DNA from: Ignavibacteriales bacterium
Lineage (GTDB): Bacteria > Bacteroidota > Ignavibacteria > UBA10030
DNA length: 64,000 nucleotides
Assembly: GCA_026390595.1 (NCBI GenBank)
Contig: JAPLFQ010000021.1
Coordinates: 248,001-312,000, forward strand
Direction: 5' to 3'
Made by a program: the position numbers and the translations under genes. Below, in pieces: positions 1 to 64,000 of the stretch. Below the pieces are notes generated by a model. The model was not told the origin of the DNA, did not search any database, and was given only the letters and a program-made list of their open reading frames with translations. The stretch's first letter is position 1. The number at the start of each line of letters is the position of its first letter.

Positions 1-2529
1 CTCTTTCGTCGTGAAGAATGGTTCGAAGATCCGTTGTTTTGTCACTTCGTCCATTCCCTCACCTGTATCGGACACTTCCAGGACGACATACTGAGCGGCT
101 CCGGCACCTGAGAATTGACCTGCGACGGACTTACCGGCTACGAGTGTGGTCATAAGTGAGAGCGAGCCTCCACGCGGCATCGCATCGCGGGAGTTGATGC
201 AGAGGTTAAGCACCATTTGATGGAGCTGCGTTGAATCGGCGACAATGGATGGAAGATCCGTGTCGAGCCGCGTGTTGATGACCACGCTCCTGGGGAACGT
301 CTCGCCGACAAGCCTGGTAATTTCCAGGACAATGTCGTTGATAGAAACCGATTCGAAAAGGACATCTGATTTGCTGGCGAACGTCAGAAGCTGGGTAACA
401 AGGGCGGCTCCACGCTTGCTCGCTTTGATGATGGCGTCGGCGGTTGCGATCTGTTTGCCCGCGACGTTCTGGCTTTGCTTCAGCAGAGAGGCGTGTCCGA
501 GAACGATCGCGAGAATATTATTGAAATCGTGCGCAATGCCGCCGGCAAGCGTGCCGAGGCTTTCCATTTTTTGTGACTGTCGAAATTGTCCCTCGAGGCG
601 TCTCCTCTCCGAAACATCCCGGGCTACACCCAGCAAACCGACAATCTTACCGTCCTGAGTTTGAGGTGTGATCGTGAATTCTCCGACAACGTATCCGCCA
701 TCCTTCGTCCGAATGCGAATCTCGAGCATTGGCACACGCTCTCCCTGCAACCCTCGCACAAAATTCTCACGCGCACCGGCGAGGTCGTCGTGGTGAAACA
801 GGTCGTTGTAGAGCTTTCCGAGCCACTCGGCTCGTTTCCACCCGGTGCTGATTTCGAACGCGGGATTCAGCGAGGTGATTATGCCGTGAGGGGTTGCCGT
901 AAAGATGACATCTCTCGCGCTGTCAATGAGGCTCCGGTAACGCTCCTCACTATCGCTGAGACGTTGTTCCGCATGCTTACGCTCCGTGATGTCCGTTGCC
1001 GCCCCAATGAGCGCAATGGGAGCACCTTCCGAATCACGAACAACCGATGTTGAGAGATAGACCGGGAATTCGGACCCATCTTTCCTCACGTTCAGAAGTT
1101 CTCCCTCCCATCCGCCGCGCAAGGTCGCCTGCAAGATCTCCCCTGTCACATTCGCCAGGTTATTCTCGGAGCGCACCATTCGGACTGATTTCGTCACGAG
1201 CTCCGCTGGCGCGTATCCATACGTCCTCGAAAACGCATCGTTCACGAATAGAATATTGTCTTCCAGATCGGTGATGCTGACACAATCCCTGATGCTCTTC
1301 AACGCTTGAGCAAGCATGAAGATCTCTCGCTCAACCTCCCGCCGCTTCGTCATATCCTCGACGATGCCAACGCCGCCTTTGACGTGCCTCTTGTCATCAT
1401 AGACGGGAGCAGTTTTCATCAATACCCATAGCTGGGCAGAACTCGTTGTCGCCTCGTACTGCCCTTCGTACTGCCCTTCCAATCCGGCTAGTGACTCTCG
1501 AACGGCGGGCAGAACCCTCTTGTCCCTGACGGTTGACAAATCGAGCCCGAGCAGCCGTTCCCGTGTAGACTGCAGAAGGTCTTCAAACTGTGTGTTGAAA
1601 TCTGTTATGCGGAGGTCAAGGTCATAATAGAAAATGCCGACTGGCGATTGGTAGAAGAGTTGTCGGTAACGTTCTTCACTGGCACGCAACGCCAGTTCGG
1701 ACTTTCGTCGCTCGGTCATGTCGCGCAGAGAGCCCTCTACACCCATCGGCTCGCCCGACTCGCTGTAGAGCACGTGGGCATTCACTGATGTGGTAACGTG
1801 GTGGCCCGACTTTGACTTCAGCGAAAGTTCAAAATCAACGACCTCTCCCCGTTTTGAAATCGCAGCGAGGAGTTTCTCTCGGTCGGGAGGATTGGCGTAG
1901 ACATCCGTCACCGGCCGTCCGATCAACTCTTGTCGTGTATACTCCGAGTATCGTTCGATCGATGGACTGATATCAATGATGTTCCCCCGCTTGTCCACCT
2001 GATAGAATACGTCCTGCACATTTTCAAAAATCCGCCGGTATTTTCCCTCGCTTTCACGCAGGGCTTGTTCAACGCGTTTCCGTTCGGTTATATCGACAAA
2101 TGCAGCCTGCACGGCGGGTTGCCCGTGATACTCGATGCGGCTCGAGAAAATTTCAAGCCACCGCACCTCGCCATCCTTGCGAGTGACGCGGGCTTCATAG
2201 CGGGGAGTGACCGCTTTTCCTTCGAGGCGTCCTTCATATTTGCTCAGCATCCCGAAACGATCCTCTCCATACATGAAATTCTGGATCTGCCCGGGAGAAG
2301 CTGAGAGAATCTCTTCGATCGAAAATCCGAACATTTCTGCGGTCGGCTGGCTGGCAAACACCACGCGGATGGGCAGACCCTGCACGATGACAGTTCCCTG
2401 AAGGGAGGTATCGGTCAGGGCCTTATAGCGCCCTTCCGATTCCTTCAGCTTTGTTCGGAGTTCACGCACGCTTTCGCGCAGCGCACGAAGCTCTTCATCG
2501 CGATCGGTCGTGTTCTTTTTCTGGTCCAT
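1..2529 (-). CDS. Multi-PAS sensor histidine kinase, C-terminus cut by the window edge
   Basis: The frame reads 843 codons from an ATG at 2529 to the left edge without a stop. Translated from the bases, it shows five PAS domains in tandem, most ending in the D-[IMV]-[ST]-[EK]-R linker (for example VDITERKR, VARDVSERRR). After these comes a HisKA domain with phospho-acceptor His in GGIAHDFNNILAIV near residue 665, an N-box (LNLCINSRDAMPRGG, about residue 775) and the start of the G box (DTGEGMDE) followed by FEPFFTTKE at the edge. The HDFNNIL type H-box is typical of soluble NtrB-like hybrid kinases. No membrane segment is visible, so it is probably cytosolic. A receiver domain may follow outside the window. 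The start lies 29 bases after ychF, so the two are likely cotranscribed; no good Shine-Dalgarno sequence precedes it. Confidence 0.9.
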   Translation of the reverse strand, partial: MDQKKNTTDRDEELRALRESVRELRTKLKESEGRYKALTDTSLQGTVIVQGLPIRVVFASQPTAEMFGFSIEEILSASPGQIQNFMYGEDRFGMLSKYEGRLEGKAVTPRYEARVTRKDGEVRWLEIFSSRIEYHGQPAVQAAFVDITERKRVEQALRESEGKYRRIFENVQDVFYQVDKRGNIIDISPSIERYSEYTRQELIGRPVTDVYANPPDREKLLAAISKRGEVVDFELSLKSKSGHHVTTSVNAHVLYSESGEPMGVEGSLRDMTERRKSELALRASEERYRQLFYQSPVGIFYYDLDLRITDFNTQFEDLLQSTRERLLGLDLSTVRDKRVLPAVRESLAGLEGQYEGQYEATTSSAQLWVLMKTAPVYDDKRHVKGGVGIVEDMTKRREVEREIFMLAQALKSIRDCVSITDLEDNILFVNDAFSRTYGYAPAELVTKSVRMVRSENNLANVTGEILQATLRGGWEGELLNVRKDGSEFPVYLSTSVVRDSEGAPIALIGAATDITERKHAEQRLSDSEERYRSLIDSARDVIFTATPHGIITSLNPAFEISTGWKRAEWLGKLYNDLFHHDDLAGARENFVRGLQGERVPMLEIRIRTKDGGYVVGEFTITPQTQDGKIVGLLGVARDVSERRRLEGQFRQSQKMESLGTLAGGIAHDFNNILAIVLGHASLLKQSQNVAGKQIATADAIIKASKRGAALVTQLLTFASKSDVLFESVSINDIVLEITRLVGETFPRSVVINTRLDTDLPSIVADSTQLHQMVLNLCINSRDAMPRGGSLSLMTTLVAGKSVAGQFSGAGAAQYVVLEVSDTGEGMDEVTKQRIFEPFFTTKE

Positions 2530-2558
2530 CAGGCTTATTGGTTTCAAACCGGAAATAC

Positions 2559-3644
2559 TCAGCTATGCCGAATCGACATGATATCTCCATCATTTACGAC
2601 ATATTCCTTCCCCTCGAGTCTCCAGTGCCCCGATTCCTTGGCCTTCGCAAACGACCCTCCCTGGGCGACGAAGTGGTCGTAGTGGACAACTTCAGCCCGG
2701 ATGAATTTCGTTACGAAGTCGGAATGAATCACCCCCGCAGCTTCCTGAGCATTGGTCCCTCTCCTGATCGTCCACGCTCTGCACTCATCTTCGCCGACCG
2801 TGAAGAACGACTGCAACCCGAGAAGCGCGTATGATTCACGGATAATCGTACCGAGCGCCGATTCCTTGATGCCGTACTCTTCCATGAACACGCTCGCCTC
2901 GTCATCCGGGAGCTCAGACATCTCCATCTCGATCTTGCCAAAAAACGAGACCACTTTGGTCTGTTTCCCCCCCTTGCTCTCCGCGATTCGCTTCACAATC
3001 TCGGGGACTTCGGCACGCTGGGACTCGTCAAAGTTCAAAGCAATGAGCATCGGCTTCATCGTCAAGAGCTGGTAGGTTCTCAGGACATGCAATTCGTCCT
3101 TTGTGAAATCAATTTCCCGGAGCGGCTTCTCGCCTTCCAGCGCTTGATGGCATTTCTCGAGCACCGGGAGTTCTTTCTTCATGACGTCATCGCCAGTCTT
3201 CTGGACCTGCTTCTTGATCCGGTCCACCCGTGTTTCAAGCAGCGAGAGATCTGAAAGAATAAACTCCGTTTCGATCGAAGCGATATCGCGCACGGCGTCG
3301 ACGGACCCATCCGGATGCGGAACGGTCTCGTTGGCAAACAGGCGAACGACTTGCACCAACGCGTCGTTTGTTTTGACGTTCGAGAGGAAGTTCGTGGTGA
3401 ACTGCGTCGAGCCAGATTCTCCTTTCTTCAGGCCCACGACATCGACAAATTCGATTGTCGCATGCACGGTGCTCTTGGGAGAGAACATCTCGGAGCACTT
3501 GTCGAGACGTGCGTCGGGAACCTTCAGAACCGCGTGATGCGCCTCCGCCTTCGAGAGGAGAGAAGGATCAAGGTGAGTCTTCGTAATGGTCTGAAACAAC
3601 GTCGATTTCCCGCAGAACGGGAGTCCTACAATGCCAATTTGCAT
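2559..3644 (-). CDS. ychF: YchF/OLA1-family P-loop GTPase/ATPase, divergent
   Basis: The 361 residues match the usual YchF length of about 363. A P-loop (GLPFCGKSTLF) starts at residue 7. A G3 region (VDVVGLKKGESG) and a G4-like segment (LIALNFDES) follow. The C-terminus is a TGS-type domain with AWTIRRGTNAQEAAGVIH and the ending WRLEGKEYVVNDGDIM, close to the family signature. YchF proteins bind ATP better than GTP and associate with ribosomes and stress responses. The family normally has GLPNVGKST; here N-V is F-C, and the region between the GxxKG motif and the helical domain is shortened. It may therefore be a paralogue rather than the canonical copy. It lies first in a two-gene unit with the PAS kinase. 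Confidence 0.9.
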   Translation of the reverse strand: MQIGIVGLPFCGKSTLFQTITKTHLDPSLLSKAEAHHAVLKVPDARLDKCSEMFSPKSTVHATIEFVDVVGLKKGESGSTQFTTNFLSNVKTNDALVQVVRLFANETVPHPDGSVDAVRDIASIETEFILSDLSLLETRVDRIKKQVQKTGDDVMKKELPVLEKCHQALEGEKPLREIDFTKDELHVLRTYQLLTMKPMLIALNFDESQRAEVPEIVKRIAESKGGKQTKVVSFFGKIEMEMSELPDDEASVFMEEYGIKESALGTIIRESYALLGLQSFFTVGEDECRAWTIRRGTNAQEAAGVIHSDFVTKFIRAEVVHYDHFVAQGGSFAKAKESGHWRLEGKEYVVNDGDIMSIRHS

Positions 3645-3767
3645 GGGGTTCTTTCATGGTTGGTGAGGGAACGTCAACAATATACAAGAAAATGTGCATT
3701 TGCACTCATTCCCGGCCCATATCTTCGTCAGGATCCCGAAGCATCACAAACCGTCAAGAAACAAGGA

Positions 3768-3795
3768 ATCCCTGCCGGCATCTTCTGGCAGGGAT
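3768..3795 (-). terminator. Rho-independent terminator-like hairpin after the sugar-oxidation operon
   Basis: On the minus strand a 9-bp stem ATCCCTGCC/GGCAGGGAT encloses a 10-base loop and is followed by the T-rich TCCTTGTTTC. It sits 40 bases beyond the cupin stop codon, at the end of the long operon. The same stem core (ATCCCTGC) recurs in the terminator at 16498-16527. Confidence 0.7.
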
Positions 3796-3834
3796 CGTTT
3801 GTGGTTCGAAGAAACCGTGCAGGAGCGTACCGTA

Positions 3835-4308
3835 CTACTTCTTCTCGTACTTTTTCACGACAAGGTACTTGGCTTCGGTGTCGCCGGCATTCCGGATCCC
3901 ATGCTCGATGTTTGAGGGACAATAAAGGCTCGAGAACGGCCCAACGACTTTCCGTTCGCCGTTCAGGAAGAACTCCACTTTCCCCTCGAGAACGAAGAAG
4001 AACTCCTCCTCGGGATGAGAATGGGGAGCATGCGTTGCAGAGTGCGGCTTGACGACACTCATTTTCAATGTCTTGCCATCGGCAAGATTTTTATCGACAA
4101 ACCAGTATTGATATCCGGCCTCCGTTTTCTCGATCTTGTCTTTCGAGAACACGTTCACACATTTCTCGATACTCCACTTCGTCGAATCATTAGTCTGACG
4201 GGAAAGAACCACCGCCTGGGCCGTGGCGACATGATAGCAGAGAACTGCAGCGAGCAGGGTGGCCGATACGGTGTACAGCTTCTGTTTTCCGAGCATGGTT
4301 CTTCTCAT
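3835..4308 (-). CDS. Exported single-domain cupin protein
   Basis: About 157 residues. An N-terminal hydrophobic segment (KLYTVSATLLAAVLCYHVATAQA) looks like a signal peptide, so the protein is probably periplasmic. The C-terminal half is a cupin_2 barrel. Its first motif has metal ligands in HAPHSHPEEEFFFVLEGKVEF and its second has the histidine in CPSNIEHGIRN. Such cupins bind a metal and serve as sugar isomerases, dioxygenases or ligand sensors; the substrate here is not evident. It is the last gene of the operon with sugar epimerases and dehydrogenases, 28 bases from its start to the stop of the upstream epimerase gene, so a role on a carbohydrate intermediate is likely. The start is uncertain: ATG at 4308 or at 4296 (preceded by GAGAAG) are both possible. 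Confidence 0.8.
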   Translation of the reverse strand: MRRTMLGKQKLYTVSATLLAAVLCYHVATAQAVVLSRQTNDSTKWSIEKCVNVFSKDKIEKTEAGYQYWFVDKNLADGKTLKMSVVKPHSATHAPHSHPEEEFFFVLEGKVEFFLNGERKVVGPFSSLYCPSNIEHGIRNAGDTEAKYLVVKKYEKK

Positions 4309-4348
4309 GTAATTACACAAAGGGTTTTTGTTGACCGACGGTTGTGAG

Positions 4349-5260
4349 CTACGGTTGACTCAAGGCGGTTCTCACCTCTTCAAGAAATCTGGGAACCTTG
4401 ATCTTGGGATCGCCTTCTCCGAGCGTCTCAATCGGCAGATATCCACGATATCCTGATGATCGGATGATCTTCAGCAGTTTAGGTAGATCCACCTTAACCT
4501 GCTCTTCCCCCACGAAAACGTTCTCCTTGATCTGCCAGTTGACGGCGTAGGGAGCGGTCGCAGCAATCTCCGTGTAGGGATCGGCGACGTGAAAACTTCC
4601 GGTATCCAGGATAATCCCTGCCCATTCCGAGTCCACCATCTTCAGGATTTTGAGAGCATCCGCTGAAGTTTTGATGAAATCGTTGTGGTTCTGGATGCCG
4701 ATGATGACGCCTCGCTGTTTACCATATTCCACACACTCCCTGATGTCATTCACAAGCCACGCGGCGACCTGGTCCCAGGAGTATCCTTTTGTATCCTGCT
4801 TTCCTGCAAAGACTCTGATGACCGGTGCCCCAAGTTTAGAAGCGACATCGATCCACTTCTTGACAAGCGTTACGTCGTCTTTCCGTTTCGCGGCATCGGT
4901 GAATGTGAAGTCATTGCGCACACCTGTGCCGCTGATATCGAGTCCGAGCAGGAACGCTTTCCGCTTGATGTGGTAGATGTACTCGTCGGGCGGGACGTTT
5001 GGATAGCCCGGGAAATAGTAGCCGGTCAGATCGACCGCTTCCAGACCAATCTGTGCGCAAAATTCCAACATATCATCAAGATTCATCCCCCCCTTCGTGA
5101 GGGGAGCATTGAAAGAGTACGCATTCAAGCCAATCTTCAGTTTCGATCCTCCGGTTCTTTGGATCTTTTCCTGGGAGCGGACAGCCGTTTGTCTCAGCGT
5201 CATTCCCAGAGCGCTTACGAACGGCAATGCAATCATCTGTTTCAGAAAACGTCGCCGCAT
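4349..5260 (-). CDS. Tat-exported sugar phosphate isomerase/epimerase-like TIM barrel
   Basis: 303 residues. The N-terminus MRRRFLKQMIALPFVSALG carries a twin-arginine signal. The rest is an AP_endonuc_2/xylose-isomerase-like barrel. Metal-site residues are suggested by ETLGEGDPKI near the C-terminus (Glu), by the His in IGIQNHNDF and by the Asp in GIILDTGSFHVADPY. Family members epimerise or isomerise free sugars, keto-sugars or inosose. With a Tat signal it should act folded, in the periplasm. Partner genes in the operon (DUF1080, Gfo/Idh/MocA) suggest a 3-keto-sugar as substrate; that is inference. A second, only distantly similar Tat-exported member is encoded at 9662-10501. Confidence 0.87.
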   Translation of the reverse strand: MRRRFLKQMIALPFVSALGMTLRQTAVRSQEKIQRTGGSKLKIGLNAYSFNAPLTKGGMNLDDMLEFCAQIGLEAVDLTGYYFPGYPNVPPDEYIYHIKRKAFLLGLDISGTGVRNDFTFTDAAKRKDDVTLVKKWIDVASKLGAPVIRVFAGKQDTKGYSWDQVAAWLVNDIRECVEYGKQRGVIIGIQNHNDFIKTSADALKILKMVDSEWAGIILDTGSFHVADPYTEIAATAPYAVNWQIKENVFVGEEQVKVDLPKLLKIIRSSGYRGYLPIETLGEGDPKIKVPRFLEEVRTALSQP

Positions 5261-5360
5261 GTTTGGATCTCCTCGTTTGGTCGGGATGATAAGCTGCGCT
5301 TATCCGGCATGCCCCTTCTCAGATCGGATATTGTCGCGGCATGACGGCTTGTCACTTACC

Positions 5361-6077
5361 TCAGCGGCGCTCGTTCCATGCCTTCTCGATGATTGGCTTG
5401 ATTACCGCAGCAAACTCGTCGTACGCCGGGTCCTTGAAGTGAAGCTGATCATCCCTGTAAAGATCGAGGCGCGGATTGCCCTCTTTGTCGAAAAGAACCG
5501 GGTTGACGTCGATGAATCCCAGATTTTTCGTGGTCAGGCAGTAGCTTCTCACCGTAGCGTTCGCTGAATCAACCACACCCCATTTGCTCATCTTCTGTGG
5601 AGCGCGGTTAATAGAAACGTAGAATATCAAAGTTCCCGGGAGAGCATCCCGCACCCTTTCCGAAAACTTCCTGAACCCCAGGAATATGTCCTGCGGCCGT
5701 TCTCCGGCGTTGACATCGTTGCTGCCGCAGTAATACACGATGATCCGCGGCCTATAGGGGAGGACAATCTTGTCCATATAGTACAACACCTCCGAAGTTC
5801 TGGAGCCACCAAACGCCCTGTTGAAAACCGGGAGCGGCGCCATCTGCGTCTTGAGGTTTGTCCATTGCCGGAAGATGCTGCTGCCTATGAACAGTATGGC
5901 CCCTTTGGGGGGAGGATCGAGGCTGTCTTCACGCATGAACGACACTATCGCGTCTCCGAACCGGACCTTGGAAGGACTCGACGAAACATCCTGTCCCCTG
6001 ACGTCAGAAGCCGGTACAAACGAAGAGAGGAACAACAGAGCTGCGACGAAAATAAGGAGTCTGCGATTCTTCATCAT
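5361..6077 (-). CDS. Exported SGNH/GDSL-type esterase or hydrolase
   Basis: About 238 residues from the double ATG at 6077/6074. A signal peptide is visible (MMKNRRLLIFVAALLFLSSFVPA). SGNH blocks can be read: block I Ser in ILFIGSSIFRQW, block III Gly/Asn in VYYCGSNDVNAG, and block V Asp/His in RDDQLHFKDPAYDEF near the C-terminus. The family removes acyl groups or acts as a lipase/acetylesterase. In a glycan operon the likely job is de-esterification of sugars in the periplasm. Longer versions of this frame would prefix a non-signal sequence, so the internal start at 6077 is preferred; no strong ribosome-binding site is visible there. Confidence 0.87.
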   Translation of the reverse strand: MMKNRRLLIFVAALLFLSSFVPASDVRGQDVSSSPSKVRFGDAIVSFMREDSLDPPPKGAILFIGSSIFRQWTNLKTQMAPLPVFNRAFGGSRTSEVLYYMDKIVLPYRPRIIVYYCGSNDVNAGERPQDIFLGFRKFSERVRDALPGTLIFYVSINRAPQKMSKWGVVDSANATVRSYCLTTKNLGFIDVNPVLFDKEGNPRLDLYRDDQLHFKDPAYDEFAAVIKPIIEKAWNERR

Positions 6078-6143
6078 GTAATATTGCAGTTTGTGGATGA
6101 TGAACGATGAGGAGCAATGATCAGGCAGCACAACTCCAGCGCC

Positions 6144-7175
6144 TCACAATTGCTGGATCTCCAGCCATACGGATTTGTCTATTGGTATACCATGCGTCAG
6201 GTTCTCAATTCTGGTCTTGTGCACACGCTCCCCCGGAAACAGAACATTCTCTACTCCGGGGGCCGATACTGAGCCGTGCAAATCGTTCATGATGCCGCTT
6301 ACTGTTTCAGCAATGGTCCCGTTGTTGCTGAGCCGAGATGGATCGACAAGAATATAGACCTGAGATATTGCATACTCGGCTTCCCGCGTGCTGATCTCGT
6401 GCGTCGAGTCACCGCCGGCGAAAATCGCCGCGACAAGATCGAGCATCACCGCAAGCCCCGATCCCTTCCAATATCCCATTGGCAGCAGGCGCCGCGACTC
6501 AAGAATGGCGGAGGGATCTGTTGTCAGAACACCCTGCGTATCGTAACCGCCGGGAAGCGGGAGATTGCTCTTCCTCAGATCGTGTAACTCAACCGAACCA
6601 TACGAGAACTGAGACATCGCCATATCAAGTACAATTGCGTCATCGCCATGAGGGACAGCCAGCACGAGAGGGTTGTTCCCCAGGCGGCAATCCACAGCTC
6701 CCCACGCCGGCATGTTTGCCGTCGTATTCGTCCAGGCGATGAAAACGAAACCGGACTTCGCTGCTTCCCAACCATAGTAGCCCCCACGCATCCAGTGATT
6801 TGTATTGGACAGCGCAACGCACCCGATGCCGGTCTCACGCGCGATCTCCATCCCCCTCTTCGTACAAAAGAGCGCATTCAGAGGACCAGGACCGAGACAG
6901 CCGTCCCATTGCTCTAGTGCGCCGGCTTTGTGTTTCAATTGCGGTTCTGCGTGAGGCTTGACGAATCCATCCAGCACGTAACGCACAAACCTGGGGAATC
7001 TGTTGATTCCATGCGTATTGACTCCGACCAGCGTGTTCTCAGCAAAGATATGCGCGCACAACTTCGCCTTTTGAGATTCAAACCCGATCGTGAGAAGGAC
7101 CCTTTGAAATTCCCGATCGAGTTCATCCAAGGAAACTCGGACAATATTCTCTGTTCCAGTTCCTCCGGCGCTCAT
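6144..7175 (-). CDS. dlgD: 2,3-diketo-L-gulonate reductase-like Ldh-family NAD(P)H oxidoreductase
   Basis: 343 residues, cytoplasmic (no signal). It belongs to the malate/L-lactate dehydrogenase (type II) family and follows E. coli YiaK (DlgD) closely by recall: GVNTHGINRFPRFVRYVLDG, LSNTNHWMRGGYYGWEAAKS, MSQFSYGSVELHDLR and LPMGYWKGSGLAVMLDLVAA. The catalytic His of this family is in the NTHG segment. YiaK reduces 2,3-diketo-L-gulonate to 3-keto-L-gulonate with NADH. Here the enzyme sits in a set of keto-sugar enzymes, so it may reduce a different 2,3-diketo- or 2-keto-sugar acid. Its ATG lies 9 bases after the upstream oxidoreductase, preceded by AAGGG at suitable spacing. Family assignment is firm; exact substrate is not. 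Confidence 0.85.
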   Translation of the reverse strand: MSAGGTGTENIVRVSLDELDREFQRVLLTIGFESQKAKLCAHIFAENTLVGVNTHGINRFPRFVRYVLDGFVKPHAEPQLKHKAGALEQWDGCLGPGPLNALFCTKRGMEIARETGIGCVALSNTNHWMRGGYYGWEAAKSGFVFIAWTNTTANMPAWGAVDCRLGNNPLVLAVPHGDDAIVLDMAMSQFSYGSVELHDLRKSNLPLPGGYDTQGVLTTDPSAILESRRLLPMGYWKGSGLAVMLDLVAAIFAGGDSTHEISTREAEYAISQVYILVDPSRLSNNGTIAETVSGIMNDLHGSVSAPGVENVLFPGERVHKTRIENLTHGIPIDKSVWLEIQQL

Positions 7176-7184
7176 TCCATACCC

Positions 7185-8243
7185 TTATTTCCGACCGTGC
7201 ATATCAACCGTCATCCGACGGCTGTTGCTTTCTTGTGCGGCTTCAATCACCCGGATAACATTCGCCGCCTCAATCGGTCTTACCGGCGGCTGGAACCCGT
7301 TCTCAAGGCAGTCAGCTACTCCGTCATAAAAGGCGCTGTAGCTACCCGGAAGCGTTTGCAGCTTGGCGTTTTTCGTGATACCACCGTTTTCTGTCACCAT
7401 CGTCCCAAACCACTCGACTGATTCAGTCCCCCATCCCGGGATTGTGGGGTCGGCTCCTTTCTTTAACGCCTCTTCCTGGGGATCGAGACCGAACTTGATA
7501 AATGTGCCTTTGGTTCCGTGGAGAATGTACCGGGGGCCGGGTTCTTTCACAAGGTAGCTTGCCCTGAGAAGCACCGTGAGCTCGTCATAGTGAAGACGAA
7601 TGTCGTACCAGTCGTCCACCTCCCCGCCCGTTCGAACGATGCGCAGATGGGCGGTGACGGCTCCGGGCATCCCGAACAGCACAAGTGCCTGATCGATCAT
7701 GTGCGAACCGAGATTGGTCAGAATTCCGGTTCCTTCTTCCGATCGTTCCTTCCAGGTATCCGGCTGAATGAAATTCCTGTACCGGTCGTAATGTGATTCG
7801 AACTCGACGAGGCGTCCGAGCGCGTTGCTCCGGACCACTTTGCACACAGTCATGAAATCCCCGTCCCATCTCCGGTTCTGAAACACCGTGAGCATTCTCT
7901 GGTGCCGTGCTGCGAGCTCGATAAGCTCCTCAGCCTGAGCGGCAGTTTGAGTCATCGGTTTCTCGATCACCACGTGCTTGCCGGCCTCGAGGCAACGCTT
8001 CGCCAGTTCGTAGTGAAACCGATCGGGAACGTTAACGATAATCAGGTCGATGTCGCGGTCACTTACAAGGTCATCGACTGATTGAGAGATGAGAACTTCC
8101 GGATAGAGCGCACGCGCATCATTTCCGCTTCGCTGAACGATGCGCCGCAGTTCAAATCGGGGGTGATGTGATATGAGGGGGGCATGGAACACCTTGCCCG
8201 ACATACCAAACGACGCAAGACCGGCGGCTATTCTTTTCTCCAC
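7185..8243 (-). CDS. Gfo/Idh/MocA-family NAD(P)-dependent oxidoreductase (cytoplasmic)
   Basis: About 352 residues. An N-terminal Rossmann fold begins with AAGLASFGMSGKVFHAPL, followed by NVPDRFHYELAKRCLEAGKHVVIEKPMTQT. EKP is the conserved motif with the nucleotide- and substrate-contacting lysine. The C-terminal half is the alpha/beta Gfo_Idh_MocA_C domain. The GKVFHAPL segment is typical of the YdgJ/scyllo-inositol-dehydrogenase-like subgroup. It has no export signal, unlike the upstream family member. I chose the GTG at 8243, which has AAGG seven bases upstream and begins just after the stop of the preceding gene; a TTG at 8264 would overlap that gene. It probably oxidises or reduces a sugar or keto-sugar in the operon's pathway. 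Confidence 0.87.
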   Translation of the reverse strand: MEKRIAAGLASFGMSGKVFHAPLISHHPRFELRRIVQRSGNDARALYPEVLISQSVDDLVSDRDIDLIIVNVPDRFHYELAKRCLEAGKHVVIEKPMTQTAAQAEELIELAARHQRMLTVFQNRRWDGDFMTVCKVVRSNALGRLVEFESHYDRYRNFIQPDTWKERSEEGTGILTNLGSHMIDQALVLFGMPGAVTAHLRIVRTGGEVDDWYDIRLHYDELTVLLRASYLVKEPGPRYILHGTKGTFIKFGLDPQEEALKKGADPTIPGWGTESVEWFGTMVTENGGITKNAKLQTLPGSYSAFYDGVADCLENGFQPPVRPIEAANVIRVIEAAQESNSRRMTVDMHGRK

Positions 8244-8245
8244 GG

Positions 8246-9562
8246 CTATACCTTCAGCTCCCAACCCTTCTGGTACTCGCGTACCCGGAGTTCGGCCGCC
8301 TTCGGATCGTCCAGAATGTGACCATTCTGCTTGTCGAGGTGAAGGGTCCGCTTCACCTTCCAGGCAATGTTGGAGAGTTGGAGGACCGCCACACTGGTGT
8401 TTACTTCGGCAATCGGCGAGTGGAGTTTCTCTCCGTCGCGGATCCCGCTAATCAGGTTTCCAAAATGGTTCGTGGTCATGGTATCGATGCTGCGAACATC
8501 CTGAGTGGTACTGGCGCGTGAAGCCTTCCGTTCTTCCAGCATCTTGTCTTTGAGATCGTAGATTTCGTAACCGCCGCGATCAAGGAGCACCGTCCCTTGC
8601 GTTCCATGGATTGTGACACCGCGGTCGCGGTTGTGATGGCTCTTCCCCTGGCAGCTGAGGCATTCCCATGTGATCATTGAATCGTCGTATTCATAGCTGG
8701 TCACGAGCGTATCGTAGAATTCCCAGTCGTCTTTGTAATGAAATCTCCCGCCGGAAGCAGTGACGGTGTTGGGAAAACCGACACCAAGCGCCCATCGGCA
8801 AAGATCTACTTCGTGTGTACCGTTGTTCAGCGTCTCTCCTGTTCCCCAGTGCCAGAACCAGTGCCAATTGTAGGGATGAATATTGTCTTTGTATGGCCGT
8901 CGTGGGGCCGGGCCCTGCCAGAGGTCCCAGTCCAGATAGTCGGGCACCTGCACTTCCTTTCCGACGCCTATCGACTTCCGCGTATTGATATACCAGGCTT
9001 TGCCGTAGTAGGGTCTGCCGATGACGCCTTCCTTGATCCTCTTCATGATCTCGATCGTATGTTCGGAAGAGCGTTGCTGGTTTCCCAGCTGGACAAGTTT
9101 GCCATACTTCTTCTGAGCAGCAACCAGAAGCTCACCTTCGTGAGGATCATGGCTTGAGGGTTTTTCAACGTACACATGCTTGCCGGCCTTCAGGCCCATG
9201 ATTGCGATGTGTGCCTGCCAGTGTTCCGGTGTCGCGATCGTGATGACATCGACATCCTTCGACTCCAGGATCTTCCTGAAGTCCTTTTCCTTCACAGGGG
9301 CCTGGTTAAAGCTCTTTTCCGTGGCAGCGGCGAACTTGTCAAGTTCATTCCTGTCAACGTCGCAGACGTGGGTAACCATCGCTCCCTTGTTCTGCCGGAT
9401 ACACTCGAGATGCGCATATCCTCTTCCGTGCAGTCCGATCACAGCGAAGTTCACCCTGTCATTTGCGCCAAGTATCCGTGCATAACTCTTGGCATTGAGC
9501 CCGATTGCGAGACCGGCGGTACCGAGTGCGGCTTTCTTCAGAAAATTGCGGCGAGAGTTCAT
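8246..9562 (-). CDS. Tat-exported Gfo/Idh/MocA-family oxidoreductase
   Basis: 438 residues. The twin-arginine signal NSRRNFLKKAALGTAGLAIG is followed by a Rossmann domain (VNFAVIGLHGRGYAHLE) with TPEHWQAHIAIMGLKAGKHVYVEKP, and by a C-terminal domain with WHWFWHWGTGETLNNGTHEVD. This is the usual architecture of periplasmic Gfo/Idh/MocA proteins that travel with DUF1080 proteins in Bacteroidota and Planctomycetes. Members keep a tightly bound nicotinamide cofactor, consistent with folded export through Tat. Family knowledge suggests oxidation of the C3 hydroxyl of a glycoside to the 3-keto form. It has AGGA upstream of the ATG, and its stop abuts the next reading frame. Confidence 0.9.
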   Translation of the reverse strand: MNSRRNFLKKAALGTAGLAIGLNAKSYARILGANDRVNFAVIGLHGRGYAHLECIRQNKGAMVTHVCDVDRNELDKFAAATEKSFNQAPVKEKDFRKILESKDVDVITIATPEHWQAHIAIMGLKAGKHVYVEKPSSHDPHEGELLVAAQKKYGKLVQLGNQQRSSEHTIEIMKRIKEGVIGRPYYGKAWYINTRKSIGVGKEVQVPDYLDWDLWQGPAPRRPYKDNIHPYNWHWFWHWGTGETLNNGTHEVDLCRWALGVGFPNTVTASGGRFHYKDDWEFYDTLVTSYEYDDSMITWECLSCQGKSHHNRDRGVTIHGTQGTVLLDRGGYEIYDLKDKMLEERKASRASTTQDVRSIDTMTTNHFGNLISGIRDGEKLHSPIAEVNTSVAVLQLSNIAWKVKRTLHLDKQNGHILDDPKAAELRVREYQKGWELKV

Positions 9563-9574
9563 CTGATGTCCTGA

Positions 9575-9659
9575 CTGGAGTTTTGAGTTCTAAGTTTCGA
9601 GTTCAGAGTTGGCTAACGATTCACCCACTGTTCACTATTTACTGTTTACTATTCACCGC
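9575..9659. repeat. Low-complexity intergenic repeat (GAGTT and TTTACT/TTCACT units)
   Basis: The 100-base gap between two operon genes consists of short imperfect direct repeats. On the plus strand it first has GAGTTTTGAGTTC...TTCGAGTTCAGAGTT, then CTGTTCACTATTTACTGTTTACTATTCACC. Neither part reads as coding. A related stretch, GGTGAATAGTGAGTGGTGAATA, occurs in another gap at 21947-21968. The unit type is like dispersed intergenic repeats rather than a promoter. Confidence 0.6.
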
Positions 9660-9661
9660 CT

Positions 9662-10501
9662 TTAGAGTGTTGCCAGGACGCCTCTTACATATCCAACCGA
9701 TTCCGCGACACCCGGCAGCGGGTCCTTCTGATCCTTTTCGTGCTCGAAATGAAGTGCGCCGGCGTACTTCAGTTTCACAAGAGTCTTCAGCAGTTTGGGA
9801 ATGTCGATGACTCCGCGCCCGCATTCGACCGTCGTTCCTTTTGCTTCGGCATCGCTGACGTCCTTCATGTGGACGTCAAGGAGCCTGTCAAAAAAGCGCT
9901 CCACATCGTCAGCCGGATCGACTCCCAGCCGCCGCGTGTGTCCGACATCGATACACAGTCCCATCCGTTTGTCCATTTTGGCGATGAGCTTGTAGGCGCT
10001 CTCGGGACTGGGATAGCGCTTGTCCGTAGGACCATGATTGTGTATCGCGAGAGAGATATCTGTCTCCTTGACCATACGCTCCGCGAGGGGAAGCAGTGGT
10101 TCTTCCGGAACACCGACCAACATTCTGATACCTGCCGCCTTTGCGTATGCAAATGCTCTGCGAACTTCCTCCTCCGTCGTCATATACACCACGCCACACG
10201 ACGAAAGCTCGACACCTGCGGCCTTCATTTTCTCAAGACCGGCCTTGATTTCCTCTTCAGTGCTCTTGACAGGCAGGTGCATGTCTTTCAGAGTCAACTT
10301 CGTGATCCCGAGCCTTTTCGTCATTTCGATCGCCTGATCGAGCGTGAAGGATCGGAATGTATATGACGCGATGCCCAGAGTGAACAGAATGGGAGCTTTG
10401 TCTGCGCTCTTCACTTTGGGGAAGACCGCGGACAATGGGAGCGAGCCGATTGCTGTTGAGAGACCTGCAAGTTTTAGAAAGTTGCGGCGAGAATGACGCA
10501 T
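9662..10501 (-). CDS. Tat-exported sugar phosphate isomerase/epimerase-like TIM barrel
   Basis: About 279 residues from the ATG at 10501, which has GAGGT seven bases upstream and opens a clear Tat signal (MRHSRRNFLKLAGLSTAIG). A longer frame exists but starts with sequence made of intergenic repeat. The mature part is a xylose-isomerase-like barrel with metal-site candidates in DISLAIHNHGPTDK, LCIDVGHTRRLGVD, DVHMKDV and ALHFEHEKDQ. It is expected in the periplasm, alongside the exported oxidoreductase encoded just downstream. Epimerisation or isomerisation of a 3-keto-sugar is plausible. It differs from the epimerase at 4349-5260 in nearly every motif, so they are not a recent duplication. 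Confidence 0.87.
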   Translation of the reverse strand: MRHSRRNFLKLAGLSTAIGSLPLSAVFPKVKSADKAPILFTLGIASYTFRSFTLDQAIEMTKRLGITKLTLKDMHLPVKSTEEEIKAGLEKMKAAGVELSSCGVVYMTTEEEVRRAFAYAKAAGIRMLVGVPEEPLLPLAERMVKETDISLAIHNHGPTDKRYPSPESAYKLIAKMDKRMGLCIDVGHTRRLGVDPADDVERFFDRLLDVHMKDVSDAEAKGTTVECGRGVIDIPKLLKTLVKLKYAGALHFEHEKDQKDPLPGVAESVGYVRGVLATL

Positions 10502-10512
10502 GCTTGACCTCA

Positions 10513-10556
10513 CTGGAAATTGTCGAATGTCAATTGCCGATTGTCGATTTGAATTA
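10513..10556. repeat. Low-complexity intergenic repeat (ATTGTCGA units)
   Basis: The plus strand reads AATTGTCGAATGTCAATTG, then CCGATTGTCGATTTG: four imperfect copies of (A/G)ATTGTCGA in a row, ending next to the start of the epimerase gene. It does not look coding and may lie in that gene's leader. Confidence 0.5.
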
Positions 10557-10603
10557 GTCCTTGGACGATATCTAGAGCCATTTCCAATATGTCTTATTGT
10601 AGT

Positions 10604-10700
10604 TTTCATCGCGGAGACGCGGAGTCCGCGGAGAATCGCGGAGGAGAAAGGTTCACAATCTCTGCGTTACTCAACGTCCTCTGCGACTCTGCGTTAGAAA
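10604..10700. repeat. GC-rich intergenic repeat (GCGGAG and CTCTGCG units)
   Basis: Between the epimerase and DUF1080 genes, the plus strand reads CGCGGAGACGCGGAGTCCG, CGGAGAATCGCGGAGGAG, then CTCTGCGTTACTCAACGTCC and TCTGCGACTCTGCGTTAG. The first half consists of GCGGAG copies and the second of CTCTGCG copies, nearly the reverse complement, so the two halves could pair into a long imperfect hairpin. Confidence 0.55.
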
Positions 10701-10742
10701 CCAATAAGATCAAGAATACAATACTTCATTTTGGAAGCAGGG

Positions 10743-11516
10743 CTACCAGCTCCGGATTTTGACGTTCCGATAGAACACCGTGTTACCGTGGTCCTGTAGG
10801 AGAATGTGTCCCTTTTTTGCCTCGCCGAAACCGACTCGGTTCTTGAACTTGCTTTCTGCCTTGTGAGCAAGGAATTCCTTCCCGCCCCGCTCATATTCTA
10901 GCACTTTCACACCATTGAGCCAGTGCTCGACATTCTTCTTCTTTACAACGATACGCGCCTGGTTCCACTCACCGATCGGGTTCACCTTTTTGTCGTGAGC
11001 GGGTATGAGATCGTACAAAGATGCCAGAGTTCTGTTTCCATTGATCCCGAGCTTTGCATCCGGATGCTTGGCGTCATCGAGGATTTGATACTCCAACCCA
11101 ATCGCCGACCCGGGCGTCTTCGGCTGCTGCTCGGTGACGAAGTACTTTATTCCGCTGTTCGCTCCGTCGGTAAGTTTGAATTCAAGCTGCAGCACAAAGT
11201 CGCTGAACTCGTCGATCGTGACGATGTCCCCGCCAAATGCCGCTTCGCCGCCGCCCGATTCCCGCACAATCAGCATTCCATCCCGCACATCCCAGCCTTT
11301 CTTCGGCAGCGAGTCCATGTATGCTCCGCGCCAGCCGTTCATCGTCTTTCCGTCGAAGAGGAGTCTCCAGCCATCCTTCGTTTCCTTCGCGGTCAGTGTG
11401 TTGGGGGAAACTCCTGCATGTTGTGTCTGTTGCGCAAACAGGCTGTTCAGCAGGAAAGCTGCACCCAGAAGACCCGCGCACAGTGCTCGAAAACCCATGC
11501 CTCTTGTGATGCTCAT
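10743..11516 (-). CDS. DUF1080 (3-keto-disaccharide hydrolase-like) exported protein
   Basis: 257 residues with a signal peptide (MGFRALCAGLLGAAFLLNSLFAQ). The mature protein is a concanavalin-like DUF1080 fold with its typical motifs: DGWRLLFDGKTMNGWRG at the start, FVLQLEFKLTDGANSGIKYF in the middle, GLEYQILDD, GEWNQARIVVKKKNVEHWLNG, and GHILLQDHG with NVKIRSW at the end. Family members cleave glycosidic bonds of 3-keto-glycosides. Its ATG lies 3 bases beyond the response regulator's stop, with GAGGTG inside the end of that gene, so translation is probably coupled. It is the enzymatic first gene of the operon. Length agrees with single-domain family members. Confidence 0.9.
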   Translation of the reverse strand: MSITRGMGFRALCAGLLGAAFLLNSLFAQQTQHAGVSPNTLTAKETKDGWRLLFDGKTMNGWRGAYMDSLPKKGWDVRDGMLIVRESGGGEAAFGGDIVTIDEFSDFVLQLEFKLTDGANSGIKYFVTEQQPKTPGSAIGLEYQILDDAKHPDAKLGINGNRTLASLYDLIPAHDKKVNPIGEWNQARIVVKKKNVEHWLNGVKVLEYERGGKEFLAHKAESKFKNRVGFGEAKKGHILLQDHGNTVFYRNVKIRSW

Positions 11517-11519
11517 GTT

Positions 11520-12902
11520 TCACCTCGGCTTGCTAAGTTTGTAGAGTTTCATTTTGCTTGATAACATTTTTGCACTGATGCCCAGGATCCTGGAAGCGCG
11601 CCGCTCGTTCCAGGCAACCGACTTCAGGATGCCTTTGACATGGGCCTTCTCGAGCTTCGCCAACGACATCTTGATGCCGACACGAACTCCCCCGGTCGAA
11701 GCACCAACGGTAGACTTGCGGACCGCACGAGAATGGCGGATGAGCGCAAGGTGATTGGCTCCGATGGTATTTTCTTCAGAAACCACAGCGGCCCGGCGAA
11801 TAACATTCTCCAGCTCCCGCACATTCCCGGGCCAGTCGTAGTTCATCAGGGTCTCGAGAGCATGCTCGTCGAGTTTCTTGGGCTGCTTGGATCCGGCGTG
11901 ATCGACGAGGAATTGATCGACGAGCAACGGGATGTCGTCTTTCCGGTCCTTCAATGCGGGGAGCCGAAGTGTGATGACATTCAGTTGCCCCAGAAGATCA
12001 GAACTGAACTTCCGGGCCCGGACCTCGCGCTCCAGATCCTTAGTCGATGCTGAAATAATCCGTACATGCGATTTCAGCGTCTTGCTCCCTCCAATTCTCC
12101 GGAACTCCCCGGTCTGAAGGAATGTGAGCAGTTTCGGCTGGAATTTCGCCGGCAATTCCCCGATTTCATCCAGAAAGAGAGTGCCGCCGTCAGCGATCTC
12201 CAGCAATCCTTGTCTGGAACCCGCGCCATTCTGCAGGGCTCCTTTCTCGTGGCCGAAGAGTTCGCTCTCCAGGAGTTTCTCCGGAATGGAAGAGCAACTC
12301 AGCACCAGGAAAGGCATTTCTTTCCGCAGGCTGTTCGCGTGTATGAAATTCGCCACAACTTCTTTCCCTGTGCCTGTCGCTCCCTGGATGAGCACCGGTG
12401 ATTCCGTCGGAGCGGAGCGCATCGCCACGTCCAGCATCCCGAGAAGCGCTTTGTTCTCGCTGATCATGCTTGAGGGGAGAGCACGGTACGCGATCTGGCG
12501 CCGAAACGCCTTATTTTGGACAACCAGTCGTTTCCTCTCCAACGCCCGTTCCACCAACCCCACAAGGTCGGCCGGCGTATACGGTTTCGTGACATAATAA
12601 TATGCACCCAGGCTCATACATTCCACAGCGGTCTTCACGTCATGTACAGCCGTGAGCATGATGACTTCGGTATCCAGGTGCTGGTTCTTGATGAACTTCA
12701 GCACTTCCACACCGCCGACATCGGGCATCATGACATCGAGGAATACGAGATCGAACGGAAGCGTCTGCAACATCGTGATTGCCGTCCTGCCATCGGCGGC
12801 AGTATCAACATAGTAGCCTTGCCGTTCCAACACGTGCTTCAGGAGATGAAGAAGACTCTCTTCGTCATCAACGGCAAGAATGGAAATGGCTGGTTTTTCC
12901 AT
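11520..12902 (-). CDS. NtrC-family response regulator with degenerate sigma-54 contact motif
   Basis: 460 residues: receiver (1-120, phospho-acceptor D56 in FLDVMMPDVGG, K106 in VTKPYTP), AAA+ domain (about 145-375) and a Fis-type HTH at the C-terminus (ERRASRILGISAKML). Walker A (GATGTGKE, 174-181) and Walker B (GTLFLDE, 240-246) are intact, as is the sensor II segment YDWPGNVRELENVIRR. However, the GAFTGA loop that contacts sigma-54 reads GALQNG at 221-226. The usual FRxDLYYRLNV arginine-finger segment reads FSSDLLGQLNV at 299-309, with both expected arginines gone. I infer it does not drive sigma-54 open-complex formation and may act as a repressor or sigma-A co-regulator, as known for TyrR-type relatives. 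It heads the 3-keto-glycoside operon. No cognate kinase is adjacent. Confidence 0.9.
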   Translation of the reverse strand: MEKPAISILAVDDEESLLHLLKHVLERQGYYVDTAADGRTAITMLQTLPFDLVFLDVMMPDVGGVEVLKFIKNQHLDTEVIMLTAVHDVKTAVECMSLGAYYYVTKPYTPADLVGLVERALERKRLVVQNKAFRRQIAYRALPSSMISENKALLGMLDVAMRSAPTESPVLIQGATGTGKEVVANFIHANSLRKEMPFLVLSCSSIPEKLLESELFGHEKGALQNGAGSRQGLLEIADGGTLFLDEIGELPAKFQPKLLTFLQTGEFRRIGGSKTLKSHVRIISASTKDLEREVRARKFSSDLLGQLNVITLRLPALKDRKDDIPLLVDQFLVDHAGSKQPKKLDEHALETLMNYDWPGNVRELENVIRRAAVVSEENTIGANHLALIRHSRAVRKSTVGASTGGVRVGIKMSLAKLEKAHVKGILKSVAWNERRASRILGISAKMLSSKMKLYKLSKPR

Positions 12903-13026
12903 GGCGGACCTGTGGAGGATTGTTCAGCGAAGCAAAAACCACTTGACGCGATCCCGTACCGCTATGACAGCGCCGAGGAGCGTATCAAGACGTATCAAAC
13001 CATGAGTCGAAGAACGAGGCGCAGTT

Positions 13027-13057
13027 CAAAGATAGCAAATTCCTGAGAACAACGCAC
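13027..13057 (-). promoter_or_regulatory. Possible Bacteroidota-type promoter for the regulator-led operon
   Basis: Reading the minus strand, TATCTTTG (a perfect TAnnTTTG -7 box) lies exactly 20 bases after GTG, where TTG is expected. It is about 125 bases upstream of the response regulator ATG at 12902. One mismatch in the -33 element makes it the weakest of the sites listed. Confidence 0.4.
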
Positions 13058-13199
13058 TCGCGGCCACGGACACGGCGCCTTGAAGTTCCCAATTTTCGCC
13101 ACAGCAAAAGCCCGTCCTGCCCGCTCAGATCCTTACCTGTATCGATTCAGCGAGGTATATTCCATCCGTTCATAGCACGAAAATCCACACGAGGAACCC

Positions 13200-14019
13200 A
13201 TGGAATCAGTCACCGCTGCGGCCCTCAATCTCAGGCATGATCCTGTTGCACTCCTTTGGGCAGAAGCAGAACCCGAAGATGCCCTGCAATTCCACCATGA
13301 AAAATGGGGCTGCGTGATGGAGATGTTTGCACAGGCTGCACTCGGCAAGACCGTCGCATTCGACAGACAAAGCTACGGTTGCCTCGGCGGAGGGGTGGGC
13401 ATCGGCTTCGGGAACCTCTACCTCAACTGGCGCGGGGGGATCGATTGTTTCTATGGATTTTTTTCGGCGGGAAATAAAGGAAAGGAAAACGCGGGGGCGA
13501 TAGCCGACGAAATTCGAAAGACCGGGCGGAAACTCGCGGTTGAGCGATTTCTTCACGGAGAAGGATATGTGAAGTCTCCGGAACTGGCAAAGAGGTTTGT
13601 GGCATCACTGCCGATGGTAGACATCCCGTCCCGATATGTGGTTTTCAAACCCCTGAGCAATGTGGACACTGTGAAGGGAACTCCGATCGTCGTAATCTTC
13701 ATCGCGAACGCGGATCAGATACCAACTCTCGTCTCGCTCGCAAACTACGGGCGTGGGACGCTCGACAATGTCGTCGTGCGGGCGGGAGCGGGCTGCCAGA
13801 GCATCGGAATCCTCGCGTATCACGAAGTGGAGCAGCGAGGTGCCCCGAGCGGTCATCGGACTGACGGATACCGCGGCTAGGGCGCATACAGCCGCGACGC
13901 TCGGCCATGACGTCCTGACCTTCGCAGTACCGTACAAGATGTTTCTCGAACTGGAGGAGAATGTTCCAGGGAGTTTCCTGGAGAAAGAAACGTGGCGCTC
14001 GTTGGTTGAGCACGAATGA
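13200..14019 (+). pseudogene. DUF169-family protein gene with a frameshift
   Basis: The first frame runs 226 codons from ATG 13200 (GAGGAACCC upstream) and ends at 13880. It shows DUF169 features: LRHDPVALLWAEAEPEDALQF, GKTVAFDRQSYGCLGGGVGIG, VVFKPLSN and VRAGAGCQSIGILAYHEVEQ. The expected end of the family (VPRAVIGLTDTAARAHTAAT, then LTFAVPYKMFLELEENV) continues in the +1 frame to a stop at 14017-14019. The join is at about 13841-13842, where removing one G from GAGGTGCC restores the frame. The restored protein is about 272 residues. DUF169 proteins are of unknown function with conserved cysteines, often in anaerobes. Either a real one-base insertion inactivated the gene or this is a sequencing/assembly error; the second part shows no decay, which favours recent or artefactual change. 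Confidence 0.8.
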
Positions 14020-14042
14020 GCCGCCAGGAAATCTGAACATCG

Positions 14043-14106
14043 GCTCATCTCACCATCTTAGCATCTAACGATCAACAGATGGTCCGATGAATCGATGGCC
14101 CGATAT
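14043..14106. repeat. Low-complexity intergenic repeat (GATGG/CGATG units)
   Basis: The short gap between the convergent DUF169 and nitric oxide reductase genes reads CATCTCACCATCTTAGCATC and then AGATGGTCCGATGAATCGAT followed by GGCCCGATATG. The CATCT and CGATG/GATGG words alternate, and the two halves are partly complementary. No T-tract follows a clear stem, so it is not a standard terminator. Confidence 0.45.
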
Positions 14107-14114
14107 GCACCACC

Positions 14115-16334
14115 TCACTTCTTCTTCAACGAATGCCCCGTCACCAATCCCACCACAAACAGGACCAGCGCAAGTGAGCCGATCGCAAAGATCGTGTCAC
14201 CAAAGACTCTCGACCACTTGAATGACTGCACGACCGGCGTGGCCAGAAATTCGGCGCTCCGTGCGTACCAGTAACCGTATTTCACAGATGCCCACGTCTG
14301 GAGTAACCCTACCGGGAGAAGGCTTATGACAACCATCGCCATCAGGCCGACGTTCAACGACCAGAAGGAGAATCCAAGCATCTTCTCTTTCCATTCGTCC
14401 TGAACCCAGAGGATTCTCAGACAGAAAAGCATGAGTCCTATCCCAAGCATTCCATAGACTCCAAAGAGCGCGGCGTGTCCATGCAACGGTGTCGTATTGA
14501 GCCCTTGCATATAATACAGAGCGATCGGCGGATTGATCATGAAGCCGAACAGTCCGGCTCCGACCATGTTCCAGAACGCCACGGAGATAAAGAAATAGAC
14601 AGGCCATTTGTACCTGCTGACCCATTCCGCAGACCGGGAAAGTCTGACGTTCTCCCAGGCCTCAAATCCGGCAAGCACGAGCGGGACGACCTCCAGCGCG
14701 CTAAAGACAGCGCCAAGCGCCAGCACGGCTGTCGGCGTTCCTGAGAAGTACAGATGGTGGAGCGTCCCGATGATGCCGCCGGCGAGATAGATCGCGGACG
14801 AGAGGAGGACGGCCGCACTTCCGGTCGCAGGACGAATCAACTTCAATCGCGTAAACATGAAAATGATCACCACCGTCGCGAAGACTTCAAAGAACCCTTC
14901 CACCCAGAGGTGGACCACCCACCAGCGCCAATATTCCACGATGCTCAGGTTTGTGCGCTGTCCCCACATCAGCCCGGCAAAGTAGAAACCGCCGATGGCG
15001 ACCGTCGCAATGAGGAACAACATGAGGATCGATTTGTGCTCATCGCCTCGCCTGATCGCGGGAACGATTCCGCGGGCGACAAGGAAGACCCAGAATGCAA
15101 GCCCTCCGGACAGTGCGATCTGCCACACTCTTCCAAGATCGACATACTCGTACCCCTGATGCCCGAGGTAGAACCACCAGTCACCCGACAACTTGTTGTG
15201 GATGCTGAGCGCTTCGCCGACGAATGAGCCGACGACTACCAGAAGAAGAGCCCCGAACAGAACATCGACGCCGAGTTTCTGTCGGTTCGGCTCGTTTCCG
15301 CAGACGACAGGGACAATATACAGCCCGGCTGCGAGCCACGCCGTCGCGATCCAGAAGATACCCAGTTGCACATGCCATGTTCTCGACAAGACATAAGGAA
15401 TCCATTTGCTCAACGGAATACCATAAAACCCTCCCCCTTCAACGCCATAGTGAGCCGTCACAACCCCCATGCCGATTTGTACTAGGATGAGGGCGGAGAC
15501 AGTCCAAAAGTACTTCAGGGTTGCACGTTGCGATGGAGTCGGTCGTGTGCCGAACAACGGATCGGAAGCGGGTAACGAATCCGGCGCCGGCGCCGCAGGT
15601 CGCGAAGCGTGATACCACACCATGCCGCCGATTCCTGCAAGCAGCAGGATGATGCTCACACCAGTCCAAACGACTGCATCAGGTGTGGGCCGATTGTTGA
15701 CGAGTTCCTCATGCGGCCAGTTGCTCGTATAAGTGATATCGTCTCCCGGACGGTTCGTTGAAGCAGCCCACGACGTCCAAAAAAAGAAAGCCGAGATCTG
15801 CCTCAGTTTCGCCGGATCGCTGACCGCTCCCTGCGGAATTGCATAGTGATCATTCCCCTCAGAGAAGACCTGGGAGAAGTGCCGCGTGTTCGCTTCAATG
15901 GCCCTCGCTCGAACAGGTTCAATGGTGATCTTGCCGGTGGAAGCATCGTACGTGTTCGTCCTCATCAATTCCTGCAAGCGACTTTGCAGCATTGATTGAT
16001 TCTCTCCATCAAGTGCAGTGTATTCCTTTCCGTACTTTTCGTTCGACCAGGAGTTCAGAATGAAGATACACTCGCGATGGAGCCAGTCGGCCGTCCAGTC
16101 CGGTGCCACATAGCTGCCATGCCCCCACACTGAACCCAGTTCCATTCCTCCCATTGCCTGCCATACATTTTGTCCATCTGAGACCTCCCCCTCGGATATG
16201 ATCACTCTCCCATCGGTCGTGACTACGGCCGCCGGCAAGGGGGGCTTCTCCTGGTATATCCGCCATCCGGCCCATCCCAGAACGGCAAATCCGAACGCAA
16301 TAACGGACCAAAAGAGTATCCACAGCTTTTTCAT
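14115..16334 (-). CDS. norZ: Quinol-dependent nitric oxide reductase (qNOR), single subunit
   Basis: 739 residues, matching the usual 740-760 of qNOR. An N-terminal membrane anchor (LWILFWSVIAFGFAVLGWAGW) leads to a periplasmic domain (about 40-210) resembling the NorC subunit but with no CxxCH, so it binds no heme c. About 12-13 membrane helices follow. Heme and FeB ligands can be recognised: low-spin heme His in SRTWHVQLGIFWIATAW, FeB His and the conserved glutamates in WVVHLWVEGFFEVFATV, the His pair in GTLHHLYFSG, and heme b/b3 His in TTPLHGHAALFGVYG. The enzyme reduces 2 NO to N2O with quinol electrons at the inner membrane, for detoxification or partial denitrification. ATG at 16334 has GAGGTG upstream. 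No norD/norQ or nitrite reductase gene is near. Confidence 0.95.
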   Translation of the reverse strand: MKKLWILFWSVIAFGFAVLGWAGWRIYQEKPPLPAAVVTTDGRVIISEGEVSDGQNVWQAMGGMELGSVWGHGSYVAPDWTADWLHRECIFILNSWSNEKYGKEYTALDGENQSMLQSRLQELMRTNTYDASTGKITIEPVRARAIEANTRHFSQVFSEGNDHYAIPQGAVSDPAKLRQISAFFFWTSWAASTNRPGDDITYTSNWPHEELVNNRPTPDAVVWTGVSIILLLAGIGGMVWYHASRPAAPAPDSLPASDPLFGTRPTPSQRATLKYFWTVSALILVQIGMGVVTAHYGVEGGGFYGIPLSKWIPYVLSRTWHVQLGIFWIATAWLAAGLYIVPVVCGNEPNRQKLGVDVLFGALLLVVVGSFVGEALSIHNKLSGDWWFYLGHQGYEYVDLGRVWQIALSGGLAFWVFLVARGIVPAIRRGDEHKSILMLFLIATVAIGGFYFAGLMWGQRTNLSIVEYWRWWVVHLWVEGFFEVFATVVIIFMFTRLKLIRPATGSAAVLLSSAIYLAGGIIGTLHHLYFSGTPTAVLALGAVFSALEVVPLVLAGFEAWENVRLSRSAEWVSRYKWPVYFFISVAFWNMVGAGLFGFMINPPIALYYMQGLNTTPLHGHAALFGVYGMLGIGLMLFCLRILWVQDEWKEKMLGFSFWSLNVGLMAMVVISLLPVGLLQTWASVKYGYWYARSAEFLATPVVQSFKWSRVFGDTIFAIGSLALVLFVVGLVTGHSLKKK

Positions 16335-16409
16335 GATTCACCTCAACATTGGTTGTGTGTAAATTGCCTTGTTTCTGGAATCGCGTGATATCTCGCCAAT
16401 CCAAGCTTC

Positions 16410-16438
16410 TTAATTCAGACTAATTGATCTGAAATTAA
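16410..16438. promoter_or_regulatory. Palindromic operator-like site upstream of the nitric oxide reductase
   Basis: TTAATTCAGA and TCTGAAATTAA flank an 8-base AT-rich centre. TTCAGA/TCTGAA is a perfect 6-bp inverted repeat, extended by TTAA on each side with a one-base slip. The centre is about 90 bases upstream of the norZ ATG, where an NO- or redox-responsive regulator would bind. It does not match the FNR/DNR box TTGAT-N4-ATCAA well, nor NorR's GT-N7-AC, so the regulator is unknown. Confidence 0.5.
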
Positions 16439-16497
16439 CAAATACTCGCCATTGAGTCAAGTACGTTTGTCTTGTGCGCCCGCAGCATAGAAAAAGG

Positions 16498-16527
16498 AAT
16501 CCCTGCCGTTTCAATTCAGCAGGGATT
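16498..16527 (-). terminator. Rho-independent terminator after the AOR operon
   Basis: On the minus strand the stem AATCCCTGC/GCAGGGATT (9 bp, 12-base loop) is followed by CCTTTTTC. It lies 27 bases beyond the AOR stop codon. Confidence 0.85.
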
Positions 16528-16553
16528 CATTACTGCACCAGTCCTCGGCGCTC

Positions 16554-18368
16554 TCAGCCCTCGGCGATTTCCTTCAGTCCGAGCTCAACCAACCGTTTTT
16601 CAGTCGGGATACCGTTTTCAGTCCATCCCATGAGGCCGTAGTACTCACTTCTGAGCTTGCCCAGCTCCAGGACATGCCCCTTTGCCGGTCCGGACGTCAT
16701 TGGCTCGGCGAGCGCCCGTTTCGGCAGTGTATCCTCCCTGGACGTGAAGCCTTCCCTCGTGCTGAAGAGCCGTGCAAGCACGGTCATCCGTTCGCCCACA
16801 TGTTCAAGGTCACGCGGGCTCTTGTATTCGAACCCGGTGCATGGGTTGACCATTTGGAGAATCTCTTTCAGCGTGATGCCGAATTTCACAAAGTAACAGA
16901 GAATCAACGCGTCAATGATTGACGTATCGAATTGGTTTGTCTTGAAGAGCTCCGCTTTCCCTTCCGTCGCCAACGGGTCTGCCCCGCCAAGGATCTCCGC
17001 CAGCGGCGAGCCGCGGAGATGACAGCCACCACGGTCAGACACTGCGTAGCTCAATCCGATCCCTTGCGCCGCATTCGGATGGTAGGCCGGCAACTCCAGT
17101 CCCTTCACTTGCATCGCGAAGTCTTCACTGCCGGGATAGTGCTTGCTGATTTCGCGGACACCGTTCTGCAGCAGCAGTCCGACCCCCTCGCCTTTTGCGA
17201 TCTTCTCTGTCAAAGCAACAAGCGCATCGCCGCTCCCCCACTCGGCTTTGACCCCATCGAGGTCTGTCGAGGAAATCATGTTCCTTTGATACATCTCCAT
17301 CACAAACCCTACGATGTTGCCGACGCTGATGGTATCGATCCCGTACAGATCGCACAAGAAATTGGAATAGATAACAGCTTCCTTGTCCGTGATGCCGCAA
17401 TTCACCCCCATCGCCCAAATCGTTTCGAAGTCGGGTCCATCGATTGCGATGTCGCGTGTTTTCGCGTAGGCGATCTTTGAACAATAAATCGGACAGCCAT
17501 AGCACCCGATGGAGCGGGTCCAGTATTCTTTGCGCCACGCCTCCCCGGTCATTTCATTGCTGTGTTCGAACTGACCTTCCTGGAAATTGCGTGTCGGCAA
17601 TGCGCCCGCCGCGTTCACGAGACCCAGGATGTTGGCCGTGCCGTCCTCGTTCATCCGTTTGATTTGGTTCGACATACGAAGCATCCGGTAAGCAACCCAC
17701 GTGGCTTCGTCAAACTCCGCCGGATTGAAGACTTGCACGGACCCTGTGCCTCTGAGGGCAATTCCCTTGAGCTTTTTCGAGCCAAGAACAGCCCCTGCTC
17801 CGCCTCTGCCGGCAGTCCGCTCGTCATTGAAAATCCCGGAGATTGGCACCAGCCGTTCGCCCGCCGGACCGATCACAACGGTTTGGAATCCTTCACCGTG
17901 CTTCGCCTTGAGACGCTTGGCCGCTTCGGCTGTCGTTGTTCCCCACAAGTCCTTCGCGTCTTCAAGATGGACGTGGTCATTGTCGATGACAAGCGTGACG
18001 GGTTCGCTCGCAGCGCCTTCGATGATGATCGCGTCATAGCCTGCGAACTTCATCGTTTGACCGAAGAATCCTCCGCAATACGAGTCGAGGAAGGTGTGCG
18101 TCGCCGGGCTCTTTGTCACGACGCCGAACCTCCCCGAAGTTGGTGCGCTGGTGCCTGTGAGCGGTCCAACCACGAAGATGAAGGGATTCTCGGGAGAAAG
18201 TGGATCGGCGTGAGGCACGGACTCTTTGTACAGATAGTATGCTCCGATCCCTTTGCCGCCCAGCAGCAGTTTTGCGATATGCGGGTCAATGCGTTCCGTC
18301 GTACAACTCCGTTTCGTCAAATTGACTCGCAGCACATTGTCGGCATATCCCCTGTTCTTAAGACTCAT
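16554..18368 (-). CDS. aor: Tungsten-type aldehyde:ferredoxin oxidoreductase (AOR family)
   Basis: About 604 residues from ATG 18368, which overlaps the preceding stop as ATGA and has AAGGA upstream. The N-terminal AOR domain shows LLLGGKGIGAYYLYKE, VGPLTGTSAPTSGRFGVVTK and GRGGAGAVLGSKKLKGIALR, the bis-pterin and cluster-binding segments of the family. The [4Fe-4S] ligands are in CYGCPIYCSK (CxxCxxxC), with a fourth Cys probably in DALILCYFVKFG. The enzyme oxidises an aldehyde to an acid, reducing ferredoxin, using a tungsto-bispterin cofactor; it is cytoplasmic and oxygen-sensitive. It is translationally coupled to an aldolase-ferredoxin fusion, suggesting that the aldehyde product and the electron acceptor are supplied by the same neighbour. 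Family known, substrate unknown. Confidence 0.92.
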   Translation of the reverse strand: MSLKNRGYADNVLRVNLTKRSCTTERIDPHIAKLLLGGKGIGAYYLYKESVPHADPLSPENPFIFVVGPLTGTSAPTSGRFGVVTKSPATHTFLDSYCGGFFGQTMKFAGYDAIIIEGAASEPVTLVIDNDHVHLEDAKDLWGTTTAEAAKRLKAKHGEGFQTVVIGPAGERLVPISGIFNDERTAGRGGAGAVLGSKKLKGIALRGTGSVQVFNPAEFDEATWVAYRMLRMSNQIKRMNEDGTANILGLVNAAGALPTRNFQEGQFEHSNEMTGEAWRKEYWTRSIGCYGCPIYCSKIAYAKTRDIAIDGPDFETIWAMGVNCGITDKEAVIYSNFLCDLYGIDTISVGNIVGFVMEMYQRNMISSTDLDGVKAEWGSGDALVALTEKIAKGEGVGLLLQNGVREISKHYPGSEDFAMQVKGLELPAYHPNAAQGIGLSYAVSDRGGCHLRGSPLAEILGGADPLATEGKAELFKTNQFDTSIIDALILCYFVKFGITLKEILQMVNPCTGFEYKSPRDLEHVGERMTVLARLFSTREGFTSREDTLPKRALAEPMTSGPAKGHVLELGKLRSEYYGLMGWTENGIPTEKRLVELGLKEIAEG

Positions 18369-19633
18369 GCTCTTGTTCCTTTTGGTTGGGTCAGCACTAT
18401 CGCCCGCGGTGTGCACCACTGGATGCATTGAGGATCGCCATCACACATGTCGCAGAACAAGGGAATCCCCTGGCGATCGAGCATGACCAGATCGAGCGGG
18501 CAGGCGGTCACACAATCCCCGCACGAAGTGCACCGAGACCGGTCGAGGACGAGATACCCTCCCGAGCCGACTGTGAGCGCCCCTTCTTTGCAGGCTTCCA
18601 CACATTTCTCACAAAGCGGACAAACAATTGGTTTCGAAATACGGGGCTCGTTGGGACGGAATTTGTACTCAATTCTCAGCCGGTGGCTGCTCTGGTCGAA
18701 TTCTGTCGAGTGGAAATGGACACAAGCAATCTCACAGAGCTGACAACCGGTGCAATTGACGGCGATGGGTCTGAGCCTTCCTTGCTTGCCGGATTCAGTG
18801 CCGAGAATTTCATCTACGCTCTTTCCTTCGTGAACCAGAGCGCAGATATCCTCCACCATCTTCCTCGGATCTTTCGCCTTCGTCACGTTTCTCCCGAAAA
18901 CGGTGCCGCTGGCGCCGGCACGCAGTGCCTCGTCGGCAAGTTCCAACGCGTCACGCGGGTCGTCCGACTTGGCCCCACCAAGCACGAGTACCGGGACGCC
19001 CGCTTCATCAACGAGTTTCTTGAAGCTCTTCACATCATTGGTATATGGAATCTTCAGAGCATCAGCGCCGATTTCGGCGGCAATCCGTGCAGAGGCGATG
19101 AGAATCTCCGTCACATTCACTCCGGTAACCGGTGCTCCCACCGCCATCGGTTCAATGATCAACGGGAGGCCGACCTTGCGGCATTCCTTCGCGAAGAAAG
19201 CAGCCTGCTCGATATTGACTGCTTCGAATTCGTCACTATAACCGATGAAGTAGTAGATCGTGATTGCGGAAGCGCCGACGAGCAGGGCGTCCCTGGCACA
19301 CGATGTTGCCATCTTCTTGAAATTCACTGCAGGGAGGATATTGCTCAGGTTGGATCCTCCCAAGCGTGGCATGTTCATCCAGTCAGCACGAATCAGCAGC
19401 GCGGGAGCGTTCTTCCCCTCGAAGAACTCGCTCATGCGAAGCGCGGTTCCGTAACTCACAAGGATACCATCAGCTCCGCCGAGCACAACCTGACCCAGGA
19501 TCTTTCGGAGTTCGAGAACATTCGGCGTCGGATCGGACATCCAGCCATGGTCTGCAGCCACACATACCGCCCTGCCGTCTTTCGGATTGAAGAGCCTGTT
19601 CAGGCGAACAGTTTTACCAGGTGACACTGTCAT
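18365..19633 (-). CDS. Fusion: DhnA/LsrF-type class I aldolase + four-cluster ferredoxin
   Basis: 422 residues. Residues 1-275 form a class I aldolase TIM barrel of the DhnA/LsrF/FbaB type: catalytic Asp in CVAADHGWMSD, Schiff-base Lys in GADALKIPYTND, and phosphate loop segments VLVLGGAKS and GASGTVFGRNV. Residues from about 290 on carry 16 cysteines in four groups: CTGCQLCEIAC, CPLCEKCVEAC, CTSCGDCVTAC and CDMCDGDPQCIQWC. That is the pattern of HycB/DmsB-type ferredoxins with four [4Fe-4S] clusters. I know of no standard enzyme with this fusion. Its stop overlaps the AOR start, so a complex or substrate hand-over with AOR is likely: the aldolase could release an aldehyde, AOR oxidise it, and the ferredoxin part take the electrons. 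A phospho-sugar-like substrate is inference. No signal peptide; cytoplasmic. Confidence 0.9.
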   Translation of the reverse strand: MTVSPGKTVRLNRLFNPKDGRAVCVAADHGWMSDPTPNVLELRKILGQVVLGGADGILVSYGTALRMSEFFEGKNAPALLIRADWMNMPRLGGSNLSNILPAVNFKKMATSCARDALLVGASAITIYYFIGYSDEFEAVNIEQAAFFAKECRKVGLPLIIEPMAVGAPVTGVNVTEILIASARIAAEIGADALKIPYTNDVKSFKKLVDEAGVPVLVLGGAKSDDPRDALELADEALRAGASGTVFGRNVTKAKDPRKMVEDICALVHEGKSVDEILGTESGKQGRLRPIAVNCTGCQLCEIACVHFHSTEFDQSSHRLRIEYKFRPNEPRISKPIVCPLCEKCVEACKEGALTVGSGGYLVLDRSRCTSCGDCVTACPLDLVMLDRQGIPLFCDMCDGDPQCIQWCTPRAIVLTQPKGTRA

Positions 19634-19643
19634 GAGTATTCTT

Positions 19644-20420
19644 TCAGCGATGGATCAATTGTCTGAGTTCAGAGAATTCGTCCCCGATTGCTGCCGGCTC
19701 GAGGATTTTTTCCGTGAGCACGACGCCAGAAATTCCTGCAGCGAAGAGCGCATCCGTTTTCCCGGAGTCAGGGAGCTCGTCGAGTCGCAGCATCACCGGG
19801 ATTGTTGCCCACGTACCGATCAACGCGACCGTCTCAGCATCGCACTCCGGCAGAATGAGCGCGTCTGCTCCTGCTTCCATCATGAAGGAGGTCCCGAGCT
19901 TGATGGCACCCATGTAGTTGACTGCGGAGATCTTGTCGCCGGTCGGCCGTATGTCCACCACGAGAGGGAGAGACAGCCGGTAACACTCACGCGCCAATAG
20001 TGAAATTGATCTGATGTTCTCCGCCTCCAGGTCCTCTCCAAAGCCGAGGAGGAATGTGGCCACGACCGCAGAGGCACCAAGCTTGAGTGCGTCCTCACCG
20101 TCCGATATGGCAACTCGCGTGGCCGTCGAGGCGGGGAGACAGAAATCCTTGTCGCGGTATGCGTTTGTCCAATCGATACGCACGAGGGGCGCAGCCCGCA
20201 TCTTTCCTCCGAGCAGAGCGGCATGGTGCTCGAGCTGTCCGGGATTCAGGATCACACCGTCGAAAGAGATATTGCATCGTCTCAAGGCCTCGGAAATATC
20301 CTCCATTCCAGAACCCGCGCCCACAGATGAGGAACGCGTCATGTCCATTATAAGACATCGCTTGTCCCTGGAATCGATAAACTCGCTCATCCTGATGTTC
20401 TTGCCGACGTTGATATTCAC
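19644..20420 (-). CDS. DhnA/LsrF-type aldolase paralogue lacking the Schiff-base lysine
   Basis: 258 residues, GTG start at 20420 with GGGAG upstream, ending 10 bases before the aldolase-ferredoxin gene. It aligns along its length with the aldolase half of that protein: DGVILNPGQLEHHAAL vs DGILVSYGTALRMSEF, LVRIDWTNAYRDKDF vs LIRADWMNMPRLGGS, GASAVVATFLLGFGEDLEAEN vs GASAITIYYFIGYSDEFEAVN. At the active site, GADALKIPYTND of the partner reads GADALILPECDA here, so the Lys is Ile. The AADHG motif reads LIMDMTRSS. It is therefore probably not an aldolase of the same mechanism. It could be a structural partner in a hetero-oligomer or a metal-free lyase with another function. Cytoplasmic. Confidence 0.85.
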   Translation of the reverse strand: MNINVGKNIRMSEFIDSRDKRCLIMDMTRSSSVGAGSGMEDISEALRRCNISFDGVILNPGQLEHHAALLGGKMRAAPLVRIDWTNAYRDKDFCLPASTATRVAISDGEDALKLGASAVVATFLLGFGEDLEAENIRSISLLARECYRLSLPLVVDIRPTGDKISAVNYMGAIKLGTSFMMEAGADALILPECDAETVALIGTWATIPVMLRLDELPDSGKTDALFAAGISGVVLTEKILEPAAIGDEFSELRQLIHR

Positions 20421-20455
20421 GTTTCACTCCCTGAATTGTCTATACAGCATCCGTT

Positions 20456-21895
20456 TCAATCAGACTTCTTGCCAGGCTTCTCATCGGTTGACTCCGGCTG
20501 AGGACGGAGAGCCCTGCTGAGAGCCATCGCCGGACCCCAGTGACCCTTGCGTCTCAGCCAGGCAACGAGCTTGCGGGGATCAAATAGTCTCGCGAGCGAG
20601 AACAAAACCCAGCCGACGGTGACAGCCCGAAGAACAACCCACATGGCTTGCTCCCATGTTGAACCGTTCACGACAATGATGATTCCGACGAAAACTACGG
20701 GCGCCCAGAACAGCGGCCGTATAAGGTCACGTAATCCCTTTCGAACGGCTGCCTTCAGTGTTGGAGTTCCGACATCACCCGTGATACCTCTCGCGCCTTT
20801 GTCCAACATCGTCCTGATGCGGGCTGGCAGGCGATGACGGCGCAGCCACGCAAACAGCGTAGCGAGAGCAGACAATGTGCCGCAGACAACCGTCCACAGA
20901 GCGATAAGCGAGACGATTCCGGGAAGCTGAAGATGCAGATACTCCGCGGTCCAGCGGATCATCACATCGAGAGCAGGCAGGAGGTTGTCTCCAATCATCA
21001 GATACTGAAGGACCAATCCCTGCAGCGCCGCCCACGCCCCAACGAACCATCCTCCAACGAAGATCCCGACCACGTTCCATCCCAATATCGTGGATACGAA
21101 ACTGAAGAGAAATCCCTGCACAGTGATGGCAAGCATCGGGCGCAGACGCCCGCCGTACGGCGAGAGCGCTTTCAAACCTGCGGAGATCACAGGTACCCAC
21201 ATCACCCGGCCCCTGTTCGCGAGCCGGTCTCCCGCATACATCATCACCAACGATTGCACCACCGACAAGAAAAGCCCGCTCATCGGGATCTTTGCCTGAT
21301 GCAACGCGGAGCCAACCGTGGCCTCGAATCCTCCGGCTGCCGCTCCGAACTGTCCAACCCGGACCCAATCCGAATGATGCAATACCAGGTTCTGAAGCTG
21401 CTCCGGCACACCCGGTACGGTGACATCGAATACGACATCGAAAGGGGACCCCAACCGGTTTTCGATTTCCCGAACAACTTTTTCTCTCACAGCGATGACG
21501 ACCACTTCCGGCTTCGAGCTCTGAATCGATTCCCAGTACTTCATGTGCCCGTCCCCCCGCGCTTCCAGCGGTCCGAACTCATCGAGGATAAGAAGCGACA
21601 GAGGATGCCTCGCTTTGAGCGAATCCGCCCACGCAGACAGTTCCTTCACTGTTCCCGGGTCAATTCGATACGGCGGCGTCAATGAAGTGTCCCGGCGGAC
21701 GAACGGAAGCTGTTTTCCCGACGAGATGAGCTGAAGAACGTACTCCTCTGCTCCCATGCCCGCTTCAACGCGATCGTACGGCAGGGCGAGAAAGCCGTCA
21801 ACAGACTTCCTTTGTTCCTTTGCCCACGCCGAAAGAGACGAGAGCACTGTCGTCTTCCCTGATCCTACCGGACCTGTCACTGCAACAAGAACCAT
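20456..21895 (-). CDS. THEP1-like P-loop NTPase fused to a polytopic membrane domain
   Basis: 479 residues. Residues 1-165 have a P-loop (TGPVGSGKTTVLSSL), the DGFLALPY segment and a Walker B (LSLLILDEFGPLE), as in THEP1/NTPase_1 (nucleoside-triphosphatase) proteins. From about 190 to the end there are six to eight hydrophobic segments, for example GLFLSVVQSLVMMYAG, LAITVQGFLFSFVSTILGW, VVGIFVGGWFVGAWAAL, IVSLIALWTVVCGTLSAL, APVVFVGIIIVVNG and MWVVLRAVTVGWVLF. The first membrane block resembles a small-solute or ECF substrate-binding component, but this is only by feel. The C-terminus is charged (PESTDEKPGKKSD). Placed right after a TonB-dependent receptor gene, it could energise or regulate inner-membrane uptake of the same ligand. 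Function otherwise unknown. Confidence 0.8.
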   Translation of the reverse strand: MVLVAVTGPVGSGKTTVLSSLSAWAKEQRKSVDGFLALPYDRVEAGMGAEEYVLQLISSGKQLPFVRRDTSLTPPYRIDPGTVKELSAWADSLKARHPLSLLILDEFGPLEARGDGHMKYWESIQSSKPEVVVIAVREKVVREIENRLGSPFDVVFDVTVPGVPEQLQNLVLHHSDWVRVGQFGAAAGGFEATVGSALHQAKIPMSGLFLSVVQSLVMMYAGDRLANRGRVMWVPVISAGLKALSPYGGRLRPMLAITVQGFLFSFVSTILGWNVVGIFVGGWFVGAWAALQGLVLQYLMIGDNLLPALDVMIRWTAEYLHLQLPGIVSLIALWTVVCGTLSALATLFAWLRRHRLPARIRTMLDKGARGITGDVGTPTLKAAVRKGLRDLIRPLFWAPVVFVGIIIVVNGSTWEQAMWVVLRAVTVGWVLFSLARLFDPRKLVAWLRRKGHWGPAMALSRALRPQPESTDEKPGKKSD

Positions 21896-21927
21896 TGGGA
21901 TTGAGAAAACCTCTGGTTAATTGCCTG

Positions 21928-21968
21928 CCCGCCATCTTCTTGGCGGGGTGAATAGTGAGTGGTGAATA
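21928..21968. repeat. Palindromic hairpin plus GTGAATAGTG repeat inside the AOR operon
   Basis: CCCGCCA-TCTTCT-TGGCGGG is a perfect 7-bp stem, immediately followed by GGTGAATAGTGAGTGGTGAATA. It fills much of the 91-base gap between the receptor and NTPase genes. The loop word CATCTTCT also occurs in the hairpin at 3768-3795. No T-tract follows on the minus strand, so it probably modulates rather than ends transcription, or is a mobile palindromic unit. Confidence 0.55.
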
Positions 21969-21986
21969 AGCGACTGCAATGTGCAA

Positions 21987-24791
21987 CTAATATTCAAGGC
22001 GGAATCCGACGCGGATCTGTCTTGGTTCGCCGTATGTGTCGCCTACGCCCGTGCCAATGACGTAGTACCGATTGCCGTTTCCGAATGCATCATAAATATT
22101 GCGATAATCCGGGATCCGAGACTCATAGTATCTTGAGGGCTCGGAGCCCAACCATCCGTCCTCATCTGCACGCCCAGTCATCGGATACACGTTGATCACG
22201 TTCTTCGTGTTGAACAGATTCAGAACGTTTACGTAGAACTCGAGGGTGATCGGATCAAGGAACAAGAGCTTGCTGCACCGGAGATCAACATTGCACATCA
22301 TCGGAGTCGTCGACGAGCCTGGCGCTTCCTGAGGTTTACTCATCCGGGCATCGACGAGGGGGCGAACCCCTGCACTCCAGACTGAGGCGGACCCTTGCGT
22401 CGTCATGGCCTCGATGCGGGTGTACGCGTGGCCGCCATTGAATGAGAGGAGCACGTTCAATCCCACACCTTCAAAAACCCCACCTATCTCACCTTTCTCA
22501 ATCCGATAGTCGAGGTTCACCGTCGCGGTATGGGCGAAATTGAACGGGGGAAGGTACGTACTTTTTGGATAGCGCGCATTCACATCGGAAACAGTTACGG
22601 AACCGGATGTGGGGGACCATTCGGTCATGGTTGAGTTGGCCAGCGTATAGTTTGCTCTGGCAGAGACTCTTCGTGTGCGGGCGACTTCAAGCGTGAACTC
22701 CAACCCTTTTGTTGATCCATAATCCCGATTCATGAACGCGGTAAATACTCCTTCTCCCATGGAATCATAGTACCGACTTATCTGGATCTGTTGCTTCAGC
22801 TCTTTGTAATAGACGGCAGTAGTAAGAACCATGTTGTCTGTAAGCCGCTGCGATATTCCGCAATCAATGTTCATCGTCCGCTCGGGCTGGACGAAGAAGC
22901 CAAACTTTCCGGCATATGGACTTCTGGAGTTCGGACTCAGCCCAGCGCTGAACCCGGCAGACCCCTGGTAGAACAGATCCAGACGGGGGAACTGTGCATA
23001 CTCGCCGTAGTGAGCGTAGAACGTTGTATTCTCGGAGGCCGCAACGGAGAATCCGAGTCGTGGAAGCAGGAGTCCGACGGGTCTTGTGTTCTCGATCTTG
23101 CTCTCGTCGATGATATTCAGACGTTGATTGATCCAGATGTTCCTGTAATCCGGCTGGCCCGTCAACGGGTTTGGCACGGGCTCAATGTATTTCAGACCCT
23201 CGTCAAAGAACTCATAGCGACCACCGATGTCGAATGCCACTCCACCCGACACATACGACACTTGCAGATAGGCTCCTCCATTGAGCGACTTGTAAGGAGG
23301 ATCCAGAACTGCTCCTGCCGGGGCGCCGTCGAGCGTATATCCATCTGTTTTGCGTCCGAGATAATCATATCCGTAGTTTCCACCCACCAGAGATGCGAGG
23401 TAGAGCAAACGGCGCTCGTACTCGTTTGCAGGAGGGCGGTATTGGGCTGAGTAGACCGGTCCGGTAAGATAGTAGCTGATATATTGGAGGTCGAACAAAC
23501 GGTGAGTCCATGAAGACAGGTGACCACCGATCCTTACCTCGATGTCCTTGCTTACTGAGCTGGAGAGATCAAGCGTAATTCCCAACGCGCCGTTCTCCCC
23601 TTTTGAGTACCGGTCGTTCGGCCAGTTCTCCGCCCGGAAATACATCATCCTCGTTCCCCATTCAGGCGGGCCTGAGTACCTACTGCGCCATAAGGCCGTG
23701 CTGAATCCCTTTGCCTCCCACTCGAGACTGTCGGGATACGATGCCCAATCGTCACCAAACGAAGGATCATATGTCCGGCTCTTCGAAAACTGGTACGATA
23801 TGCCAAGTTCATAGCGCGTTGAAGGGGACAACGTGTGGGTCAGCTTGCCGGTAATGAACCACGTTGACAACTCGGACATCATCAAATGGCTTCCGCGGTA
23901 GTAATTGCGGAGAAGGCCGTTCGTGAACGAGTCACCCCATGAGCTTCCTTCGGGTTGGCGCGAATGCGAATATCCCGCCGCAAATTTCATCACCATTGGA
24001 AGAGAAGCGATATCTTTCAGGTCGACCAACAATGTCCCACTTACCTGGTTTTGCTCCCGCCAGTTGTTTGGGACATGATTTCTCAGTATTTCGATCGGAC
24101 CAGGCAACGGGACTCCCCGCAATGAAGAACTGTACACTCCCTCGTCTACGAGACCGTCAATCTTGAACGGTTCCAAGAAAATGATCTGCCTGTCCCTGAT
24201 GTAATTGTGCTCACCGGCGAGGAAGATCCTGATTGCCGGCGTCAGGAGAGGCCCGCTTAGAGTCCCGACAATGTTACGATATCCAAAGGCGGTGGTACCC
24301 AAAAACGTCTTGCCCGGCTTCGCAAAATCATCAGTCTGGACATCAAGGGAAGCCCTGAGGCGGCTGTCTCCTGTTCGCGTTGCGACAGAGAGTAATGCAG
24401 AATTCGCTGGTCCGCGTTCGACACCGAATCCGCCGGGTTCGAGCCTCGCTTCTTCCACCATTTCCTGGATGAGAGGAACGTGCATTCCCAGTGTTGCCGG
24501 GTTCGTGATGTCGAATCCATCCAGAAAGAATCTGATTTCATTCGCCCGGCCACCTCTGACATGCCAACCGTCTGCGTATCGGTTGATGCCGTTACTCAGG
24601 CCCACGATCGGCAAGATTCCGCGCAACGGGAGGTTTCGCATGTTCTGCTGACTGAAGACCCGGATGGTGTTCGTGCTGACAGCTTGAAGAGATGATCTCA
24701 ATGCAAGGCTGTCCACTTGCATTTGAGCCCCTGCCCGGACACCGCCGGCGAAAAGGCACATCACAACAGCCCACAGAAGACCGTGCCCCAT
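21987..24791 (-). CDS. TonB-dependent outer-membrane receptor
   Basis: 934 residues. A signal peptide (GLLWAVVMCLFAGGVRAGAQ) precedes a plug domain (about 35-150) with LPLRGILPIVGLSNGINRY, WHVRGGRANEIRFFLDGFDI and VEEARLEPGGFGVERGPANS. The rest is an aromatic-rich beta-barrel ending DTYGEPRQIRVGFRLEY with a terminal Tyr, as expected for barrel assembly. It lacks the N-terminal CarboxypepD_reg domain that many Bacteroidota SusC-type receptors have, and no SusD gene is adjacent, so it is not a standard glycan-uptake pair. ATG 24791 has GGGGGG upstream. It is the second gene of the operon that ends with AOR, and its ligand may be the pathway substrate or a metal chelate such as tungstate; neither is shown by the sequence. 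Confidence 0.88.
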   Translation of the reverse strand: MGHGLLWAVVMCLFAGGVRAGAQMQVDSLALRSSLQAVSTNTIRVFSQQNMRNLPLRGILPIVGLSNGINRYADGWHVRGGRANEIRFFLDGFDITNPATLGMHVPLIQEMVEEARLEPGGFGVERGPANSALLSVATRTGDSRLRASLDVQTDDFAKPGKTFLGTTAFGYRNIVGTLSGPLLTPAIRIFLAGEHNYIRDRQIIFLEPFKIDGLVDEGVYSSSLRGVPLPGPIEILRNHVPNNWREQNQVSGTLLVDLKDIASLPMVMKFAAGYSHSRQPEGSSWGDSFTNGLLRNYYRGSHLMMSELSTWFITGKLTHTLSPSTRYELGISYQFSKSRTYDPSFGDDWASYPDSLEWEAKGFSTALWRSRYSGPPEWGTRMMYFRAENWPNDRYSKGENGALGITLDLSSSVSKDIEVRIGGHLSSWTHRLFDLQYISYYLTGPVYSAQYRPPANEYERRLLYLASLVGGNYGYDYLGRKTDGYTLDGAPAGAVLDPPYKSLNGGAYLQVSYVSGGVAFDIGGRYEFFDEGLKYIEPVPNPLTGQPDYRNIWINQRLNIIDESKIENTRPVGLLLPRLGFSVAASENTTFYAHYGEYAQFPRLDLFYQGSAGFSAGLSPNSRSPYAGKFGFFVQPERTMNIDCGISQRLTDNMVLTTAVYYKELKQQIQISRYYDSMGEGVFTAFMNRDYGSTKGLEFTLEVARTRRVSARANYTLANSTMTEWSPTSGSVTVSDVNARYPKSTYLPPFNFAHTATVNLDYRIEKGEIGGVFEGVGLNVLLSFNGGHAYTRIEAMTTQGSASVWSAGVRPLVDARMSKPQEAPGSSTTPMMCNVDLRCSKLLFLDPITLEFYVNVLNLFNTKNVINVYPMTGRADEDGWLGSEPSRYYESRIPDYRNIYDAFGNGNRYYVIGTGVGDTYGEPRQIRVGFRLEY

Positions 24792-24827
24792 CCTGCCCCC
24801 CTTTCATGCCCACTGCGACGCTTCCAG

Positions 24828-25007
24828 CTACTTCAAGACGGACTTGATCTTCGGTATAACATCTTTCCCGTACAAGTTGCACACTCCCTTTTTTGCTGCG
24901 GGCTTGATCTTCAACTCCGCAATCGCCTTCTTCACTTTTGCATCAGACAAGCCCATGTGTTTCGCGAGTGCGCCTGCTGTCATCAGATCAGAGTTCTCGG
25001 TTTTCAT
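24828..25007 (-). CDS. Small helix-turn-helix protein (59 residues)
   Basis: A 60-codon frame from ATG 25007 to TAG 24828, with AAAGGTG seven bases upstream of the ATG. The product starts MKTENSDLMTAGALAKHMG and continues LSDAKVKKAIAELKIKPAAK; TAGALAKHMGLSDAKVKKAI fits a MerR/HTH_17-type helix-turn-helix, and the C-terminal GVCNLYGKDVIPKIKSVLK resembles a wing plus helix. It ends 36 bases before the receptor gene and is the first gene of the AOR operon, so it could be its regulator. It is small enough to be overlooked by gene callers, but the start signal and composition support it. Confidence 0.72.
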   Translation of the reverse strand: MKTENSDLMTAGALAKHMGLSDAKVKKAIAELKIKPAAKKGVCNLYGKDVIPKIKSVLK

Positions 25008-25064
25008 TTCAATGCACCTTTCTTATTTGGTACTCTCGTTGACACTCGCACTGACGACGCAACG

Positions 25065-27644
25065 TCATTTTGTTGCTCCCCAATGAATCGCGTTGAAAAG
25101 CAATTTGAAGGTGACTTCGGTCTGTGCACGCTGCTGAACGCGGAATCCCAGGAGGACGATCTTCCCCTTACCGTACGTCAGGGCAACCGCCGCCGCTCTG
25201 CGCTGAAGCTTCTCAGCCCCCAGCATCCACCCGGACATCAGGATATCCTCGGATTCATTGGGATACCACGCCAGCACCCATCGTTTCGTCTCGGGAGCCG
25301 GAGGAGTCGTCTGGAAAGCAATCCGCTGGTTCACAAATCCGGGGACCTCTGCCGGCATCCCATAGCCGACGGGATGGCTTGCATCGATATACATTCTCAG
25401 CAACGATCCGGGGCAATTGAATTCTTCGCTTTTCGTCCTCGACAGCACGTTGACCACCGGGACGTTGAATTCGTCTGTGACAAAGTCGCACGCCGACGCC
25501 ATTGCGATAAGCGTTCCACCCTGCTCCACGAAATCCTTCAGGTTCTTTACTCCCTCTTTTCCAATTCCGCCGGAAAACTCAGGGGGAAAATCGACAAAGT
25601 ATTTCATGTCGCCTTCCTCGGGCTTCCGTTTTCCCTCGATCATGACTTCCTTCGAAACATCGGGAATGATGATCACATCATAGTCGCTCCCCAGCTTCCG
25701 TTCCTTGATGTCCTTTGTGGTGATGCTCTTCAGCGGAAACTCATACTGTTCGAGCACCCAGCGAGTCCATCCCTCGTCCATCGACGCAACCCATGGCTTG
25801 TACATGCCGAGTCTGAACTCGCCCACCTTCTCCATCTTCAGATTCGGTTTTTCAGTCAACCCGACGAGATCGAGCGAGTATTGTTTCGCGAGGGCGTCGA
25901 TGCCCTTGATGTTCTCGACTACTACGGAGCCGCGGGGAAACTCCTTCCCCCCTGCACTGTATGCCTCCCCGGTGAGATTCACCGTACCTTTCTGTTGCAA
26001 TGCATTGTTGATCAGTTTCGTCGCGCCGTTCGATTCGTGCGAAACAATGAACCTTGAGGCGCCCGCCTCTTTCACATTCCCCGTCGGCCAATCGGATTCT
26101 TTCAGCCCCCGGAGAGTGCTCTGTTTCTCTTTTAGAAGCGTGACTTTCTCCACGTTTACGCCCATCATCAACGGGAGAGACCAGGCAGTCATATCATAGG
26201 GTTGAACGATATTCGGTCCCGCCACGAGTTTTACTTTTGGATAGCGCTGAAGACCGAGCATTTCTTTTACAAACCGCCCGTACGGTTGAGCCGTCGGGAT
26301 GTAGTACGCCCTCTCTGTTGCTGCATAGAGCACCTCGACTCCCCCCTCTTTCATCACGAAAGCCAGGTGGGCGGCGGATGCCGGGTCGCGCTGTTCAGCC
26401 GCGATGCGGAAGTATTCCCCGGGTGACCCGAGGTTGACCGCATCCAGGGCCATCATCGCAACACCGCTCAGGATGTCCTCGCGATGATTCGTGCAGGTTT
26501 CCAGCAACGCATCCGATGCGATGCGCTCGTAATCCATGATGTCGCGCAGACGCCAGATGCCCCCGGGCCACGGGTTGGGGAAATTCGCCTGCTGCTTGTA
26601 TTCGACCAGGCCCTTCGTTCCTCCACTGAGCTCGTTGGGAGTGACTTCCACAGGCGTTCCCATCCGTGTCGACGCAACTTCTGTCAGGAGCCCCACGATG
26701 TTCTTCCAAAAACCAGTCTGGTCTGTCGCACCGGGCCAATACGTGTCGTACATCGCACCGTAGATGACTCCTGTCTTCTTCCTTTCCTCCAACCGCCACG
26801 ACATCATTGTCCCTATATGGTCCACCATGCGCCAGACGAGCGGATGTACATTCTCGGCAACGGGATTCGCGAACGGGGGAGTGAAGATACGCGGACCTGT
26901 GGAACCCATCTGATGCTCATCCAGCCACACCTGAGGATACCATTCGTGATACACGGCCTTCGTTACCGCCTTAGTCTCCTTCTGGGTAAGCATGTACCAA
27001 TCACGATTGTCATCGTGCCCGACGTACGGATGATAGAGAAACGGCGACCTGCCTCCTTCGTACTTCGTGCCCACGTACTTCCGATACCATTCGACCTCCA
27101 TCAACTGGCCATCAGGATTCAGAGAAGGAATGATGAGAAGAATGACATTCTCAAGACGTCGAATCGTCTCCGGGTCCTGCGCTGTCACCAACGAGTGCGC
27201 CCACTCGAGGACCATCTGCGTGGACCCGATTTCCGTTGAATGGATATTGCAGGTCACGAGGACGATTGACTTCCCCTGATTGACGAGATCCTGGATCTCT
27301 TTCTGCGTAAGCCCTCGCGGGTCAGCGAGCTTCCTGGCGATCTCCTGATGCTTTGACTTGTTCTTGAGATTCTCTTCCGACGAGATCACGGCCATGACGA
27401 GGTCATTGCCCAGCGTCGTCGGGCCGAGGACCTCGACCTCGATCTTCCTCGAACCTTTCGCGAGTTCGTTGAAGTAAGAGACGATTTGCTTGTAGTCAGC
27501 GAGCTGGCGATCAGCACCAACCTCGAACCCAAGGAACTGGGAAGGAGTCGGAAGCTTCGATTGTGCAGCGATGGTGCTCCATCCGAGAACCATGAGCATG
27601 ACAAACACACTGAACCGCCGGACGAGCAGAGGGAAGGGATGCAT
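25065..27644 (-). CDS. Secreted M14-family zinc carboxypeptidase
   Basis: 859 residues with a signal peptide (SVFVMLMVLGWSTIAAQ). The M14 domain (about 45-370) shows HxxE zinc ligands in VTCNIHSTEIGS, SLNPDGQLMEVEWYRKY, and the third zinc His in WLDEHQMGS. The catalytic Glu is probably in GLLTEVASTRMGT. After the peptidase domain come about 450 residues typical of large Bacteroidota M14 proteins with a GATase1-like C-terminal fold (FVEQGGTLIAMASACDFV, GKGKIVLLGFRVQQRAQTE). It should act in the periplasm or outside, trimming peptides. The gene is 57 bases upstream of the small HTH gene and might be cotranscribed with the AOR operon, though function does not suggest it. Confidence 0.9.
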   Translation of the reverse strand: MHPFPLLVRRFSVFVMLMVLGWSTIAAQSKLPTPSQFLGFEVGADRQLADYKQIVSYFNELAKGSRKIEVEVLGPTTLGNDLVMAVISSEENLKNKSKHQEIARKLADPRGLTQKEIQDLVNQGKSIVLVTCNIHSTEIGSTQMVLEWAHSLVTAQDPETIRRLENVILLIIPSLNPDGQLMEVEWYRKYVGTKYEGGRSPFLYHPYVGHDDNRDWYMLTQKETKAVTKAVYHEWYPQVWLDEHQMGSTGPRIFTPPFANPVAENVHPLVWRMVDHIGTMMSWRLEERKKTGVIYGAMYDTYWPGATDQTGFWKNIVGLLTEVASTRMGTPVEVTPNELSGGTKGLVEYKQQANFPNPWPGGIWRLRDIMDYERIASDALLETCTNHREDILSGVAMMALDAVNLGSPGEYFRIAAEQRDPASAAHLAFVMKEGGVEVLYAATERAYYIPTAQPYGRFVKEMLGLQRYPKVKLVAGPNIVQPYDMTAWSLPLMMGVNVEKVTLLKEKQSTLRGLKESDWPTGNVKEAGASRFIVSHESNGATKLINNALQQKGTVNLTGEAYSAGGKEFPRGSVVVENIKGIDALAKQYSLDLVGLTEKPNLKMEKVGEFRLGMYKPWVASMDEGWTRWVLEQYEFPLKSITTKDIKERKLGSDYDVIIIPDVSKEVMIEGKRKPEEGDMKYFVDFPPEFSGGIGKEGVKNLKDFVEQGGTLIAMASACDFVTDEFNVPVVNVLSRTKSEEFNCPGSLLRMYIDASHPVGYGMPAEVPGFVNQRIAFQTTPPAPETKRWVLAWYPNESEDILMSGWMLGAEKLQRRAAAVALTYGKGKIVLLGFRVQQRAQTEVTFKLLFNAIHWGATK

Positions 27645-27792
27645 GGTGTGTCCTCCGAGTAGAAATGGTCAATAGATGCAATGCAACTTCATTTCGAATT
27701 GAAAGACAATACTCCGTTTTTCGCTCTTCGGGTTTCCCGTACGCTCCCATCGAATTGCCACAGCCCCATGCTTAGACATCAGAGACGACGTC

Positions 27793-28320
27793 TCAGAAGG
27801 ATTGGGACCGCATCCCCATCTGGAGGTTCGATTCGGTGGACAGGCGGGCCATTTGATCAGGCACCACGTCCTTGGGCAGCTTGAATGATCTTGTGTATGC
27901 AGGCGGCAGATTTGGATCCAGGTATCCTTCAAGAACTACCGTGCCTTCTACGTCGTCCCATTTCACGACAATCTGCTTCTGTATTTTCAGATCAGGTTGG
28001 GTGTGCCGAAGAGCCACGCCCGCCGGTCTCGTTTCCAATCCCATCTGGTGCAGCGCATCGATCTCATCCGGATTGAATTCATTCGAGCTGTCCTCAGGAG
28101 CCCATTCCGAAGCACCCATCGGGGAGAAGAACCAGCTCACGAACTGCCTGGGAGTACCGTTGGGAAACAACACAAAGAACGACGACCGCGGGGCTTGAAA
28201 CGGCGCTACCACCTGTTCAACGGAACTCGCTGCCCGCTGAAGGTCCGGGTCGACCGGCTCCCTCGAGCACGCCGCGATCGCCAAAGCGATCATGAGAAAA
28301 CGCAGATGAGCCGCTTTCAA
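27793..28320 (-). CDS. Hypothetical lipoprotein
   Basis: About 175 residues. The N-terminus KAAHLRFLMIALAIAACSRE has a lipobox (AIAAC), so the protein is likely lipidated and envelope-bound. I recognise no domain. The middle contains FFVLFPNGTPRQFVSWFFSP, and the C-terminal half IQKQIVVKWDDVEGTVVLEG reads like a beta-rich domain. The TTG at 28320 is chosen because it gives a clean signal peptide and has GAGG upstream; a GTG at 28335 is the alternative. It starts 59 bases after the GHL10 gene's stop and probably belongs to the same transcription unit. Confidence 0.65.
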   Translation of the reverse strand: MKAAHLRFLMIALAIAACSREPVDPDLQRAASSVEQVVAPFQAPRSSFFVLFPNGTPRQFVSWFFSPMGASEWAPEDSSNEFNPDEIDALHQMGLETRPAGVALRHTQPDLKIQKQIVVKWDDVEGTVVLEGYLDPNLPPAYTRSFKLPKDVVPDQMARLSTESNLQMGMRSQSF

Positions 28321-28378
28321 GTGTCCACCCCTCACCGTCTCGTTGTGTTCTCAGCAGCACCCAGGAAAACCTGGAAGC

Positions 28379-29956
28379 TCATTGTACTGCGGGAGCCGAA
28401 GAACGAATCATGTTTTGCGCCGAAGGCATGCTCTCGTTTCCGAGGCGATCGACAGCCGTCACCGCCACCCGGGTGACGTATTCCACTTTCGGCTGTGCAG
28501 TTTCTGTGCGCTGGCGTCCGCGCGCACGCTCCTTGACCGTTCGGGAGAACGGAATACCAACCATGCGATCCTGAGCATTCAGAATGGTGTATTCCCAGTT
28601 TTTCTCATACTGATAATAAACAACATACCGGAAAACGTCCCGCGCGTTCTCATGAGACCAGGTAACTACAAGTGTCGAATCGTTGGCAATCTCGACCGAC
28701 GCACGGGGGGATGCAGGCGCTGTATTGTCGAGCCACCGCGAAGGGGGCACAAGAGCCGGTTTTTGATATGGACCGGATTTCAACCCTGCGTTCAGCGCGC
28801 TGCTGTCTTTCAGGAAGGCCTTCATGCTGAAGTGAATATGGCCCGGAGCGTCGTTGACGAATCCGCGTTCGATCATGATCTGATTGATGATTTCATCCGC
28901 CCCCTTTTCATCTGTCATTCTTCCGATGATCATGCCGGGCCAGAGATTGCGGCCCATAGTGTTCATCTTCGACCACCAGCCAAGAAGAACAGGAAAGCTC
29001 TGCGGAATCTGGTTGATGGGCCAGTACAGCTGCGGGGTCCAGTAGTCGATCCACCCCTTCTTCAGCCAGAGTTCGGCATCAGCGTAGAGGACAGCGTACT
29101 GATCAAACCCTGCGATTGACGGAGGATTTCCCGGGCGGCCGATTCCGAACGGACTGATCCCAAACTTCACGTGCGGCTTCTCTTTCTTGATTCCATCATA
29201 CATTCGCTCGATGAAGACATTGACCGCGTCCCTGCGCCAATCCTCACGCGAGAGAGAACCTCCGGAATTCCTGTACTCCGTCCATGTGTCATCATCCGGA
29301 AAATTGCCGTCGCCATAAGGATAGAAGTAATCGTCAAAGTGCACGCCGTCGATATCATATCTGCGGAGGACATCCATGACGACATTAAAGGAGTGATTCT
29401 GCACCTCCTTCTTCGTCGGATTGAGCCAGTACATTCCGCCCCCGACGTCCTTCGCCAGCCCAGGTCGGGTCTTCACGATAGAACTCCCGGTGACCTCCCC
29501 TCCCTGCGGATGGTGGGCACGATAAGGATTGAACCACGCGTGCAACTCGATTCCCCGCCTGTGAGCTTCTGCAACCCAGAACGCGAGCGGATCATAGAAT
29601 GGCTCGGGAGGTTTTCCCTGCGTACCGGTAAGATAGTACGACCAGGGCTCAAGCACGCTGTCATACAGTGCATCACACTGCGGCCGCACCTGGAGAATGA
29701 TCGCGTTGAGTCGAAGCGCAGCGACTGAATCAAGGATTGCTATCGCCTCCCGCTGCTGATCCTCACTCGTCAGTCCCGGTTTGCTCGGCCAGTCGATGTT
29801 TGCGACTGTCGCCACCCAGACGCCGCGAAACTCGCGTTCTGCGCGAGGCATCTCGGGCAGCTTTGTTTCTTCCTTTGGAGGTCGGAGAAGGGCACAACCG
29901 GAGACGACAAGCAAAAGAGCGAACACCATAAGCAGGGCAGACGGTCTTCGGGACAT
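28379..29956 (-). CDS. Lipoprotein of the GHL10 (DUF187) glycosyl-hydrolase-like family
   Basis: About 525 residues from ATG 29956, which has AAGGA at good spacing and starts a lipoprotein signal (MVFALLLVVSGCALL). The GHL10 domain follows: EFRGVWVATVANIDWPSKPG, LNAIILQVRPQCDALYDS, GIELHAWFNPYRA, YDIDGVHFDDYFYPYG, VKFGISPFGI and WIDYWTPQLYWPI. The acidic residues in DGVHFDDYFYPYG are the likely catalytic or metal site. A C-terminal Fn3-like segment (ARDVFRYVVYYQYEK) closes the protein. Family members act on peptidoglycan stems or bacterial polysaccharides at the cell surface; the substrate cannot be read here. The expected envelope location agrees with the lipobox. Confidence 0.88.
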   Translation of the reverse strand: MSRRPSALLMVFALLLVVSGCALLRPPKEETKLPEMPRAEREFRGVWVATVANIDWPSKPGLTSEDQQREAIAILDSVAALRLNAIILQVRPQCDALYDSVLEPWSYYLTGTQGKPPEPFYDPLAFWVAEAHRRGIELHAWFNPYRAHHPQGGEVTGSSIVKTRPGLAKDVGGGMYWLNPTKKEVQNHSFNVVMDVLRRYDIDGVHFDDYFYPYGDGNFPDDDTWTEYRNSGGSLSREDWRRDAVNVFIERMYDGIKKEKPHVKFGISPFGIGRPGNPPSIAGFDQYAVLYADAELWLKKGWIDYWTPQLYWPINQIPQSFPVLLGWWSKMNTMGRNLWPGMIIGRMTDEKGADEIINQIMIERGFVNDAPGHIHFSMKAFLKDSSALNAGLKSGPYQKPALVPPSRWLDNTAPASPRASVEIANDSTLVVTWSHENARDVFRYVVYYQYEKNWEYTILNAQDRMVGIPFSRTVKERARGRQRTETAQPKVEYVTRVAVTAVDRLGNESMPSAQNMIRSSAPAVQ

Positions 29957-30372
29957 ACGATATTCCTTTTTCAAGTGCGGAAACTGCTGCGGCTGAGGGG
30001 AAATCCGAACTGGCGGTGTTCCAAAAACACGCAGAATCACAGCCATTTCGTCATATCGATGGTACAAAAGCGAAGGTTGAATTGCAAGGAGGGACGATTA
30101 TCCGGAGACCGATCCGTTGGGAGATCTGGTCATCGAATCACCGGGCCAGATGAATACGAATTCGCACTCATGCACAACGATTCTGAAACTTGGTCAGGAA
30201 CGGGCCAAGAAACAAGACAACCGACTCACCGATGGTTCTATTGTCAACTTCAATACACCTCGGAGATCGCATCGGACCAACGCATCAATACAACGATTGG
30301 GCACATTCAGGAGCTGACACAGTTTCGGCGTTCGTCACCGGAGGGCTGCGCATGCTTCCGTCTGAGTCACTG
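29957..30372. other. Gene-free stretch
   Basis: Between the alpha/beta hydrolase and GHL10 genes. I found no convincing reading frame, terminator or TAnnTTTG promoter; the short frames present lack ribosome-binding sites and conserved motifs. The GHL10 promoter must lie here if that gene is not read through from upstream. Confidence 0.5.
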
Positions 30373-31725
30373 TCACTTCTTCGGTGCGTTTATCCATCGT
30401 GCAATGTCCTCGACAACTTCATCCTGTACATGTCCCGCCCTCCCATATTCCGCCGGAATGCTCTTCCCTGCTCCAGCGATGAAGAGGTGGTTCAGCTCTG
30501 GGTATAATTCGAAGCTCACATTCTTGTTGCCCCGCAACGCGTCCTTCCAACGTTCGTAGTCTTTCATTGTCACCTGGTAGTCGCGTTCCCCTTGCAGGAT
30601 GAGCATGGGCATCCTGAGTGAAGCGGCGAGCTGTGGAGGATCGTAACCCTGCAGATCGATCCAGTACGAGGCTGGAGCCGCGAAGTAGGAATCCACTGAC
30701 GAGGTGTCTGCTTTCGTCAGCTTCTTCACCTTGTCCCGCTCTTTCTCGATATTGCTCAATTGTTCGAGCTGCTTCTGCGGCGGGAGATCGCCTGACGAGC
30801 CGAGGTAGGCAATTTGCTCCACCATAATATCCTCGAGAGGTCTCGAAGCTCCCGCGAGGATGATCAGTCCGGCCAGTGCGGGATCCCCCACGCCAATCCT
30901 CGGCGCCAACATTCCGCCAAGGCTGTGGCCAAGCACGTGGATCTGCTCTGGGCTAATTCCATTCGTCCGCCTCAGCAATTCGACAGCCAGGAGTGCATCC
31001 TCAATAGCCTCCTCCTTCACCGTGAATGTCTGTTTCAGCACAACGAGTTCCTGTCCGTGTTCCTTCGTTCGCTTTTCATACCGGAGCACGGCGATTCCCC
31101 TTGATGCGAGCCCCCAGGCCAGATCGCGGAAAGGCTTGTTTGGTCCGATTGTCTCGTCCCTATCATTGGGTCCGGAACCGTGAACAAGGACGACTGCCGG
31201 ACAAGGGCTCGGGCTCTTTGGAATCGTCAACGTTCCGTGTAGCGCCCATCTCCCCTTTCCCACCAGCACTTCTTCCTCGCGGAATGACTCACGGTTCACA
31301 TACGCAGGGGCCTTGTATTCGATAGGGGGAACGGGTTTCGCATAGAACAAACCTGCTACTTGCTTCTTCTCATTCAGCACCACGCGCACGTCGGCGCTGT
31401 CCTTCTCGAACAGGCATGTCACAAGCACGATGTCATACAACCTGTATTTCTGAGACCACGCGCGGAGCTGCTTCTTGAACGGCCCGACGCGAACCAGGAC
31501 CGTGTCCCACGATTCCTTTAGTTTCTCCGCGGACAGCACCGCGGTCATCGTGCTGTCAAAGAAACCAACGCAGGCGGCATATTCCCCTTTCGAGAGGAGA
31601 CCGACGAAGTCCTTCGCTCTCATTATTGCCGAATCCGGGGCCGCCGCGACCGGTTGTTGGGCTTGAAGCACCGCGACGGACGAGACCATAAATCCCACGA
31701 ACATCGCTGACATGATTCTTTTCAT
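30373..31725 (-). CDS. Secreted alpha/beta hydrolase with N-terminal DUF3887 domain
   Basis: About 450 residues from ATG 31725 (AAAGGGGA upstream) with signal peptide MKRIMSAMFVGFMVSSVAVLQAQ. Residues 30-130 match DUF3887-like sequence (KDFVGLLSKGEYAACVGFF). The hydrolase domain has the oxyanion-region VVLVHGSGPNDRDET, nucleophile elbow GHSLGG, acid in LILQGERDYQV and the catalytic His in ELYPELNHLFI. It is probably a periplasmic esterase or peptidase-like enzyme. This arrangement is common in Bacteroidota and Firmicutes, without a settled function. It lies 69 bases after the TIM-barrel gene and is probably in the same unit. Confidence 0.88.
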   Translation of the reverse strand: MKRIMSAMFVGFMVSSVAVLQAQQPVAAAPDSAIMRAKDFVGLLSKGEYAACVGFFDSTMTAVLSAEKLKESWDTVLVRVGPFKKQLRAWSQKYRLYDIVLVTCLFEKDSADVRVVLNEKKQVAGLFYAKPVPPIEYKAPAYVNRESFREEEVLVGKGRWALHGTLTIPKSPSPCPAVVLVHGSGPNDRDETIGPNKPFRDLAWGLASRGIAVLRYEKRTKEHGQELVVLKQTFTVKEEAIEDALLAVELLRRTNGISPEQIHVLGHSLGGMLAPRIGVGDPALAGLIILAGASRPLEDIMVEQIAYLGSSGDLPPQKQLEQLSNIEKERDKVKKLTKADTSSVDSYFAAPASYWIDLQGYDPPQLAASLRMPMLILQGERDYQVTMKDYERWKDALRGNKNVSFELYPELNHLFIAGAGKSIPAEYGRAGHVQDEVVEDIARWINAPKK

Positions 31726-31794
31726 CGTGTTCCCCTTTAGTTCGTACTTGCCGGAGCACTCCGGCGCCATGATTCGTTGAAGAATCCGAGATGA

Positions 31795-33966
31795 TTATTT
31801 TCTGGATACACTAAGGCGATGTTCCCCCGACGGAGCGATGACGACATACCCCTTCTCTCCCGCCAGGACCGGGAGCTTGACGGGGATCCCATCAAGCCGG
31901 ATGGTTGCAGGCGCTTTGTTGAATACGAGCATGCATCGGGCAAGTGCGCGATAGGTGAGATCCATCTTCTCCCCGGATACTTCGCAGCCGAGAAGTTCAT
32001 CAGACAAAAAGAGCAGACGAAACGCTGCCGCACGGGATGGGGAGATGCCTGGTTTCACCGTCAGAGTATGAGTTCCAGGCGGAATGATCACACCATCCGA
32101 ATCCCCGCAGGGCCAGAGGCTGCCGTCGAGCCAGACCATTGTCTGAGCAGAGGTCTTCCAAGTCACAGTGTGAGGAGTGTTGATTTCCCACCCGGATGAG
32201 ATTCTCGTTATGGACACGCCAGCCGCCATCGCAGCTGGAACGTGTTTCCAGTCGTGGCTGAAAACCGACGATTCACAGTAGACGCACACACGGCCGTTCT
32301 GTTCGCCGGCCCGTTGGAGTTGCTGCAGGAGTTCTATTCCCGTGGCCTGCTCTGTCGCGAATGTCATCTGAGTCAACGGATGAATCGGTACTACGTTGAT
32401 ATCGATCATCGATGGGCGTTCAGGGATGAGTGCGACCAAAGTTTTCCTCAGTTGTGCGTACCTCTCAGGTGACTTCGTCCACTCCATGTAAGGATCTTCC
32501 ACGTTGAGCGTCACGCCGTACTCACGCAGAAGCGCAAGTGTCGATTTCTGGTCGAACCCGAGAAGATGGTCGAATTCGGGATGAAGCGTATTGTCGACGA
32601 TTGTGTGAATCAGCTCCCAATCCCGTTTTCCATCGCTCTTCAGTTTTGAGACAAACTCGATTACCTGCCGCAGAAGACGGTTATTCACAGCCGTGCGGTA
32701 ACGATAGAACTGATCGAGCGAGGCCGCATTCCGCTTCCAGAAATTCAGCGAGGTCGAATCCTCGAGCTCCAGCGGGTCATAGCCTGCGAGTACTTTGTAT
32801 TCTGCGATTGCCGAAGGAGTAAACGGAACAAAATAGTCCGGTCGCGTCGGTCCTGCCAGGGCTTCGCCTCCAGCGCCGGTGATCGTGAACTCTGCGATAT
32901 CCACACCGTCCCAGTCCTCTTTCAGAAGGCTGGAGAGATCTCGCAGCGCCGTCGTCAGGCAATCGGGATTCTGCAGATCCATCAAATGCAGGAAATCGAG
33001 CTTCGCATCCTGCAGGAGGGCATTCTTCTGGCGCCATTCGGGGTGCTGTTTCCAGAATCCCGGCCCAACGTGCGGCCACTCCAGCCACGCGTAGACCACT
33101 ATCCCATTTTTGTGCGCGGCATCGATCAATCGCTTGTAATCGTAGGATGGAGTGTCGTGGTAGTACCAAGCGGCGGCATGAACGGCGCGGATCCCCCATT
33201 CGTGCCACATTGCGGCAAGTGTTTCGATCGGCACGTTGAAGCGATAGCCGGCATCGAAGTATACATCCAGCGCGTTGCGCCGAAAAGAAGGGGCGCACCG
33301 GAGTTCTTCAACGATTGCATCCGGAAGCGTCGGAAATCGGGAATACCCCTTCCCTGAAAGCTCATCGAACAGAGGCGACAGCACGATGCATCGTCCCCTG
33401 CCCAGTTGGATTGCGACACCGAGCGGGCGCCCTGAGACGGAATCGGCATAGAGGACTCGGGACAATTTCTTTGGATATCCGGCGATGGAGTGGACAGACG
33501 GATTGTCGGGCCAGTGCAGTGGAAAACCGGAGAGCCCGCGATCCACTACTGCGCTGACGCTCTGCGACGGTCCAAGGCGAATCCCCAACGCAGTCAGGAG
33601 AGGACTTGGCCCATCCGTGATGAGGTGCATCCCCCTTCTCACGCCGTTGATAACCGCCTTCATGCGAACGGGAGTCATAGCAAGAGCCGAGGCATGGGAA
33701 ACCACCAACAGGGTTGTGCCTTCGAGATCCACCTTCGAGAAATGCCCCGGGTCCAGAACCGTGTAGGTGAATCCCATTCCCTTTAGAGCACCTTCGTAGC
33801 TTTCCTGGCTGAGAGAATCAGACCCCGAGGCGCTCGCGCTGCGAATAAACGCTGCCTTGACCATTTCTGGAGCGGAGACACGATGTCCGCTTCCGGCAAT
33901 GCCAGAACGCACGCCGGAGATGAGGAGCACCAGCATAAGAAAGCAACCGACAAGGATGCGCTGCAT
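31795..33966 (-). CDS. Exported protein with GATase-like and TIM-barrel glycosidase-like domains
   Basis: About 723 residues. Signal peptide MQRILVGCFLMLVLLISGV. Residues 30-230 look like a GATase1/ThuA-like fold (TTLLVVSHASALAMTP, GRGRCIVLSPLFDEL). From about 240 a TIM barrel begins (GIRAVHAAAWYYHDTPSYDY, GIVVYAWLEWPHVGPGFW, DWDGVDIAEFTITGAGG), like the GHL families of putative glycosyl hydrolases; the Asp/Glu pair in GVDIAEF is a catalytic candidate. A beta-rich C-terminus (PPGTHTLTVKPGIS, VIAPSGEHRLSVSRK) may bind carbohydrate. I cannot name a family with confidence. It sits between the AlaX gene and the alpha/beta hydrolase in one direction with short gaps. Confidence 0.75.
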   Translation of the reverse strand: MQRILVGCFLMLVLLISGVRSGIAGSGHRVSAPEMVKAAFIRSASASGSDSLSQESYEGALKGMGFTYTVLDPGHFSKVDLEGTTLLVVSHASALAMTPVRMKAVINGVRRGMHLITDGPSPLLTALGIRLGPSQSVSAVVDRGLSGFPLHWPDNPSVHSIAGYPKKLSRVLYADSVSGRPLGVAIQLGRGRCIVLSPLFDELSGKGYSRFPTLPDAIVEELRCAPSFRRNALDVYFDAGYRFNVPIETLAAMWHEWGIRAVHAAAWYYHDTPSYDYKRLIDAAHKNGIVVYAWLEWPHVGPGFWKQHPEWRQKNALLQDAKLDFLHLMDLQNPDCLTTALRDLSSLLKEDWDGVDIAEFTITGAGGEALAGPTRPDYFVPFTPSAIAEYKVLAGYDPLELEDSTSLNFWKRNAASLDQFYRYRTAVNNRLLRQVIEFVSKLKSDGKRDWELIHTIVDNTLHPEFDHLLGFDQKSTLALLREYGVTLNVEDPYMEWTKSPERYAQLRKTLVALIPERPSMIDINVVPIHPLTQMTFATEQATGIELLQQLQRAGEQNGRVCVYCESSVFSHDWKHVPAAMAAGVSITRISSGWEINTPHTVTWKTSAQTMVWLDGSLWPCGDSDGVIIPPGTHTLTVKPGISPSRAAAFRLLFLSDELLGCEVSGEKMDLTYRALARCMLVFNKAPATIRLDGIPVKLPVLAGEKGYVVIAPSGEHRLSVSRK

Positions 33967-34021
33967 GCGAGAATACGTGAAGGTGAGCAATGGTCTGAAT
34001 TGATGTGAAACTCAGCAGCTG

Positions 34022-34477
34022 CTATTCCTGCAGCTTGAAGCGGATTCTCAACACTCCGTTTTCAAATGCCGTCGATCCTATTTTGAAACTTCCGATCTCT
34101 TTCGTTGTGGACGCATGCGGCCCGCTGCACGGGCACACATCGTACTCGCCAATCGTGATGACCCGTATGGTGTTTCCTGCATCTTCGGGAAGGCGCGAAA
34201 GCATGAAACGAGTCGCCGCTTCCTCTCGACCAAGAAAACTCTCCGTGATGGGCAGATCCAGGCCTATCACTTCGTTGACCTTCTTCTCGACGGTCGCAAT
34301 TTCTTCCTGTGTAAGATCCCGGTCGAACCTGTAATCGCATTTCGATTTCTTCTTTTCGATGTGCGCGCTGAAAGCTCTTCCGCAGTTGAACATCCGCACC
34401 ATCGTCTGATTCAGGATGTGCTCCGCGGAATGCATACGCGGATCGTATTCTTTCCTGTTTGGGTTAAAATCGTTCAT
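34022..34477 (-). CDS. Free-standing AlaX-type tRNA editing domain protein
   Basis: 151 residues, cytoplasmic. It corresponds to the second additional domain of threonyl/alanyl-tRNA synthetases. Zinc ligands can be seen in RMHSAEHILNQ (HxxxH) and in VCPCSGPHAST (Cys and His). AlaX proteins deacylate mischarged Ser- or Gly-tRNA(Ala) in trans. The domain occupies the whole protein; no N-terminal glycine-rich extension of AlaX-M/L is present, so it is a short AlaX-S-like form. It is the first gene of a unit with two envelope hydrolases, a functionally unrelated grouping. No clear ribosome-binding site precedes the ATG. Confidence 0.85.
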   Translation of the reverse strand: MNDFNPNRKEYDPRMHSAEHILNQTMVRMFNCGRAFSAHIEKKKSKCDYRFDRDLTQEEIATVEKKVNEVIGLDLPITESFLGREEAATRFMLSRLPEDAGNTIRVITIGEYDVCPCSGPHASTTKEIGSFKIGSTAFENGVLRIRFKLQE

Positions 34478-34494
34478 GGAGTTTGGAGATGGGA

Positions 34495-34560
34495 ATGTTC
34501 AGTTTTGAGTTTTCCGCCTCAGGCGGATCCGCCTTTGGCGGAGAAGTTTCAAGTGCCAAG
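34495..34560. repeat. Nested palindromic repeat (CCGCCTnnGGCGG)
   Basis: Two adjacent perfect palindromes, CCGCCTCAGGCGG (34514-34526) and TCCGCCTTTGGCGGA (34528-34542), flanked by TTCAGTTTTGAGTTTT and GTTTCAAGTGCCAAG. The flank resembles the GAGTT words at 9575-9659. It fills the gap between the hybrid kinase and AlaX genes. Confidence 0.6.
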
Positions 34561-34621
34561 TCGGTTTCGTCTATTGATCCGCCGTAACACGAAGTGCGCA
34601 GGCGGACGATTCGCTCTCGCT

Positions 34622-37600
34622 TCAACTCCCCGCCTGCCGCATCAACTTCGCTTTCAGCTTCATCAAATGAGGGATGTTGGTCTCGAACCGATTCCGAAGC
34701 TCGGCCAGGTCTTTCTCGAGCCCTGCAAGTTCCTTCTTTTCGGCCCGCGCCTCGATCGACGCCGCCAGCGCCACCAGAGAAATCAGATTGAAAGTCGTGA
34801 AACTCCCCTTCAATGTGTGGGCAATGTAATCGAGCCGCTCGCTGTCACCCCGTCCATGGACCGTTGATATTTCTGAAAGAAGCTGCGTCGCGGTCCCCAC
34901 GAAATCCTCCAATAGACCTACAACGAAGGCAGGGTCCCCTGCAACGCCAAATTCCTTCAAACGTACCAGCACGGTTTTCTCAAACTCAACGAACTCGGCC
35001 GATTCATCCTCGTCCGTGTCACCTATCTGCTTTTTCGCCGGAACCGCCCACTGGTGCAAAATCGCCGCGACATCGTCCATGTGAACCGGCTTGCTCAAAT
35101 AATCGTCCATACCGGCGTCAAAACACCTCTGTCTGTCTTCGGACATTGCGTCAGCGGTCAACGCTATGATCTTCGGCCTGTCCCCGGGCTTGCTGGAATT
35201 GACTATCCGCCTCGTCGCTTCCAGGCCATCCATCTCAGGCATCTGCACGTCCATGAAAATCAGATCGTACTGTTTTCCTTCGATCGCCTTCAGCACTTCC
35301 AGACCGTTCGTCACGACATCACCGGAGTGGCCGAGCTGCTGCAGGATGCGGAGGATCAGCTTCTGATTCACTGCATTGTCTTCCGCCACCAGAATGCGCA
35401 GGTTCGATGTGGCTGGAACTTTGAGTTCCGGCGTCACTTTCTTGCGCGGTGCTGCGACTCTTTCGCCACTCAGCGCTTCAGCGATGACATTGTACAGTTG
35501 CGATTGTTTGATCGGTTTCGCGACTTCGGCAGTGAATAGTTCTCCTCCCCTGCCCCCTTCCTTCAATGCCGACCCAAGGGAGGAGAGAAGGATCATGGGG
35601 AGGGCGCTGGGAGAACGCAGCGACCGGATTTCCTGCGCGAGTGTCACTCCGTCCATGTCGGGCATCTGCATGTCGAGTATCCCAAGGTCAAAAGGATCTC
35701 CCTTTCTGATCCACTCAAGTGCTTCGGCTGGCGAATGTGTGACCCGCGGAATAAGCTTCCAGTGTTGGCACAATTCTCTCAGAATCCGGAGGTTTGTCGC
35801 ATTGTCATCGACGAGCAGAATACGGCGTCCCGCAAATGTGACATCCTTGCCGCGCATGTACACCTCGGGCAGCGCCTCGGATGCTTCAGGTATACTTGAC
35901 TGAATGGTAAAATGGAAGACAGATCCTTTTCCCACTTCGCTTTCCACCCAGATCTTCCCCTTCATCAGACCCACGAGGCGCATGGAAATGGCAAGTCCCA
36001 GCCCCGTTCCACCATAGCGACGCGTCGTTGAAGAATCTACCTGCGTGAACGCCTTGAACAACTTTTCGATCTTGTCTTGCGGAATTCCGATGCCCGTATC
36101 TCTGATAGAGAACTGGAGCTCAAAGGTCTTGCCAATTCTCCACTTGAGCGCGACCGATGTGTAGATCTCCCCTTTCTCCGTGAACTTAAGGGCATTCCCG
36201 ATCAGATTGAACAGGATCTGGCGGAGCCGGTGCTTGTCGCCAAGAATTCCGGAGGGGACTTCCGGATCGATCCAATACAGCAAATCAAGATTCTTCGCTG
36301 ACGCCTTCTGCGAGAGCAGGTCATAGACCTCTTCGATGCACGTTCTCGGTTCGAATTGCACTTCTTCGAGCTCGATCTTTCCCGATTCGATCTTTGAGAA
36401 GTCCAGAATATCGTTGATGACACTCAGAAGTGTCTCTCCGCTCACACGAATGGTATCAACAAAGTCCGCCTGATCGGGTGTGAGATCCGTCTGCGCCAGC
36501 AAATCAGTCATGCCGATGACGCCATTCATGGGTGTTCGTATCTCGTGGCTCATGACTGCTAGAAACTCCGATTTCGCTTTCGTGGCAGCCTCAGCGACCT
36601 CCTTCGCAGTGTTCAGCTCTTCCTCCATGCGCTTCCGGTCGGTGATGTCCTGGAGCGTGGTGCGAATACCGGTAATGTTTCCGTCAGGATCGCGCAAGAG
36701 CCTATCCTCACAAAGAACCGGGACCAGGGAACCATCCTTCTTTCTATAGTTCCTTTCGACGTTCCGACCCGGGGGTTTTGTCCCCGCCAGCTTTTCCAAT
36801 ACAGACTTCTCGGAGGTTTCCCGTTCCTCGATATAATCCCACACGGGTCGACCCGTCATCTCCTCAGCCGCATATCCAAGGGTCCGGAGTTCCGTGCGGT
36901 TCACGCGGGTAATCCGCCCCCTGGTATCCAGCTCGTGATACCCAACTGGCGCGTCATCGAACATCTCGCGAAAGCGCGTTTCGCTCATTCGCAGCTCTTC
37001 TTCCGCTTTCTTGCGCTCCGTGATGTCGGTTGCGACCCCAACGAGCGCGACCGGCCTCCCCTTGTCGTCGTGCAGCACTGTCGTTGAAAGACGGATCGGG
37101 AACTCGGTCCCATCCTTCCGGCGATTCACCAGTTCGCCGGCCCATCCTCCCGAGAGCGAACGTTCCTCTATCGCGGCCACAACAGCCGGATCGTTGTTCA
37201 GTGATCGAACAATCGCAATGTCTTTCCCGAGAACCTCCGCCTGAGTATAGCCATACGTTTTCAGGAAGGCGTCATTCACGAACACGATCTTGTCTTCGAG
37301 GTCGGTAATTGTCACGCACTCTGAAACGCTCATGATGCTGTGCGCCAGCATGCGAAGCTGTTCTTCCGCGCTTTTTCGCACGGAAATGTCCGAAATGATG
37401 CCAACGACGGCCTCGAGCTCTCCTCCGGCCCGGCGAATCGGCGTGACGGCCACACTCGCCCAGAATGTTTCCCCGTTCTTACAGACGTAACGCTTCTCCA
37501 GTTCGTAGTGTCCGATCGTCCCCTGTAGAAGCTCCTGCATCTCCTTCTTGCTGGCTTCCACGTCATCCGGATGCGTAATCGCGAGGCTTGTGAGTTTGAG

Positions 37601-38974
37601 CAGTTCTTCAGACGTGTAGCCAAGTTTCTGTGTCCACCATTTGTTTGCTTGAATGTATCGTCCGGTTGGATTGATCACACTTACACCCACGCCAACATTA
37701 TCGAAGATCGCGCTCAGCCAGGCCCGGTTGGCTTCCAGATTCGCTTCGATGCGCTTCCGTTCTGTGATGTCCCGGTACGCACTCAAGAACATTTTCTTAC
37801 CGTTCGCGCGCAGCAGCCGTGTTGTCACGAGCAGCGTGCGCCGCTCACCGGACTTCGCGGTGATTGTCGTTTCTTCGTCGTGCAGTTCCCCTTTTTCGAG
37901 AAGTTCCTTCAGTCCGTCAAGTGCCTGCTGACGAAGCTCAGGATCCGGATACAGCAACATGCTGAAATCGCCGGCATTGGCCTCCTCCTTGGAGTATCCC
38001 GCGAGACGTTCCATCGTCGCATTGAAGACTTCGAAATGCCCCCGCTCGTCGCTGAACGTGAGCCCTTCGTTCACCGTATCGATGACAGTCGCCAGTTGAT
38101 GTTGGTTCTCTCTCAGTTCGTCTTCGATGCGCTTTCGTTCGCTGATGTCGCGTGCGATCGCCTGGATGCCGACTGTCCGCCCTTCGCGTTTGACCAGCTG
38201 GACAATCTGTCCCAGCCAGATTTCCTTTCCGTCTTTCCTGGTCGCCGGGAATTCGAAGTACGTGCTTGCAGTGTCGGTGATAACCTGTTTCTTGTAAAAA
38301 GCTTCCGCCCTGTGCCTGAAATGCGTTGGGATCAGGTCGAGGTACTTCGTTCCGATGATCTCGCTTTCGGAATATCCGGTGGCTCGCAGCGCGTTTGGGT
38401 TGGCGTAGATGAAGCGGCCAACAATGTCAGCGCTGTAAATGATGTCCTGAGCACTTTCTACAAACGTCCGATAGCGTGCCTCACTTTCGCGAAGAGATTC
38501 CTCAGACAGTTTCTGCTTTGTTATGTCCCTGTAGATTCCATAGATTCCGATTCGATCGCCGCCCACCATGATTGGAGTGCCAATGACTGACACGTGGACC
38601 AGAACCCCGTCCTTGCGTTTCCGAATCGTCTCTGCTTCAATCGTCTCGTTCTTCGATACCCTTCGCGATAAACTTCGCCCCTCTTCCGTGAGGTTGTCGG
38701 GAACAATCATGTCATCAAGTTCCTGCCCCTTGATTTCTGCAAGCGAGTGCCCGAACAGCTTCAGGAATGCATCGTTGGCATCGATGACGACTCCATGTTT
38801 GTCGAGAGTCACGATCCCTTCGGGGGAGCTCTCAAACAGGTGGCGGAAAAAGACATCAAGACGCGCTGGATTGTTCCTTGGAGCCGTCGCCGGTGCTTTG
38901 GCACGGGCCGGACGATTCCCGCCCGGCTTGCGGGGTTTCTTAGGCACCGGCTTCCTGGTAATTTTGGATTTCAT
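34622..38974 (-). CDS. Six-PAS hybrid histidine kinase with two receivers and HPt
   Basis: About 1450 residues from ATG 38974 (AAGGGAGAG upstream); an upstream extension would begin in promoter sequence. A basic, Pro/Lys-rich N-terminus is followed by six PAS domains (about 35-790), HisKA (H near 808 in FLAVMSHEIRTPMNGVIG), HATPase_c (NLIGNALKFTEKG, DTGIGIP, GTGLGLAIS), receiver 1 (ILLVDDNATN, phospho-acceptor in GILDMQMPDMDG), receiver 2 (ILVAEDNAVN, FMDVQMPEMDG) and a C-terminal HPt (YIAHTLKGSFTTFN). It contains a complete phosphorelay in one chain, cytosolic because no membrane helix is seen. The output partner is not adjacent; the orphan regulator at 11520-12902 or a distant one may be used. 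A promoter is visible at 39056-39086. Confidence 0.95.
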   Translation of the reverse strand: MKSKITRKPVPKKPRKPGGNRPARAKAPATAPRNNPARLDVFFRHLFESSPEGIVTLDKHGVVIDANDAFLKLFGHSLAEIKGQELDDMIVPDNLTEEGRSLSRRVSKNETIEAETIRKRKDGVLVHVSVIGTPIMVGGDRIGIYGIYRDITKQKLSEESLRESEARYRTFVESAQDIIYSADIVGRFIYANPNALRATGYSESEIIGTKYLDLIPTHFRHRAEAFYKKQVITDTASTYFEFPATRKDGKEIWLGQIVQLVKREGRTVGIQAIARDISERKRIEDELRENQHQLATVIDTVNEGLTFSDERGHFEVFNATMERLAGYSKEEANAGDFSMLLYPDPELRQQALDGLKELLEKGELHDEETTITAKSGERRTLLVTTRLLRANGKKMFLSAYRDITERKRIEANLEANRAWLSAIFDNVGVGVSVINPTGRYIQANKWWTQKLGYTSEELLKLTSLAITHPDDVEASKKEMQELLQGTIGHYELEKRYVCKNGETFWASVAVTPIRRAGGELEAVVGIISDISVRKSAEEQLRMLAHSIMSVSECVTITDLEDKIVFVNDAFLKTYGYTQAEVLGKDIAIVRSLNNDPAVVAAIEERSLSGGWAGELVNRRKDGTEFPIRLSTTVLHDDKGRPVALVGVATDITERKKAEEELRMSETRFREMFDDAPVGYHELDTRGRITRVNRTELRTLGYAAEEMTGRPVWDYIEERETSEKSVLEKLAGTKPPGRNVERNYRKKDGSLVPVLCEDRLLRDPDGNITGIRTTLQDITDRKRMEEELNTAKEVAEAATKAKSEFLAVMSHEIRTPMNGVIGMTDLLAQTDLTPDQADFVDTIRVSGETLLSVINDILDFSKIESGKIELEEVQFEPRTCIEEVYDLLSQKASAKNLDLLYWIDPEVPSGILGDKHRLRQILFNLIGNALKFTEKGEIYTSVALKWRIGKTFELQFSIRDTGIGIPQDKIEKLFKAFTQVDSSTTRRYGGTGLGLAISMRLVGLMKGKIWVESEVGKGSVFHFTIQSSIPEASEALPEVYMRGKDVTFAGRRILLVDDNATNLRILRELCQHWKLIPRVTHSPAEALEWIRKGDPFDLGILDMQMPDMDGVTLAQEIRSLRSPSALPMILLSSLGSALKEGGRGGELFTAEVAKPIKQSQLYNVIAEALSGERVAAPRKKVTPELKVPATSNLRILVAEDNAVNQKLILRILQQLGHSGDVVTNGLEVLKAIEGKQYDLIFMDVQMPEMDGLEATRRIVNSSKPGDRPKIIALTADAMSEDRQRCFDAGMDDYLSKPVHMDDVAAILHQWAVPAKKQIGDTDEDESAEFVEFEKTVLVRLKEFGVAGDPAFVVGLLEDFVGTATQLLSEISTVHGRGDSERLDYIAHTLKGSFTTFNLISLVALAASIEARAEKKELAGLEKDLAELRNRFETNIPHLMKLKAKLMRQAGS

Positions 38975-39055
38975 CGGACTCTCCCTTACGCTGGCTTGCC
39001 ATGGAATGGTCGGCAACCGCATCAGCTTACAAACTATCAAAAAGTTGGGCCAGAA

Positions 39056-39086
39056 CAAAACTACTTCAGATCGTTCAGAAAGGCAA
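39056..39086 (-). promoter_or_regulatory. Bacteroidota-type promoter of the hybrid kinase
   Basis: Minus strand: TTGCCTTTC carries the -33 TTG; after exactly 20 bases comes TAGTTTTG (TAnnTTTG). About 80 bases upstream of the kinase ATG. The same TTGCCTTTC start is found at 47111-47141 and 53226-53256. Confidence 0.75.
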
Positions 39087-39182
39087 GCTGTTATGATTTG
39101 AGCAGGGTCTCGCCGAAAGACCAGCGACATGCTCCTCTGCGATAAGGTTGGGATCATGCAACTCGGATGAACTCGTACGGGG

Positions 39183-40649
39183 CTATTCCGGAACGGGCAG
39201 GTGATCCATGCCGAACTTTCTCCCGTGCGTTTCCATAACACCGGTCAGGTGGAATCGGAGATCATCCGAAAGATGGGAATGAGATACTTCTGATAAGAGC
39301 TGTGTGACCTGCTGCGAAGCGCGCTCATCCAGGGAAGGCTTACCGTTCCGTACCCATTGTTCATACCCGTCACGGTTCATCACCCGCGGATATTTCTGCT
39401 CGAAGGCATGCCATTGGAGAGTATGCGGATGAGTCAGAAAATCGGTAACCCCGGCTGGTTCCGAGAACAGCTCCAGCGCCAACGGTTCGTCGCGCTGTTC
39501 GATTCCCTGAACGAGGCGGTATGCCATCCCGCAAATGTCGTTGTCGATCACAAGTTTCTCGAGGCTCTGCGCCGATTCATAGTCCATCATCCCACCCCCT
39601 GACATCACGTTGATGCCAGACAACGCACCGAGGATTGCGCCGATTCCTGTCTCAAGACCGGCCTGTGCATCGACGCATTTCGAATCACTCAGTCCGATGT
39701 ATGCGTGCGTTGGCAATCCGAGCGCCTTCCCGATCTGGCTGTAGGCGGCATCGATCATCATTGTCTCGATCGCGCCCATCGGGGGATGCGCGGTGTGCAT
39801 GTCGAAGCAGGATGGTGAACCTCCAAACATAACAGGCGCTCCGGGGCTTGCCAGCTGCGTGATCACCACACCGGCGAGATTTTCCGCAGTCAATTGCACC
39901 AGTGACCCGGCAAGCGTTACCGGCGCCGTTGCGCCCGTGAGCGGCATCGACACCAACTCAGACGGTATTCCGGCCCTTGCACAGTCGATGAGACTCTGGG
40001 TTGTCAGGTTGCTCCATTTGAGGGGAGGCGAAGGGCATGCATCGAATATAGCCAGCGGTTTTTCTCTCAGATTTCTCGCTCCGCCTCTCACGGCACAGAG
40101 CATCTCAAACATAGGTTTGAATCCCTCAACAACAAACAGCCCGGTCACGATGGGCTTGGTGCAATACTGCAATGCGATGAACAGGCGATAGCAGTCCGCG
40201 AGTACTTCCGGGACGTCGGCGCTGATGAGCCCTGTGCTCTGGAAGTGAAAATTGTCCAGGCGCTCAACGAGACTATGAAATCGAACGAGGTCACTCGTTT
40301 GAGCCTCACGCTCGGATTGGGTCTTGTGATCGAACAAACGGAGGGCCGAAGAGCCGGGATCGAAGTGGATTTCGTCGCCTCCGACAAGGAACGACCTTTC
40401 GCCGGTCGCATCGAACAGCGTCATGCGTTCGGGAGCTGAGGCAAGTGCGCTCTCAATGACTGCGGGAGGAAGAAACACTCTTCGGGAAGATGTATCGATC
40501 TTCGCCCCCGCAGCCCGGAGCAGATTCACCGCCTCCTCGTTCTCAATGAATACGCCAATCCGCTCAAGGACAAGGAAGCTCTCATCGATGATGTTTTTCG
40601 CGAACGCATCGGACAGGAGCCGGGTTGTAGGACGGAGGGGGGAGATCAT
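39183..40649 (-). CDS. MttB-family (non-pyrrolysine) trimethylamine methyltransferase-like protein
   Basis: 488 residues, AAAGGA upstream of ATG 40649. The whole length fits the MttB superfamily (TIM barrel; about 480-500 residues): LERIGVFIENEEAVNLLRAA, FHFQSTGLISADVPEVLADC, GATAPVTLAGSLVQLTAEN, HPPMGAIETMMIDAAYSQIG, LSDSKCVDAQAGLETGIGA and YESAQSLEKLVIDNDICGMA. The frame has no internal TAG, so there is no pyrrolysine; such members demethylate glycine betaine, proline betaine, carnitine or related compounds and methylate a corrinoid protein. No corrinoid-binding protein or its methyl acceptor gene lies nearby. The upstream permease could supply the substrate. Confidence 0.88.
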   Translation of the reverse strand: MISPLRPTTRLLSDAFAKNIIDESFLVLERIGVFIENEEAVNLLRAAGAKIDTSSRRVFLPPAVIESALASAPERMTLFDATGERSFLVGGDEIHFDPGSSALRLFDHKTQSEREAQTSDLVRFHSLVERLDNFHFQSTGLISADVPEVLADCYRLFIALQYCTKPIVTGLFVVEGFKPMFEMLCAVRGGARNLREKPLAIFDACPSPPLKWSNLTTQSLIDCARAGIPSELVSMPLTGATAPVTLAGSLVQLTAENLAGVVITQLASPGAPVMFGGSPSCFDMHTAHPPMGAIETMMIDAAYSQIGKALGLPTHAYIGLSDSKCVDAQAGLETGIGAILGALSGINVMSGGGMMDYESAQSLEKLVIDNDICGMAYRLVQGIEQRDEPLALELFSEPAGVTDFLTHPHTLQWHAFEQKYPRVMNRDGYEQWVRNGKPSLDERASQQVTQLLSEVSHSHLSDDLRFHLTGVMETHGRKFGMDHLPVPE

Positions 40650-40661
40650 GAGGGTTCCTTT

Positions 40662-40795
40662 AGAATGTAGGAGTCAGAATGCAGGAGTCAGATCGGATTC
40701 TCCAGCAAAATGAATCTCAATTCTGACTTCTGAATTCTTCCTTCTGAATTCTGAATTTATCCTTCTGGATTCTGAATTCTGGATTCTGTCTTCTT
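40662..40795. repeat. Tandem (TTCTGAA)-type low-complexity repeat reaching into the permease stop
   Basis: The plus strand reads GTAGGAGTCAGAATGCAGGAGTCAGAT, then many imperfect copies of the 7- to 10-base words TTCTGAATTC/TTCTGGATTC/TCTTCC. It lies between the permease and MttB genes. The last codons of the permease (ESRIQNPEG and stop) are written in this repeat. Confidence 0.7.
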
Positions 40796-42220
40796 CCAGT
40801 TTGTCCAATAGAAATAGAACGGCAGCGAGAGCAACAGGAGCACGATTCCAATCACCGCGTCGCGGGGATCTTCCACCAGCGTATTGACGAGGATCCATCC
40901 GGCGGCGGCAACGAACAACAGAGTCGCATACGGATAGCCCCAGGCTTTGTACGGCCGTGGTGTGCCTGGCATCTTCTTCCTTAACACAATCACAGACACC
41001 GCAGTCAATCCGTAGAACATCCAGGATCCGAAAATGACGTATGAGGCAATCTGGTCGTACGAGCCGCTCAGCGTCAGAAGAGCACTCCAGACACCGAGAG
41101 CGATCAACGTGATGTAGGGAGTCCGAAAACGCGGGTGGATTTTGCCGAAACTCGGGGCAAACGCGCTGTCAGCCCCCGCAGCGTACATCGAACGGGCATC
41201 GCTGAGAAACGAATTATTGATCGTTCCGAACGTCGAGCAGAGAATTCCCACAATGATGAGGGAAGTGCCGAATGGCCCGAAGACCACGGATGCTGCATCA
41301 GCCGCGATCCGCGCCGAACCCGACATCTGATCGATCGGAATCAGATAGACGTAAGCGAAATTGACACCTAGATAGAGGAAGATAATCCCACATGTTCCGA
41401 AAAGAAGTGAGCGCGGAATATTCCTCTCCGGGTTCATCATCTCACTCGCGGATTGCGTGACGGTCGTCCAGCCTTCGTACGACCAAAGGACGGAAATCAT
41501 TGCCAGACCAAATGCCGACGTCAGTTCCGACGACCAATGCTCCGGCCACCACGGCGCGAAGTTTGCCGCGTTTCCCTTCCCTGACGAGAACGCGGCGACG
41601 ATCAACGTAAGGAGCGCAAAAACTTTTGCCGTCGTGAAGAAATTTGTCACCCACCCTCCTAACCGGACACCGCGGATATTGATGACGGTCGCGATTCCGA
41701 TAACAACCATGGCAACCACCTGTGTCGCCCTCACCGTGATTTCCACTGTCAGTCCGAACATCGTGATGGAGGAACTGAAGAGCGAGTGTTCGGGAGAAAG
41801 CGATGGGAAGAAGTATCCGAGATATGTAGCAAACGCGATGGCGATTGCAGCGAGAGCGCCGGCGGTGTTGATGAAGAAATGATTCCAGCTGAACATATAG
41901 CCCCAGACACGGCCGAAGCTCTCGCGCAGATAGATGTAGGGTCCGCCCGCGCTCGGCATCAATGAACTGAGCTCCGCCACCGTCAACGCGCCGAAAAGCG
42001 TCAGCAAGCCGCCGAGGACCCATACCACCGCGATGAGCCCCATCGAATGGAGATGCCCCGCAATCACCGCCGGGACTACAAAAATGCCCGAGCCGATAAT
42101 CCCGCTCATGTGAATCGCGAGCCCTTCTTTCAACCCAAGGACTCGCAGCAAACGAGGTCCCTGTGCAGGCGCTTCGTGGTGCTCGTCGTTCTCGTGAACT
42201 TGATTGTCCCGTGGAGTCAT
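40757..42220 (-). CDS. APC-family amino acid permease
   Basis: 487 residues with about 12 hydrophobic helices. TM1 carries the APC motif HMSGIIGSGIFVVP (substrate-binding GSG), and TM6 has GLAMISVLWSYEGWTTVTQS. Other family features are LPSAGGPYIYLRESFG-like SAGGPYIYLRESFG and NPERNIPRSL between helices. It is closest in pattern to LAT/YfnA-type amino acid:proton symporters or exchangers. Its start overlaps the metzincin's stop in an ATGA, so the two are translationally coupled. The C-terminal tail is composed of intergenic repeat sequence, which suggests that the native stop was replaced. The substrate is not evident. Confidence 0.88.
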   Translation of the reverse strand: MTPRDNQVHENDEHHEAPAQGPRLLRVLGLKEGLAIHMSGIIGSGIFVVPAVIAGHLHSMGLIAVVWVLGGLLTLFGALTVAELSSLMPSAGGPYIYLRESFGRVWGYMFSWNHFFINTAGALAAIAIAFATYLGYFFPSLSPEHSLFSSSITMFGLTVEITVRATQVVAMVVIGIATVINIRGVRLGGWVTNFFTTAKVFALLTLIVAAFSSGKGNAANFAPWWPEHWSSELTSAFGLAMISVLWSYEGWTTVTQSASEMMNPERNIPRSLLFGTCGIIFLYLGVNFAYVYLIPIDQMSGSARIAADAASVVFGPFGTSLIIVGILCSTFGTINNSFLSDARSMYAAGADSAFAPSFGKIHPRFRTPYITLIALGVWSALLTLSGSYDQIASYVIFGSWMFYGLTAVSVIVLRKKMPGTPRPYKAWGYPYATLLFVAAAGWILVNTLVEDPRDAVIGIVLLLLSLPFYFYWTNWKKTESRIQNPEG

Positions 42221-43161
42221 TTCACCTTCGCCAACAGGAGGGTCAAATCTTCGCTCGCGAGATGGATAGGATTCATGTCCTGAACAGCCAGTTTGCGATA
42301 CATGATCGCTTTCGGATTATCCACATGCCCCAAGCCGATGGCGTGTCCAAACTCGTGCACCAACGCGAGTTTCAGATCATCTTCTTTCTCAAATTCATAG
42401 ATGTTGATGGACTTGCCGTCAAAGAGTCCCTTTTCGAAATCCCTCGACTGGGCGTACGTGCCATTGAAATTCTCGACATCCACGTTGTGCTTGCCTGCAA
42501 GCTCCGTCAATTTCTCACCAAGCTTATTAAACTCCTCACCCCGGGAATTCAGGTCAGCCCTTTTCTTCTCGAGATTGCTCTGTTCCGATTCGATCTCCCT
42601 GCGTGCGGACTGGAGCGCGTTGTACTCGCTGTCGCTGTGGTCCTTACTCTCGTTCCAGCGTGCGACACGGGCGTTGTAACCGTCCAGATGAACCCTGTAG
42701 GACCCGGCTGATTCCTCAAACGAACGGCGGTACTGGTCAAGCATGCGCGATCGTTCGTTGTAGTCGGATTGCAGTTGATCAAACGACCGTCCGGTGCCAT
42801 CCAGCGTCGCTTTGGCCTTCATTGCTCCCAGCAGACGTTCCTGGCGCCAATCGAATATCAGATTGATTTTCAGGGTCCCCTCACCGTGAAGGCTGAAGAG
42901 ACGTCTGCCCGCTGCATCCTCCCACACCCTCTTCGCTTGCTCTGCGATCTCCAGGAACTTCTCTTTGGTGATCCCGAATCGTTCATCAAACTCCCCCAGC
43001 GCATAGTCAACCGGGAACTCCGCGGTCGGAATTTCCTGCGCTACTTCACCGGATTCGGAACCATCGACGGGGGCGTGACGCGCCCTGTCAGTGTAGAGCG
43101 TGATCAGGACCAGGACGCTAATGAGCATCCCTAGATATGCGAGCGCTTTTCTTGTGGTCAT
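42217..43161 (-). CDS. Membrane-anchored metzincin-type metalloprotease with coiled coil
   Basis: 314 residues. An N-terminal helix (ALAYLGMLISVLVLITLYT) anchors the protein. A region of about 40-110 leads into a long charged helix (about 110-220; RSFDQLQSDYNERSRMLDQY, SARREIESEQSNLEKKRADL) predicted as a coiled coil. The C-terminus has the extended zinc site HEFGHAIGLGH followed by VDNPKAIMY, where the Met gives the Met-turn of matrixins/astacin-like proteins. The active domain faces the periplasm if the anchor is type II. The catalytic motif follows the coiled coil, as if the coil inserts into the protease fold. It is coupled to the permease gene; the substrate is unknown. Confidence 0.85.
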   Translation of the reverse strand: MTTRKALAYLGMLISVLVLITLYTDRARHAPVDGSESGEVAQEIPTAEFPVDYALGEFDERFGITKEKFLEIAEQAKRVWEDAAGRRLFSLHGEGTLKINLIFDWRQERLLGAMKAKATLDGTGRSFDQLQSDYNERSRMLDQYRRSFEESAGSYRVHLDGYNARVARWNESKDHSDSEYNALQSARREIESEQSNLEKKRADLNSRGEEFNKLGEKLTELAGKHNVDVENFNGTYAQSRDFEKGLFDGKSINIYEFEKEDDLKLALVHEFGHAIGLGHVDNPKAIMYRKLAVQDMNPIHLASEDLTLLLAKVK

Positions 43162-43266
43162 GCCGGGGGGTCGTTCAGATTTGGTTTAGTGTACTGGTGT
43201 GCTGTCCATCGCGCCGCAAGAAGGCAAGCCGAGAGTCTCCTGATTTCAATTCAATCTTCTAGAATC

Positions 43267-44847
43267 CTATTTGCCTGAACGCTTCACCGGTTTCAGGAGC
43301 AGATCCTGGAAGTCAAAGCTGAAATCCGTCGCAGGTGAGACCGCTCTCATTTTCGCCTGATCGATACTCCCATCCGGATTAAGCGAAAATGTCACAAACG
43401 CATCCGCGCGGAGTTCACGATCCTTCCACCGGGCAATGAACGTATCAAACTGCCAGTGTTGGAGTTCCCCTTCCAGCGAAGGTGTATGGCCGAATCTCAT
43501 CATGAGCTTTCCATTCTCGGAAGCAACGGTGATGTCTCCGTACCACGGATCGGAGTACGTACCGGCGTAGGAAGCGAGAGGAAGAGAAGGACGAGAGGTG
43601 CTGTCTCGTTTACCCACAGTCATTTTTTCCTCCATCGCGGTCATGGAAGCCAGTCGTGCCTGCATTTTCTTGAACGCGGCAAGCCAGTCTTTCTTTGCTC
43701 CTCCGATGAATTCATCGAGTACATGATAAGTAATGGACTCAAATGCTTCACCTGACTCTTGATTCGTCAGCACCGCGACGCCCAGCTTGAGCTCCGGTAT
43801 CATCGCAATCTTCGAGACGTAGCCCGGAAGGCCGCCGGTGTGATGAACAAATTTGTAGCCGTGATAGTCGCTCACACCAAAACCAAGCGCGTAGCCGTTG
43901 AAATTGGTCCGTAGCGCCGAAAGCTCAGGCGGAGGATTTCCCGCCGGTATCGGAGTCACCATGCGCCATAGCTGGACGGTCGTCTGAGGAGAGAACAGCC
44001 TTGTGCCGCCGGAAACCCGCCCTGAATCAAGTTGAACAATCATCCATTTCGCGATATCCCTGGCGCTCGCGTTGATTCCGCCGGCAGGATTCGTATTGTC
44101 GCTCGTAAAGGGCTCGATAGGTCGCACCTTTCCGTCTACGCTTGCATGCGTCATCGCGACGTTCCCATTGCCGCCTGCGTCTGAATGCCGGACATTGCTG
44201 TCCGTCATTCCGAGTTTTGCAAGTATCCTCGTCGCAACAAAATCTTCCCAACTCAGTCCACTTATCGCTTCGATGACTTCGCCCGCAATCAGATAAAGAA
44301 CATTGTCATAGGCGTACGCACTCCGGAAGCTCTTCACCAACGGTATAAACTTGAGCCGTTTGGCAATTTCCTTCCTGTCGTACGTCGATCGCGGCCACCA
44401 GAGAAGATCACCGGCTCCGAGACCGAGTCCGCTTCTGTGCACTAGAAGGTCACGTATTGTGATTTCTCGTGTCACATATGGATTAGAGAGCTGGAACCAG
44501 GGGAGGTATTTCACCACCGGAGCGTCCCATTCCAGCATCCCTTCTTCGACGAGCAGCCCCAGCGCTGTTGCTGTAAACGCTTTGGTGTTCGAAGCGATGC
44601 CGAAGAGCGTCTGCTCATCAACTCTGGCCGCTTCTCCCATTTTGCGGACGCCATAACCCTTGGCAACGACTACCTTTCCGTCCTTCACAATGGCGAGAGC
44701 GAGTCCCGGCACTTCAAACTCCTTCTGGACGCTTTGGACAAACGCGTCGAGGTCCTTCACCACGATTTGGGCACAAACGTCGTGCAGTGAAAGGAACAGG
44801 CTTAGAGAAGACAGCGCCAGGATCCGCAGGCTGACAGGACTTTTCAT
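43267..44847 (-). CDS. Exported class C beta-lactamase-like serine hydrolase
   Basis: About 526 residues from ATG 44847 (GGAG upstream) with signal peptide SLRILALSSLSLFLSLHDVCAQ. The beta-lactamase domain has the SxxK motif in GIASNTKAFTATALG, YxN in SYAYDNVLY (YDN) and HTG in FVHHTGGLPGYVS. The C-terminal about 100 residues (PLASYAGTYSDPWYGDITVA) form the DUF3471-like lipocalin-type domain common in these hydrolases. Members are D-alanyl-peptidases or esterases in the periplasm; true lactamase activity is not implied. A promoter is recognised 50-80 bases upstream. Confidence 0.9.
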   Translation of the reverse strand: MKSPVSLRILALSSLSLFLSLHDVCAQIVVKDLDAFVQSVQKEFEVPGLALAIVKDGKVVVAKGYGVRKMGEAARVDEQTLFGIASNTKAFTATALGLLVEEGMLEWDAPVVKYLPWFQLSNPYVTREITIRDLLVHRSGLGLGAGDLLWWPRSTYDRKEIAKRLKFIPLVKSFRSAYAYDNVLYLIAGEVIEAISGLSWEDFVATRILAKLGMTDSNVRHSDAGGNGNVAMTHASVDGKVRPIEPFTSDNTNPAGGINASARDIAKWMIVQLDSGRVSGGTRLFSPQTTVQLWRMVTPIPAGNPPPELSALRTNFNGYALGFGVSDYHGYKFVHHTGGLPGYVSKIAMIPELKLGVAVLTNQESGEAFESITYHVLDEFIGGAKKDWLAAFKKMQARLASMTAMEEKMTVGKRDSTSRPSLPLASYAGTYSDPWYGDITVASENGKLMMRFGHTPSLEGELQHWQFDTFIARWKDRELRADAFVTFSLNPDGSIDQAKMRAVSPATDFSFDFQDLLLKPVKRSGK

Positions 44848-44895
44848 AGCAACTCCATTCGAGTGCAACAGATTGGTTCTGATGAAATCAACATC

Positions 44896-44926
44896 CGAAG
44901 CTACTGCACGAAAGAATCAAAGGCAA
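44896..44926 (-). promoter_or_regulatory. Bacteroidota-type promoter of the serine hydrolase
   Basis: Minus strand: TTG (in TTGCCTTTG), exactly 20 bases, then TAGCTTCG, one mismatch from TAnnTTTG. About 50 bases upstream of ATG 44847 and just after the anmK stop. Confidence 0.6.
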
Positions 44927-44946
44927 GGGAGTTCCGTGGCGGGACT

Positions 44947-46131
44947 CTACAGGCAGATCTTTCCGAGGACAACAGGTCTGCTCGCGCCGGTGACACCCGG
45001 CACGTTCGAAGGATGCTCGCAAATGGTCTCGTTGGCAAGTATCGCAAAGCAGACTGCCTCCTTCGCGTCGGAGGAGAAACCGATGGATTCGATCTTCTCG
45101 ACGGGCACGGGATCGAAGAAATCCTGCAATCCCGACATGATTGAGCGGTTGTGGGCGCCTCCACCGCTGACCAGAACCTCGTCGGCGATCATTCTCTTTT
45201 CGATGAACCGCTGGTACTGATCGAAGACCGACAAAGCCGTCCAGCGAGTGACCGTGGCGATCAGATCCTCGTTCTCCAATGTGCGTCGGTGTTTCAGGAT
45301 CTGCGGAAGGATCATGGTTCCAAACATTTCCCGGCCGGTCGATTTTGGAGGCCGCTGTTTGAAATACGGATGGGCCATCAATTCTGAAAGCAGACCCGGC
45401 GAAACCCGGCCGCGTTGAGCCACGTTTCCATTTTTGTCAAACTTCTTGCCGTAGAGTTTGATCATCAGGGCGTCGATGACCATGTTCGCCGGACCGGTAT
45501 CGAACGCAACGACATCGTCAACCGAGCATTTCCTGGGGAGCGCTGTGAAATTGGCTATACCGCCGAGATTCAGAAGAATACGGTTCTTTGTTTTCGATCA
45601 AAACATCAGGTAATCGAAATACGGAACAAGCGGCGCGCCCTGGCCCCCGACAGCCATGTCGCCAGTCCTGAAATCACCCACTGTCGTGATGCCGGTAAGC
45701 TTCGCGATGCTTGATGGATCTCCGATCTGGAGTCCCGACCTGATTGTTTTCCCGAAAACCCGCTTCGACTGGGGAAGATGATGGACAGTCTGTCCGTGTG
45801 AACCGATGAGATCGATGTCGGCGAGATCGATGCGTGCTTTGCGTGCGATCTTCTTTACCGCATCCGCAAAAAAGTGGGCGATCAGAATGTTCAGTTCGCA
45901 TAGAAGGTCGACGCTGCCCGTGCCGGGCAGTGAGTTCTGCAGAATCAGGAAGCGAAGACCGGCGGGATAGGGATAGGTGCCAAAGGCGATTTGGGTAAGA
46001 CGAGTATCCACGCCGCTGCCGCTCACCCGGACGAGCGCAGCATCGATTCCATCTGCCGATGTGCCGGACATAAGACCGACGATAAGTTTCGTTTTCTTCT
46101 CCTGAAGCGAGAAGAGTCGGGATTGCTTCAT
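44947..46131 (-). pseudogene. anmK: anmK (anhydro-N-acetylmuramic acid kinase) with in-frame stop
   Basis: The frame from ATG 46131 to the stop at 44947 spans 394 codons, near the usual 370-390. It is broken only by a TGA at 45598-45600. The part before it has KLIVGLMSGTSADGIDAALV (phosphate loop), LIGSHGQTVHHLP and GDFRTGDMAVGGQGAPLVPY. After the TGA the same frame continues with KNRILLNLGGIANFTALP and AFDTGPANMVIDALMIKLYG, ending with the family's C-terminus. The TGA replaces what is usually Arg or another residue in the YLLFR-type segment, as one C-to-T change (CGA to TGA) would do. AnmK phosphorylates 1,6-anhydro-MurNAc in peptidoglycan recycling. If the TGA is real the gene is inactive, but the rest is undamaged, so it is recent or an error. 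Confidence 0.88.
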
Positions 46132-46344
46132 GCCGCGATTCCTTCTTATGTGTAGGTGCGACCAGGGAATCTCTTGACCAAAAGCTCACGACGCCGCCGT
46201 GCCTCAACGATCAACTTGCGCTCCAGGCACCCTGTCGGATTTCCACTCCCCAGCTGAAATCAAGATAGAGATATTACAATCCTGTTTCACAGAACGGTTC
46301 ATCGCCCGATGACTCCCGTCAGCTCATTTCCTGATCACTAAAAC

Positions 46345-46371
46345 GCAAGCGCCCCACGAGGGGGCGCCTGC
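46345..46371 (-). terminator. Rho-independent terminator of the outer-membrane protein gene
   Basis: Minus strand: GCAGGCGCCCC pairs with GGGGCGCTTGC (one G-T pair) around a 5-base loop, followed by GTTTTAG. It lies 50 bases downstream of the stop at 46421. Confidence 0.75.
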
Positions 46372-46420
46372 ACAATTTCAATTTCCGGTCCGGCGTTTCT
46401 ATTCCGGCAGCACCGGCTAA

Positions 46421-47020
46421 CTACAAGCTTAGTCCGACGTACAGTGAGATGACTTTGTTGTACATCTTGAGCTTCCCGTCTTTGTCCAACGCCGACAAAC
46501 CCATGTTGTAACGGGCATCGATTCTGAGGGCAGTGAAACTGAGCCCGATTCCTACCACAGCGCTGAGATCACTCTTGGCCATCGCATCTTTGATGTCGCG
46601 TTCACCGGGAAGGAGGCCTCCTTCTTGCTTCGTCTTTGCGCTCAGGAGGGTGCTGTACATAGGCCCAGCGTATATCGAGGGGCTTATAGCCGGCACGGGC
46701 AGGCTGAACTTCACCAGGACAGGCACGTCGATGTAGGTATACGTATCAGTGTACGTAACGCTGCCGGCTTCCGTCTTTGCTCCCTTCATACTATAGAGGG
46801 CGTTCGCCTCGAACGAAAACGGTCCCGGTATGTTCAGCTCAAGAAAGATTCCTGCCGCGTAGGTGGAGACGCTTTTGACGTCCTTGGAAACGTCACCGCC
46901 TGAGACGGTAGCAAGATTCAAACCGCCGATGAGACCTTTCGACAGACCAACACCAAGTTGTGCGTAGCCGGTCGAAACAACGATTGCGAGGAGCAGGATC
47001 AACAAGAACGTTTTCTTCAT
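46421..47020 (-). CDS. Small outer-membrane beta-barrel protein (PorT-like)
   Basis: 199 residues with a signal peptide (KKTFLLILLLAIVVSTGYAQ). GGAGG precedes the ATG. The rest reads as eight to ten short amphipathic strands typical of the outer-membrane beta-barrel family (OMP_b-brl_2): GVGLSKGLIGGLNLATVSGG, YAAGIFLELNIPGPFSFEAN, YIDVPVLVKFSLP, SPSIYAGPMYSTLLSAK and DARYNMGLSALDK, ending in ISLYVGLSL. The function is probably structural or porin-like. It has its own promoter (47111-47141) and terminator, so it is monocistronic. Confidence 0.85.
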   Translation of the reverse strand: MKKTFLLILLLAIVVSTGYAQLGVGLSKGLIGGLNLATVSGGDVSKDVKSVSTYAAGIFLELNIPGPFSFEANALYSMKGAKTEAGSVTYTDTYTYIDVPVLVKFSLPVPAISPSIYAGPMYSTLLSAKTKQEGGLLPGERDIKDAMAKSDLSAVVGIGLSFTALRIDARYNMGLSALDKDGKLKMYNKVISLYVGLSL

Positions 47021-47110
47021 GGTGCCTCCGTGGTTTGTTGTTCAGTGATCTGCGAATCAAACATTTTCGTACACAATGGACAGGAAAATCTGAGCTGTGA
47101 GTCTGTTCTA

Positions 47111-47141
47111 CAAAGCTACGGCAGATCGGAGAGAAAGGCAA
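47111..47141 (-). promoter_or_regulatory. Bacteroidota-type promoter of the outer-membrane barrel gene
   Basis: Minus strand: GTTGCCTTTC, with TTG exactly 20 bases before TAGCTTTG (perfect TAnnTTTG). About 90 bases upstream of ATG 47020. Confidence 0.78.
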
Positions 47142-47260
47142 CAGCTGCGGGATTCAAAGTGAGCGGGGTCATATTCCGCAGGCAAAGCGTAAGAAATCCC
47201 CGTCGGCTGTCATTTCGAGGTGCTGAGCATCGGGAACCTGGACGATGGGGCTTTTCGGAC
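47131..47260. repeat. Dispersed intergenic repeat, copy 1
   Basis: Starting with the perfect 18-base word GAAAGGCAACAGCTGCGG also found at 53249-53266, and continuing with looser similarity: CGTCGGCTGTCATTTCGAGG here against CGTCGACGGTCTTTCCCAGG there, then GGGAACCTGGACGATGG against AAACCGGGACGACCAGG. TGTCATTTCGAGG resembles a dispersed repeat word common in FCB genomes. The first bases coincide with the promoter's upstream half. Confidence 0.5.
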
Positions 47261-47374
47261 ACAATGTAGATTGTTGTATTCAGACTCGGATAGATCGATC
47301 GCCTCCAATTATCACCATGAGGGCTGCAATTAGCGCTCCCAATCCTAACGTAGAAACTCGTCGCCTTCATTTAC

Positions 47375-50300
47375 CTATCGTAGGAGAACCATCTTCCTGG
47401 TGTGTGTATAGGTGCCCGCTTGTATTCTATAAAAGTAGATTCCGCTCGACACATTTCCAGCGTTCCACACGGCCTCGAACCGTCCCGCAGAGAGTTCAGA
47501 CGAGACGAGTGTGGCAACTTCGACACCGAGTGCAGTATATACTTTCAATGTGACGAATGACGTATGCGGGATATCGAACTGGATTCTCGTCGATGGATTG
47601 AATGGATTTGGATAGTTGTGGTAGAGCGCGAATTCCGAAGGGACTCCATCAAGTCTTTCTGCTTGCGTGGTACGTATCGTCGAAAATTGCCCGGCTGCGG
47701 ATACGAGCTTCAGACTGTCGTTGAGAGTCGCGATGACACGCCAATAGTGAGTCTTGTCCAGGCTCAGCGGACCAATCGGAGTTGTCACGGAACTCAGGGT
47801 GTTCACGGTCAGCAGGACTGGAGTGAAATTCGCATAGTACGAGACCTGCACCTGATACGACACAGCGTTCGGTACTCCTGTCCACGTGAGTGCGGGAGTC
47901 AGTGATACGTTTTTTGCTCCGTTCGACGGTACGACAAGATTCGATGGGAAGAGCATCGGACCGCCCCCGTCATTCGTCTTATACAGTCCACTCCCCACCG
48001 CCCAGACTTTCGCCGTATCAAGGCAATGAAGGGCATAGAACGAGCCTGTCGACCCAGTGCGCTGCAAGCCCCATGTTGTGCCACCATCGGTAGTCTTCAT
48101 GACAGTTCCATTCCATCCAACTGCCCATCCCCGGGACGCGTCAATGAAGCGAATTCCCGTAAGCCAGTTCAGCGTCGGAGGAGATTGACTCACCCATGAC
48201 GCTCCCCCGTCCGTGGTCTTCAACATCCTTGCATCTGCGCCGACAGTCCACCCAAGTTGTGAGTTGAGGAAGAAGACATCCATGAGATATGCAAATGCAT
48301 CTATTGCCTGTGAGATCCATGTAGCACCGCCATCCGTCGTCTTGAAAACAACACTAGCGCCAACAACGTACGCCCTCTGAGGATCGATCGCATCCACTCC
48401 ATTAAGGTAGGTGGTTGTTGGCACGGTTTGAGAATTCCAGGATGACCCACCGTCCGTCGTCTTGAGCACGAGACCGTCCTGTGTCACAGCCCATCCGGTT
48501 TGAGTATCGACAAAATCTATGTCTTTTATGTCTTGCGCAGTCCCACTTGTTTGTGGCATCCATTGAGTCCCCCCGTTGGAAGTTTTGACGATTACCCCCT
48601 TGGACCCTGCTGCCCAGCCAACGGACGAGTTAACGAAGCATATAGAATAAAGCACCGAGGACGTGCCCGACGTTTGCGTCGTCCACGAGCTTCCGCCGTC
48701 TGTCGTCTTCAGTATGTCCCCGCTGTAGGTACTCATCCAGCCAAGAGATTGATCGACGAACGTGACTGACATGGACAAGCCGTAGGTCCCCGATGTCTTG
48801 ACCCACCCTGTCGCACTGGTGACAAAGCTCCACGCACCGGCCCATTTGCAGGTCCCGGTGCTGTCTGTTGCGTTCACGCGCCAATAGTAGGTGGTATTGG
48901 CGATCAGACCTGTCGCCGGGCAAACCGTATCTGCCACGCTCTTATCGAAAAGCAGGGCTGAAAAATCAGCCGTGCTTGATAGTTGCACTCGATAGGAAGC
49001 TGCGCCAACCGATCGATTCCATCGTAACGTACTGTTCAGCGGCACACTCACCGATTGGTTGGGAGGAGCAGCCAACGAAGGCATGGGGGGACCCACTATA
49101 ATGGTTGTGAATTTCCAGGTCGTGGAGTAAGCACTAGACATTCCTCCGACAGAGGCACGTACATGCCAGAAGTATTCCGTGCTGGCACTGAGGCCATTGG
49201 CGAGGTATGAAGTGTCACTCACCGTTTGATCGATGAATGTGGATGCGAAACTTTGAAGGGTTGAAATCTGCATCCGGTAGGAAGTTGCATCCTCGACCCT
49301 GTTCCAATACAATGTAACATTGCTCGGCGTGCCTGTGGAGTTGTTTACCGGACCGCAGAGAAGTGGAGCCGAAGGCGTCAGAGACTTTGTCTTGAAACTC
49401 CAGACTTCCGACCAGTTGCTGATACCGTCGTTATCGTACGCGGCCACACGCCAATAGTACTGCGTTTCAGTTGACAAGCTGGCGAGAGTAAAAGAAGCGG
49501 ACAGAATCCCCGAAGAGTCGATCCATGTGAAGCCTTCGTACCAACTATACCTGCACACCTGAACTCGATAGGACGTGGCATTGCTCACTGCCGCCCAGCT
49601 CAGAGTTGGATTCAAACCTACAGAGGTTGCTTGATTCGCTGGTGCAAGGATCAGTGGTGTAGAAGATCCAACTCCCGGCGATTTCGTTGCCTTGAGGATG
49701 GTCGAAGATCCGACGGCCCATCCAGTTGAATCATTGACAAAGCACAAACCGTAGAGATAATTGGTCGTACCTGATGTTCTTGTTTGCCACGTTGCTCCAC
49801 CGTCCGCGGTATACACCATTGCCCCGCTGGTCCCCACAGCCCAACCTCTGAGTGAATCCAGGAACCAGAGTCCTTTGAGGTCGGCGTTGGTCCCCGCCTC
49901 ACTCCACAGCCAACTCACCCCTCCATTCGTCGTGCGATAGAAACCCCGTTGTGCGAGCACCCAGCCTTTCTGAGGACTGGTAAAAAACATATCCGCTGTG
50001 TACGATACGGTCGTGTTCTTGACCCACGTGGCGCCTCCGTCAGAGCTTTTGTACACTCCATTCCTGTCGACAGCCCAGACGGTTGAACCATCGAGTGAAA
50101 AAACTGAATAGACATATTCGGAACTTCCCGTGCTGGATGCGAGCCACGTCGAACCCCCGTCCGTCGTTCTGAGCACAACACCACCACCTGCAGCGATCCA
50201 CCCCTTTGAGGGATTCAGGAACCGGACGCGATTGAGAGTTTGTGTCACTCCGGTCGCTTGACTGATCCATGTGCTGCCTCCGTCCCGAGTGACGAACAAT

Positions 50301-52678
50301 TTGCCGGACTCACCAGCAGCCCAACCCGTCAAACTGTCGGCGAAGAATACTGAATTCAGGTAGACACTTCCTGCTCCATTCTGCACATTCCAATTCTTCC
50401 CTCCGTTGGACGTCTTCAGGATCACACCGCTGTTTCCGACAACCCACCCTGTCGATGGTGTGACAAAGTGAACACCCATGAGGTATGCATAACTACTGAC
50501 AGATTGATTTCGCCACGTGATGCCCAGCGTTTCGAATCGTTGGACCTTGCTCCAGAAACTTGTCCCGCCGCTGTATTCTGCACGAACCCGCCAGTAGTAG
50601 GTGGCTGTAGGTTCCAGATTTGCCACAACGTACGCCGTGTCCGCAATGCCGCTCTTGTCAACAACGGCTGAGGAAAAGCTAATTGAATTTGAGATCTGCA
50701 GTCGATATGTCGAAGCACCGACTGACCGGTTCCACTGAAAGCTTGTGCCGGACAGGACCCCCAAAGCGTTCGGTGCCGGTGTCACCGGCTTGGGAGTGAA
50801 CATCGCCGCCCCTCCTCCGTTATTTGTCTTCAGCACTGCACCATACGCGGCAATCCATGCAACAGACTCACTCACAGGATGGATACCGTAGAAGGACGAA
50901 GAAGAGGTGGCATTTGTGGATTGCAGACCCCAAGACTTCCCGCCGTCAGTCGTTTTCAAGATCGTCCCTTCGTAACCGACTGCCCACCCTGTGCTCGTGT
51001 TTGCGAATCCCACAGAAACGAGCGTGGTAGTCGCCCCGCTTACCGCTGAGACCCAGGTATCTCCAGCATTGGTTGTCCGGAGGATGGTGCCACTGTCGCC
51101 AACGGCATATCCAGTCGAGGCATCGAGGAATCGGAGAGCATTAAGCTTACGCGAACTTGGAATAACTTGCTCCGACCAAACCCGCCCACCATCAAGAGTC
51201 TTCACAATGACTCCCTCATAGGGGTATGCCCCTTTGTAGCCTGCCATCCAACCGCTGTTCTTGTCAACAAACGATACTGCACCGAAATACTGACCTGAGC
51301 TCGTCCAGGTTTTCGTCCAAGATTCTCCCCCATCATCTGTCCTGAATACATTCGTTGAGCCGACAGCCCAACCGGTTTGTTTGTCTACAAACGACGCAGC
51401 TTGCAGATAGTCGGTTGTTCCGCTGTTCTTTAGTATCCACGTCGTCCCCCCATCTGTCGTCCTTAGGATTGTACCATTCGTGCCAACCGCCCAACCATCG
51501 AGGCTACCGATAGCACACAGGCTGTAGAGCCAGGTTGAATTCCCCCCCGAAAGGCTCTGCCAGCTCGCTCCACCGTCGGTCGTTTTCAGAATCGTTCCAC
51601 CTTCCCCGACCGCTATGCCAAGCTGAGGAGAAGAAAGTGCGACAGAGATAAGATTCTTGCTCGTCCCGCTGGCGACGGACGTCCACGACGTACCACCGTC
51701 TGTTGTTCTCAGAATAGTACCAGATGGCCCAATGGCGATCCCCTTTTGATTATCGAAGAAACATACCGAACTAAGCCGCACAGTTGTACCACTTGTTTGT
51801 GTGTTCCACGTCGTCCCCCCGTCCGCCGTCTTCAGTATCGCTCCGCCTTCCCCCACGATCCATCCCGTGTTCGCATCAACAAAATGTACTCCGTCTAACC
51901 AGTTCGTCGTGGGAAGAACGCCTACCCCCCATGTCTGGCCTCCGTCGGTGGTCTTCCAGACAGAGCTGCGTTTCCCCTGGATGTTCGTCGAAATTCCGTA
52001 GAAGATATCATCCGTGATTGAGATATAAGAAGCCGTGATCCCTACCGCCCATCCCAGGAGGCTGTTGGCAAATGAGACCTCCTTGACCCAGGAAGTTCCG
52101 AGGCTGATATTGCTCCAGGTCGAGCCCGCGTCCGTCGTGCGCAAAATCTGGCTGCCACTCCCAACAACAACCGCAGTTGTTGAGCCCGTGAATTGGATGT
52201 CTTCGTAGAAGCGTAATCTGGTTTCGCTGACGGGCGCAGTCCATGTCGCGCCTGCATTGGTGGAACGTATTATCTTGCCGTCCGACCCCACTGCGCACGT
52301 GATGCTGCCTGAGGTAGCGATGGCGTACAGAGTCTTTGCAGTACCCGAAGGGACTGACTCCCATGTCGATCCGCCGTTTGTGGTTTTGTACAGCACTCCC
52401 GAGGATCCGACGACCCAGATAGTCGATGCATCGACAAAGCGAACATCATTCAAAGTCTCGCTAATCTGGAAATGCTGTTTCGTCCAGGTCACACCGGCAT
52501 CAGTTGAACGTATCACCGTGCGATTCTCGCCAACCACAAGAACTGTGTTGGCATCTTGAGCATAGAGGCTTGTCATGGAACTGATCGGAGGCTGGGTTGT
52601 GGTAGTCCACCCCGCCTGGCGAGAGAAAAGTTCTTCTGAACAGAAAAGGAACAGGCCGAGAAGCAGTAGTTTCTTCAT
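47375..52678 (-). CDS. Giant T9SS-secreted protein with YCF48-like repeats and Fn3 domains
   Basis: About 1767 residues from ATG 52678, with GGAGG seven bases upstream, and signal peptide MKKLLLLGLFLFCSEELFS. Repeats of about 43 residues carry the word TTDGGxTW (TTDGGTTWILKNSGTT, TTDGGASWQSLSGGNST) and a GWAVG strand (SLDGWAVGTNGTILRT), as in YCF48/BNR-like beta-propellers. They occur in three blocks. Two groups of fibronectin-III-like domains separate them (SVGASTYRLQISNSISF, TATYYWRVRAEY; VSNATSYRVQVCRY; VGAASYRVQLSSTADF). The C-terminus has HNYPNPFNPSTRIQFDIP and the T9SS type A sorting domain ending HTRKMVLLR. It should be exported across the outer membrane and attached to the surface. 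The sequence offers no catalytic motif; adhesion or binding is inference. Confidence 0.93.
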   Translation of the reverse strand: MKKLLLLGLFLFCSEELFSRQAGWTTTTQPPISSMTSLYAQDANTVLVVGENRTVIRSTDAGVTWTKQHFQISETLNDVRFVDASTIWVVGSSGVLYKTTNGGSTWESVPSGTAKTLYAIATSGSITCAVGSDGKIIRSTNAGATWTAPVSETRLRFYEDIQFTGSTTAVVVGSGSQILRTTDAGSTWSNISLGTSWVKEVSFANSLLGWAVGITASYISITDDIFYGISTNIQGKRSSVWKTTDGGQTWGVGVLPTTNWLDGVHFVDANTGWIVGEGGAILKTADGGTTWNTQTSGTTVRLSSVCFFDNQKGIAIGPSGTILRTTDGGTSWTSVASGTSKNLISVALSSPQLGIAVGEGGTILKTTDGGASWQSLSGGNSTWLYSLCAIGSLDGWAVGTNGTILRTTDGGTTWILKNSGTTDYLQAASFVDKQTGWAVGSTNVFRTDDGGESWTKTWTSSGQYFGAVSFVDKNSGWMAGYKGAYPYEGVIVKTLDGGRVWSEQVIPSSRKLNALRFLDASTGYAVGDSGTILRTTNAGDTWVSAVSGATTTLVSVGFANTSTGWAVGYEGTILKTTDGGKSWGLQSTNATSSSSFYGIHPVSESVAWIAAYGAVLKTNNGGGAAMFTPKPVTPAPNALGVLSGTSFQWNRSVGASTYRLQISNSISFSSAVVDKSGIADTAYVVANLEPTATYYWRVRAEYSGGTSFWSKVQRFETLGITWRNQSVSSYAYLMGVHFVTPSTGWVVGNSGVILKTSNGGKNWNVQNGAGSVYLNSVFFADSLTGWAAGESGKLFVTRDGGSTWISQATGVTQTLNRVRFLNPSKGWIAAGGGVVLRTTDGGSTWLASSTGSSEYVYSVFSLDGSTVWAVDRNGVYKSSDGGATWVKNTTVSYTADMFFTSPQKGWVLAQRGFYRTTNGGVSWLWSEAGTNADLKGLWFLDSLRGWAVGTSGAMVYTADGGATWQTRTSGTTNYLYGLCFVNDSTGWAVGSSTILKATKSPGVGSSTPLILAPANQATSVGLNPTLSWAAVSNATSYRVQVCRYSWYEGFTWIDSSGILSASFTLASLSTETQYYWRVAAYDNDGISNWSEVWSFKTKSLTPSAPLLCGPVNNSTGTPSNVTLYWNRVEDATSYRMQISTLQSFASTFIDQTVSDTSYLANGLSASTEYFWHVRASVGGMSSAYSTTWKFTTIIVGPPMPSLAAPPNQSVSVPLNSTLRWNRSVGAASYRVQLSSTADFSALLFDKSVADTVCPATGLIANTTYYWRVNATDSTGTCKWAGAWSFVTSATGWVKTSGTYGLSMSVTFVDQSLGWMSTYSGDILKTTDGGSSWTTQTSGTSSVLYSICFVNSSVGWAAGSKGVIVKTSNGGTQWMPQTSGTAQDIKDIDFVDTQTGWAVTQDGLVLKTTDGGSSWNSQTVPTTTYLNGVDAIDPQRAYVVGASVVFKTTDGGATWISQAIDAFAYLMDVFFLNSQLGWTVGADARMLKTTDGGASWVSQSPPTLNWLTGIRFIDASRGWAVGWNGTVMKTTDGGTTWGLQRTGSTGSFYALHCLDTAKVWAVGSGLYKTNDGGGPMLFPSNLVVPSNGAKNVSLTPALTWTGVPNAVSYQVQVSYYANFTPVLLTVNTLSSVTTPIGPLSLDKTHYWRVIATLNDSLKLVSAAGQFSTIRTTQAERLDGVPSEFALYHNYPNPFNPSTRIQFDIPHTSFVTLKVYTALGVEVATLVSSELSAGRFEAVWNAGNVSSGIYFYRIQAGTYTHTRKMVLLR

Positions 52679-52761
52679 GGGAATGCCTCCAATGTCCATT
52701 GCACACAATTTGTCAGAGATCTTCCATGAACCGGGAAAGCCCCTGGCCATCCAGGACTTCA

Positions 52762-53148
52762 TCAGGTTGCCTGGTTCAACGTGTTCATAGAGTGCCGAAT
52801 GCCTGAACCGTTCCGCATGCTGTATTCGGTGCGCGGATACGAAACAGTAGGGAACTTCTTAACCGCGGTAGGAATCGATTCGCGGCCATAGATAATTTGG
52901 AGGATCTTGCCGCGCTCAGCATCGAGGTCGCCATAGAGGCGAAGGGTCGTGGTGTACACGCTCATTATCACAGGCAGTCGCAATGCTGGCAACATATCGA
53001 GCTTCAGCTTTCCAGATGCGATGCTGTAACGAATGAGCGGAAGTGCCAGGATGCAGCACAAGAGTACAAACTTACGAAGATTGAGAGGAGTAAAGGTCCG
53101 GTCGAGGATCAAATGAAGTGCTTGCTTATGCGTAGAGGTGGACTTCAC
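52762..53148 (-). CDS. Possible small protein with a hydrophobic segment (uncertain)
   Basis: 128 codons from GTG 53148, with AGGTG five bases upstream. It has one hydrophobic stretch (KFVLLCCILALPLIRYSIAS) and otherwise no recognisable domain. A promoter lies at 53226-53256, about 80 bases upstream, and the large T9SS gene begins 84 bases after its stop. Either this is a real small membrane protein cotranscribed with that gene, or the region is only a long leader. Composition is not clearly coding. Confidence 0.35.
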   Translation of the reverse strand: MKSTSTHKQALHLILDRTFTPLNLRKFVLLCCILALPLIRYSIASGKLKLDMLPALRLPVIMSVYTTTLRLYGDLDAERGKILQIIYGRESIPTAVKKFPTVSYPRTEYSMRNGSGIRHSMNTLNQAT

Positions 53149-53225
53149 AGTACACCTGCTTAATGAAAAGCGTCAATTACCGACTACGGTGCGAGGAGGG
53201 GGACGGATCAGGTGCTTCCGTGATG

Positions 53226-53256
53226 CAAAACTACACTTCTTCAAACTGAAAGGCAA
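53226..53256 (-). promoter_or_regulatory. Bacteroidota-type promoter upstream of the giant T9SS gene
   Basis: Minus strand: GTTGCCTTTC, with TTG 20 bases before TAGTTTTG (perfect TAnnTTTG). It reads towards 53148 and the T9SS gene at 52678. Confidence 0.75.
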
Positions 53257-53375
53257 CAGCTGCGGCGCACAAAATGAAGGGACTATCTCCCTTGCACACA
53301 AGGAAAGTAGTCGGGATCCACGTCGACGGTCTTTCCCAGGCGCTCAATATCAGAAACCGGGACGACCAGGATGGT
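53249..53375. repeat. Dispersed intergenic repeat, copy 2
   Basis: Shares the perfect word GAAAGGCAACAGCTGCGG with 47134-47151 and then a diverged tail (see the copy at 47131-47260). It fills the gap between the hypothetical lipoprotein and the small membrane-protein frame. Confidence 0.5.
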
Positions 53376-53421
53376 CAAAATCTGTGGAGATTAGTGATAT
53401 TCAATCCGGTTGCTCGTCTGG

Positions 53422-53769
53422 TCACTTGCACTTGTCGGCGGGATAGCTGTAGTCAATACCATCGATTTTGACATTGAAACTCGTCACTACGTGGATTGTG
53501 TAGTCGTTCTTAATGTTCGTCCAATCAAGATTGTGCGACTCTCCTGCCGTGGAGACCGCCGACGAGAATGAGACCTGACCCTGAAGGTTTTCCGTCTGCG
53601 CTCTACCGTTCTTCCACATGTGATTGATACTCACATTGAAACCGGAAACGGTGAAACAAACGGACTGGGATGACGGATCCGCAGGATTATCTTTGCTACA
53701 TGAAATACACGACACGACAAACAGGATGAATGCCGCTGCTTTTGCCAACACAACTAACTCATTCTTCAT
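53422..53769 (-). CDS. Hypothetical small lipoprotein
   Basis: 115 residues; AGAGGA precedes ATG 53769. The signal peptide LAKAAAFILFVVSCISCSKD contains two lipobox-like sites (VVSC and CISC), so the protein is probably lipidated. The mature 85 residues are beta-rich (VCFTVSGFNVSINHMWKN, YTIHVVTSFNVKIDGIDYSY) with two Cys, and match no domain I know. It follows the T9SS SGNH-like gene by 106 bases in the same direction and is probably read from the promoter at 55223-55253. Confidence 0.7.
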   Translation of the reverse strand: MKNELVVLAKAAAFILFVVSCISCSKDNPADPSSQSVCFTVSGFNVSINHMWKNGRAQTENLQGQVSFSSAVSTAGESHNLDWTNIKNDYTIHVVTSFNVKIDGIDYSYPADKCK

Positions 53770-53875
53770 TGCTTTGTTCCTCTTCGTTTGAAAGCGGGGG
53801 TTACGTTATCCCCGATCGCGTGAACAAGTCCGGATCTTCTCTCCGGCTGCGCAGAGCAGCGAACCTCGACATCCA

Positions 53876-55183
53876 CTATCGTGCAAGCACCATTTTCCTT
53901 GTCTCGATGAAACCGCTCCTGCCATCGCCGGGAAGAGGCCGGACTTCAAGCCGACAGAAGTAGATCCCGCTCGGGAATCCAGATGCGTCCCATCTGACAG
54001 CATGAGATCCTGGCATCCGAATTCCATCAACAAGTGTTGAGACTTCCCGGCCGAGGAGATCATACACTTTGATCGTAACGAAGCTATGAGCCAACAGCTG
54101 AAAGCTAATGGCTGTTTCCGGGTTGAACGGATTTGGATAATTCTGATGAAGGTGAAACTGGACGCGCTGAGTCGAGGGTTGATCCTCAACGGAGGTCCCA
54201 GGCGATCCGACAAACCAGGGAATCGCCGTTGGATCAGTTTTGAAGAAGCTGAGCAGGAGGTTGGCTACCTTCGCCTGTCCACTGGAGGAGGGATGAGTCC
54301 CATCAGCCTGACAATCACCGCATTGCCAGATGAAGCGATCAACACGCGGCGTCATTCCGTCAGCCCACAGGTACGGACCCCATGAAAGCCATGGAGCCCT
54401 TGTACGTGATCCCGAGAATGCGAGCGACGTGTCCCCGCCGATTTGTCTCTCGATCATCCATTTGACTGCAAACCCCGATTCATACGCATAGGGCTCAGGG
54501 TTCAACGTGGACGTCGCATAACCAGCATACGTACGGCTCGAGACATAAGTGATTTTCAGGTTGGGATACCGGGATTTCAACAGGCGCACGATGTTCTCCA
54601 ATTCGCTCTGAAGCAGAAGTGCGTGCGTAGGAAACGCCTGCGTCGGATTCGCATCAGCCTCCTTGAGCCAGACGATCTGGACCTGTTGATTGCCAACGCC
54701 GGCGGCCAAGAGACGCCGTTCAACTTCAACCCAGAAACCCGCAGACGGGTCCGCAATGAGCGCGGCAGTTTGTCCCCCCTGCGCTCCGTCGACAATCATA
54801 AGCTTCGGATTCTTGTTTGGATCCTTGTCTGCGATCGATTTGAACGCGGAAAACTCCTGCGTTGTGTTGGACATCCCGATCGAAAGCAGGACGATCCTGC
54901 CCTGGACGGGATCGACAGTCCCTGAACGGTCCAATGGCTGTATCTGGCGGGCAAACGCTCTCCCACAGGTATCATGTACCCACGGCCGTTCGTTTCTCCC
55001 CCCGAGATACAATCCTCCGGAGTATCCTTTATACGTATCAGAGCCGAGTTCGGTAATCGGTTTGAACCCGACGGACACCCCCCAGCAGTTCTGGGCAACA
55101 GCAGAAGGAGCTGCCACCAGTAACAGAAGGCAGAAGAATGCAATAGCGAGCAAGATTTTCTTTCCGACTGTGTCGTCGATCAT
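53876..55183 (-). CDS. T9SS-secreted SGNH-like hydrolase
   Basis: About 435 residues from ATG 55183. Signal peptide KILLAIAFFCLLLLVAAPSAVAQ. The domain of about 90-330 resembles an SGNH fold: Ser in VLLSIGMSNTTQEF (block I), Gly in MIVDGAQGGQTA (block II-like), and Asp/His in QADGTHPSSSGQAKVANLLL (block V). The block III Asn is less clear. The C-terminus has HQNYPNPFNPETAISFQLLA and a T9SS sorting domain ending GFIETRKMVLAR, so it is a surface or extracellular enzyme, possibly a carbohydrate esterase. Longer frames to 55303 run through the promoter and are rejected. No strong ribosome-binding site is visible at the ATG. Confidence 0.83.
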   Translation of the reverse strand: MIDDTVGKKILLAIAFFCLLLLVAAPSAVAQNCWGVSVGFKPITELGSDTYKGYSGGLYLGGRNERPWVHDTCGRAFARQIQPLDRSGTVDPVQGRIVLLSIGMSNTTQEFSAFKSIADKDPNKNPKLMIVDGAQGGQTAALIADPSAGFWVEVERRLLAAGVGNQQVQIVWLKEADANPTQAFPTHALLLQSELENIVRLLKSRYPNLKITYVSSRTYAGYATSTLNPEPYAYESGFAVKWMIERQIGGDTSLAFSGSRTRAPWLSWGPYLWADGMTPRVDRFIWQCGDCQADGTHPSSSGQAKVANLLLSFFKTDPTAIPWFVGSPGTSVEDQPSTQRVQFHLHQNYPNPFNPETAISFQLLAHSFVTIKVYDLLGREVSTLVDGIRMPGSHAVRWDASGFPSGIYFCRLEVRPLPGDGRSGFIETRKMVLAR

Positions 55184-55222
55184 GAGAAGGTACGCTGGAT
55201 ACCGGTGCGGAGTTGGAACTGA

Positions 55223-55253
55223 CAAAGCTACGGCTGTTCGCTCTGAAAAGCAA
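55223..55253 (-). promoter_or_regulatory. Bacteroidota-type promoter of the T9SS SGNH-like gene
   Basis: Minus strand: GGTTGCTTTTC, with TTG 20 bases before TAGCTTTG (perfect TAnnTTTG), about 40 bases upstream of ATG 55183. Nearly the same core as at 47111-47141. Confidence 0.78.
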
Positions 55254-55308
55254 CCAAGTCCTGCGACGAGAGACATCGCGGCAAACGTGCAGCCCGAAAA
55301 CAAAAAGG

Positions 55309-55331
55309 GCCGGAGATGCGCTCCGGCCCAT
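55309..55331 (-). terminator. Rho-independent terminator of the M1 aminopeptidase gene
   Basis: Minus strand: GGGCCGGAG-CGCAT-CTCCGGCCC, a perfect 9-bp stem with a 5-base loop, followed by TTTTTGTTTTC. It lies 33 bases after the aminopeptidase stop. Confidence 0.92.
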
Positions 55332-55363
55332 ACGATGACGAATTGATCGGACCAAGCGAGGCA

Positions 55364-57802
55364 CTATTTCACCGCATTGATCCTCTTGTTGATCTTCTCG
55401 ACGCTCTGCCTGGCAGTCGCAGAGGCAGGATTCTCCTTGTCGTTTCCTAGTGCTTCCAGAGCAGGGATCACGGATGCGTCGCCGATATCTCCCAGAACCA
55501 ACGCGGCGTAATTTCTGACCGATTCATTCGGATCCTTGAGGATTTCTTTGACGACGGCCATCGCGTCTCCCCTCCCTTTGCCATACCACCGGATGGTCGA
55601 GAGCGATGTGAACCTGGTGGATGTGAATGTCTGGTCTTTCACCATCTCCATTGCGACGGCAACAGCCTGAGCAGTATCCAGCGTGCCGAGGGCATTCAAC
55701 GCAAAGCCAGCAACGATGTTTTGGCGCGAGGGGACGGTGAGATACCGCTTCACAACTGGCAAAGCGTGTGCCGAATCCACTTTCGCAATCGATGCAAGTG
55801 CGCGGCCGAAGACCTGGTAACTTGAATCGTTGAGCGCGCCATTCAGGACTTGAGTGACATCATTTCCTCTCAACCATCGCAATGCGCCGGCAGCAACGGC
55901 CCGGACCTCCGACCGCTTGTCTTTGATCGCTGCGAAGAGCGCGGACTTTGCGGCAGGTCTCAACGAATCGTACTTGGCCAATGCCTGGGAGATTTGTGAA
56001 GCCGCGTCGCGTCGCACCGCCCAGAACGAATCGTGCAGCATCCGGTCTATGAACACGGAGAAGACATCCCCTTCCTTCTGCATCCGTGCGAGCGCCTGAA
56101 TTCCGAGGATCCTGTCAACAAGGCTCGTCGCCGACATGGCCTGGTACTTCCATTCGTCAAACGATTTCTCGAATTTCAGCTGCTTGATCAACCAATCTCC
56201 CTTGTCAAAAATCACCAGGGAAGGCCTCGAAGCAACAGGAAGCATGTAGGTCGAGTCCTTCGTGAGAATCTCAATCCTATGAGTTGTCGCTCCCGCAGAC
56301 GTGGTGATCTCGATGTCCACCGGCATGCGGAACACTCCGGTCAGGCTGTCGGTTTTCTGCGTCTGGCGAACGTTAAGCGCTATGTGTTTCGCAGATTCAT
56401 CCCATTGATACGATACGGCGAAAACCGGATGGCCCGCCTTGTAGACCCACTGATCGAAAAACCATTGAAGATTCTGACCGGTGCTCTCTTCGATCGCGAT
56501 TTTGAGATCGTTTGTTTCCACAGGCTGGAACGCGTGTTTCGTGATGTAGTGCTTGATTGCCCGATGGTAGAGGTCGTCGCCGAGCAGAAAGCGAAGCATG
56601 TGGAGGACAGCGGCCCCCCGTGGATACACGTTTTCGCCATACGACTCAACGCTGACGATGGGCTTCCGTCCACGTGTCGTATCCACGACAACTCCAGCCT
56701 GCTGGTTCTGATACAACGTGTAGTCAAACTCATCCTGGCCGAGAAACATCCGGTGGAACAATGGATCATAGTAGCTGGCAAAGCTCTCGTTGAGCCACAT
56801 GTGGCGAAAGTCCCGGCACGTCACGAGATCCCCCCACCACTGGTGCACGAGCTCATGGGCAAGCAGACTCGTGGAAGGATTGTCAATTCGTCCCCGCGCG
56901 TCGGAAACAGCCCAGGTGTCAGAGAGTGTTGTCGCCGAGGTATTTTCCATCCCGCCGAAATGATCTTGAAGAATGATCTGTGCGTATTTTTCCCACGGAT
57001 AGTCAAACCCGATCGTTTCGTTGAAAAACTTTATCATCGCTGGGGTGTACTTGAAGCTCGCCCGGCCGTTCGTCGTGTCGTCCGTATATACCCAGTACTC
57101 AAGAGGAAGCTTGCCGAGGTTATCGCGCAGGATGGTGTATTCCCCTGCCGCGATCATGATCAGGTAGGAAGAATGCGGTTTCGTTTCCTTCCAATGAAAT
57201 GTCTTCGTCTTTTCCTTCTTGTTTTCTGTGACACTGATCAGCTTGCCGTTCGACAGGAACGAGTATCGCGCGTCCACCGTACCGATGACTTCGGACGTCG
57301 ATTTGTCATTGGGATAATCGTAGCACGGGAACCAGAAGTGATTGGTCGTTTCTTCGCCCTGCGACCAGATCTGAGACCGCTTGCCGGGTATGGCCCCGCT
57401 GGTATTGTTGAATGTAAGTCCCTGCTTCGGAGTGCACGAATATTCAATGGATACCTTGAGTGTATCACGGTATGAGTGCGGCTTGTCGAACTCGATGGAG
57501 ACACTTGAAGTGGTGGACGTGAACTTCAGGTCTTTTCCCTTCGCATCTTTGACACTCTTAATCTTCATTTCACCGGCATCGAATACTGCCGTTTTCAGAG
57601 CGGGGAGCAACGGGACAAAGGTGGTCGTCACCTTCCCTTCGACCGATTTTGCAGAATCGTTTAGCTTGATCTCGATCTTGTAGTGAAGCACATCGTAGGT
57701 CCGGTTCGGCGTCTCACCGGGGTCCTTTGGAGAAAAGATCTCCTGCGCGGGAGCCACCGAGATGACGAGGAGAAATAAAATGAGAGAAACGAAAGACTTC
57801 AT
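55364..57802 (-). CDS. Exported M1-family aminopeptidase with C-terminal HEAT repeats
   Basis: About 812 residues from ATG 57802 (AGGAGTC upstream) with signal peptide SFVSLILFLLVISVAPAQ. The M1 domain shows GGMENTSATTL (exopeptidase motif) and the HEXXHx18E zinc site in HELVHQWWGDL and WLNESFASYYDPLF, with the catalytic Tyr probably in YPRGAAVLHMLR. After about residue 590 come HEAT-like repeats (LVDRILGIQALARMQKEG, SEVRAVAAGALRWLRGND, ESVRNYAALVLGDIGDASVI). It should act as a periplasmic or surface aminopeptidase. It has its own terminator and a candidate promoter. Confidence 0.92.
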   Translation of the reverse strand: MKSFVSLILFLLVISVAPAQEIFSPKDPGETPNRTYDVLHYKIEIKLNDSAKSVEGKVTTTFVPLLPALKTAVFDAGEMKIKSVKDAKGKDLKFTSTTSSVSIEFDKPHSYRDTLKVSIEYSCTPKQGLTFNNTSGAIPGKRSQIWSQGEETTNHFWFPCYDYPNDKSTSEVIGTVDARYSFLSNGKLISVTENKKEKTKTFHWKETKPHSSYLIMIAAGEYTILRDNLGKLPLEYWVYTDDTTNGRASFKYTPAMIKFFNETIGFDYPWEKYAQIILQDHFGGMENTSATTLSDTWAVSDARGRIDNPSTSLLAHELVHQWWGDLVTCRDFRHMWLNESFASYYDPLFHRMFLGQDEFDYTLYQNQQAGVVVDTTRGRKPIVSVESYGENVYPRGAAVLHMLRFLLGDDLYHRAIKHYITKHAFQPVETNDLKIAIEESTGQNLQWFFDQWVYKAGHPVFAVSYQWDESAKHIALNVRQTQKTDSLTGVFRMPVDIEITTSAGATTHRIEILTKDSTYMLPVASRPSLVIFDKGDWLIKQLKFEKSFDEWKYQAMSATSLVDRILGIQALARMQKEGDVFSVFIDRMLHDSFWAVRRDAASQISQALAKYDSLRPAAKSALFAAIKDKRSEVRAVAAGALRWLRGNDVTQVLNGALNDSSYQVFGRALASIAKVDSAHALPVVKRYLTVPSRQNIVAGFALNALGTLDTAQAVAVAMEMVKDQTFTSTRFTSLSTIRWYGKGRGDAMAVVKEILKDPNESVRNYAALVLGDIGDASVIPALEALGNDKENPASATARQSVEKINKRINAVK

Positions 57803-57838
57803 GCTGACTCCTGTTTGATGAAGAATTGACATTCGAAT

Positions 57839-57869
57839 GAAATCTAGGTGAAGATGCCGCCGCAATCAA
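57839..57869 (-). promoter_or_regulatory. Candidate Bacteroidota-type promoter of the M1 aminopeptidase
   Basis: Minus strand: TTG (in CTTGATTGCG), 20 bases, then TAGATTTC, one mismatch from TAnnTTTG. It ends 36 bases upstream of ATG 57802. Confidence 0.55.
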
Positions 57870-57939
57870 GAGGCGGGGTGGGACATTTGTGAAATGCCTT
57901 CGGTACACGTTAACGAAACAGCGGACAAGCTTAGCTGGG

Positions 57940-59787
57940 TTATTGTATTCCGTATTCCGCAGCTCGTTTGACATGGAAGAGATCAACGTGCCGATCACGC
58001 GGCAGCCAGAGCTGCACCAGTCCCGTTCCTTCCGGCCCGCCAAAGTTTTTCACCCACGCGCCCGCCATGCCATTCTCGTCGCGGGCGAGGACGCTGGAGA
58101 CCTGACCGGGATCCACCCAGCCGAGTCCAACCCACCAGCCCTGAAGTCCCCATTTTCCCCCTTCCGCTGTGACGCTTGACGCATACCATCCGATCCCTTC
58201 GAGACTCTTCCCGGGATACTGGATCCCGAGTATTTTCTGCGAAACCGAATAGTCGATACCGAGCATCTTCCCCGTTGAATCGCGCTTCCATGCAATCGGG
58301 TCCGGACCGAGCCAGACCACTTTGCCGCCCGCATCCAGATATTTCCGTATGAGCGCGTTCGGTGATTCTTCTTTGACCAGGGCTTCGGGAACCCGATGTT
58401 CTGCGAACACGACGACGCTCCCGCGATTAGGACCAAGCCGCTCCTTCATGAACTCCTCCAGCCCTTTCGAATCAACGACCGTGTATCCAACCTGCTTGAA
58501 GTAGTCGCGAATCCATTCATCCGCACCTCCAGAGAACCATTTTCCGGCTCCCGGTTTGGAATCCCAGAAGACCACCCTTTCCGGAGAAGCGGCCGTTGTG
58601 TCCGGCGCAGTCGATCCCTTCAAGGCATACATGGTTCCATCGTCACTTCCGAAAAAGACCATACCGTCTGACAGGACCGGAGAAGAGAAGATGCGATCGT
58701 TGGTTTTGAACCGCCATTGTTCTGTTCCGCTCACACGGTCAAGCGCGAACAGGTTTCCATCGTTCGATCCGAAATAGACCATCGGCCCGGCGACCGCCGC
58801 GGAAGACCAGACCGGGCCGTTTGTCTTGAACCTCCAGACTTCCTTCCCTGATGATTGATCGAGGCTCTGGAGAAACTGCGCATCGGAGCTGCCGGCGAAT
58901 ACCCTGCCATCAGCGATGGCCGGAGTTGAGAGGACCCACGATACCGCATGGTCGTTCACCCACTTCTGCTCTCCCCGTTCGAGGTCAAGCGCATACAGGA
59001 AACCATCCCGGCATCCGACTGTCACGATTCCGTTCGCGATGGAGGGGGACGAAACAACCGCCGATCGGTCGAAACCAAAATCCTCGATCTTCAGTGACGC
59101 ACCCTTCGTGGCGAATTTCCATTTCATCGACCCGTCTTTCGCGTCCAATGCAAGTACGTAGCCGCTCATCGTCCCTACGATCACAAGGTTATTGGCAACT
59201 GCGGGCGTAGAACGGATCCGCGATCCGGCAGGATGTTTCCAGAGCATCCTCTTCGTCCTGGTATCGAACGCGTAGATATTGCCGTCACCGCTCCCGATGA
59301 ACAGAGAATTTCCGACAACCGTCGGTGAGGAAAGATAGTAGTCGAAACCGTTTCGGTACTCCAGGTCCTTTCCCATCTTGAATTTCCAGATTTCTTTGCC
59401 GTTGACCGCGTCAAGCGCGTACAAATGCGGATCCCTGCTGGTGAAGTAGACCAGCCCATGCGCCACGGCAGGGGATGAATGAATCGCCCCTCCTGTCTTG
59501 AAGTGCCAACGCTCTTTCCCCGAACCTGCATCCACCGCGTAGAAGAAGCCGTCTCCGCTTCCGAAATAGAGGACGTTGTTCGACAACGCCGGTGTGCTTC
59601 TCACGGGTCCGTCCGTCTTGAATGTGAACCTGACCCCCTCGAGGCGATGTAACGGTTTGACGTCGTATACGCCGGTGTGCTGCGGATTTGACTGCAGCAT
59701 TATTGGCCGATCTGCCCCGGCCATCGCTGGTTGCTCCGAAGAAGCTGCCGCATTCACCATCAGGAGAACTGTGAGCAATCGCATCAT
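57940..59787 (-). CDS. Exported PQQ-like beta-propeller protein
   Basis: About 615 residues from ATG 59787 (AGAAAGG upstream). Signal peptide MMRLLTVLLMVNAAASSEQPAMA. Residues 50-400 consist of seven to eight PQQ-type propeller blades with the word YFGSGDGFFYAVDAGSGKERW and variants (GSGDGNIYAFDTRTKRMLWK, GCRDGFLYALDLERGEQKW, FGSNDGNLFALDRVSGTEQW). The rest (420-614) is a non-repeat domain with VVVFAEHRVPEALVKEES and YLDAGGKVVWLGPDPIAW, which looks like a GATase-like fold. It lacks the tryptophan docking motif and dehydrogenase cysteines, so it is not a quinoprotein dehydrogenase. It probably acts as a periplasmic scaffold or sensor; function unknown. Confidence 0.85.
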   Translation of the reverse strand: MMRLLTVLLMVNAAASSEQPAMAGADRPIMLQSNPQHTGVYDVKPLHRLEGVRFTFKTDGPVRSTPALSNNVLYFGSGDGFFYAVDAGSGKERWHFKTGGAIHSSPAVAHGLVYFTSRDPHLYALDAVNGKEIWKFKMGKDLEYRNGFDYYLSSPTVVGNSLFIGSGDGNIYAFDTRTKRMLWKHPAGSRIRSTPAVANNLVIVGTMSGYVLALDAKDGSMKWKFATKGASLKIEDFGFDRSAVVSSPSIANGIVTVGCRDGFLYALDLERGEQKWVNDHAVSWVLSTPAIADGRVFAGSSDAQFLQSLDQSSGKEVWRFKTNGPVWSSAAVAGPMVYFGSNDGNLFALDRVSGTEQWRFKTNDRIFSSPVLSDGMVFFGSDDGTMYALKGSTAPDTTAASPERVVFWDSKPGAGKWFSGGADEWIRDYFKQVGYTVVDSKGLEEFMKERLGPNRGSVVVFAEHRVPEALVKEESPNALIRKYLDAGGKVVWLGPDPIAWKRDSTGKMLGIDYSVSQKILGIQYPGKSLEGIGWYASSVTAEGGKWGLQGWWVGLGWVDPGQVSSVLARDENGMAGAWVKNFGGPEGTGLVQLWLPRDRHVDLFHVKRAAEYGIQ

Positions 59788-60265
59788 TTGTTTGCGCCTT
59801 TCTGAGTTCAAGAAGATACGTCGTGCGTTCTCATTGTCTTCGATCATACTTTGGAACCCACAAGCGAGCAACCATCGGACCGTTTACGCGAAAGATATTT
59901 GCCAGGGTTCGACAATCGAGGAGTGCGGGAGGGACTCATCTTTCGCAAATACGCCACAATCGACCCAGAGTTGCAGGATTGGGAATCTAATTCAGAAGCG
60001 AATTGCCCCAACCAGAGCCTTCATTCGTTGAGAGATCCTGACACGGCTATGTGTCGCCCGAATGGCGTTCGGGAATTACTCACGAACAAGACAGCGATGC
60101 TGACCAAAGCACCGATACCACCACTTGAAATGTTGTGCTGGTCGATCGCAGGCGGTCGTGCTGATGCGGGTGCGTTTTCAACACCGAGAAGCGGTGTGCG
60201 TACAATCACCAACGCGCGCATATGGTTTCTTAGCTTGGGAGGAGGCTCGCTGTCAGAATTTCGTC
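59788..60265. other. Gene-poor stretch between divergent genes
   Basis: About 480 bases between the PQQ-propeller gene (minus) and the plus-strand T9SS gene. A minus-strand frame of 66 codons (60021-60221) and a plus-strand frame of 140 codons (59851-60273) exist but have no ribosome-binding site or known motif. I see no RNA gene or clear repeat. Confidence 0.5.
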
Positions 60266-60296
60266 TTGTTTGAATCCCTATTACGCATTACCTTTG
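60266..60296 (+). promoter_or_regulatory. Bacteroidota-type promoter of the plus-strand T9SS gene
   Basis: TTG (in GTCTTGTTTG), exactly 20 bases, then TACCTTTG (perfect TAnnTTTG). About 70 bases upstream of ATG 60369. It is the only such site found on the plus strand. Confidence 0.78.
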
Positions 60297-60368
60297 TCGG
60301 CAGTTGAACCTTTTTTCTCAGAACACCGCTTCCTCCCACAAGAAATCCACTTCCAAGGAGACTCATCG

Positions 60369-61244
60369 ATGAACAAGTCGGTACTGTTTCTTCTGTTACT
60401 GCTCTGTTCCACACTCGCCCTTTTTGCGCAGATTCCGAATGCTGGATTCGAATCATGGACGAACTCAGACCCTGACGGGTGGTATACAACGAACACGGCT
60501 CCGACGTCGCTTCCTGTGACGCGGGTGACGACAGCCCATTCCGGCACGTATGCTGCACGAGGCGAGGTAGTTCCCCTCTCCGGGTTCCCTGCCTTCGGCG
60601 TGCAGCCAATCCTCATGCCTGGACCAAAGGGCAAGGGTTTTCCATTTTCACAACGTGCCGCAGCGTTCAACGGTTGGTACCAATTTGTTCCCGCCAGCGG
60701 CTCAGGGGATCAGCTTTATCTCGTTGCAACACTATCAAAGGCTGGCCAGGGAGTGGGCGCGGCCGCAGGTATTATCCCCACCGCCACCACTTCGTTCAAG
60801 CAATTCTCACTGCCGATCCTGTATCCAGGGGGCGAGATTCCCGACACCTGTCAGCTCCTCATTCAGATCACGGGCGCTGGAGGCCTTGCCAAAGTCGGAT
60901 CGTACTTCGTCATCGACGATCTGTCGCTGGGAGCAGTGACCGCGGCTGAGCAGTCTGCTCTTCCATCGGGGTTCACACTCAGTCAGAACTATCCGAACCC
61001 GTTCAATCCAGCAACAGCGATCAGCTATCAGCTGCCGGCTGTCAGCGTTGTGAACCTCAGAGTGTTTGACATGCTTGGCAGAGAGGTGGCGACGTTGGCC
61101 GAAGGACGAAAAGAGGCAGGTCGATACACAATGAACTGGAATGCATCCAGCCTCCCAAGTGGAATGTACCTGTATCAGTTGACAGCTACGTCGGAAAAAG
61201 GCGAGATCTACAGGGACACAAAGCGAGCTATGCTTCTGAAATAG
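60369..61244 (+). CDS. T9SS-secreted protein with carbohydrate-binding-like domain
   Basis: 291 residues from ATG 60369, with AAGGAG eight bases upstream, and signal peptide NKSVLFLLLLLCSTLALFAQ. The mature region starts IPNAGFESWTNSDPDGW, the opening of a PCMD/carbohydrate-binding-like jelly roll common at the surface of Bacteroidota, and has SYFVIDDLSLG at its end. QNYPNPFNPATAISYQLP introduces the T9SS sorting domain, which ends RDTKRAMLLK. It is secreted and attached to the surface; ligand unknown. It is one of two plus-strand genes in the window and has its own promoter and terminator. Confidence 0.9.
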   Translation: MNKSVLFLLLLLCSTLALFAQIPNAGFESWTNSDPDGWYTTNTAPTSLPVTRVTTAHSGTYAARGEVVPLSGFPAFGVQPILMPGPKGKGFPFSQRAAAFNGWYQFVPASGSGDQLYLVATLSKAGQGVGAAAGIIPTATTSFKQFSLPILYPGGEIPDTCQLLIQITGAGGLAKVGSYFVIDDLSLGAVTAAEQSALPSGFTLSQNYPNPFNPATAISYQLPAVSVVNLRVFDMLGREVATLAEGRKEAGRYTMNWNASSLPSGMYLYQLTATSEKGEIYRDTKRAMLLK

Positions 61245-61266
61245 CCTTCATCGAAATCGGATAAAA

Positions 61267-61303
61267 CAACAAAGCCCCGGCACATACGCCAGGGCTTTGT
61301 TGT
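61267..61303. terminator. Bidirectional terminator between convergent genes
   Basis: ACAACAAAGCCCCGGC pairs with GCCAGGGCTTTGTTGT around a short loop, one bulge, flanked by A-rich and T-containing sequence. It serves the T9SS gene on the plus strand and probably the NAD(P)-binding protein gene on the minus strand. Confidence 0.85.
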
Positions 61304-61374
61304 GAGATGAGCGAATCGGTTGTTACTCTGAGGAGCGAAAGTCCCCGCGAGAACATTCACGGCGGCATTCTCAG

Positions 61375-62052
61375 TTATTTGCGCATCCTGGCAGATTGTG
61401 CGACCGCAGCGATATCCGGGTTCTCAAGAACTTTCCCGGAGTATCCCGATGTCGACACGCTGATCATTGCCAATCCAAGGTCTTCCAACGTGCACACGTA
61501 TTTCGGGAACAGTGCTTTCAGAAGAGGATAGGCCGCTCCGAGCAGTTTCGAGATTCCGTACGCGTTCTTTTGTCCATCGATCGGCTTGATGAACCCAGGC
61601 CTGAATGCGTAGGCTGCCTTGAATGCAAGTTTCCTGAGATCGTTCTCGGTCTTCCCCTTCACCCTCGCCCACATCGAGCGACCTTTTTCGCTGCCGTCAG
61701 TCCCCGTTCCCGAAACATAACAAAACGTCATTTCGGGATTGAGCTTTGCCAGAACCGCGGCGGCGCTCATCGTAAGGTCGTACGTGAGTCGCGTGTATTC
61801 ATCTTCCTTCTTGCCGACAGATGTCACGCCGAGACAGAAGAAGCACGCGTTGAAGCCTTTCAGCTGACCCTCGATGCCCGAGTAGTCGAAAAAGTCTCTG
61901 TGGACGATCTCGCGCAGCTTCCCGTGATTCACAGTGCACGGCTTTCGGCCGATCACAAGCACGGATTCAACATCTTGATGTCTGAGTGCGACATCGAGAA
62001 CTCCCTCGCCGACCATGCCGGTGGCACCAAAGACTATCGCCTTGAGTTTCAT
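61375..62052 (-). CDS. NAD(P)-binding Rossmann-fold protein (HTATIP2/TIP30-like)
   Basis: 225 residues. N-terminal dinucleotide-binding motif AIVFGATGMVGEGVLDVALR (GxxGxxG), then VLVIGRKPCTVNHGKLREIV and GFNACFFCLGVTSVG. TFCYVSGTGTD takes the place of the catalytic Ser/Tyr region, and FRPGFIKPI is the typical late motif of the NAD-dependent epimerase/atypical SDR family. The protein is cytoplasmic. The substrate is not evident. It follows the DinB gene by 44 bases in the same direction. Confidence 0.85.
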   Translation of the reverse strand: MKLKAIVFGATGMVGEGVLDVALRHQDVESVLVIGRKPCTVNHGKLREIVHRDFFDYSGIEGQLKGFNACFFCLGVTSVGKKEDEYTRLTYDLTMSAAAVLAKLNPEMTFCYVSGTGTDGSEKGRSMWARVKGKTENDLRKLAFKAAYAFRPGFIKPIDGQKNAYGISKLLGAAYPLLKALFPKYVCTLEDLGLAMISVSTSGYSGKVLENPDIAAVAQSARMRK

Positions 62053-62096
62053 TCTCCTATTTGATTCCTCTCCTGCGTTGTCATTCCAGGATGCTT

Positions 62097-62672
62097 TTAT
62101 TGGGATCCCGAACCTGGCCCAGTCGTAATCGACCTGAATTCCAGTGATGCCAGGATAGCATGAATTTGTTCAAGATGCCTCTCTTCGTGAACCCCGACGA
62201 ACGCCAACCACTGCGCCAGGTCGAGCGGCCCGAAGATCCAGTGGGGGAAGCGGACCAGGGTGGGGTCAACGGACTCGAGGCGCGGCCGGAGACTAAGAAG
62301 CTCCGCTTGGACGTCACGGAGAACTTTCAGCGAGTCGAGAGCTTTCACGGTGCCCGTCGCGCTGAATTTGTCGCGCGTAACATATTTCTCCGTCCGGCTT
62401 CTTTCGAGGTATGACTCGAGCGAGACCTCGAATGAATGGAGCGGTGGATGAGGCCCCGTTGCCGCTGCCGCCTTGTCGGTCAATGTCGTGATGAGTCGGA
62501 CAAGGGGACCTTCGACGAGAGCCAGATGTTCGAGAATTTTTTCGATCGACCAACCCCCGCTCACCGGTCGGTATCCCAGTTGTGCGACGCTGAGATCACG
62601 GGCGGACAGTTCAATCCCTGTGAATGCGCGTTCCTTTGCAGCGAAAATCCCGGCAAGGTCTCGGTACGTCAA
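62097..62672 (-). CDS. DinB-like domain protein
   Basis: About 191 residues. I chose the TTG at 62672, which has GGAGG seven bases upstream; the longer frame to 62768 adds sequence without a signal. The four-helix DinB_2 bundle shows GGWSIEKILEHLALVEGPLV and FVGVHEERHLEQIHAILASL, with metal ligands His in both (EHL, HEERHLEQ). Family members are thiol-dependent metalloenzymes of bacillithiol or mycothiol type, or of unknown function. Cytoplasmic. Confidence 0.85.
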   Translation of the reverse strand: MTYRDLAGIFAAKERAFTGIELSARDLSVAQLGYRPVSGGWSIEKILEHLALVEGPLVRLITTLTDKAAAATGPHPPLHSFEVSLESYLERSRTEKYVTRDKFSATGTVKALDSLKVLRDVQAELLSLRPRLESVDPTLVRFPHWIFGPLDLAQWLAFVGVHEERHLEQIHAILASLEFRSITTGPGSGSQ

Positions 62673-62783
62673 TGTGTATCCTCCAGGTTTTTTAAGCCCC
62701 GGCCTTTCAGCGCGATCAGCCGTGGGCCGCACACACCGATAATTGAACATCACGGTTGTAAGAATCAAACCACGGTCCGGGCT

Positions 62784-62993
62784 TCATCGTTCCCGCTTCA
62801 GGCTGGGCCATTCGACAAACACAGCAACGTAGAGCATCACGAAGATCACGACCGGAATAAGTACAAGCAGGCTGAGGCCCGGGTGGAAGCCCGCCTTTCC
62901 TGCAATTCTCCACAACAGCAGGATGAGCCCCACTCCGGAGATGGATTCTGTAAGCAGGATAAGGAGAAGCTCGGCGAAGCCAGGAGCAGCCAT
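62784..62993 (-). CDS. Small membrane protein
   Basis: 69 residues with two hydrophobic helices: ELLLILLTESISGVGLILLL and LSLLVLIPVVIFVMLYVAVF, ending in the basic SLKRER. No domain is recognised. It may be a small inner-membrane protein; its distribution is unknown to me. It lies between the DinB and lectin-like genes in the same direction. Confidence 0.6.
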   Translation of the reverse strand: MAAPGFAELLLILLTESISGVGLILLLWRIAGKAGFHPGLSLLVLIPVVIFVMLYVAVFVEWPSLKRER

Positions 62994-63069
62994 ACGCTGT
63001 CAGTTCTTCATGAGTACCAAGCGGAATTTGGACACGGGAAAAGAGAGAATTACAGGGAAAGGGCAAAAC

Positions 63070-63489
63070 CTACAGAATCCGTATGTTGACCGTCATCGAG
63101 CCGATATTGTCGTCAAATCCTTTCTGGGCGGGGAAGTCCGGAGCGCGGTCATCATTGGCGACAAAGTGAAGAGGACCCGGAACGCGAATCGTTATCGTAT
63201 CGGTGTCGCTGTTGAAATGCAGTACGTCTCCGTTGCCCGTGAGGATGAGCAGGCATCCCTCGGGAGCACCGGGTTTGTAGAAACCCTGGCCTGCAGGCGA
63301 GAAAATTCCTCCCGGACCGGTCAAACCGTGGTTTGCCGGATCGACGACGCCCCACATGCCTGCCGCAGAAATCTGTGCTGTCTCACCCCGGCCCAGCGAG
63401 ACCCTGCTGAACTGCCATTGAGGGTTGCGTGCCGCAACGACGAACGTCTCTTGGCGGGTGAACTTCAAATTTTCTCCTTCACGATTCAA
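63070..63489 (-). CDS. PA-IL (LecA)-like domain protein
   Basis: About 139 residues. I chose a TTG at 63489, preceded by AAGGGAG just after the HNH stop; GTG 63525 or TTG 63468 are alternatives. From about residue 25 the sequence fits a PA-IL-like beta-sandwich: QISAAGMWGVVDPANHGLTG, FYKPGAPEGCLLILTGNGD and FVANDDRAP with the calcium-site-like ending DDNIGSMTVNIRIL, which matches LecA NNSGSFSVNIG. LecA binds galactose through Ca2+. There is no signal peptide, which is also true of LecA. It overlaps no gene and probably follows the HNH endonuclease gene in one unit. Confidence 0.7.
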   Translation of the reverse strand: MNREGENLKFTRQETFVVAARNPQWQFSRVSLGRGETAQISAAGMWGVVDPANHGLTGPGGIFSPAGQGFYKPGAPEGCLLILTGNGDVLHFNSDTDTITIRVPGPLHFVANDDRAPDFPAQKGFDDNIGSMTVNIRIL

Positions 63490-63500
63490 CTTTCGCTCCC

Positions 63501-63860
63501 TTACCGTCGCTTCTTGCAACTCCACTCGGGATGGTCATCCCCTTTGTGCCGATTGTTCTCCCAATGTAACGGCCGGAGGTTGTCGACGTCATCCGCTCCC
63601 CCCTTCGCCACGGGAACGATGTGATCAATCTCCCAGCCGAATTCGGTCGCCTTCCCATAATCGTCCCTCTTGATCGTCGCACCACACGCGTCCCGCTTGA
63701 AATAGACAAACCACAGTTCCTGTTCCGCCTTCGCCCATACCTGTTCAATCGTTCTTGCCCCGAACGGTTCACCCATTGCTGTTGTGCCAGGCTGTCTTGT
63801 CAAGGCATCGTCCTCCAAGTTTGTTGACAGGATTGTCTCCACTTCCCATGTGAGTTTCAT
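63501..63860 (-). CDS. HNH endonuclease domain protein
   Basis: 119 residues. The HNH core is WEIDHIVPVAKGGADDVDNL (His in EIDH) plus PLHWENNRHKGD (Asn/His). One Cys is in RDACGATI and another in PEWSCKKRR; in many HNH proteins such Cys bind zinc. The N-terminal 45 residues do not match a known domain. It could be a restriction, homing or phage-type nuclease; no methyltransferase is near. Its ATG overlaps the stop of the partial gene upstream (ATATGA), suggesting coupled translation. Confidence 0.85.
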   Translation of the reverse strand: MKLTWEVETILSTNLEDDALTRQPGTTAMGEPFGARTIEQVWAKAEQELWFVYFKRDACGATIKRDDYGKATEFGWEIDHIVPVAKGGADDVDNLRPLHWENNRHKGDDHPEWSCKKRR

Positions 63861-64000
63861 ATGTTCCCTTTCTCATAGCTCCGTAATCGCACAACAACTT
63901 CTCTGATAACGTGCCGCATCTGCGCTTGTGTGCCCGTTTCATCCAGCATGACGCCGGCATTCTTCAAGTGCCGCTCCATCAGCGGGAATACTTCCGCTCC
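63857..64000 (-). CDS. C-terminus of an unidentified protein, cut by the window edge
   Basis: The last 47 codons before a TGA at 63857-63859 read FPLMERHLKNAGVMLDETGT, then QAQMRHVIREVVVRLRSYEK. Hydrophilic helices, no known domain. The stop overlaps the HNH start, so it is likely a partner gene of the same unit. Confidence 0.5.
   Translation of the reverse strand, partial: GAEVFPLMERHLKNAGVMLDETGTQAQMRHVIREVVVRLRSYEKGNI

Follow-up and report, generated by a model that had tools for sequence, protein, structure and literature searches.

In Aromatoleum aromaticum, aldehyde ferredoxin oxidoreductase (AOR) forms the AorABC complex, in which a catalytic AOR is joined to a four-cluster ferredoxin-like wiring subunit, and AorA carries a filament-forming C-terminal helix (PMC10413684). 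Aldolases of the DhnA family, such as ADH synthase MJ0400 (2qjg), archaeal class I FBP aldolase (1ojx), and LsrF (3gkf), share a TIM-barrel-like domain, a Schiff-base lysine, an Asp, and GG and GRN motifs. Vitamins are taken up through ECF-type S components and through TonB-dependent receptors, e.g. BtuB for B12. For Moco, the prevailing view is that cells requiring this cofactor must synthesize it, and dietary uptake in C. elegans supplies ready-made Moco from other organisms (PMC9793310); the uptake we propose below would likewise draw on ready-made Moco, by way of a bacterial gene family rather than an animal.

The window, a 64,000-nucleotide stretch of an Ignavibacteriales genome, contains six genes on the minus strand that a preliminary description had called an operon. 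On recheck, their positions, the intergenic gaps of 36, 91, 35, and 10 bases, the 4-base overlap between ALD1FD and AOR, and the terminator were all borne out, and the operon call was confirmed:

24828..25007, minus strand: HTH, 59 aa, small DNA-binding-like protein that opens the operon (sub-threshold HTH_36 match, E 0.0025)
21987..24791, minus strand: receptor-like protein, 934 aa, outer-membrane receptor-like, with weak beta-barrel matches; variable part
20456..21895, minus strand: NTPM, N-terminal NTPase_1 plus a membrane part whose family shows links to Mo-enzyme genes
19644..20420, minus strand: ALD2, DhnA-family paralogue and pseudo-aldolase, without Schiff-base lysine, DHG, GG, and GRN
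18365..19633, minus strand: ALD1FD, DhnA/ADH-synthase-like aldolase (1 to about 280) and 16-cysteine ferredoxin (about 290-412)
16554..18368, minus strand: AOR, aldehyde ferredoxin oxidoreductase, 604 aa
16497..16528, minus strand: intrinsic terminator 3' of AOR, 12-bp stem, then CTTTTT

The terminator fold (-20.9 kcal/mol, z -5.1) was equalled by 0/200 shuffles. For AOR we chose the ATG at 18368, which is common to relatives (MSLK...) and gives the 4-base overlap with ALD1FD; the mechanical open reading frame opens earlier, at 18428. The initial assignments of an HTH protein and a TonB receptor hold weakly, given that HTH_36 and, for the receptor, OMP_b-brl_3 (E 9e-4) both fall below cut-off; the receptor otherwise has weak barrel matches and no match to the Plug domain.

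AOR is the only AFOR_C match of the genome (407.4 bits; cut-off 27) and also matches AFOR_N (256.5 bits; cut-off 29.8). In an alignment with P. furiosus AOR (1aor; 624-aa numbering of the window protein), six residues are invariant in three genomes: C309, C312, C316, and C511, which we take to be the 4Fe-4S cluster ligands, and E335 and H470, presumably belonging to the active site. Domains and aligned residues assign the predicted protein to the AOR family; tungsten, by comparison, is not readable from sequence. AOR matches chain A of 8c0z, just as the ferredoxin half of ALD1FD matches chain C.

The 16 cysteines of this ferredoxin half are arranged in four groups between residues 294 and 407. 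Among solved structures it matches 6x1o_B (small subunit of WOR5), 9mqx_E (Fe-S subunit of an AOR complex), 8c0z_C (AOR subunit), and 4z3w_E (electron-transfer subunit of benzoyl-CoA reductase) at 1.5e-13 to 3.7e-11, subunits of the kinds labeled WorS, AorA, and BamC. Both the similarity and the four-cluster cysteines of this type are present, and in place of a stand-alone subunit we find a fusion to the aldolase in 4/4 genomes; the double-ferredoxin fold is putative, the model having a pLDDT below 50 over nearly all of the ferredoxin part. Given that this half resembles electron-transfer subunits of the AOR family, it probably ties the aldolase to the electron chain of AOR, which supports the coupling of aldolase, fused ferredoxin, and AOR suggested in the preliminary description. 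Compared with AorABC (PMC10413684), the ferredoxin of the window is aldolase-fused and no flavoprotein gene is found among the six. ALD1FD ends just 15 residues beyond its last cysteine, and an AorA-type filament helix is therefore probably missing.

The aldolase half, ALD1, retains K194 (Schiff base), D28, G219-G220, and G247-R248-N249, and its modeled domain is TIM-barrel-like with ADH synthase 2qjg as first structural match. It differs from the DhnA-family aldolases named above in its polyferredoxin fusion, in the inactive paralogue alongside, and in a Tyr to Met exchange: Met163 aligns with MJ0400 Tyr153, which we take to be the catalytic Tyr, and the chemistry of ALD1 may thus differ. Among the matches listed, ALD1 is below the NCBIfam cut-offs of aldolase models, including the ADH synthase equivalog (148.9 bits vs 299.45) and subfamily PRK07226 (176.6 vs 241). 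The genes around unfused DhnA aldolases of related genomes, assessed by eye on the basis of N-terminal sequences, pointed to no substrate for ALD1. ADH synthase, a transaldol-type enzyme, is among the closest DhnA relatives, and this kinship fits an alternative that we regard as unlikely: AOR would act as a reductase, using low-potential electrons of the fused clusters to convert a carboxylic acid to an aldehyde, which the aldolase would then condense into a sugar-like product. Acid reduction by AORs has been described (PMC9295118), but the core has no biosynthetic partner genes and oxidation is the usual direction. The direction of the AOR reaction is not decidable from sequence.

In ALD2, the Schiff-base position is occupied by Ile (ADALILP) and the equivalents of ALD1's Lys194, Asp28, GG, and GRN are lacking, each in 4/4 genomes, and the phosphate motifs are lost. 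Nevertheless, dN is well below dS in six pairs (NG86), and ALD2 is under purifying selection despite the lost catalytic residues. The two aldolases are indeed paralogues of which one is ferredoxin-fused, as first described; they are not a pair of working aldolases, since ALD2 is without catalytic residues. A match between profile A2 and ALD2 was circular, ALD2 itself being part of A2, and was not used.

Besides the window genome (G000), three sister genomes of the genus carry an AOR (G003, G004, and G005). The gene order HTH-ALD2-ALD1FD-AOR is kept in G003, and ALD2-ALD1FD-AOR in G004 and G005, while an HTH homologue is located upstream of the core in G003 and upstream of NTPM in G005. The aldolase-ferredoxin fusion is an open reading frame in 4/4 genomes carrying the locus, so that it is no assembly artefact, and among 150 relatives it is confined to this genus, the only one from which it is known. 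No DhnA aldolase was detected by tblastn beside AORs of other phyla at four loci (L090-L093; the flanks of L092 and L093 are short on one or both sides), and at L090 a separate AorA-like ferredoxin ORF accompanies the AOR. In a plasmid collection, 275 records match ALD1FD, and among the best 15 the aldolase part alone is covered in 14; a longer match, in Embleya (H1), had no evident aldolase-ferredoxin ORF among those listed and was dropped. The literature search yielded no description of AOR, aldolase, ferredoxin domain, and fusion together.

NTPM adjoins the core in G000 and G004 and heads the same gene run in G005. In G003, however, the receptor and NTPM are absent from the core locus and NTPM lies on another contig, and G005 has a different receptor (1125 aa) together with an inserted HAD hydrolase. 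The operon is therefore two things joined, a core of HTH-ALD2-ALD1FD-AOR and a variable transport insert of receptor-like protein and NTPM, and conservation is limited to the core rather than extending to the whole six-gene set. The preliminary description had proposed one import-and-split module, to be abandoned if relatives carried the genes apart; by this rule the six-gene module falls, given the separation in G003 and the swapped receptor in G005, and the core survives. A single catabolic operon whose receptor and NTPM bring in the substrate of the aldolase consequently appears very unlikely. The shared strand, the tight spacing, and the position of NTPM in G000, G004, and G005 speak for it, but NTPM is apart from the core in G003, has relatives in genomes without AOR, and in both G002 and G003 has XDH- and MocA-like genes in its vicinity, and the receptor is not conserved. 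As to import itself, the original idea persists in spirit: the transport insert may be involved in supplying the metal cofactor, rather than in importing an aldolase substrate as part of one module.

The neighborhoods of NTPM point in the former direction (all likenesses to MobA, MocA, XdhC, PhsA, and DmsA, and those to XDH in G002 and G003, are below NCBIfam equivalog cut-offs). In G002, NTPM has an XdhC-like gene on either side; a MocA-like gene comes after the second of these, and XDH-type subunits are encoded ~8 kb away. In G003, XDH- and MocA-like genes occupy the same stretch as NTPM. MopB, XDH, or MobA matches occurred in 17/24 windows around split-type NTPM genes and in 0/20 control windows, the former being 14/21 when L072, L073, and L074, which supplied panel queries, are left out. 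Eight of the 24 split loci also encode a further membrane protein along with a TonB-type receptor, of a family to which the receptor of the window does not belong. In a further set of ten loci, Mo-related panel matches were found at three (L158, L159, and L164) and at none of the other seven, and no Mo gene was within range of five fused NTPM loci (L065-L069), nor of L161 and L162.

With regard to ECF- and BtuB-type uptake, the membrane family shows weak matches to Trep_Strep in 3/19 members (best E 2.1e-4) and to ABC_cobalt in 1/19 (E 4.3e-4), and some split loci add the TonB-type receptor. No ECF S-component domain was over cut-off, and NTPM of the window is without any such match. In contrast to ECF systems, the NTPase of NTPM belongs to the NTPase_1 family and is not an ABC ATPase, and NTPM-family genes have Mo-enzyme genes and MobA-, XdhC-, or MocA-like genes as neighbors. 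Searched singly against solved structures, neither NTPM nor the window receptor gave a match at E 1. A membrane-part profile gave one structural match that was not credible (E 0.23), and an AlphaFold model of NTPM, built from three sequences, had a pLDDT of 35 and was not used for fold search.

A possible cargo is suggested by what the genus lacks. In G000, G002, G003, G004, and G005, MoaA matches stay below cut-off or are absent and neither MoeA_N nor MoaE is matched, whereas G001 has all three (the families that the search covered). Matches to PF00384, representing molybdopterin enzymes, are found in all six genomes, as fragments only in G004. NTPM shows the opposite distribution to these three families: the five genomes lacking them have it, in G004 as two contig-edge pieces, and G001 does not.

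This pattern extends to 395 genomes of the phylum, in which the NTPM family occurs in 15/41 genomes with PF01568 and no MoaA, compared to 9/172 with both (Fisher p 6e-7 with kinship ignored; no MoaA means no match at E<=1e-50, the genome sets were compiled by hand, and the PF01568 set at E<1e-6 takes in weak matches that are maybe not Moco enzymes). One of the nine, in G250 (E 4.9e-4), is probably false because no panel gene was found there, which would leave 8. For strong PF01568 hits the counts are 12/18 vs 9/148, and 11/13 vs 6/27 for the class alone, at a post hoc cut-off and with lists read by eye. When the set is restricted to genomes of at least 90% completeness that have strong PF01568 (E<1e-12, a limit set with the data in view) and lack MoaA, MoeA, and MoaE, the NTPM gene is present in 11/11, nine by the first search and G123 and G246 by a more sensitive profile only. 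That profile, run on 38 genomes including some of the MoaA-positive ones, was also the only one to match G205 and G328, and it gave no match in MoaA-positive G001, G007, G008, G010, and G019.

There are exceptions. An NTPM gene occurs with neither MoaA nor PF01568 in G013, G114, G265, G384, G424, and G450, and in fused form alongside MoaA, MoeA, and MoaE in G162 and G249; G149, G154, and G466 are without MoaA yet have MoeA. G475 (87% complete) and G483 (84%), both incomplete, combine strong PF01568 with no match to MoaA, MoeA, or NTPM, and a possible further exception is G006, without MoaA, MoeA, MoaE, and NTPM. Seven MoaA-positive genomes that carry the split gene also lack MoaE, as do G132 and G033, where the split gene is absent, making MoaE alone a poor marker.

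Could MoaA, MoeA, and MoaE be missing merely through incomplete assemblies or gene divergence? The named relatives are MAGs, and G377, G425, G451, and G154, without MoaA but with MoeA, look like gaps. Yet the three families are jointly absent from five members of the genus and jointly present in G001, and G253 and G260, both among the 11/11, are single-contig genomes without all three, so that we consider this explanation improbable. It is likewise doubtful, though somewhat less so, that molybdate or tungstate is the cargo of NTPM and the receptor while an unrecognized, non-homologous pathway builds Moco. The NTPM family adjoins Mo-enzyme genes, several genomes have it alongside MoaA and MoeA, and the fused NTPM of G249 follows genes that by eye resemble PstSCAB-PhoU, a hint of oxyanions. 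Metal supply would, however, leave unexplained why the family is enriched in genomes that have Moco enzymes and lack MoaA, MoeA, and MoaE, and an entire replacement pathway is an extra assumption.

We therefore favor, at roughly even chances, an aldolase-AOR relay whose molybdopterin or Moco cofactor NTPM helps to import. ALD1 would split a probably phosphorylated keto substrate via its lysine Schiff base and hand the freed aldehyde to the nearby AOR, where it would be oxidized to the acid, with electrons exiting through the tethered ferredoxin clusters in the manner of an AorA-type four-cluster subunit. ALD2 could be a non-catalytic partner, perhaps completing a mixed ring. NTPM, a candidate Moco/molybdopterin importer, and the outer-membrane receptor would bring in molybdopterin, Moco, or a late precursor from outside, because MoaA, MoaE, and MoeA have apparently been lost from the lineage, which would be left with no other way to equip AOR. 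In this scheme we infer the substrate, the reaction direction, the imported compound, and the roles of the receptor and ALD2, and, from co-occurrence, cofactor import itself. A literature search, partly judged by title, found no precedent for Moco or molybdopterin uptake by bacteria. The single item returned on molybdopterin uptake concerned type 11 secretion.

In a wider, and more tentative, version of this proposal, to which we give slightly less than an even chance, some Bacteroidota-type bacteria are Moco auxotrophs that have given up Moco synthesis, keep Mo/W enzymes, and import the finished cofactor via an outer-membrane receptor, a membrane protein resembling S components, and a protein of the NTPase_1 type; the importer of this genus would have come to adjoin an aldolase-fused AOR relay, possibly with a mixed active/inactive aldolase ring. 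If true, an aldolase fused to the wire of AOR would constitute a natural substrate-channeling assembly for a reactive aldehyde. Mo/W enzymes without recognizable MoaA, MoaE, and MoeA, together with a co-occurring uptake-like family, would break the rule that bacteria make their own Moco, and Moco would become an exchangeable community good like vitamin B12.

The operon is real, and its four-gene core (HTH-ALD2-ALD1FD-AOR) is a new variant of multi-subunit AOR. All six co-directional genes are present with the spacing noted in the preliminary description, and the 4-base overlap before AOR was confirmed with an AOR start codon (ATG at 18368) that agrees with relatives. Likewise confirmed was the terminator 3' of AOR, comprising 12 pairs followed by CTTTTT (-20.9 kcal/mol, z -5.1); of the region's 13 terminator-like sites, it has the longest stem. 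The operon and its neighbours in the window are:

25007-16554, minus strand: HTH, receptor-like protein, NTPM (NTPase-membrane fusion), ALD2 (DhnA paralogue), ALD1FD (aldolase ALD1 fused to ferredoxin), AOR
14115-16334: nitric oxide reductase resembling NorB, with COX1 and a NorB cytochrome c-like domain, immediately downstream of the operon
13200-13880: DUF169 (COG2043) gene close to the operon, with a homologue close to the core in the congeneric genome G003 too
11520-12902: sigma-54 response regulator, whose homologue immediately follows AOR in the congeneric genome G005

The six genes had been read as a catabolic module that imports a compound (or tungstate), splits it and oxidises the resulting aldehyde; this is unsupported, as the receptor and NTPM are an insert rather than part of the core and are absent between the core genes of G003 (HTH-ALD2-ALD1FD-AOR). 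The core is present in four of the six genus genomes examined, AOR and ALD1FD being absent from G001 and G002. The order is NTPM-ALD2-ALD1FD-AOR in G004, with a contig edge upstream of NTPM, and HTH-NTPM-another receptor-HAD hydrolase-ALD2-ALD1FD-AOR in G005, in whose assembly the AOR reading frame is broken (L064:8773-10565) and an extra C-terminal AOR piece lies on contig C3; the window belongs to a genome of Ignavibacteriales type (G000), whose named near relatives are MAGs throughout. Since full-length ALD1FD matches among 150 relatives come from these four genomes only, and no DhnA aldolase was detected near AOR at four loci from other phyla, the core is real, although so far seen in a single genus.

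AOR has both AFOR domains far above cut-off and provides the single AFOR_C match in G000. Aligned with the P. furiosus enzyme, it retains the cysteines of the cluster and the positions of the active site. The fusion of a four-cluster ferredoxin to an aldolase was also borne out: ALD1FD opens with an aldolase domain of DeoC/DhnA type (80.3 bits), after which come 16 cysteines arranged as four groups. ALD1 is closest to M. jannaschii ADH synthase both by sequence and by modelled fold, stays under the cut-offs of the NCBIfam aldolase models and differs from MJ0400 in having Met for Tyr153, so that its exact chemistry may differ; its GG and GRN motifs point to phosphate binding. For the ferredoxin half, the top whole-sequence score was the MvhB polyferredoxin (1.2e-15, without any stretch passing singly), followed by matches over almost the whole ferredoxin part to 6x6u_B and 6x1o_B (WOR5), 9mqx_E, 8c0z_C and 4z3w_E (7.5e-14 to 3.7e-11). 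This half resembles the small subunits of AOR-family complexes, from which ALD1FD differs in carrying an aldolase. According to PMC10413684, a four-cluster electron subunit is confined to few AOR clades, in which it wires the tungsten subunit. Given this likeness and wiring role, the natural reading of the ALD1FD sequence is AOR's own electron subunit fused to an aldolase. With 15 residues past the last cysteine, ALD1FD probably lacks a filament helix such as that of AorA (PMC10413684).

The expectation of two aldolases stood for ALD1, which is aldolase-like, whereas ALD2 (25-28% identity with the window's ALD1FD) lacks the DHG, GG and GRN motifs and has Ile in place of the Schiff-base lysine in all four genomes compared. 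ALD2 dN is well under dS in all six pairs (NG86), with dS nearly saturated in most; G004 versus G005 gives dN 0.057 and dS 0.339. These comparisons indicate that ALD2 is retained, yet not as a lysine-dependent aldolase.

From the fusion and the conserved gene order we infer an aldolase-AOR relay. The ALD1 half would split or transfer a phosphorylated keto compound, the aldehyde would pass to AOR tethered via its own electron subunit, and the four ALD1FD clusters would carry electrons onward to an acceptor. ALD2 may fill out the ring of aldolase subunits; DhnA relatives are decamers, and each of their solved entries contains 10 or 20 chains. NTPM would provide the cofactor.

AOR requires a pyranopterin cofactor. 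Our survey of molybdopterin cofactor (Moco) synthesis covered MoaA, MoeA and MoaE. In G000, MoaA remained under cut-off (best 57.6 bits versus 284) with zero MoeA_N or MoaE matches; G002, G003, G004 and G005 likewise had no MoaA over cut-off, MoeA_N or MoaE (G005 gave the highest MoaA-like score, 88.8 bits), and G001 carries MoaA, MoeA and MoaE. The Mo-enzyme domain PF00384 is matched in all six genus genomes (fragments only in G004), and G000 has a MobA-like gene in addition to catalytic subunits resembling PhsA and DmsA. NTPM was found in G000, G002, G003 and G005, and G004 has it in two pieces at contig edges; it is absent from G001.

Across a 395-genome phylum sample, NTPM-family matches occur in 31 genomes, one (G250) probably false: 15/41 with the Mo-enzyme domain PF01568 but without MoaA, 9/172 with both, 1/47 with MoaA without PF01568, and 6/135 with neither. 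The first two differ with Fisher p 6e-7, a value that ignores shared ancestry and concerns a hypothesis drawn from the same data. A strict set (PF01568 at E<1e-12, >=90% completeness, no MoaA, MoeA or MoaE) holds 11 genomes from five families, all 11 with the NTPM family, two by a more sensitive profile alone; two members, G253 and G260, are single contigs. This pattern of presence and absence, together with gene neighbourhood, suggests cofactor import. Counting against it are G162 and G249, which have fused NTPM together with MoaA, MoeA and MoaE; the six NTPM-positive genomes having neither MoaA nor PF01568; G149, G154 and G466, with MoeA but no MoaA; G475 (87% complete) and G483 (84%), with strong PF01568 but no MoaA, MoeA or NTPM match; and G006, in which MoaA, MoeA, MoaE and NTPM, the four families examined, are all absent. 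A MoaE match is also absent despite MoaA in G141, G197, G209, G276, G313, G410, G505, G132 and G033, possibly reflecting a different molybdopterin synthase arrangement.

NTPM combines an NTPase_1 domain of the THEP1 type with a membrane part that no Pfam family matches. Many genomes encode these parts as two adjacent genes, and the fusion order is reversed (membrane part, then NTPase) in G035 (L074:9453-11126) and G018 (L166:4850-6706). Some members of the membrane family weakly match Trep_Strep (3/19, best 2.1e-4) or ABC_cobalt (1/19, 4.3e-4), both of ECF-S type. At 8 of 24 loci the split-type genes come with a further membrane protein plus a TonB-type receptor, the L072 receptor having clear Plug and barrel domains. 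The window receptor falls outside the family of these accompanying receptors, so its role is assigned from position alone. Matches to a Mo-related protein panel occur in 17/24 split-type windows versus 0/20 control windows, whose positions were set in advance within genomes of the same set. Fused NTPM in G002 is flanked by two XdhC-like genes, then a MocA-like gene (L158:8522-13461), with XDH-type subunits ~8 kb away, and the G003 NTPM stretch (L159) also holds XDH- and MocA-like genes. Against the import reading, no Mo gene lies within range of the five fused loci L065-L069, or of L161 and L162; in G162 and G249, fused NTPM adjoins genes resembling, by eye, ptsI or pst-phoU. A carboxymuconolactone-decarboxylase-like gene (PF02627, ~110 aa; verified by Pfam in L072 and L112 alone) repeatedly adjoins split NTPM-family genes (L071, L072, L128, L130, L131, L134, L141, L142, L163, L164 and L112:14658-14993 on G000:C32, where it immediately precedes a MobA-like gene).

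Some bacteria have Mo/W enzymes, apparently no Moco synthesis, and a co-occurring uptake-like family. We consider these Mo/W-enzyme bacteria, apparently without Moco synthesis, the most interesting result, and one that is directly testable.
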